Below are positions 1-34,237 of a stretch of DNA of 34,237 nt, piece by piece. The position numbers and the translations under genes are program-made. The stretch lies in NCBI GenBank assembly GCA_900095095.1, contig FMBT01000622.1, forward strand, positions 1 through 34,237, written 5' to 3'. The stretch is from Fragilariopsis cylindrus CCMP1102 (taxonomy: Eukaryota > Bacillariophyta > Bacillariophyceae > Bacillariales > Bacillariaceae). Each line of letters begins with the position of its first letter. Position 1 is the first letter of the stretch. Below the pieces are notes generated by a model. That model was not told the DNA's origin. It searched no databases and worked only from the letters and a program-made list of their open reading frames with translations.

Positions 1-977
1 AGTGTCAACAGTTGAGGATGATAATAAGAATAAAATATTGTTGGTGTTTTTGCTGACCTTGATTATACCTACATGACAACAAGTATTAGTAAGAAAAAGA
101 ACAAAAACAAAAATAATAAAGTTCATAATCATGATCGTGACACACAGTTAAGAAAATTACGTTGTACAGTAAAAGCTGCAATTGAAATCGGTTGTGCAAT
201 ACAGATACGTATTTTACCATCTTCTTCAAGTAGCAGCAGCAGCATCAGTGTTAGTAGCAACAACGGCAATGGTGAGGATGGTGATGACGGTGAGGATGAA
301 AACGGTGATGATATAAAAGATCCATATTTACTTGCAATTCAAGATTTAGCAGCTCTTTTATCAGAAACAACAACATCAACAACAAACGAAGTCAACAATG
401 TTGATGATGACGAGGTTGGCGACAATAGCAGACTATTGAAATTAAAATACAAGATACATCTATCATCTTGGAATGGTAAATCAGACATATGATGGTATTA
501 CTAAAAGCATTTCCTAATAATTTATATATTGGTTTTGATTCTACAATTACATTTCAAAAGGCAACACATATACATGAATGTGCATTCGATTTACCATTGA
601 ACAAATTGGTACTAGAAACTTGTTCACCATCACTTATACCATCATGTATAGCAAATTCTATTGATACACGTTATGCATTTTGTCATTCAGGATATATACC
701 AATAATTGCTAATGAAATTGCAAAATATTCATCAAAAAATATTAGTAATCTTAATTTTAATAATTGCCTTAATCAGGATATTCGTACTATTCCTCAATAC
801 CAATACCAATACCAATACCAATACCATCAGTGTTGATGAAATGCAGCAGCAGCAGCAGCAGCAGTAGGAGGAGGAACATCGAAATTGACAGGAACAACAA
901 CAACAACAACATTAACAGCTGAAATGGTTGCACGATTTGCTTCTACAAATACAATATCATTATATGGAATCTCATAG
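1..977 (+). pseudogene. TatD-like metal-dependent hydrolase, 3' part, frame-broken
   Basis: The pieces match the TatD DNase family (TIM-barrel metal-dependent hydrolases) in order. GVFADLDYTY (from 43) stands for the GEIGLDYY strand; TQLRKLRCTVKAAIEIGCAI for the Q...F..QL.LA segment; LKYKIHLSSWNGKSD for the IFHCFSG strand; NNLYIGFDSTITFQKA for the next; and LVLETCSPSLIPS for the ETDAP loop. A C-terminal TLTAEMVARFASTN segment ends at TAG 975-977. The frame changes near 33 and 489, and TGA TGA stands at 834-839 after a CAATAC repeat. Metal ligands look lost: IRI replaces the His-x-Arg region, LSS the HCF, and ETC the ETD. The 5' end lies left of the window. Ser, Asp/Gly, Thr and poly-Ala tracts interrupt the fold. 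Family recognition is fairly secure, activity is doubtful, and some breaks may be sequence errors. Confidence 0.6.
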
Positions 978-1271
978 AAAGAGTACAGTAGGCACACTAA
1001 TGGAATAATATTTAAACTTCTGAACTAATACTACTGGTAACGGGTTTCATATCCTACTCCAAATAATATTAAATTCCCTTTTAAGTATGATATAAGATAT
1101 CAGGTTTTTGAACACTCGCTGACAATCCAAAAAATCCCTCCTAATTTTTCACACACGCACAAAAACTACCACTCTCAACGGGAAAGCTTCGACGGAGATG
1201 GACAGACCGATTTAGTCACACATCATTACTTGTAACCTACAATTGTACTCAAAAGGTACATATGTTAGGCT

Positions 1272-2512
1272 CTACGCAAGGGAAGGCAACTTGGCCAAAA
1301 CCACTGGCGCTACTGGTTGTTTCGCTACAGCTGGTACCATGATACTGTAAGAGTCTTGTTCGCTACCAATCTCTCCATTGAGTTTCACGCTATCGACCTC
1401 CTCCTTTTGGACACGAAGGTTCAGTAGATCACGCATTCGAATCTACCGTCACAAACGAAGGACGGATTTTTTTTACCAAGAAGGAGAAGAAGAGGGGGTG
1501 GAGTAATTAAAGCGAGTATTAAATATCGAGAGAAGGAGGAAGAAAGTGAGAGAGCCGATGTTCCTCTAGAGGATGCAGGAAGAGGAATGACGAATCCATA
1601 TTGATATATTATATTTATTGGAACTAACTTACACCGGCGCGACGGCGAGAAGGAGGATTCCGATGATCGTAGCCAGCACGTTGGTGACGACGATCTGGTC
1701 TCCGATAATGGAAAAGTATACGATCAACTTGCCGAGAACGGCTTTGGACCATACCTGCAATACCCACAGCGGCACCAAAATTCCAACAATAGAGTCCCAC
1801 TGGCCCTGCCCTAGGGAAAACGAGCGCTGGATGCTGGCCCAGGGTCCCATTCCTTCCGCCATGATGGCAGCGTACACCGTAGAGGTAACAATTGAGATGC
1901 ATATGCTCCAGACCACCCACATTACTATTAACAAAATAGATATATCCACGACGGTAGATTCGGAAACCACACCGGCGAATACCCAGAGCGTCAAGGCCGG
2001 AAGAAGTGCTGGCAGTATCACGATCAACGAAATCAATGCCGTCGCGCCAACGATCGACCAGCACTTTCGCAGAGCGCTTTCATAGGCGTCGATCGGATGC
2101 TGGCTCTGGTGCACATACCAATGCATCGTTAACAAGACCAAGGCTCCGTGGGCGAAGCCGGCAAAGACGTAATATAGGGCCACCTCCACGAAATAAAACG
2201 CAAGATTGGATCCCACTTCCAGTTCGTAGGCGTAGTGGTAAAAGGCGTACATGTAATATCCCACATGAATTCGAAGGCGTATCCGTAAATAGACGAAAAG
2301 CCGACGATGCGGATGTCGTTCTCCCAGACTAAACTCAACAAGATGGAAAAGATCCATCCCACGGCATACATCACAAATGCGATTCCGGTAAAGGCGATCC
2401 ATCGGTCGCGAAAGATTTGAAAGATTCTTCCGTACGTCGAGACAAAGCCGAGCGGGAGGAAGTAGTCGAGCACTCCCGTGGCGGTGGCTGTTGCTGTTGC
2501 TGTTGTTTCCAT
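1272..2512 (-). CDS. Multipass membrane protein (GPDPase_memb-like), two exons, one frame break
   Basis: Exon 1 runs from ATG 2512 to 1635, intron 1634-1443 (GTGTAAGT donor, CT-rich tract, GGTAG acceptor), and exon 2 from 1442 to TAG 1272-1274. The start follows an ETTATATATATG tract and the exon carries about six or seven hydrophobic segments. The segment MGPWASIQRSFSLGQGQW followed by a hydrophobic helix resembles the repeated helix-turn units of glycerophosphodiester phosphodiesterase membrane domains; I infer a membrane role only from that. Exon 2 supplies the cytosolic tail RMRDLLNLRVQKEEVD. The N-terminal frame is read to about 2255 (FEFMWDI), then the downstream frame takes over (YYMYAFYHYAYE), so one base appears to be missing. 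The gene is GC-richer than its surroundings and convergent with the TatD-like gene. Substrate unknown. Confidence 0.6.
1443..1634 (-). other. Intron of the multipass membrane protein gene
   Basis: In minus orientation the intron begins GTGTAAGT directly after the Ala-Pro codons and ends in a CTTCTTCTCCTTCTT tract and GTGACGGTAG. It joins in phase 0 to an open frame encoding a charged tail. Without splicing, the exon 1 frame stops after one more codon (TAA 1631-1629). The overlapping GTAAGT at 1632 would shift the next exon into a stop, so the 1634 donor is preferred. Confidence 0.55.
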
Positions 2513-2750
2513 TGTTGTCTAAGCTTATCTTGGTATCACTCCATACAATATAAAACAAAGTCCTCGTACTAATAAATTCTTACATGCCGTTAAAATATAT
2601 TAAGTCGTGCCGGTCAATCCAACGGAATGTTCTCTTTCGCCATGATTTCAATTTTTTTTCGTTTCTACGCGCGTGGTACAGTACTAAATAATCTCCAAAT
2701 CAAACAAAAAAAACTAAATAATCTCCATAGTTTAAATCAATTTGGGCTAG

Positions 2751-3070
2751 TTATATCATATATATAGTTGCCACCATCACTTGTTTTTGCCTAAATAAAT
2801 AGTCAGCAATATCAAATACATGCATTAGATAACACCCAAAGTAACTGTACAAAAGTAATATGTGTGCACTTGTTGTTATATGTGTATCATTCTGCCAATA
2901 ATGGTCTAGGAGGGTAGGTAGGCATTATGTGGGATTTATATCATATATATAGTTGCTACCATCACTTTTTCCCCCTAAAGAAATAGTCAGCAACATTTCA
3001 CACATGCATAAGATAATAACAAGAGCCGCTGTAGGAAAAGTAATACGATATGTGCACTTATTGTTCTACA
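2751..3070. repeat. Diverged tandem repeat, about 185-bp period
   Basis: Two copies begin at 2751 and 2936 with TTATATCATATATATAGTTG. They share further blocks in the same order: ACCATCACTT, AATAGTCAGCAA, ACATGCAT, AAAAGTAATA and GTGCACTT-TTGTT. A weaker relative may lie near 3190-3240. The surrounding stretch 2513-3514 holds no gene I can support. It is the spacer between the membrane-protein gene start and the retroelement, and the repeats may be remnants of an older element. Confidence 0.6.
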
Positions 3071-3537
3071 TGGATCTGCTTATTTAAATGCAAAAACAAC
3101 AACATTATGTATCTCATATTCTATATTACAACCAACATTGTTAGTGTTTGTGATATTGAGCTGATGCATTGAAACACCAACCAACCATCTCCATACTACC
3201 TTTGTTAAAATCAATTAATACAGCTTATATTTGTTACTGTCACTTCTATATATTAAAATAAGAAATAATAAACACAACATCCCACACTACGCAGTAAGAT
3301 TATAGCCCAAACACACAGCTCTTCATTATTTTGATTTGCACATACCAGCAGGTAAATTAGAACATAGAATTGATTTGCTGTCCTGACTAGGACATATTAC
3401 TTGTGAATGGAAGGTATCATCATCCCAACCCACAATTATTTTGGATGTAATTGCAGCATACCCCTGTTTTCAAAAATATCCTATATATAAAAAGCAATCA
3501 AGGACCATACTTAAAATAGTCACTGTTGGCTGAAAAT

Positions 3538-3554
3538 TGCTCCCACACAAAGTT
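3538..3554 (+). repeat. 17-bp direct repeat, 5' copy
   Basis: TGCTCCCACACAAAGTT occurs here, just before the retroelement's main open frame, and again at 6669-6685, about 100 bp past its last stop. It could be a short terminal sequence of the element. Confidence 0.5.
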
Positions 3555-3571
3555 CAGAAGCAGCATCGACA

Positions 3572-5521
3572 TTGGATAGAACACAACTGAAACACTACAC
3601 TGATGCAGAAATCAACCAACTTCACTACTGCAAGAGCTACCTACAGGTAAAAAGAATTTCCGATTTGTGCACAGCTGATGGAGCTTTTATACTACCATCC
3701 ATAGCAAAAGGTGAAAGAAGCATCAGACAATGTACATCCAAACTGAATGAAATAACACAAGAAAGACCTGGAGATCAATCGTGGACAGTGTGGAGAAAAT
3801 TCCTTAAGACAATATGCAAACCCAGTTCGAACCAAGACCCAAGATTTGATCCAAGATCCGATCCACGTTTCAAGGAACCAAGTACCAATCCACGATCCAA
3901 GGAACCAAGCTCAGATCCAAGAGCTGGACCTAGGTTCAACGAACCAAGTACCAAGTCACGACTCAACCTATACACTGAGCCAAGAACTGAACCAACCACA
4001 ATGAAAAATAGTGATACCCTCATCAACCATGAGGGTCTACAGCAGCGAAAAGAAGAGATAGACAAAGTCAGTATTGGGACGTACATACTTAAATATTGGA
4101 TTGGAGTACCGTACAGAGGAATTGTAATGAACAATACAGGCAAATACTACAAAATACTATACGAAGATCATGACGAAGAAGAACTTAACCATACAGAGGT
4201 AATACAATATGAGAAAAAGTACAGAGGAGAGGGAAGAATGACAAAAGAAGTAGGAAGACGAATGAGACTTACAAAACCGTTAGGGGACTGGATCGTACAA
4301 GCTAATGATTCTGAGAGGCTGTGGCCATTCTATTATTCAGAAGAAACAGACGTACTATACAGGAGTTACAGAAAAGAATGGCACACCAATGGAGAATACT
4401 ACTATGACTGCCATAAACTAGCAGACAACGATACATACAACTACAAACCCGATGGAAATGTGGAACGACTACCGAATGATGCAACACCAACAGACGTGAT
4501 GGACACCGAAGACGGATGGAGAATATCAGAACACCACTCAATAAGACAACAAGAAGAACAATGCGTGGAGAGCAAAACGATAATACAATATCTACAGTCA
4601 CAAGAAGAACATGTGTCACAGTACTATGCAGAAATAAACTTTCTAACAACGCCATTTGAAGTTTACGAACTCATCAAATCACCAAGAAAATACAACATAG
4701 CAACAGATGGAGGAGCAATACCACTCAAAGGATCTCTGGGATTTGTTGTTGCCAATGAAGATGGAACAGTACTATTATCTTGCTACGGACAACCATCAGG
4801 AAATGACCCACTATCATTCAGATCTGAAATATGTGCACTACTAGCAGCAGCAAAGCTACTACAATTGATAACAGAATACTATGACAACCAAATACAATGT
4901 GAAGAGCCGGCAAGAGGAAAAATACAGGTATACACAGACAGCTTAAGTATGATAAAGAAATTAGGAGCATATGATGAATATCCAACAGCTCACCTGAAGA
5001 CAGTACTTAACTCAGAGTGGGATGTCCTTTCAGCATTAAGTAGAACCTTGAAGAAATTCAGAACTTACCCAAAACTAAGCTGGGTAAAAAGTCACCAAGA
5101 TGATATGGTTTTTGATGAGAAAACAATGCCACTGGATGCCTATCTGAACTCAGAAGCAGATGAATTAGCAACGATAGGACTGAAGCGACTACAAGAAAAA
5201 CCTATTGTGCCAATGGATCCAAACACATGCATACAGTTCCATATCGAAGGAAGAACAATAACAAGAAACTTCAAAAACACAGTAAGAGAAATAATACAAC
5301 TGAAACCACTCCGAAAATTCTACTGTGACAGATTCAAGTGGAGTGACAATATATTTGATCTAATTGATTGGGACATCTTTCGACCAGTATATAAGAAACA
5401 TTTAGCTACTAAAGGAATACAGTGGATACACAAATTCTGCATAAGAAGCTGCCAACAGGAGAAAGAGTCCATCAACGAGACCATTTCCATGACAAAGATG
5501 TGCATCATGTTTGGAGCATGA
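3572..5521 (+). CDS. Retroelement protein: Tudor-like patch and RNase H domain, frame-broken at the 3' end
   Basis: The frame is open from 3515; 3572 is a TTG, not an ATG, so the true start is unknown. Residues below count from 3572. About 90-140 is a short tandem repeat built on DPR-(F/S)-(K/N)EPS. About 174-214 contains PYRGIV...YYKILYEDHDEEEL, a Tudor/Agenet-like pattern. About 375-535 is type 1 RNase H: ATDGGA (D379), SEICALLAA (E419), VYTDSLS (D456), a distal His in VKSHQDD (H508) and NSEADELA (D530), so the catalytic set looks complete. RNase H degrades RNA in RNA-DNA hybrids during reverse transcription. Past WIHKFCIR the frame is lost: LPTGERVHQRDHFHDK lies in the next frame (5449-5496). 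The sequence ends at a TGA that is probably an artefact of the two breaks. Confidence 0.7.
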   Translation: MDRTQLKHYTDAEINQLHYCKSYLQVKRISDLCTADGAFILPSIAKGERSIRQCTSKLNEITQERPGDQSWTVWRKFLKTICKPSSNQDPRFDPRSDPRFKEPSTNPRSKEPSSDPRAGPRFNEPSTKSRLNLYTEPRTEPTTMKNSDTLINHEGLQQRKEEIDKVSIGTYILKYWIGVPYRGIVMNNTGKYYKILYEDHDEEELNHTEVIQYEKKYRGEGRMTKEVGRRMRLTKPLGDWIVQANDSERLWPFYYSEETDVLYRSYRKEWHTNGEYYYDCHKLADNDTYNYKPDGNVERLPNDATPTDVMDTEDGWRISEHHSIRQQEEQCVESKTIIQYLQSQEEHVSQYYAEINFLTTPFEVYELIKSPRKYNIATDGGAIPLKGSLGFVVANEDGTVLLSCYGQPSGNDPLSFRSEICALLAAAKLLQLITEYYDNQIQCEEPARGKIQVYTDSLSMIKKLGAYDEYPTAHLKTVLNSEWDVLSALSRTLKKFRTYPKLSWVKSHQDDMVFDEKTMPLDAYLNSEADELATIGLKRLQEKPIVPMDPNTCIQFHIEGRTITRNFKNTVREIIQLKPLRKFYCDRFKWSDNIFDLIDWDIFRPVYKKHLATKGIQWIHKFCIRSCQQEKESINETISMTKMCIMFGA

Positions 5522-6568
5522 AGATGATAATCACATACTTCAATGTTCTAAAAGAAGAAGTGTAAGAAAGAAGGTTGTCAATCAAATAAATGTACTGCGC
5601 AAAACAGTGGACAAGAACTTGTGCGACATACTACAGGAAGGATTAATGGCTACTTCAACAGGGACTGCATGTCCAACACCATGTTTAGAATAAGAGGAGG
5701 AAAAGGCATGGAAAGGTACAAAAATTTAATAGATGAACAAACAGTAATAGGATGGGACAATCTGTTAAGAGGAAAATTTTCAAAGGAATGGAGAATACAA
5801 CAGAAAGCATATAAAACAAGACTAAGATTAGTAGACCCAATTGAGTATGATAAGATAAAAAGAGCTCAGAAACGAAACCAAGAGCAACAAAATGAAAATG
5901 AACCAAACAACAACAAGAAAACAACCAAAAGCAAAAACAAAACAGAAGAATTTCACGGTTTCTTTCAGTCAATAGTACCAATAATATTAGAAATGTGGAC
6001 AGATAGGTGCATTGACAGAAATACACCAGTATTAGGGGGCAGAATAGTAGCAGAATATGAATCTCTATGCAAGAACGTAACCCACCTGTATACACTGAGA
6101 GAAATGGTACTGCCAGAAGATGAAATTAAGATATATGATGAAACACTACTATCAAAACTTGCAGACACAAACCAACAATTGAAAAAGTGGATCAACAGAT
6201 GGAGACCAGTAATAGATCATAGCATGAAAAGAGTGAAAGAATTAGCACAAGAAAACAGCAAACCGATATGGCAACACTTCACTGCAAACAAACCAGCAAA
6301 GACCAAGGTATCACGGAAACTATTGAAGCAATTGAAACCAAAGAAATATTCTAACAACCCATTGACGAACGTGTACACCAGATTAAAGAAGAAGCGATCA
6401 TCAAGTAGAGTACTTCCAGTAATAAAGAAAATCAAACATACAGTTAATCATTTGATATCAACATTGTACAACAAATTGGGAAAGAAGAGATCAACTAGCA
6501 GAGAGCAAACAGCATTGGAGGTGGGAAAGCAGATAATTGATGACAGATTTGGAGATGAACCTAAGTAA
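5503..6568 (+). CDS. Retroelement protein 3' part: zinc motif and basic tail
   Basis: The zinc motif reads CASCLEHEDDNHILQC from 5499 in one frame, a C-x2-C...H-x4-C pattern as found after RNase H in LINE-like proteins. That frame runs to TAG 5691-5693. A break near 5645 moves the reading into the frame that continues to TAA 6566-6568. There the conserved stretch VIGWDNLLRGKFSKEW is followed by a Lys/Asn/Gln-rich linker, a segment with the motif WTDRCIDRNTPV, and a basic Lys/Arg/Ser C-terminus with repeated LKKKRSSSR / LGKKRSTSR blocks. Its function is unknown; a nucleic-acid-binding tail is inferred from charge. Together with the preceding frame it makes one ancestral protein. Confidence 0.6.
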
Positions 6569-6668
6569 TAAATAAATGTAGAATAAATTTGGCGGGTAGA
6601 TTGTTGACTTTCTGTCTTTCTAAGACCTTAAGGAGCAAAGCTGCAGCTATTAAATAATAAGTTATATA

Positions 6669-6685
6669 TGCTCCCACACAAAGTT
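6669..6685 (+). repeat. 17-bp direct repeat, 3' copy
   Basis: Identical to 3538-3554. It lies about 100 bp after the last retroelement stop codon. Apart from this copy, 6569-6878 contains no supported gene. Confidence 0.5.
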
Positions 6686-6878
6686 TGATAGGTATTTCCA
6701 TACAAATACTCATAAAATAAATGAACCCACCTAAAGCCGAAACCATTAGGGCCTTTGGTTCACATGCTACACCTCGTGCAAAATTATTTTAAGCGGATTT
6801 TAGCTAAAATAGGGTATTTATTGGTTTTTGGTCCTTGACAAAGACAGTAAACCCCTGTTCAACAGTATTTCCCTGTAG

Positions 6879-7538
6879 ACATATAAATTGATTCCAGGTC
6901 AAGTTGTGTCATTGACACTGAATTTGTATGAACAATTATTAGTGAAATCAAAACAGCACCAGTTTTTTGTTCAAGTGAATAGTCAAGTTTGTGGAATACA
7001 ACGACGTCAACAACAAAAACGAAAAGAACAACAACAACAACAACAACAGGAACAGGAACAAAATAATAGTAATAATATTTGTGATAACATTTATAGTAAT
7101 ATATGGAAATTATTTGCAGAAAAATATCCAAATCAGTTATTTGCTTTATTGGATTGTGATGATACATATGAACAATATAATACTATTGAACTTTGTAGAA
7201 CAATATATTCAGATGACTTTAATAATGATAGACTTACAATGTTAGAAGAACGCCTTCATGTCGATTTTGTAACAATAACTCATAAAAATCATGGTACTCA
7301 TCAACGTCAATACGATAGTAATGATAGTAGTAATAATATTACGAGTAATGACGTTAATCGATTGATTGAATTTTATAGTGGTAAACTTAATGCACAAAGT
7401 TTAATACAATACTTTCAAGATAAAATCAACAGCATTGGTAATGGCAATGGCATTGGCAGTAACAATGACAGCGGCAATGATAATGATAATAAGATGAAGA
7501 TGAATTATAATGACAACCAACATAGTCAAGAACTATAA
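6879..7538 (+). CDS. Unrecognised protein, 3' exon only
   Basis: No ATG opens this frame. It begins right after a good acceptor (TTTCCCTGTAG, AG at 6877-6878) and a TAG lies just upstream in frame, so this is probably a last exon. The first part is folded-looking (PGQVVSLTLNLYEQLL, then FFVQVNSQVCG). A Gln/Lys/Arg tract and Asn runs follow. A second ordered part contains NIWKLFAEKYPNQLFALL and LTMLEERLHVDFVTIT, and the protein ends in a Gly/Asn/Asp-rich tail at TAA 7536-7538. I do not recognise the family. The upstream exon was not found; the retroelement lies immediately 5', so the gene may have been split by that insertion. Confidence 0.4.
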   Translation, partial: TYKLIPGQVVSLTLNLYEQLLVKSKQHQFFVQVNSQVCGIQRRQQQKRKEQQQQQQQEQEQNNSNNICDNIYSNIWKLFAEKYPNQLFALLDCDDTYEQYNTIELCRTIYSDDFNNDRLTMLEERLHVDFVTITHKNHGTHQRQYDSNDSSNNITSNDVNRLIEFYSGKLNAQSLIQYFQDKINSIGNGNGIGSNNDSGNDNDNKMKMNYNDNQHSQEL

Positions 7539-7787
7539 TATAATATAAATATATTAAATTCAAATTTGGTTTGTAAAGTAATCTCCATTTCGATTCTGAT
7601 GTATAGTATTTTTTTTTTTGTAATACACGTACGTCTCTTACGGTAGTTGCTCTTTAACGAAATGCAGTAGAATACTGGTAGTCAAAACGAGGAAATAAAT
7701 CACCCCACGAGGATGTTCCACCTACCCCCTCCTCTTTACCCCAACCCAACCGATTTTTACTTATTTGCTTTCGTCGCATACGTCATC

Positions 7788-8351
7788 TTACTGCGCGAGA
7801 TATATTCCTCCAGATCGATGATACAATTCTTTCGTGTACCCTTTCAATCGCATTCCTAACTTTCGTCGATATTTGCAAGTATCAATGATGGGTAATGTTG
7901 TTGTTGTTGCAGAATCTGCATCTGTTGCTGTTGTTTTTGCTGTTGTAGCATAAATTGCTGCTCTTGTTACTTTATCTTGTTGTTGCTGTTGTTGTGATAT
8001 AATAAATTGCTGCTGCTGTTGTTGTATTAGGAATGTTGTTGCTCTAAATAAATACCAGCTTGAAAACGTTCCTTCCATTCATAATATGAATTGGGTCTTC
8101 TAATCGAAGACGGATTGATCAAAAAACGAGAATAACGTATTTACCGTGTACAGTGTATGTAGTATCTGGCGAACACACAAAGTGTGAATGAAGAATCGAA
8201 TCGGAATGAAGAATCGAATTCATCGTCTGAATCATCAATCGGTGAAATTAAAAAATACACGTAATATACAAGTTTTACCGAAGGTGCTCGATCAACACAA
8301 TGGGGTGCACCGGGAGAATTAATTAATTCCCAAATGTTTTTAGTCGATTGG
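7788..8351 (-). CDS. Possible small spliced gene, unrecognised
   Basis: Read on the minus strand, an open segment 8351-8150 follows an ATTATTCAG acceptor and contains IWELINSPGAPHCVD and VYYVYFLISP. A GTAAAT donor at 8149 and GATTAG acceptor ending at 8100 bound a 50-bp intron, after which RPNSYYEWKERFQAGIYLEQQ is read. One further base is needed to enter the frame that runs through two poly-Gln tracts to KLGMRLKGYTKELYHRSGG and TAA 7788-7790. The 5' end would face the TIP41-lipase gene. No family recognised. The intron is very short and the plus strand is also partly open, so this model is tentative. Confidence 0.3.
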
Positions 8352-8510
8352 CTGAATAATCGTTTTTGATCGTTTCAAATAAATCGTGTGCTGGCTGTGT
8401 ACTGTGTGCTAATTTTAACAAGTATTGAAAGAGAACTTTCTTCTCAAGCAATAATAATCACAAGCACAAGCACAATCACAATCACAAGACACCTTCAAAA
8501 CAGCATGGCA

Positions 8511-8654
8511 CAGAATAGAATAGAATAGAGTAGAGTAGAGTAGAGTAGAGTAGAGTAGAGTAGAGTAGAGTAGAGTAGAGTAGAGTAGAGAAGAGATTCG
8601 AGAGCAACGGCACCAAAGTAAGCAAACTGTAGAGAGAGAGAGAGAGAGAGAGAG
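8511..8654. repeat. TAGAG pentanucleotide and GA dinucleotide microsatellites
   Basis: An imperfect then perfect TAGAG array fills about 8511-8590. A GA run covers about 8631-8654. Both lie in the putative promoter/5' UTR upstream of the ATG at 8789. The stretch 8352-8788 otherwise shows no gene. Confidence 0.85.
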
Positions 8655-8788
8655 TGTGTGTATCAGTCAAGTGCTGTATTCGATTGGTATCACATTGGTA
8701 TCACCTAACTAAGCTAGTCCCTCCTTATTACGAGTCGAGTCGAGTCGTCAAAGAACGGATAACTCAAATCAAAACGCCAACACCAACG

Positions 8789-11700
8789 ATGACAACGCCA
8801 AAGCCAAAAATGAACAATAACTCAGATCATGATGATGATATTGAATATAATAAAAATAGTATACGAAATAATAGTAATAATAGTAAGTTTTGGAATGATA
8901 TCAATAATAAAATAAAGTCAAATATATACAAACATAAAGTTCAAGTTGAAGGTAAAGATGCTGTTCCTCAAGTTGATGTTGATAATTCTGTTGGAAATGA
9001 TTCTAAAGTAAAAAATAATAATAATAATACTGTAAAAGAAGCTACTAATAATAATTGTCATTGGATATTCCGTTCACGTACATCCCATATCTTAAATACA
9101 AATGGACATTATGATTGGAAAAGAGAATTACATTGTTTTCAAGGTCAATCATTACCAGATGCAGTATACAATAATAATACAGTTGAAATTATTTTTCTTT
9201 TACAAAATTCAAATTCAAATTTAGACAATTGCAATGAGAAGAACGCAGCAGCATTACGAATACGGTTTAGTGCATTGGAGGGATTACGGAATTGGATGTC
9301 CTATGATTGTCAACCAATATTAACATATCATGCCATTGATTCAAATTTACATTGGAAACAAATGAATGAAATGAAACAGACGCCGACTGCTCAAAGTCAA
9401 AAAGGAGACTCAAATAATTCAAATCCAAATCCAAGTAGTAGTAGTATTATAAATGAAATAAGTTATGATTATACATACACGACACCCTATAAGGGTGGCA
9501 CAGATTGTATTTATATCTATCCTGACGATGAAAACAATGACAATGACAATGACGATACTGAAAATAATGACGATACTATATATAATTATTTAAAACCTGA
9601 TTCAAGTTCATTCATTGCAAAACATGATGCAGAAGAAAATAATGATACTATCAAAAAGAACAGTAATAACAAAAGTGGCAACAGCAACAGCAACGTACGT
9701 CGTGTCAAGTTACGTAAACCAATCTGTAAATGTAAAGGTGATGGTGGACGTGCACCATTCGTTTCTACGTCTACTACTAAATCTAGATCTAGATCTAAGA
9801 ACGACATAGAAGAAGTGGGAAGGGAAGTTGAAAATCGTCTTTCTTCCTCTCAAAGCAAAAGTAAAAAAGGAAGGCGATCACAACCACAACAACAGTCACA
9901 AAAACAACTACCTGAATGGAAGAAAACGATTTCCTACAAGGTGGATATAGAAGGATTATTACAACGCAATCATACTACTATAAAATTTAGAGATGATATA
10001 ACATTATGGGAAGATGATTTACATGATAATGGTACAGCATGGTTAAAAGTACGAACCTTTGTTTGTAAGGAAGGATGGGCATGTCTACTTAGAAATTATA
10101 TCCGTGTGGATAATGTACTTGTAAGAGTCATTGATACAAGATATATACATATATTTGGTAGTCCGAATGTCTACCGAGAATATTCCTATAAAGAAGGTAC
10201 ATGGAAGGATTTAATTAAAAAAATCAATACTAATCCAAAGTATCCAACAACTCAAACAATAGAATCAAAATCATCAATTAGTTTAGAATCAATTAATGAT
10301 TCAATTGCAGCAAAATACCTTCCATTGAAGGAACCACCAATCACAGAATATTTATCACTACTATTAAGCGATAATGAAGATGACGATGAAATTAAATCGG
10401 TAGCATTGCCATTGCCATCGCCATTTCAAGAAGACGACGAAGAAGTACAACAACAAAAGGAAACAACCACAGCTGCTTCTGCTGCTGTTACCAGTGGTGA
10501 TTCAGAAAGTACAAGTCTTATCATAATTAATGATGTATCAATAGAGGATGCTATTCCTGTCGTACCTAATTTACTACAAGAATTTGGAATCGCATTTCTT
10601 ACTAAGAAATCAAATGGAAGTATCTTAGAAGCCATTTCAACAACAACTTCTACAACAACAGCATCAGCTTTATCTACAACTGATGTATCATCATCATCGT
10701 ATATTTCATCAACTACTATTTGGTCAAAACCCTACAATAGTCATAAAAATGGTACAACAAAATCAATTTTATCAATTCAAATATCATCTAGTCCATATGA
10801 TGGTGGTAGAATAGCTATTGGTGATGATTATGGTTATGTTGAAACATGGCGTTTGTTAACAGGTGAATTATTATATAAATTTGATATTACTACATTTGAA
10901 ATAAGAAACAAATATCGTAATAAATCAAGTACAAGACTATGGACTGATCATTTGATATTTAATGATAATGGATCATATATTGGTGCATCTGCTGGACGGA
11001 ATACAGTATTGATTAAAGTTGATGACAACAATAACAATAACTCATCATCTTCATCATCATCATCAAATGATGAAGAGAATTGTTGTATTGATGGACAGAT
11101 AGTATCATCATTAGAATCAACATCCGGGACTGTAACAGGACTTGCATTTCGGAATAATGAAAATACTAATAATGATGTTTTATTAGCTGTTGCATCGTAT
11201 GGAGAAATTCAGTGGCTCGCAACATCGACTGCTACACCAACACCAACACCAACACCATTGAAACGTAACGGTGCTGCAATTGAATGTATTGATATATCAT
11301 CAAATGGTCAAAAAATCGCTGTTGGATTTTTAGATAAAACATTACGCGTTTATGATTATAGTCCTACAACAACTACCGACCCAGAAAAAGATGTAGTATC
11401 AAACAAATACAAGGCAATTGATTGGGTGGGATTTAATTCTGCAGTAAAATCAGTACAATTTAGTACCTCATTGAACTCATCGCCATATTGGTTAGCTGCT
11501 ATGGGGGGTAATACTATATTAGTTCTTCGTGATGATCTCAATACACGAAAAGAAGCACCAATTATTTGTAGAACTCAAGGGAAAACAGAACGCGATGGAT
11601 GTGATGGTACATGTCATCGATTTATAAACATACAATGGTCAACATCAACATCAACGTTGACGACGAGTGGTTTTTGTCAAGAAATGTCTACCTTAGCTGC

Positions 11701-13580
11701 ATTAGATGCGAATAATGGTTCAGTTCATATATTCCATTTCATCATCGATAATAACAATACTACTGGTAACACTTCAAGAATGATGACGACGTCGAATCAT
11801 AATCAAATAGAAGATTCATGGCCACGTCGAGCGTTACCAGTTTATACGATTCAATCATCATTTTTGAACCCATCCAAATCGATTGCAACTACGGTATTTG
11901 CATTTTTTCCTTCATCATTAACAACGACACTTACTAATACTAATACTTCTCAGCAACAAGAACAAGAACGGGCACCATTACTAGAGCAATCGTTGTCTGC
12001 AACGAAAAAGGAAGTTCAACAGCAACAACGACAAAATGCGTTTAAATTTATGATCCTCGATACCGCCACCACTACTGATGATGATCATCGAGATCGACAT
12101 CAACATGAATCAGAAGTTAGTAGTAATCGAAATATGATGAATAAAAAAAGTCGAGACTTTTCGTTGCTGTTTCTATCGTGGAAAGCAACCAATCGTAGTG
12201 GTAAAAGAAAACTTACGTCCTGCCAAAAATTATGTTTCCTTGGTTTTGTATTTTCAATTACCGCTTATTACATTACGTCATCGCCGACGATGACGAAGAA
12301 GGAAAAAACTATGCTCACAACATCAATAAGTATGGAATCAAATTATGGAAGCTGGGTTGTATCTAAGGCTGATAACAATGATGAGAACGATACTATTATT
12401 ACACATCCAGAATATGACGAAGAAGAGGCAAGAAAATATTTATTTTATTCCAAAGTAGCTTTTTGTACTGAACAAAGCATTTTGTCATGGTCATGTGGAT
12501 ACATGTGTAATAAAGTCCCAATAATCAGCGATGATGATGATGCACCAGATAATAACAGTAACAATAATAATAAAGTACGGTACATACCAGAAGGAGAATC
12601 GTATGGTGTGCAAGGATATGTTGCACAGATTCCTAATGATAACAATAACAATAATTCTGATGTTGATGGCGATAATGATAATGATGACTTATCAGATCAT
12701 GATGGTACTAACAATAACAAATGTATTGTATCCTTTCGTGGATCATTAAATACGAAGAATTGGTATGCTGATTTTCTTTTTATGCTTAAACCATGGCCGA
12801 CAGGTAATATGATTATGAATATGAATCTAACTGACGGCGAAGAAAACGAAGTTGATTGGTGTCGAGGTTGTAAAGCACATTATGGATTTGCTTCTGCGTA
12901 CGATGAACTTCGTAATGAAGTCCATGATGCTATACAAGATTTGAACTGTACCTCATTGGTTGTAAGCGGGCATTCTCTCGGCGGTGCAATTGGTAAGTGC
13001 ATATACATGCAGTGCACATTGGGTTTTACCTTACGTTGGCTCATTATCTCATACTGCTGGTTCTACTCTTTTCTTTCCTCCTTTTTTCTCTACTACCGTA
13101 TCCACTCCAATTTTTTCAATTTCTAATTAATTAGCAACAATTGCATCATTCGATTTACGAGCTGTGATGGGATATCATGTTGAATCGACGTGGACATATG
13201 GTAAACCTCGATTGGGGAATGTAGAATTTGCTAATAGTTTTGTTGCCGCTGCTACAAAACAAGGTGTATCATCACCGATTTGGCGGATTGTACATTTTCA
13301 CGATCCAGTTCCACGTGCACCACCAAATCTGCCATTCCATCCTATTGTACATGCACCATTAGAAATTTATTACACCAACAGACAATCATCCGAATATATA
13401 GTCTGTCCTCAACAAAATGATGGTACAAAAGAAAATCAATCATCGTCGTGCATGGGAAGTTGGCCATTATATCTTTCATTGAATATTGATCATATCAATT
13501 ATCTAAATGAATCCTTTGCGTTTAAGAACTTTCCTGCAGACTGTAAGGCTATGAATAATACCGCACCTCCTCGGTTATAA
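8789..13580 (+). CDS. TIP41-like / WD40 / membrane-anchored class 3 lipase fusion protein
   Basis: Exon 1 is 8789-12992 and exon 2 is 13135-13580, giving about 1549 residues. The frame is open from 8654, but 8789 is the first ATG. Residues 91-480 match TIP41, a regulator of PP2A-type phosphatases in TOR signalling: YDYTYTTPYKGG, LWEDDLHDNG, NYIRVDNVLVRVIDTRY, then REYSYKEGTW, with a low-complexity insert. About 640-990 shows WD40-type blades (GRIAIGDDYGYVETW, GQKIAVGFLDKTLRVYDY). Residues 1144-1162 form one hydrophobic segment (LCFLGFVFSITAYYIT). From about 1215 it is a Lipase_3 domain: FRGSLNTKNWYADF, GHSLGGAIA with Ser1396, VHFHDPVPRAPP with Asp1458, and DHINYL with His1521 as the likely triad. 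The lipase would hydrolyse acylglycerol or phospholipid esters. The membrane segment may put it across a membrane from the TIP41/WD40 part. No stop separates the parts. TIP41 plus lipase is not an arrangement I know. Confidence 0.8.
12993..13134 (+). other. Intron inside the lipase GHSLGGA motif
   Basis: GTAAGT follows the codons for GGAI plus one G, and the acceptor is AATTAATTAG. Splicing in phase 1 restores GGAIATIASFD, the canonical continuation of the Lipase_3 nucleophile elbow. Read through, the frame gives an unrelated hydrophobic tail stopping at 13126. The 142-bp length fits the other introns here. Confidence 0.85.
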
Positions 13581-14161
13581 AAGATATAGTTTTCCTAACG
13601 AGAAAAACAAAAGTATCCACCCCCTAAATACTAATATATTATTATAAGTTTTCATGGCAATCTTTACCTTTCGTAGTATGACTACTAAGCTTGGTTCAAT
13701 GTTATACTGTAGTACATTAAAATCAATGCTGGTAATGACCCTATAAAAAGGTCAACGCGATTACTATTTTGGAACATCATCAAGACCGAACCATTAACTT
13801 AACTGGGAGCAGAACTGTTCAATAATAGCTCGGATAGTAAAGTTGTCGTACAATTCTATCAGGAAAATATCAATTAAAAACATACGTTTAGCTTCAACAA
13901 GTCTAATTAGGAAAGGAAATTTGTTCTTCAACGGCACGTGGAAGGAGAGCTTAGTCAATAGCCGTTGTAGTCGTGGTAGTCTTGGTTAGCTGCGTCATCG
14001 TATAACGGAAAATAAGTACAGAAGGGGGGCGGTAATTACTCATTTTTAGCATCAAGGGATTCTTTTTGTGGATTTTCAGTCCACTCTCTCCGTCGTGCGA
14101 TTAATCAATTTTAGGATTTGCATTTGTGGTGATCCTACGTCAACTACAGTACGTAAATAGA
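13581..14161. other. Intergenic, nothing recognised
   Basis: This lies between the stops of two convergent genes. It is AT-rich, with no frame, repeat or RNA gene that I can support. Confidence 0.5.
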
Positions 14162-14885
14162 CTATGTAGCCATAGGTAAGACCACTACATCGTATGCCGT
14201 TCCTGGTTCTACCGCCACCGCCGCTGTTGTATCTTCACGAGAAAAATATCGATAACGAGAACTCTTTAAAGTACTACAAGAACTAGATTAAGATGGTGCC
14301 GCATTACTATGTATGTTAGTACTTTAAGTTGTAGATCGTCCGTTTTTATTCTAAATTCCTTACTCAAATTTACCAGTTTCGATAAACGATTGGCGACTGC
14401 GACGACGAGACTGGGAATCCTCATCATCACCTGCAGCATCCTTGGTAGCAAGACCAAGACCCGACATACGATGAATGTTATCAATTTCAAATAAACTCGA
14501 ACGACGGGCAATATATTTTTCCGGTTTGTTTTCTGCTATCTCCTTTTCTTTTCCAGTTTTTCCAGCCTCGGCGATCATTCCTTCCCCCCATTCCTCGTCA
14601 CGTTTCCTATCGGTATTTACAATTTTTGCAATCATTTCGTCGTACGTTAATTCCGTTCCTGCTCGAGCCTTCAAAGCCAGGACTTTATCATACTGATCCA
14701 GAACCGTACTATCACGTGCCGATACATCCACAGTCACGTATGGTGTTTCTTCTTCTTGAGGTACAGTATAATATTTATTATTGATACCTTCCTGCCAAAT
14801 AGTAACAAATGAATCGAAATCGTTGATACCTGGAATTTTTACTTGTAAAGAACTCTTCCACAGTACTACCCGCACATTTCGCTTT
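14162..14885 (-). CDS. Unrecognised two-exon protein, 5' end lost at the LRR-array junction
   Basis: The main exon is open on the minus strand down to 14364. An 81-bp intron (14363-14283, GTAAGG donor, AATCTAG acceptor) joins in phase 2 to a final exon 14282-14162 ending in TAG. The protein contains KIPGINDFDSFVTIWQEG, YYTVPQEEETPYVTV, an acidic/basic middle (LTYDEMIAKIVNTDRKRDEEW), an Arg/Ser tract, and the tail VEPGTAYDVVVLPMAT. No ATG is visible at the upstream edge (a GTG lies at 14875). Another frame (STVEEFFTSK) could enter at KIPG if one base is missing. I do not recognise the family. The sequence just upstream is LRR-array intron, so either this is the last exon pair of the LRR gene or the array has replaced its own 5' end. 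Confidence 0.45.
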
Positions 14886-14986
14886 GTATTTTGTGGTAAA
14901 ATGGGAGAAGTACAAAAATGGCACTGTGAAAAACAACAGATATAGCAGTAAATGGAAGCAGAATAATACTCAATTCAATTACTTAC

Positions 14987-16602
14987 CCAAATGAAGAGTT
15001 GTAAGTGAGGTCATCAGTCCAGTCTCACTTGGTACTGAAGATATCCAATTGAGGTCATTAATCCAATCTCACTTGGAATTGAACCAGTAAAAGCATTGCC
15101 CCCTAATGCATTTGGTGGTAAAATGTAAAAAGTATAAAAAAAAGCATTGTGAGAAAACAACTGATATAACAGCAAATGGAAGCAGAATAATACTCAATTC
15201 AATTACTTACTCAAATCAAGAAATGTAAGTGAGGTCATCAGTCCAATCTCACTTGGAATGGAACCAGTAAAAGCATTGCCCCCTAATGCATTTGGTGGTA
15301 AAATGTAAAAAGTATCAAAATGAAACTGTAAGCAAACAACAGAAATAACAGTAAATGGAAGCAGAATAATACTCAATTCAATTACTTACACAGATAAAGA
15401 TTTACAAGGGAGGTCATCAATCCAATCTCACTTGGAATGGAACCAGTTAGCTTATTGTCATCTAATGCATTTGGTGGTAAAATGTAAAAAGTATCAAAAT
15501 GCAACTGTAAGCAAACAACAGAAATAACAGTAAATGGAAGCAGAATAATACTCAATTCAATTACTTACACAGATAAAGATTTACAAGGGAGGTCATCAAT
15601 CCAATCTCACTTGGAATGGAACCAGTTAGCTTATTGTTAACTGAATCAAAGATAACATATAAAGCATTGTTATCTAATGCATTTGGTGATGACGTGTGAG
15701 AAGTATAAGAAGGGCATTGTGAGAAAACAGCAGGAATAACAGTACATGGAAGCAAAAAAATACTCAATCCAATTACTTACTCAAATAAAGGTTTGAAAGT
15801 GAGGTCATCAGTCCAATCTCACTTGGAATTGAACCAGTAAAAGCATTGCCCCCTAATGCATTTGGTGGTAAAATGTAAAAAGTATCAAAATGAAACTGTA
15901 AGCAAACAACAGAAATAACAGTAAATGGAAGCAGAATAATACTCAATTCAATTACTTACTCAAATCAAGAAATGTAAGTGAGGTCATCAGTCCAATCTCA
16001 CTTGGAATGGAACCAGTTAGCTTATTGTCATCTAATGCATTTGGTGGTAAAATGTAAAAAGTATCAAAATGCAACTGTAAGCAAACAACAGAAATAACAG
16101 TAAATGGAAGCAGAATAATACTCAATTCAATTACTTACACAGATAAAGATTTACAAGGGAGGTCATCAATCCAATCTCACTTGGAATGGAACCAGTTAGC
16201 TTATTGTTAACTGAATCAAAGATAACATATAAAGCATTGTTATCTAATGCATTTGGTGATGACGTGTGAGAAGTATAAGAAGGGCATTGTGAGAAAACAG
16301 CAGGAATAACAGTACATGGAAGCAAAAAAATACTCAATCCAATTACTTACTCAAATAAAGGTTTGAAAGTGAGGTCATCAGTCCAATCTCACTTGGAATT
16401 GAACCAGTAAAAGCATTGCCCCCTAATGCATTTGGTGGTAAAATGTAAAAAGTATAAAAAAAAGCATTGTGAGAAAACAACTGATATAACAGCAAATGGA
16501 AGCAGAATAATACTCAATTCAATTACTTACTCAAATCAAGATTTACAAGGGAGGTCATCAGTCCAATCTCACTTGGAATGGAACCAGTTAGCTCATCGTT
16601 AA
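14987..16602 (-). repeat. Tandem array of LRR exon-plus-intron units
   Basis: Nine units of about 180 bp, two of them stretched to 212 bp. Each holds a 72-nt exon coding one 24-residue LRR (xxNxxTGSIPSEIGLMTSL plus six residues) and an intron of 107-140 bp. Introns are almost identical: GTAAGTAATTGAATTGAG at the start and CACCAAATGCATTAG at the end. The 212-bp units have a second acceptor, TTTGATTCAG, 33 nt further on. The last unit (15102-14987) is 116 nt and looks like two half-repeats joined by a deletion. Confidence 0.85.
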
Positions 16603-19225
16603 CTGAATCAAAGATAAAATATCAAAAAAGGTGAGATCTTTATGAAAAGATAAACAAGATATTGCAATTGAATAGTAGAATAACAAGTTGATCACCTACT
16701 CATTTCCAAACTTATCACAGTCCCTTCATCACATATGATGTTAGGCCAAACACAGTGTCTCATTGTACTAATCATTGTGTATTTGGAGAGTTGTAGGTAG
16801 CAAAGTAGATTACAGCTAATGCATATCTTTCAAGAAAAAAAGGATCCTCACACATAGAGTTCTCTGATTCATCATTTATTAACCAATCAATTGCTTTTGC
16901 AGTTGGGTCAAAATTAATACCAGTATAAACAGTTAAGCTATCAATATAATCATAAAGCTTATCAAAATAACATACTGGTATCCTTTTAAAGCCATAGGTA
17001 CTTTCTTTAGCACTAGAAGACTGAGTAACCACAATTGAATTGCTTTCAATAGATTTTTTACCTCCATGTAAAATTGTATAGTCTGCATACCAAATTGGGG
17101 AATAATAACTACTATCATTTCTAATAGTCATAGTACAATCTGCACCATCATTGACCATAATTGTTTCTGTTTGATTTTCCATGGACTTATCAACATAGAT
17201 GTTCAAAACATTACTTCCATCACAATCAATAAATAGCAAAGACTTTACTGGTTCCTGTTCAACTCTTCCACTACTTCTAATAATGTTATCAAGACGAATA
17301 GTTATAGGGACCATATCAGGATCTACACAATTGGGGAAACCATCTCCAAAAGCAATTTTATTTGTTGCACCAAATGCATTCTTAAGGGATCCAACACCAC
17401 AATTTGATCCAGAGCAAGTAGCAGCACAACAATCTCCACCATCATATTGAGAATCAAAATCATTAAAAACTGAATCACAGTTACTATCACCAATAAATGA
17501 TGAACATGTATTATTTTTTAGTTCAATATCACCATTTTCTTCAACAAAGTACAAGTTAAGAGGCGTATTACTTGAAGTATACCATTGTTCTTCAAACATT
17601 GTTGAAACATCAAAGGTATCTGTTTTTGAAGAACGAGCTAATTCATTATCATTGCCACCTGCCTCACAAGGATTAGTATTGTCACCATTGAAGAGGATCC
17701 AGCGACGATCATCAATGCAATATCCAAATTTAGCACTCTCAGAGTTATACCCAAAACTCTCATATAACTTTCTTCTAAATCCTTCATATCTATTGATAGC
17801 ATCTTCATTTTTCTGATAGCAGCCATTGTATACCTGTAGTCCTTGTTCCTCATCTTGAAATTGAACCCTAAATATCTTGGTGACCCAATGATTATTACTC
17901 TCTTGAAGAAAAATCATAAAGCATATCATTGAAAACAATATCACACCAACGGGGATGATAGTACAGAAATATCGAACATGCAGCTTCTCAATGCGTTTTG
18001 CTTCCTCTTCAAACTTTGGTCCATACTTTCCCCGCTTAATAATTTCAAATCCAACATCATCAAGAGTTGAAATAAAATTAATTGCTGTGAAATTTAAGAT
18101 GATTTCAATTGTAGTGGATGAAGTGACAATTAGTAAGAGTGTTACAGTTATTGCAAAAATACCCTGACTTAAACGTAGAATAGAAGCAAATACCATGCAC
18201 CCAAGCTTGTCGTCACTTGTTGCCTGATTAAAACGTGGAAACAATTCAACAGCTGTAACAACATCAAGCACAGTTGAATCTGCAAAAATAATATAGGACA
18301 ATGTAGCTGTAATTTGGGTAGCTCTAACTAGTGGACTAACATGTGATGGAACAAAATATGCAAGTCGTGCTAAAACAGATCCTCTTCCTCCATCAGGATT
18401 ATCCCCATCACCATTACTGGACCAGTGTGGATGGGTTACACTAAGTACCATCAGTACAAGGAATGTCATCTGAAACAGGTACACCATCAAACCATACGAA
18501 AAATAACTAGGATTCCCAACAGGACCATGAAGAGATAAAAGTGAGTAGGTATCTGCAGGATACGGCTTGCTACTGAAAGTGCTACTAAAGTCATCTTCGT
18601 TATTGGGTAGTACTGGTTGTTCTGCAACATTCTTGTTGCTCCCTCCATTATCGTCTCGTCCTTCTTCTGATAGACTATCAGAAATATGGACTATTTCTTC
18701 ACTATTGTTTAATTTTGATACCAAGATATTGTTGTTACTTTTGCCGATGATAGTGCTACTGCTACTGTTATTGGTATTGCTTTCTACGGGTGGTAGTACT
18801 AATACTACAACTTCCTTATTGTTACACCCTACTCCTCCTTCTTCTTCTTCTTTTTCTATTTCTTCTTCTTTATCTTTTGGTTTAACGCTGGAAGGATTAA
18901 CTTTTTTAGTATTTGTTTTTGCATTACTTGACAACTTCTTTTTCTTCATCTTTTTTGCAACTGTTGAGGTCGATACCAACATTATGCCATCATCATTATT
19001 CTTGCTGTTGTAGTCTTCAGAGGCAAAAACAACGGGAACATCAATTGATTTGTTTCCTTCATTTTTGTCACTATTGGATGTACTGTAATCATCAGTTGCG
19101 ATGAAACTACTACTGTTATTACTTTCGGTATGTGCTGCATGATTACTATTATTGTTTTCATCATCATCATCAATTCCAATATTGCCACACTCGATGTAGT
19201 CGTTTTTATCTTGCGGTAGACTCAT
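15014..19225 (-). CDS. LRR receptor-like membrane protein with LNR-like module
   Basis: Exon 1 runs from ATG 19225 to 16700. It is followed by eight 72-nt LRR exons (starts 16602, 16422, 16210, 16031, 15852, 15640, 15461, 15282) and a defective ninth (15102-14987) that hits TGA 15016-15014. The N-terminus (about 1-230) is low-complexity, acidic and Lys-rich. Four or more hydrophobic segments lie at about 238-262, 300-325, 353-385 and 420-440. An ectodomain-like part follows with an LNR/Notch-repeat pattern at about 574-605 (CSSFIGDSNCDS, then YDGGDCC). Next comes an LRR N-cap, NTQ...RHCVWPNIICDEG, then repeats LTGSIPSEIGLMTSL. One missing base at about 16773 (CAATGA for CAATGG) breaks NTQW. 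All introns are phase 1. LRR proteins bind ligands; the ligand here is unknown. No kinase domain is seen. Confidence 0.75.
15283..16422 (-). repeat. 570-bp higher-order tandem duplication
   Basis: Two consecutive 570-bp blocks (16422-15853 and 15852-15283), each of three LRR units spaced 212+179+179. The segments 16131-16337 and 15561-15767 translate identically, introns included, so the duplication is recent or recently homogenised. The block probably arose by unequal exchange. Confidence 0.8.
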
Positions 19226-20226
19226 TGTTGATCCTGATATAAATAAGATGCTTGTTCGCAGCAAAAGCGCGTGTGTGTGTGTGTGTGTTTGTTTGTTTGT
19301 GTATATATGTTTGTGAAAGAGAGAAAAGGAAGAAAGCAAGAAGATATTTATTGAGAGCGGCTAAAAAAAAAAATATGTATCAGTAGTCTGAATTCGATGC
19401 AAGTTGTACACGTAAAGTACTATTTACCTTGTTTTATTTGTCTCTCTTTCTCGTTAATTGTTATTCTGTATATAAGGAAAATATTTTGTTGTGCCGTTGA
19501 TTATTATTACTCTATGATGATATTATATTTAACAGATATGGAAGGAGACAGAGACTTGTTCAGGTAGAAAGATAATGACAATAGATCCTACTGCTCACTC
19601 TAAGTTTGTTATTATCAATTTTGTTTTTGATTCAGAGGTCGTCTTAGATTCTATTATCTGATGATGATGACGATAATGATGATGATGATGATGATGATGA
19701 TGCCTGAACGAACAACGATCGATGAATGATATTCGACAGCCAGGAGACGAGAAATACAGTATATTATGGTTTGGTATATATGGAACGGTATGGTCTGATA
19801 TTTGATGAATGAATGAATGTGTGTTTTCGATAACAACATGTATTGTTTATACAAGAATACTGCTGTGAGTATGTTTTTGACAATACCGTAGCAAAGCAAA
19901 ATAAAATGTGTTCTTTTTCTAATAGAAGTTGTAGTTAGTAGCCAGCTAATCTGCCTAGGCAGGTAAACGTATCAGTATATTATGTTACAATGTAACAACG
20001 ACTGCAAACCTCCGGAGGTATATAGTACTACGGTGTGTAAGGCTTAATATGATGATACTTTCGTGATACTATACGACGATACTGTACGCGAGTAGAGTAG
20101 ATGTTTGTAACAACATAACCCATTGAATGTGTCATTTTCGACGTAACAAGCATCATAATTAAAATGACAGGAAAGAGAACAAAAAATGAGAACACTAATG
20201 CGAAGAAAGAAGATGGATTTAAAAAA
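19226..20226. other. Intergenic with microsatellites
   Basis: Upstream of the LRR gene ATG there is a GT/TG run (about 19270-19300) in its likely 5' UTR. A GAT/ATG run occupies about 19660-19702. No gene is supported; open frames here are short and without recognisable content. Confidence 0.5.
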
Positions 20227-20360
20227 AAATCTTATGGACGCTCGTGACTCCAGTCGTGGACTCAATATCTCTTCGGGTCTGATCTTAACGAATTATTGAA
20301 TAATTCTATTCGACCCCGTCGCGTCGTGATCCTTCGTCCAACCAAATGCAAATAATGCTT
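20227..20360 (+). repeat. Dispersed direct repeat, copy 1 (about 134 bp)
   Basis: Matches 21861-21986 over nearly its whole length. Shared blocks include GCTCGTGACTCCAGTCGTGG, TTGAATAATTCTATTCGACC and GTGATCCTTCGTCCAACCAA. Small indels separate the copies (an extra GCGTC and ATGCA here). Confidence 0.8.
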
Positions 20361-20621
20361 GCGTGTCTCATGTTTGTTTCCTGTCGCTGCTGTATCGTCG
20401 TCGTCGTTATTGCAGTTCCAGTTCGAGTTCGAGTTTCCGCTTCCACTTCCGCTTCAGCTACAGTGGTAGAATCAATTGCTGTAGTAGTTCCACCAGCACC
20501 AGCACCAGCACCATTTAATATCACCGAAAAAAGGATGTTCTTTGATTTTTACGATCTCGATTATTACGATAAGAAGAATTCCGCTCAACCACGATTTAAT
20601 CTTCGACATTACATGAAATAA
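20346..20621 (+). CDS. Small hydrophobic-start protein, uncertain
   Basis: A 91-residue frame from ATG to TAA. The start (MQIMLACLMFVSCRCCIVVV) could be a signal peptide. It is followed by Val/Arg and Ala/Ser repeats, a Pro-Ala repeat, and a more complex end (RMFFDFYDLDYYDKKN...FNLRHYMK). The ATG lies inside the end of the duplicated element. Much of the middle is simple repeat and the minus strand is also open, so it may not be a gene. No family recognised. Confidence 0.3.
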   Translation: MQIMLACLMFVSCRCCIVVVVIAVPVRVRVSASTSASATVVESIAVVVPPAPAPAPFNITEKRMFFDFYDLDYYDKKNSAQPRFNLRHYMK

Positions 20622-20829
20622 TTCACGTTCTGATTGTGCAATTGAGACTGTTGCAATTGCGAACCTGAATAAAAATAACAACTACTGTTATTATTATTAC
20701 TATTATTATTATTATTATTAAATTGTTGTTCGAATAAAATTTTGTTTCGTTCTTCTGGTGAAAATCGTCATTCATTTAATTCGTTCAATTCATTCGAATC
20801 ATAATAAGTAGTATCATTATTTTTAATCT

Positions 20830-21153
20830 TTATTTGCATTGCATTTTTCGTATCTGTTTTTCCTTGTGCTTTGAACATTCGTATTCATTAATATCAATTG
20901 AATAGGACACCCTTCGAAACAACATGGATGCATGATCACCTAGAACTTGTTTATATGTGTACGAATTAATCTCACAGTTACCAAAAGAAACATGAGATAC
21001 TGATGATGATGGATAATCGTCGTTAGAACCAGCAGTTTTAACTATAGAAGGGTTTGATATTATAAGTTCTACATTATTCAATGGTAATGAACAGGATGAT
21101 AGTAAGAACGTTGACGACGATGCATTATTGTTGATCTCTTTTATTGTTGTCAT
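20830..21153 (-). CDS. Small protein with VSFG...LGD motif, uncertain
   Basis: 107 residues from ATG 21153 to TAG 20830-20832. The centre reads SHVSFGNCEINSYTYKQVLGD and is followed by a Glu/Lys-rich end. I compare this with a motif seen in many diatom proteins of unknown function (VxFxxVxxxxYxxxLGDxP, then an acidic/basic tail); that comparison is from memory. Here the Pro after LGD is replaced (LGDHAS). The first 55 residues are Ser/Asn-rich. The upstream sequence is open in other frames, so further exons are possible. Confidence 0.4.
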   Translation of the reverse strand: MTTIKEINNNASSSTFLLSSCSLPLNNVELIISNPSIVKTAGSNDDYPSSSVSHVSFGNCEINSYTYKQVLGDHASMLFRRVSYSIDINEYECSKHKEKQIRKMQCK

Positions 21154-21543
21154 TTGTGTCTATAATAAAGTGATCATTATCTTTTTCGTGAGTAGTAGTA
21201 CTGGAAGCTTCCGATGTCTGTCGTCTTGAAGGCCATGCAAATATTGCGCGATAATGATGATGGCCATCGTCATCGTCATGATGATTAGGATGTAGTTGTT
21301 TTAGCTTCTTATTACTACCATTTTGAACAATGACATCAACGTCCTCGTTCGAGGTGGTTGTGATAGTAGTACTGGTAGTTGTAGTAGTAGTAGAAGAAGA
21401 ACTGAGTAAAGAAGCGGTAATCTTCCCATTGTTTTCGGTATATTCGGATCATGGTGATTCTGATGGTCATGATTATAGGATGGCAATAAATGAAGCTGTA
21501 AAAGCAACGAGTAAATATTCAGTAATAATTGACGTCGTCCCAT
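21154..21543 (-). CDS. Possible secreted low-complexity protein, frame-broken model
   Basis: ATG 21543 opens MGRRQLLLNIYSLLLQLHLL, a signal-peptide-like start, followed by His/Asn/Asp-rich sequence. After about 21440 the more protein-like reading is one frame away: a poly-Thr run, then NEDVDVIVQNGSNKKLKQL and RAIFAWPSRRQTSEASS, to about 21154. It might be the 5' part of the gene at 20830-21153. Evidence is weak and the sequence is low in complexity. Confidence 0.2.
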
Positions 21544-21860
21544 GATATGACTTGACTTGCTTTGATTTGATTTGCTTTGCTTTGATTTGATTAGGCTAGT
21601 AGAGTTGAATTGATTTGATTTGACTTTTAACTTGAATATAGTTTGTGTTGTGAGGGGTGTATAATTTAGGGCTGTAGCTAGATGGATAGAGTATATGCAG
21701 GGAAGAAAGGGCACGACAGATCGAGAGGGAGGTACTAGTACCTCTATTTATTGTTCTTTTTGTGAGTTTTGATGTCATCGACCGATGATCCGAAAGGGAA
21801 ATTGGGCCTTCGCTTCGATGTCCAATTGCATCGCCAAAAGAATTTTTGGATTTTTAGCAA

Positions 21861-21986
21861 AAATCTTATGGATGCTCGTGACTCCAGTCGTGGACTCAAT
21901 ATCTTTCGGTCTGATCTTTACGAACTACTGTATTGAATAATTCTATTCGACCCCGTCGTGATCCTTCGTCCAACCAAATAATGCTT
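21861..21986 (+). repeat. Dispersed direct repeat, copy 2 (about 126 bp)
   Basis: Second copy of the element at 20227-20360, in the same orientation about 1.63 kb away. Identity is high through AACCAAATAATGCTT, after which the copies diverge. Confidence 0.8.
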
Positions 21987-22167
21987 CTTGTATCATCAGC
22001 ATGTCTCCTGCCTCAATATTGAATATCGCACAATACAATACACATCAATTGAAAACAAGCAACAAGGATAATAGAAAATTATGCAGAATACAAATATGTT
22101 GAATTGGATTGGATTGCTTACATAAAACAACAAATTAGAGAATATAGAATAGAACTCGGTCTGGAGG

Positions 22168-22518
22168 ATGGAATTTGAGCAACGACAACATAGATTCGAT
22201 ATTACAGCAAATAGTCCGATCGAACAGCAACAGCAGTTACACAACTACTGCGTATTGGTCGTTAAGTTGGTTGTTTGGCTGGCTAGGTCTGTGCGACGAT
22301 CGGATAATAGCAGCAGGAGCAGGAGCAGGAGCAGGAACATCAATAACTATGACGCGATGATCAATCTTGAAAATTACGTTGCATGTATGGATCAACCACG
22401 CACACATGCATTTATTCCGTGTGGTCATCTATGTGCCTGTGAAGGCTACGGTAACGAATTAGTGAGAGGATGGAGAGATAATAAAAGTTATTATCGTTGG
22501 TCGGTTTCCAATTTCTAA
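22168..22518 (+). CDS. Degenerate RING-finger protein
   Basis: 116 residues from ATG to TAA. A Gln tract, a short hydrophobic stretch (VLVVKLVVWLA) and an Arg/Ser repeat precede the C-terminal motif CMDQPRTHAFIPCGHLCACE, which is clearly a C3HC4 RING of the E3-ligase type around its PCGH core. Several zinc ligands appear replaced by Tyr: the first Cys (YVAC for CxxC), the sixth (CEGY) and the final pair (KSYYRW where a CPxC is expected). With so few ligands it probably cannot bind two zincs. It could be a pseudogene or a pseudo-RING adaptor. It carries no frame break. Confidence 0.5.
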   Translation: MEFEQRQHRFDITANSPIEQQQQLHNYCVLVVKLVVWLARSVRRSDNSSRSRSRSRNINNYDAMINLENYVACMDQPRTHAFIPCGHLCACEGYGNELVRGWRDNKSYYRWSVSNF

Positions 22519-22742
22519 GCAACATACAAAACTCAAGTCATACAAAAACTATTCAATCCATAGTATAAAGAATTAACTGCTTCCGTGCAAGTAAGTGTTA
22601 TAAAAATAGTCCTGAAAATACGTTCGAAAATGATCAACTGGATATTTTATATTAGGCCAGAGCTATGATATAATATGATATGATACGATTCACTACCTCG
22701 TGCGTGCCAATCGCTCGTCACTCGTCGTGTCTTGTGTTATGT

Positions 22743-24584
22743 TTATTTTTGATCTGGATAAACTTGACGAACGTTAATATTAATTCGATGATCTTTTAAA
22801 TATCTTTTCAAATATTTCTTTTCATCACTATTACTACTATCATTGATATTAATACTGATATTGGTATCCGTATTGTTGTTGTTGTTGTTGTTGTTAAAAC
22901 CATCGTCGTCGTCGTCGTCGTCGTATAGTCGTGATAATTGTTCTAACGTAATGGCATTATCATTTGTATCCCAATTACTATTCCAATTACTATTATTTTT
23001 ATTATTCTCATTATTCTCGTCGTCAGAACCAAAAATTGTATTGTCATATTTAATTATAGCATCATATGGTACAATTCGTGCAACTGCATGATAATTTAAT
23101 CGTGATGGGCCACCCATAATTAATACATCCCCTGGTCGTATTAATATTGCACGAACTGGATGTGGATGTGGAGGATGATTTTCATTGTCTTCATTGTCTT
23201 CTTTTTCATCATTTTCATAGTTGTATTCATCTTTAATTGTATGTCCACCTAAAATAAATATAGCTGGCAATCCTGTGGATATTGATACAATTGGTTTGTC
23301 CATTGCATTTATATGTTCTAAATCATCACGATGACCACCAAAATTTGATTTTTCTGTATAATAATTCACAATTGATGCGGATGGTATAAAACTTATATTA
23401 TTATTTTCATCTGTTGCTGTTGATGGTGTTGCTATTGCTGTTGTTGTTGGTGTTTTTGGTATTTTTGTTAATGAATAGTTATCAATATTATTTTGATTAT
23501 TATATAATAATGATGCTGATGCAAAGTATTTCGATATTTTTGCAACTAATGATGGAATAACTATTAATTTTTGATCCGGATGATATTGTCGTTTATTCCA
23601 ATCATAATGATATCCCATTGTGGACCATGATAATTTGTTAAATCGACGATAGTAATTAGTAGTTGTAGCAGTAGTAGTAGTACCACTAGCAACAACAATA
23701 GGGGTAGCAGTAGTTGTTGGTGTTGTTGCAGTAGTTGCTGTCTTTTTCTTCTTTGAAGGCGGTGGTGATGACGATGATGATGATGAATCAGGTTGTTCTT
23801 GTTCTTGTTTCCATAAATTCCACATAGTTTCACTTATATTAGTATTAGTAGTATCATTAATCCTTTCATTTGGTTTTGGTGGTAATAAATCAATATTAGT
23901 ACGATAAGCATTCGGTGAAGAAGTATTTGGGGATGATGATGATGAAGAAGAATTGGAATTAGAAGAATTTGAAGGAGAAGAGTGTTCACAATATTTTGTA
24001 ACAGCTTCATAGGATAATTGCAATTGAACTTCTTCACTTAATGCATTTGGATATAGGTATACACCAGGATATTCATGAAATCCATAACAACGTGGAGGAG
24101 TTGGAGTAGTTGTATCAGTATCAGTATCCTCAGCTGTAGTACCAGTACTAGTACTAGTACTTCTGTGATGATCAATTAGAAAGACAAGGTCCTTATTGGA
24201 CCGACCGTTGTCACTGGTGTTTTTTGAGGCGCTACCACTGTCACAGTCACCATCACCGCTGTTATCACAGACGTCGTTGTCGTCGTCATACTTCTTCTTT
24301 GTCGAATGCTGCTGCTGCTGCTGCTGCTGTTGATGTTTTCTTCTACTACTTTGTTGAAGATAATGAATCCGTTTCACATCAATAATTGAATAATCTTCAT
24401 CTTCACAACTACCAGATCCTACTACTAAATCATCAATACGATTAGGATCATTTCCACGTCGTTTATGACGAATAAATGCTTTTTTAAATATAGATAATTT
24501 ATTCGTTGTCGTTTTACTACTAGCGTCGTTTTTCTTCGTCTTCGTCTTCGTCTTTGATGCGTTTACATTTTTATTTGTACTCAT
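22743..24584 (-). CDS. ALKBH1: ALKBH1-type 2-oxoglutarate/Fe(II) dioxygenase
   Basis: 613 residues from ATG 24584 (the frame stays open to a TTG at 24650) to the stop at 22743. The AlkB family oxidatively demethylates nucleic acid bases, and ALKBH1 acts on tRNA and DNA. Landmarks: GFHEYPGVYLYPNAL, LSWSTMGYHYDWNKRQY, ASIVNYYTEKSNFGGHRDD with iron ligands H418 and D420, VSISTGLPAIFILGG, IRPGDVLIMGGPSRLNYHAV with the distal His at 499, and NVRQVYP with Arg606 as the likely 2-oxoglutarate anchor. The core is complete, so it is probably active. Low-complexity inserts (Lys-rich N-terminus, poly-Gln, Ser, Thr, Asn/Asp runs) make it much longer than animal ALKBH1 (about 390 residues). No intron is needed. 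Confidence 0.85.
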   Translation of the reverse strand: MSTNKNVNASKTKTKTKKNDASSKTTTNKLSIFKKAFIRHKRRGNDPNRIDDLVVGSGSCEDEDYSIIDVKRIHYLQQSSRRKHQQQQQQQQHSTKKKYDDDNDVCDNSGDGDCDSGSASKNTSDNGRSNKDLVFLIDHHRSTSTSTGTTAEDTDTDTTTPTPPRCYGFHEYPGVYLYPNALSEEVQLQLSYEAVTKYCEHSSPSNSSNSNSSSSSSSPNTSSPNAYRTNIDLLPPKPNERINDTTNTNISETMWNLWKQEQEQPDSSSSSSSPPPSKKKKTATTATTPTTTATPIVVASGTTTTATTTNYYRRFNKLSWSTMGYHYDWNKRQYHPDQKLIVIPSLVAKISKYFASASLLYNNQNNIDNYSLTKIPKTPTTTAIATPSTATDENNNISFIPSASIVNYYTEKSNFGGHRDDLEHINAMDKPIVSISTGLPAIFILGGHTIKDEYNYENDEKEDNEDNENHPPHPHPVRAILIRPGDVLIMGGPSRLNYHAVARIVPYDAIIKYDNTIFGSDDENNENNKNNSNWNSNWDTNDNAITLEQLSRLYDDDDDDDGFNNNNNNNNTDTNISININDSSNSDEKKYLKRYLKDHRININVRQVYPDQK

Positions 24585-26001
24585 TCTCGTCGTTTTGTCG
24601 TTTCTGAAATATTTTTTGTCTCGATCTTCTGATTTCCTGATTCGATCCAAGCAGCGTGAGAGGTGTCGTTGCGTGAATAAACAGCTTGGTCTGTCCTTTC
24701 CGTTATAGAGTGAGTAGGAATGAAATACAGTAAGTTACGCCGATACCGATAAGATGATGATAATACTTGTACCGGTATGATGTTTTGATTGATTATTCGA
24801 AAAATGTTCACAGGAAAAATGGATGTGTGGCCCTGACAAACCACTTTTACCTTACACGTGGCAGGCAGGGTCTGCCCTTGCTATGATTTGTAAATTTCAC
24901 GAATTGAAATAAATACGGTAAGCTAGTCGTAGATTGTATCTCATCTAATTCTCATCCTATCTATAGATAAGAAAGAAGGAAAGAAAATCAATCATAGGCA
25001 AAAATTTTGTGGCCTTGTGTGACAAGACACCTCGCCTTTCTACAGTTGAAAACATCTAAACCAGTCAAGCGTATTTATATATTACCCAATAATAGTACAT
25101 AAAAACACAAGAAATTAACCGCAAATCACGCAAAAAAGAAATAGAATAATTATCTATAATGCGGTGCCATTGGATTTGGATGTCGGATACAAGTGTGGTG
25201 TAATAGACAAATCATATCATACTGCGCAATGACGCTTTTTTATTGTTCCTCGTTGATCAATAAACAAAATCTACCTTATTCTTTCTGTTCCCGTCTGTTT
25301 CAATCCAATCAAATACTGTACGAAATGTGTCAAATTATCACACAAACAAACCATTCTATTCATCAAACGGAAAGTATCGTTCGTGTACCGATTACTCAAT
25401 TTGGTTGGCGATACGATGATAAGGAATATACAATACCATACTTCATGACTCATCTTAATTTTTAGAATACAATCGTTTGGTCAATACAATTCCCTTTTCA
25501 TCCAAAGATAGATCTTGATCTATACTATATCTATCATGACAAATCCGTATAATACAGACGAATATAAGATATAGTAGTGAAGATGTGAAGTATCCCATTT
25601 CTTCCGATTTGTTCGTTATTCACCATCATCGGTCTTGGTACGCTGTTTTGTTACAAAGATGACTCTGCTCGTGTTAAAATTGATTTCATCAATGTACTTG
25701 TACCTGTTATTGCTATTGTTGTTGCTGCTGTTGCCAGAAACGGTTTGAATGACAGAAAGAGATGCTGCCTACTTGATTGGACGACAACAACGACTACGGA
25801 TATCCACGTGATTTTGGGTGTACTATTGTATAATCAAAGCTTTTGTTGTAGCCTACTAAGAACTATGCTATGATATTCAAAAATGTATTGACTTCTTTTT
25901 CTTATAAGATATAAATTAAAATTCTACCCATTGATTGGGACTATATGTAGAACTAAACGACACGTAAGCAACTACTTGCTAAAAGGAAGATACTAAGAAA
26001 C
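24585..26001. other. Intergenic; one weak 78-codon frame
   Basis: Between the starts of the ALKBH1 gene and the end of the MYND gene. An ATG at 25229 (+) opens 78 codons to 25465, ending ITQFGWRYDDKEYTIPYF; it is not recognised and the opposite strand is open too. A frame open 25589-25873 (+) has hydrophobic content (NVLVPVIAIVVAAV) but no start codon. Nothing firmly supported. Confidence 0.4.
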
Positions 26002-26841
26002 TCACAGACCTTTCACGCGTTGGCATAAACGTGCTGCTGCTTGGATCTCTACTTTATTGACACCAGTCTTCTGCATTTCCATAATGCGCAGGCTACGGAT
26101 TGAACACTCATAGCCAAGAGCTGCTGCTTCAAAGAATTTTGCTTTGGCTTCAGTGTGATCACCACGTTTGGTCAAGATAATCGCAAAATTATGGATCGCC
26201 ACGATTTCGCCCTGTGCAATGCTAAGCTCGAAATAACGTCTCGACTCAGTTAGATCAACTTTTACACCATAACTACCTTCGTCATACATAGCGGCAAGAT
26301 TAGAAGATGCGGGACCATTGCCGAGCGTCGAAGCTTGCATGTAGAGGCGACGTGCTTCCACTGGATCAGCTTTCACACCGTCACCTATTCTATAGTGATC
26401 ACCCAGCTGAGAAAGAGCTTGTGCATGTTCGGAATTTTTCTCAATAAGTTTGCGGAGACGTACAACGGTTAACTCGACAGTTTTAGCACCGGGCTCCCGA
26501 CAGAACACACAGCGATCGATCCCAGTATTTGAAATATTTGCACCGTCGCATTTCCAGCAGATTGTATTGCCACAGCAGGAACGCCACGATGAGAGGAGGT
26601 GGTCGGACGGTAATGGTGCCGTACAAACTGCACAATCGTCATATAATTTACTTTTGAGCTCCTCATCATCAGTGACTAACGGAAGTTTCAGTAATCTACG
26701 GTCAATGATATCTTGGTGTACCGGTTTGTGAGCACGCCATTGCGCTCGTTGGCAGACTTTGTCGCAATAGTAAGCATCGTGACAACAGCATCGCATCATG
26801 TTAGTGCTCTCTGCCGTTACTCCACAGTGTGAGCAGCTCAT
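26002..26841 (-). CDS. MYND-type zinc finger / RING-like / Sel1-repeat protein
   Basis: 279 residues, ATG 26841. An N-terminal MYND finger (about 3-42: C3, C6, C18-C20, YYCDKVCQRAQWRAH) has His42 where the last Cys is usual. A RING-like cluster follows: C70-x2-C73, CC89-90, C95-x2-C98, C111-x2-C114. From about 143 there are Sel1-type repeats (YRIGDGVKADPVEARRLYMQ, MYDEGSYGVKVDLTESRRYF), helical hairpins for protein binding. The combination suggests a protein-protein or ubiquitin-related adaptor; the partner is unknown. This family is expanded in diatoms. The gene is intronless and GC-richer than its flanks. Confidence 0.8.
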   Translation of the reverse strand: MSCSHCGVTAESTNMMRCCCHDAYYCDKVCQRAQWRAHKPVHQDIIDRRLLKLPLVTDDEELKSKLYDDCAVCTAPLPSDHLLSSWRSCCGNTICWKCDGANISNTGIDRCVFCREPGAKTVELTVVRLRKLIEKNSEHAQALSQLGDHYRIGDGVKADPVEARRLYMQASTLGNGPASSNLAAMYDEGSYGVKVDLTESRRYFELSIAQGEIVAIHNFAIILTKRGDHTEAKAKFFEAAALGYECSIRSLRIMEMQKTGVNKVEIQAAARLCQRVKGL

Positions 26842-28039
26842 AATCGGAAGCGAGGTAGTGCAGCTAGCTAATGCCGGAGCAGGTTCTTTACTTCTTCCCG
26901 TCAGGCAGAGTTACCAAAACTCGACTGTAAGCATTATTTGTTTTATCTTATGTAACTACTTCAAATAAGTAGTGGCTGTTGTTGTTACATCACATCCTTT
27001 TATTATTATTAAAAGAAAATGTACCGTACGCTAACGCATGTACCAAAGTTTTTCACACAAATTTTGTCGAAGAACAACGATGTCGACTCACTCCGACTCC
27101 GACTCGGAATATAGTAGCATTTGTACTTCTTTCATTTTCTATATATATTTGTGTATTTGTTGTTGTATTTGTATCTGATGACATCCGTCTTCAAAATAAA
27201 ATCAGTCCCACAAGTACGTGACTAAGAATGGCGTTAAACCCTGTTAATGTTCATGTCAATCAACAATATTGCAGACATTTTGAGCTTTAGTGAAAATATA
27301 GAGCGTCAAAATACCATTTTTCCTATTCTTTTATAAACTCAATTATTCTAAAAAAAAAAGCTTTAAAAATGGAATCTCCGTCCGTTAAGCTCTACATTGA
27401 TATATGCCTACAGTAGGCCTGAATCACACGGGTTCAAAAATTCCCTTTTTTTAGCGTACATTCATTTCCAAGTGTGCGGTAAGACTACACCGCAGACTCA
27501 ATGTCTAGAACTAAACTTTCCGGACTTTCTGACATTGTCCAGATTTCGTTGGACATTGGCCTAAAGATTGTCCGTTTGACAAGTGGCCTCGAATATGGTT
27601 GCTACTGATAAGGATGAAAGCATTGTAAAAGATAAGCAGGTAGGAGGTAGGAGGTGTGTCAGCTATTGTACAGTAAGTTACTACATCTATATCTAAATTT
27701 GTTGAAAATTTTCTTGAGAAAGATAGCTTTTTTTTTAAACCCCCAAATCATTGTTTCGTCCTCCTCCAGCCCCCCCCCCTTATTCTACTTGCTCTTCAAC
27801 ACACAAAAGATACCCACACGCGTGGCACACTTGTGCGTGCCTCATATCATATTATTTAAGTACATTTTGTTTTTTCACATCACGACAAGCATCGTATGAT
27901 ACCTTTTTATGATACCTTTCGTCCTTCCACTCAACTCTCCATCTACATATCTCCTTTTCATCCCTCCCACACTCGCAACTATTCTAACTTAAAACCAAAT
28001 TCTTTCAAGAAACGAAACGAAAAAAACGAACCTATCACG
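26842..28039. other. Intergenic between divergent genes
   Basis: Holds the 5' flank of the MYND gene and that of the plastid-type protein at 28040. There is a poly-C run at about 27770-27779 and an oligo-A run near 27350. No gene, tRNA or long repeat recognised; an 80-codon open frame near 26979 is hydrophobic and unsupported. Confidence 0.5.
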
Positions 28040-28738
28040 ATGAAGACAACAACACAACTTAACCGAAATACGAATTTATGTTTAAAGGCCATGATTGCAG
28101 TGGCGGTAGTAGTGGCGATTTCGTCATCGTCGCCGTCAGTTACTGTTGTTGTGAATGGGTTTTCAGCAACCGCCGCCGCCGTACATAATCATGTTCAGTC
28201 ACGATCCTCCGTCGTCACAATGACGGAACTTGCTATGGGTAAAAATAAAAAGAATAAGAATAATAAGAATGCGGAGGGTGGTGGTAAAGGTAGAGGTGGT
28301 GTCAATGCTGCTACTGCTACTCGTAAAGCAAAAGTAGAAGAACCAAAGACCGACGATGTCGCAGCTGCTGCTGCTGCACCAACTCTAGTAGAAGCTCCCG
28401 CTCCACCAAAAGTAGAAGAACCTAAAGCAGAAACTCCAGCTCCACCAAAAGCAGAAGAAAAGAAAGTAGGAGAATATAAAGCAGCACCAGCACCAGTAGC
28501 GGAGGTTACAAAGAAAGAAGAACCAGCTACTCCAGCTCCTGTTGCTAAACAGTCATCTCCAGCTCCTACACCAGCGCCAAAAGCACCACCAGCACCACCA
28601 AAGCCTAAATTCGATCAAAGAAAACAACCATTATCAACTGCTGATGAAGAAAGAGTTGCAAAGAAGTATGCTGCTATTAATGATATCGGTGAAAGAGTAT
28701 TTGTTATTTTACAAGATTTAGGAATGTTTGATAAATAA
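28040..28738 (+). CDS. Pro/Ala/Lys-rich protein with plastid-type bipartite presequence
   Basis: 232 residues from ATG 28040. The upstream frame is open, but this ATG begins the signal peptide. MKTTTQLNRNT and a hydrophobic core (AMIAVAVVVAISSS) lead to VNGFSATAA, resembling the diatom ASAFAP-type cleavage site whose Phe directs plastid import. A basic Lys/Asn/Gly stretch follows, then repeats of APPKVEEPKAE type. The end is ordered, ERVAKKYAAINDIGERVFVI plus LQDLGM. The repeat region is probably disordered and might act as a linker. Function unknown; plastid targeting is inferred from the presequence. Confidence 0.65.
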   Translation: MKTTTQLNRNTNLCLKAMIAVAVVVAISSSSPSVTVVVNGFSATAAAVHNHVQSRSSVVTMTELAMGKNKKNKNNKNAEGGGKGRGGVNAATATRKAKVEEPKTDDVAAAAAAPTLVEAPAPPKVEEPKAETPAPPKAEEKKVGEYKAAPAPVAEVTKKEEPATPAPVAKQSSPAPTPAPKAPPAPPKPKFDQRKQPLSTADEERVAKKYAAINDIGERVFVILQDLGMFDK

Positions 28739-30017
28739 AGATTATTATATTATACTAAAAATCTGTAGACGTGCTGTACATTGTTTTCACATACAAAATA
28801 TACTACTCTCAATGGATGAATGCATAGATAAATAAATGGGCCAGGTCGACTAACGCTGTGGACGTCAACGTTGGACATTGACTGTTACACACGCAGATGG
28901 AAGTTTATACTTGTACGGACTGCTCCGATACGATAATCCTCGTGCACGGATACGCTCTACACATCCCTTATATTCATAATCACAGAGCTATTTTTTGGTA
29001 GAAAACTAATTTTAAACATTTTATTAAAGGTATACATAATGTCAATGTAGTATGAATATTATACTAAATAGGTATAAATAATAGCATACCTACCTACTCT
29101 AGCAGAAGATGTAACTAGTCGCAACTTCTTGGACACAGAATCAAAGCAAAGTTGACTAGATGAAAATGAATGAATCCATACCAGTAGTCCTTGGCCATAG
29201 TGTTGCATATAATGCTGTAGTAGTTGTGAGTATAACTAACACGTTTATCAGTAGTAATGTTATGCTGAAGACAACAGCATATACAATTCTGTCTGAGTTA
29301 ATAGTGTAAAACATTGCCCAGTAGTAAATAAAATGCAATAGATTCAATTGTTAGGTCAATTTTTATTCCTAAGAACGGAGGCCTCACTGTTTCTGGCAAA
29401 AAGGTAAACTCAATATATGTTTCCCATTTTATGTCATAAATCAATCTGTCCACCCACACACTCTTTCAACTTCTCAGGTACATGTATGTTACCATCGCAT
29501 TTGCACGAAGTAGCACGTCTATATTGTTTCCATTCTGCAACTTCTGCATGTCTCTAATAAAGTAAAGCCATATCGGGTTCAATTGTGGGTCACAACTTTT
29601 TGAAACTTTGCCAAATTTGACAATTTTGATGACCACCAACATTTATATCAAGATAATATGAGGATGATGGAGATGTGGTCCACCCAGCAAGTGGCTTAGA
29701 GGTACGGCTCTTATCTATTTGGTGGGAGCCGATTCTAGGAAGACACATTATGATGTAAATTTTTATATAGAAAACGGGTACCTAATAATATGCCAGAAAA
29801 ACCACGGCAGCATGATCACAGCCATTGTAGTTTCATCTAGTTGAAAACAACAGAAAGGAATAATTAATAGAATACCTACGACGAAAGAAAGACAAGCAGG
29901 AGAAGAATTGTAGATACCTTTTGCTTGTGTTGTAGTTCAAATTTAATATTAAAAAAAAATGTTGTTGTTTAACTTTGTCTTTTCGGTCTACATAAATGAA
30001 TTATTATAATTTATCTC
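28739..30017. other. Intergenic, nothing recognised
   Basis: 1.3 kb between two convergent genes. AT-rich, with only short open frames. I looked for tRNA-like T-loop sequences and found none convincing. Confidence 0.5.
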
Positions 30018-30527
30018 TTAACAAATATCAATAACGCACGAATTAGCAGGAAGATTTTTAACATCACCACACTGGTTATTGTTAGAGTTTCCAATATTTT
30101 TGCAACTATAATCTCCGCCAGATACATAACTTCCTACTGCCTTGAAGGTTACATCAGATTGATCTGTATATCCAGCAATCTTACATGCGTTTACCTCAAG
30201 ATAAACATCAACTTCATAAGCACCACCATCATCTTTATCATTTAGAGCGAACTCAGCGCCGACAATCGAGGGGCAACTGTTGTACGCGTATACTGTATAC
30301 TCTTCGTCATCGGGTGCTGGGCAGTTGGTGCTCATAAAAGTATATGCTTCAGTGTAAACATTATTTTTTGCGCAAATAGCATCTCCACCATCAACAAGTT
30401 CATATGAACCTCCGTTGTTCTTGCAGCAATTAACAGCAGGGGAGAGAGCTCCCTGAACAACGCGGCCATTGTTGGATACAGCGACGAATGCCAAGAAAGT
30501 AACCGAAGATGGGATAGTGAATTTCAT
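30018..30527 (-). CDS. Secreted cysteine-rich protein
   Basis: 169 residues, ATG 30527. The start MKFTIPSSVTFLAFVAVSN looks like a signal peptide with cleavage near VVQGA. The mature part is acidic, Asn/Gly/Asp-rich and holds about ten Cys (NCCKN, ICAKN, NCPAP, SCPS, ACKIAG, SCKN, QCGD, SCVIDIC), enough for several disulfides. No membrane segment follows. I do not recognise the family; an extracellular or cell-wall role is inferred from the signal peptide and Cys pattern. The sequence is less repetitive than its neighbours. Confidence 0.65.
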   Translation of the reverse strand: MKFTIPSSVTFLAFVAVSNNGRVVQGALSPAVNCCKNNGGSYELVDGGDAICAKNNVYTEAYTFMSTNCPAPDDEEYTVYAYNSCPSIVGAEFALNDKDDGGAYEVDVYLEVNACKIAGYTDQSDVTFKAVGSYVSGGDYSCKNIGNSNNNQCGDVKNLPANSCVIDIC

Positions 30528-30934
30528 TCTGATGATTGTTTTAAGTTTTTCTTTTAAATTTGTGTTTTATTGTTTTGACTTTTTTATTCTATGAGGAAAA
30601 GAATTGTTGGCTTTCGAAGTTGTCATGAAACGCTGAGCGACCTGAGAACTTGCAAGAACCAACATTAGAACATTCTCTCAGTGGTCACTGGAATGATCAC
30701 CCGCTACGAAACATTTTTTTATTTCATCATGACCGGTCTCTATGCAAGAATACGCGGCGCGACTGACGAAATATTTTTGTAATTAGTGCGTGGAAGTGTG
30801 ATAGTTTCTTTCACAGCGGATCTTAATCATACCGTACCGCAATTAAGCAAACCACGATTAAGGGAGTTTTTTAGATTACTGTAGATGTCGAAAGATGTCT
30901 TCGCGTTCTCACATAAAACGGTGACTGATTCATT

Positions 30935-31110
30935 CAAACAAACAAACAAACAAACAAACAAACAAACAAACAAACAAACAAACAAACAAACAAACAAACA
31001 AACAAACAAACAAACAAACAAACAAACAAACAAACAAACAAACAAACAAACAAACAAACAAACAAACAAACACACACACACACACACACAAACTCACACA
31101 CACACACACA

Positions 31111-31144
<34 letters not shown>

Positions 31145-31193
31145 CAATCAAACAATCAAACAAACAATCAAACAATCAAACAATCAAACAAAC
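30935..31193. repeat. CAAA, CA and CAAT microsatellite block
   Basis: A CAAA array of about 34 units (30935-31070), then CA runs (to about 31110), then CAAT and CAAACAAT units to about 31193. The end lies about 35 bp upstream of the DUF6824 gene's ATG. The rest of 30528-30934 is unremarkable 5' flank of the secreted-protein gene. Long open frames in this block are repeat artefacts. Confidence 0.9.
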
Positions 31194-31227
31194 ACCGAGT
31201 AATAATATCATATCATATTGCAAGAAG

Positions 31228-31854
31228 ATGATGTCGTACACCAACAACAAATCAACTCCTTTACCAAGCACCTTCAAACCTAGGAAATTCGATGTGATTT
31301 GTGCTCCAGGAAAAACAGCGAAAATTCATAGTGGGAATATATTTTATCGGACTTTGATTCAAGATGCAGTTGAATGTTATAGTAAAGCAACATCCAAATA
31401 TGAAAAGACATCAATCGTTACCCAAATTGCAGATGCAGTACAAGCAAGAAGTTCCGAAGGTGGATTTATTAAGAAGGACAAGTCTAATGGTTTTTACTAC
31501 GTCGTCGGAGACGACTTTGCACGTGAAAAGATTGGACAAAATTTACGTGATAGTTTAAGTACCCTATATAAATCATCAACGAGAGCGAAAAGAACCCGTC
31601 GAATGGCTATTAATGCTAAACTTACTACTGATATTAATAATTTGATCCAGACAAATTTGTTTGTTGAGGACCGTAGACAAATATTAAAATCCAATATTGG
31701 ACGAAGTGATGGACAATCAAACCCGGATTTCTTCATGAATAAACTATTTATAAAAACTAATATAGAAATTCTTGAGGCATTCAAAAATGATCAAGCATTA
31801 CTTATCAAATTTAACCAAGCAGAGAAGAATAACAAAATTCTATCAAAACAATAA
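31228..31854 (+). CDS. DUF6824-domain protein
   Basis: 208 residues, ATG 31228 (a second ATG follows at once) to TAA 31852-31854. Residues about 20-112 match DUF6824, a domain abundant in diatoms: FDVICAPGKTAKIHSGNIFY, EKTSIVTQIADAV, GGFIKKD, GFYYVVGDDFAREKIGQNLRD. The usual CGRG of the first motif is CAPG here. The remaining C-terminal half is helical-looking and charged, without recognised motif. The domain's function is unknown; nuclear or DNA-linked roles have been assumed because of its basic surface, but nothing here proves that. Intronless. Confidence 0.75.
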   Translation: MMSYTNNKSTPLPSTFKPRKFDVICAPGKTAKIHSGNIFYRTLIQDAVECYSKATSKYEKTSIVTQIADAVQARSSEGGFIKKDKSNGFYYVVGDDFAREKIGQNLRDSLSTLYKSSTRAKRTRRMAINAKLTTDINNLIQTNLFVEDRRQILKSNIGRSDGQSNPDFFMNKLFIKTNIEILEAFKNDQALLIKFNQAEKNNKILSKQ

Positions 31855-32122
31855 GTAATTAGTGCATACCTTATGCACTTGTACTACTACTAATACTAAT
31901 GTTAATTTAAGAACTCATTTTCCTATAGATTTATATTAGACTAGACTATTTATCCAGTAATATATTTATTTCATATAATTTTACGAATTATTTATTGACT
32001 TTCTTATGCAATGATGGTCGTCGATGACTATTGATGATTACTACAGAATGATATAATACGATCGGCAGCTTCTGTCAATGTCCTCGTCAGTAATATATTT
32101 ATTATATATGATTTTACGAAGC

Positions 32123-32290
32123 GGATCAGTAATGTTAGATGGTACAGATATCAAAGAAATTTATGTTAATCAATTAAGACCAATGATTGGATTTGTCTGA
32201 CAGGAACCAAAATTGTTTCCTACGACAATAGCCTAAGACATAAGCTATGGTAAAAAGGGAGCTACAATGGATGAGATTGAGGAATTCTTA
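32123..32290 (+). pseudogene. Relic of an ABCB-type ABC transporter nucleotide-binding domain
   Basis: In one frame from 32123: GSVMLDGTDIKEIYVNQLR, then PMIGFV, a TGA at 32198-32200, QEPKLFPTTIA, a TAA at 32234-32236, and DISYGKKGATMDEIEE. This is the segment after Walker A through the Q-loop of MDR-type transporters. The stops replace the Ser before QEP and the Glu of the usual AENISYG. Just upstream TTTTACGA suggests RFYD of the same domain with a short deletion. No Walker A, signature or Walker B remains. A dead fragment of about 55 codons. Flanks 31855-32122 and 32291-32666 hold nothing else supported. Confidence 0.75.
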
Positions 32291-32666
32291 TTTGTTTTTG
32301 TTTTTCGAATGATTTTTTTTTGATTTATTCAATCACACTTGCGCACGCACGACTTACTCGACTCGAATCAGTCGACTTCTCCTTGGGCCGGATCTTTGTT
32401 TTTTCCTGTTACCGAACTGCCTGTTGTCAGTACACCGAAAAAAATCTCCACAGTAAAATAATCAGCATCATGCAATTGTACATCTGTAATAGACAGAGAC
32501 TTCTTGATATATGTAACATTATCAGTGATTCATACGAAGATAGATTGTTACAGTACGACGGCAGCAGAGTGGGCAACAACAACAACAGCAATAACTAACT
32601 ATTGATTTCTTCGCGTTAGTGTTGGTGTTCTGACGAAAAGGTTCGACGACGACGAAGACGACAATA

Positions 32667-34055
32667 ATGTTTCGCACTATATTGCCGTCGTCTTGTTCTT
32701 ATACTTCTTCTTCTTCTTCCACAACTGCAACTGCAGTACGATCTTTTATATTTCTGCTACTCGTTTTTGTAATCTTTTCATTCGTATCTAATTTTAGTCT
32801 TCTCCAAAATAATAGTAATAGTAATAATGATAATAATAGTACATCGTCCTCGTCGTCGCTAGTAGCGTCGTTGGCATTTACAACATCGTCGTTGACGAAT
32901 AAGAATGTTACATCGACGACACTAATAGCAATCAATACGACAACGGCAGCAGCGACAAAAAAAATAACGTATGTGTATTATACAAAAGCACGTAAGGATC
33001 GATCAGGATCATTCATATATGATATGATTGCTGCATTAGCTTATGTATATAACCTAAATAATATTGAGAACAGCAACAATGACAATGACAATGACGATAA
33101 CGACGACAACGACATCAAAGTAGAATATGTATACGGTGGAGCATGCGGTGGCAGTGGTGGACCGAATACAAAATTCTTATTTTCACAACATCGTAAACTT
33201 ATTAATGCAATTGGTCTTGATGAGGTATTTAAAATAACTAATCGATATCCACAGGGTATAGTAAAACAAAAAGATATAAGAATAAGTAAAGAATCAAATA
33301 CAATAACAAATACAATATCAAATACTATATCAAATAATATAATAATGTCGAAATTAAATTCCAAAAATTCGAATTATACTCAAACAGAAATGACACAAGA
33401 TTTTTTGATTTACTTACGGTCATTGGCAGTAGTACGTAGAATAAAAAGTAATGACCATGAGCAACAAGACAAAGACCAACAAGATCAAGGGGAGGCAGTG
33501 GATGAGAACTATGATACTACTACAAATAATAATAATAAATATAAAGTTGTTGTTCATATCCGTCGTGGTGATGTAACACCATGTATGACAGGTCCACCAA
33601 CAAGGTCAAATAAGATTAAGATAAGTCGATATACACCAAATATATTATTTTTAAATGTATTACAACAAATAATCGAAGATAATAAAACGTATGGAATGAT
33701 GATTCAACCAAATGAAGTAACAATATTTTCTACAAGTAGTAGTACAATACAACAATATGAAAATTTTACTATATTTGAAAAATTAGGTTACAATATAGAG
33801 ATAAATGGTCCAATAGAAAATGTATGGAAACGTATATCATCTCCTGAAACAAAGATTGTAATATTATCTAAAAGCAGTTTTTCATATGTTCCTGCATTGT
33901 TAGCAAGTGCTAATGCTACTACTACTACTAATACTAAGATAATATATACACCATTTTGGATGGAAGCACCAACGACAACGACAACGAATAGATCATCAGG
34001 ACCTTTATGGGATGTAGTTGATCAACAAATATTAAATGATGTTGAAATAAAATGA
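32667..34055 (+). CDS. Type II membrane glycosyltransferase-like protein
   Basis: 462 residues, ATG 32667. One N-terminal membrane segment (FIFLLLVFVIFSFVSNFSLL, about 27-46) after a short Ser/Thr-rich tail is typical of Golgi type II enzymes. A low-complexity stem follows, then YVYYTKARKDRSG, GGACGGSGGP, and VVHIRRGDVTPC (H297-D302), the H-x-R-R-x-D signature of alpha-1,2/1,6 and O-fucosyltransferases. Later conserved-looking parts are RYTPNILFLNVLQQII, VTIFSTSSS, GPIENVWKRI, IVILSKSSFSYVPALLA and IIYTPFW. Likely transfers a sugar, perhaps fucose, from a nucleotide donor in the secretory pathway; donor and acceptor are inferred only by family resemblance. Several N-x-T/S sites are present. 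Confidence 0.6.
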   Translation: MFRTILPSSCSYTSSSSSTTATAVRSFIFLLLVFVIFSFVSNFSLLQNNSNSNNDNNSTSSSSSLVASLAFTTSSLTNKNVTSTTLIAINTTTAAATKKITYVYYTKARKDRSGSFIYDMIAALAYVYNLNNIENSNNDNDNDDNDDNDIKVEYVYGGACGGSGGPNTKFLFSQHRKLINAIGLDEVFKITNRYPQGIVKQKDIRISKESNTITNTISNTISNNIIMSKLNSKNSNYTQTEMTQDFLIYLRSLAVVRRIKSNDHEQQDKDQQDQGEAVDENYDTTTNNNNKYKVVVHIRRGDVTPCMTGPPTRSNKIKISRYTPNILFLNVLQQIIEDNKTYGMMIQPNEVTIFSTSSSTIQQYENFTIFEKLGYNIEINGPIENVWKRISSPETKIVILSKSSFSYVPALLASANATTTTNTKIIYTPFWMEAPTTTTTNRSSGPLWDVVDQQILNDVEIK

Positions 34056-34237
34056 AGGAATTAAGATCTAAATTTTGTGGTAGTGCCAAGAAAAATCAAA
34101 TTTCATGGTCTAATGATGATGATAAAGTTTATGATGATGATAATTATGCACCATAGTAGTATATAAATCGATACGACTACAGTATGATAAATAAATGATG
34201 TTAATACATAGACTAATATAATCTTACTTTCATTTGA
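34056..34237. other. 3' flank at window edge
   Basis: AT-rich sequence with GATGATGAT runs after the glycosyltransferase-like stop. No feature supported. Confidence 0.4.

Follow-up and report, generated by a model that had tools for sequence, protein, structure and literature searches.

The closest described counterpart of the first module of the gene analysed here is human TIPRL. Its cleft holds the C-terminal tail of the PP2A catalytic subunit (PP2Ac), R200 is important there, and D198N was recovered from a binding screen. A two-hybrid assay showed M196V to be deficient, and the double change F180A and I136T abolished binding to truncated PP2Ac, while full-length PP2Ac binding survived in every mutant tested (PMC4973239). 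TIPRL also contacts the PP2A scaffold at the regulatory-subunit site (PMC5741625). On the lipid side, a 2022 review states that triacylglycerol rises in Chlamydomonas and the diatom P. tricornutum when TOR is inhibited chemically, and that in microalgae the mechanism behind this is largely unexplored (PMC9664231). A PP2A/TOR-pathway regulator family fused with a lipase is a candidate link of TOR signalling to lipid metabolism, and one gene of the diatom Fragilariopsis cylindrus CCMP1102 encodes such a fusion.

The window, i.e. the whole stretch of DNA analysed (34,237 nucleotides, contig FMBT01000622.1), contains an open frame from 8633-13126 on the forward strand, where all features given below also lie. 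A preliminary description had proposed a single frame, spliced once, with TIP41, propeller and lipase parts, and the 1549-aa translation, Pfam and structure models of the TIP41 and propeller parts bear this out. The product runs from the ATG at 8789 to the stop at 13580 with 12993-13134 removed, and its modules follow in the order TIP41/TIPRL domain (residues 89-527), WD40-type propeller (571-1091), hydrophobic segment (1148-1166) and class 3 lipase. Exon 1 (8789..12992; codons 1 to 1401 plus one base) was defined from the open frame, its translation and a second copy of the gene; it has 0 in-frame stops over 1401 codons against about 110 expected at its base composition, and 68 and 207 stops in the alternative frames. 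The second copy supports this start, as its frame opens 18 bases before an ATG whose translation again reads MTT.KP. The intron (12993..13134; 142 bp, phase 1, GT...AG), whose splice sites (GTAAGT...TTAG) were picked by eye from the sequence, interrupts the lipase just past the catalytic Ser, so that exon 1 covers Lipase_3 HMM positions 1-76 and exon 2 positions 77-138, and a matching intron is present in the second copy. Exon 2 (13135..13580) joins exon 1 in frame and encodes the C-terminal part of the lipase and the stop. Elsewhere in exon 1, donor hexamers read GTAAGT at 8883, in the N-terminal tail, and GTACGT at 9695, in the TIP41 insert.

The second copy (from L016:3410, on the 292-kb contig C367) carries the same fusion in one frame. 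Over the 29.8 kb examined, C367 is, gaps aside, colinear with window positions 1-26739, and the five main blocks are 85.7-97.2% identical. Exon 1 is 92.3% identical between the copies and 17 of its 17 indels are multiples of 3; the corresponding counts are 6 of 20 in the 5' flank and 1 of 3 in the 3' flank. One single-base indel falls in the intron, and exon 2 is 98.0% identical with 0 indels. Estimated by one method from small counts, dN/dS was 0.68 in the N-terminal tail, 0.41 in the N part of TIP41, 0.34 in its insert, 0.11 in its C part, 0.65 in the linker, 0.42 in the propeller, 0.22 in the junction (5 and 5 changes), 0.43 in the hydrophobic segment plus stalk and 0.18 in the exon 1 part of the lipase. 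Judged from the two sequences, the frame is maintained end to end, junctions included. We take the C367 copy to represent the other haplotype, with an old duplication as the alternative.

The TIP41/TIPRL domain (9053..10369) scored 100.1 bits against Pfam PF04176 (cut-off 25), and the complete TIP41/TIPRL fold was recovered for residues 89-527, matching TIPRL, with a low-confidence insert at residues ~241-372 (9509-9904). Both motifs named in the preliminary description are present, LWEDDLHDNG at residue 406 and RVIDTRY at 446. Six phosphatase-binding residues of TIPRL (I136, T138, F180, M196, D198 and R200; N68 and D71 were left out) were compared by numbering chain 5d9g with an offset of 10, under which 6/6 checked letters agreed. 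D198 and R200 are kept, as D449 and R451, and four positions linked to phosphatase binding are changed (I136 to V, T138 to I, F180 to A and M196 to V). The same four differences are present in the public proteins P0002-P0007 and therefore mark the TIP41-propeller group, not the fusion. Two loci in the same genome encode a TPDYFL-stop tail, and at one of them (L051) exons that look phosphatase-like were identified by eye from their GDIHGQ and GNHE motifs; on sequence grounds, a putative target phosphatase, PP2Ac-like with a TPDYFL tail, is present in this genome.

Downstream, residues 571-1091 (10499..12061) were assigned to a WD40-type beta-propeller by structure-model match. The propeller-type repeats proposed earlier stand at the level of the model, where this region matches propellers clearly, but not at that of the WD40 HMM, which gave 21.2 bits, below the cut-off of 27 (second copy 17.8, against 31.0 in P0002 and 36.1 in P0003). 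Some of the best structure matches suggest 8 blades in the modelled region: Tako8 is named eight-bladed, and TBLR1, Sif2 and ODA16 are eight-bladed propellers. Before the last propeller strand, the residues ERAPLL fit the diatom di-leucine motif [D/E]XXXL[L/I] (PMC9964374); this candidate vacuole signal is missing from the related protein P0008 and was given no weight.

The class 3 lipase (PF01764; residues 1206-1549, 12404..13577, interrupted by the intron) scored 41.3 bits (exon 1) and 30.5 bits (exon 2) against Lipase_3 (cut-off 22). As proposed, it has a Ser-Asp-His arrangement: Ser1396 in GHSLGG, which begins at residue 1394 (12974..12976; Ser in 29/29 aligned relatives), Asp1458 in HDPVPR (13302..13304; Asp in 27/29, 2 gapped) and His1521 in DHINYL (13491..13493; His in 26/29, 3 gapped). 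By these motifs it is a class 3 lipase with GxSxG and a Ser-Asp-His triad, and acyl-ester hydrolysis is predicted. Ten lipase cysteines are conserved in each aligned relative having the column, a comparison that covers close relatives of this lipase; such conservation would be expected in an oxidising lumenal or extracellular space.

Between propeller and lipase, the junction (12062..12226) has a basic stretch right before the hydrophobic segment (residues 1148-1166, 12230..12286), a putative type II signal anchor by its hydropathy peak and charge pattern. The earlier proposal of a hydrophobic segment stands as regards the peak, but the peak is modest: its mean Kyte-Doolittle value of 1.32 barely exceeds that of stretches within the lipase (1.31) and propeller (1.21), and is weaker than the 1.40-2.63 of 22 lipase-only proteins. 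By hand, the segment came to ~1.67 in the second copy and ~1.87 in P0008. Net charge is +8 in the 30 residues before the segment and +1 in the 30 after, and 8 N-glycosylation sequons lie C-terminal to it. The conserved lipase cysteines, the sequons past the segment and the charge difference favour an N-in, C-out orientation. The product is likely a type II membrane protein whose TIP41 part is cytosolic and whose lipase is lumenal.

The architecture search advised in the preliminary description found the same fusion outside the locus, in P0008 as far as that record extends. Residues 88-900 were searched against 5.8 billion proteins (7980 candidates scored), which gave at least 7 proteins; the matches listed were six TIP41-propeller proteins (818-1032 aa; P0002-P0007) and P0008. 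P0002-P0006 have TIP41 then propeller as in the window protein, to which they are 44-47% identical; P0007 ends within the propeller, may be truncated and leaves its lipase status out of view. P0008 (1061 aa, ~50% identical) combines the C-terminal half of TIP41 (58% identity), the propeller (49%), the hydrophobic segment and the start of the lipase (64%) in one frame. It starts inside TIP41 and stops right after GHSLG, near the window intron position, where an intron of its own probably begins, and thus no second complete fusion was seen outside this genome. With the C367 copy and P0008, we consider that the three-module fusion gene is real and recurrent.

A search of long proteins with residues 1140-1402 (2936 candidates) returned P0008 as the sole match. 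Among short proteins (389 candidates), the lipase piece found 31: the fragments P0009 (97% identical), P0010 and P0039, the unfused P0031, with a different N-terminus by eye, and 27 lipase-only records. P0009 and P0010, being fragments, leave their fusion status out of view. Scans with the alignment gave 27 pattern matches in viral contigs and 38 in prokaryote contigs, with 0 confirmed relatives.

Within the 67.9 Mb assembly of the same genome, PF04176 gave 3 matches (4 candidates scored): the window, the C367 copy and a paralogue on C40 (L019:3904-6642), a 912-aa frame with TIP41 then propeller like the window protein (27% identical) that ends after the propeller, without hydrophobic segment or lipase. 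No stand-alone TIP41 was found in the 67.9 Mb by this search, which a small-exon gene could escape. PF01764 gave at least 50 matches (56 candidates), with at least 43 loci besides the window and C367, and none of these 43 exceeded 32% identity to the window lipase over at least 60 columns. As far as the searches and the assembly reach, this lipase type and the main TIP41 appear to come from the fused gene only. Silicon transporters were seen in the same assembly at up to 757 bits, which supports a diatom source.

In a tree of the TIP41-propeller part (10 rows), the window protein, the second copy and P0008 were grouped (97/99), apart from P0002-P0006 (90/93), with the C40 paralogue and P0007 on long branches; this tree favours one fusion event. 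The lipase tree (34 rows) grouped the window, the second copy, P0009, P0010, P0008, P0031 and P0039 (100/100), and within this group P0008 pairs with the unfused P0031 and fragment P0039 (87/89, long branches), not with the window. Constraining the window, second copy, P0009, P0010 and P0008 together was not rejected (p-AU 0.101), and the same five form one group (SH-aLRT 99) when P0031 and P0039 are left out; a single fusion event fits the lipase tree but is not proven by it. The gene has the look of two complete genes placed end to end, since P0002-P0006 and the C40 paralogue end after the propeller and 22 of the 27 lipase-only records start with Met ahead of an N-terminal hydrophobic segment. 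An alignment of the junction puts the joint after the C-terminus of the unfused TIP41-propeller proteins and ahead of the basic stretch plus hydrophobic segment of the lipase-only proteins, a placement that is suggestive given the weak alignment there. The simplest account of the order of events would be end-to-end joining with an older TIP41-propeller fusion as the first partner, fission of an older fused gene being less simple. The joining probably predates the divergence of this diatom's lineage from that of P0008.

On the conserved frame, the TIP41 and propeller folds, the triad, the charge pattern and the recurrence of the fusion, our preferred explanation is that one gene, formed by end-to-end joining, encodes a type II TIP41-propeller-lipase protein that fixes a regulator at the membrane bearing the lipase (probability roughly 0.65). 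Weighing against it are the modest hydrophobic segment, the four changed phosphatase-binding positions, the poorly conserved junction, the incomplete P0008 record and a lipase tree that does not by itself point to one event. The 1549-aa product would cross the membrane once. Its cytosolic TIP41 part would, by homology, bind the TPDYFL tail of PP2A-type catalytic subunits and keep them inactive, its propeller may recruit partners, and its lumenal, cysteine-rich class 3 lipase would hydrolyse acyl lipids in the ER, the vacuole or the extracellular space. Anchoring a phosphatase regulator at a membrane with a lipase on the lumenal side would tie its amount and place to those of the lipase. As TIPRL binds both tail and scaffold, and the TIP41-propeller part would be fixed to a membrane, PP2A-type phosphatases could be held inactive at a particular membrane. 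From the fusion we also infer a mutual influence of lipase and regulator; the topology, PP2A binding, enzymatic activity, order of events and regulatory coupling are the inferred steps of this explanation.

It is possible, though on the unlikely side, that the fusion is passive, the two halves of one chain having unrelated jobs or being cut apart after synthesis, with no regulatory link. Each half is known as a separate protein elsewhere, the sequence is compatible with a later cut, and the junction is weakly conserved, with 8 of 51 positions identical to P0008 as compared with 49% in the propeller and 64% in the lipase. The frame of that same junction is nevertheless kept in both copies of this genome as well as in P0008, and a working anchor would make TIP41 membrane-bound even without a functional link.

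A bolder version of the preferred explanation, which we regard as doubtful, makes the main TIP41 gene, the sole family member found in this diatom besides a divergent paralogue, a transmembrane switch with its lumenal lipase. TIP41-propeller would then act as PP2A-type inhibitor and substrate adaptor, with TIPRL occupying the regulatory-subunit place on the PP2A scaffold and the propeller added behind. Its state, or phosphatase capture at the membrane, would be adjusted jointly with the breakdown of lumenal lipid, for example vacuolar fat degradation under starvation. If true, this would provide a direct physical tie between TOR/PP2A signalling and lipolysis.

It is improbable that two genes are involved, with the lipase made also or only from its own promoter and start codon within the long frame. 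A separate lipase transcript does exist somewhere, since P0026 has the transcriptome label type:complete (MMETSP/EukProt). Of the lipase-only records, 22/27 are Met-started, and their hydrophobic peak, N-terminal to the lipase, begins between residues 9 and 57, while five (P0011, P0014, P0017, P0025 and P0032) begin inside or after that segment; most of the 27 sit on 1-3 kb contigs that leave the upstream sequence out of view. Met1116/Met1117 of the window protein are comparably placed, and the second copy retains Met1116, but P0008 lacks a Met at this place. In none of these three sequences is there a stop between the parts, and the 56 junction codons hold 0 stops in frame, with 2 and 10 in the alternative frames. 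A hidden junction intron was rejected: among five donor hexamers scanned for, the sole donor-like match in the junction, GTTAGT (12116), reads GTTAAT in the second copy. That an assembly error or frameshift merged neighbouring genes has a negligible chance, for although the window sits on a short contig (34 kb), this is contradicted by the same fusion on the 292-kb contig and in P0008.

The preliminary description is refined in that the TIP41-propeller joint is more widespread than the joint to the lipase. Several public proteins share the former, a hint that these algae employ a TIP41 equipped with an adaptor domain of its own. Neither fusion was found described in the open literature, as judged from title and start of abstract among the matches listed, with subscription literature mostly outside this search.

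Compared with known systems, TIPRL chains in the PDB (5d9g, 5w0w and 5w0x) are 240-251 aa long, whereas the TIP41 domain of the window protein has a low-complexity insert of ~130 aa and, unlike these chains, continues into a propeller and a lipase. P0002-P0006 end shortly after the propeller, without hydrophobic segment or lipase. Conversely, the 27 lipase-only records (305-449 aa; e.g. P0012, P0016 and P0026) have the same cysteines and triad as the window lipase, at 51-62% identity, without TIP41 or propeller. Residues 1315-1402 match the sequence of PDB 1dt3 (E 8.5e-06), which we take to be a fungal lipase. In this diatom gene, known domain families are combined in a new order.

The region at window 2680-6887 spans about 4.2 kb, against about 2.2 kb at its counterpart in the C367 copy, the second copy of the window region that is read as the other haplotype. 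Inside it lie two ORFs (3515-5521 and 5552-6568) that, judged by eye from an RNase H-like stretch, look like mobile-element remnants. The sole Pfam match of these ORFs was a sub-threshold one to Tudor. A neighbouring gene of the C367 copy (L016:1167-2213) seems to have only its 3' part left in the window, at 6879-7538. On the 3' side of the fused gene, window ~14885-16588 matched the C367 copy in shifted register with a period of ~179 bp, from which we infer that this segment is likely a tandem array of that period.

Two further genes were found on the reverse strand. A 2OG-Fe(II) oxygenase (window 22743-24734; PF13532, 80.8 bits) contains long low-complexity inserts, and a MYND finger and Sel1 repeat protein (26002-26910) sits in a stretch with a G+C of 0.461, above that of the flanking sequence.

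P0031, a public, unfused relative of the fused gene's lipase, forms a long branch in the lipase tree. By eye, its start resembles a signal peptide and its repeats are rich in lysine and proline; it is perhaps a secreted or wall-bound form. Contig C40 of the same assembly carries a divergent TIP41-propeller paralogue without the lipase (L019:3904-6642; TIP41 HMM, 41.5 bits), which in the sequence alignment has Lys at the position of R200, a residue of the PP2Ac-tail cleft in human TIPRL.
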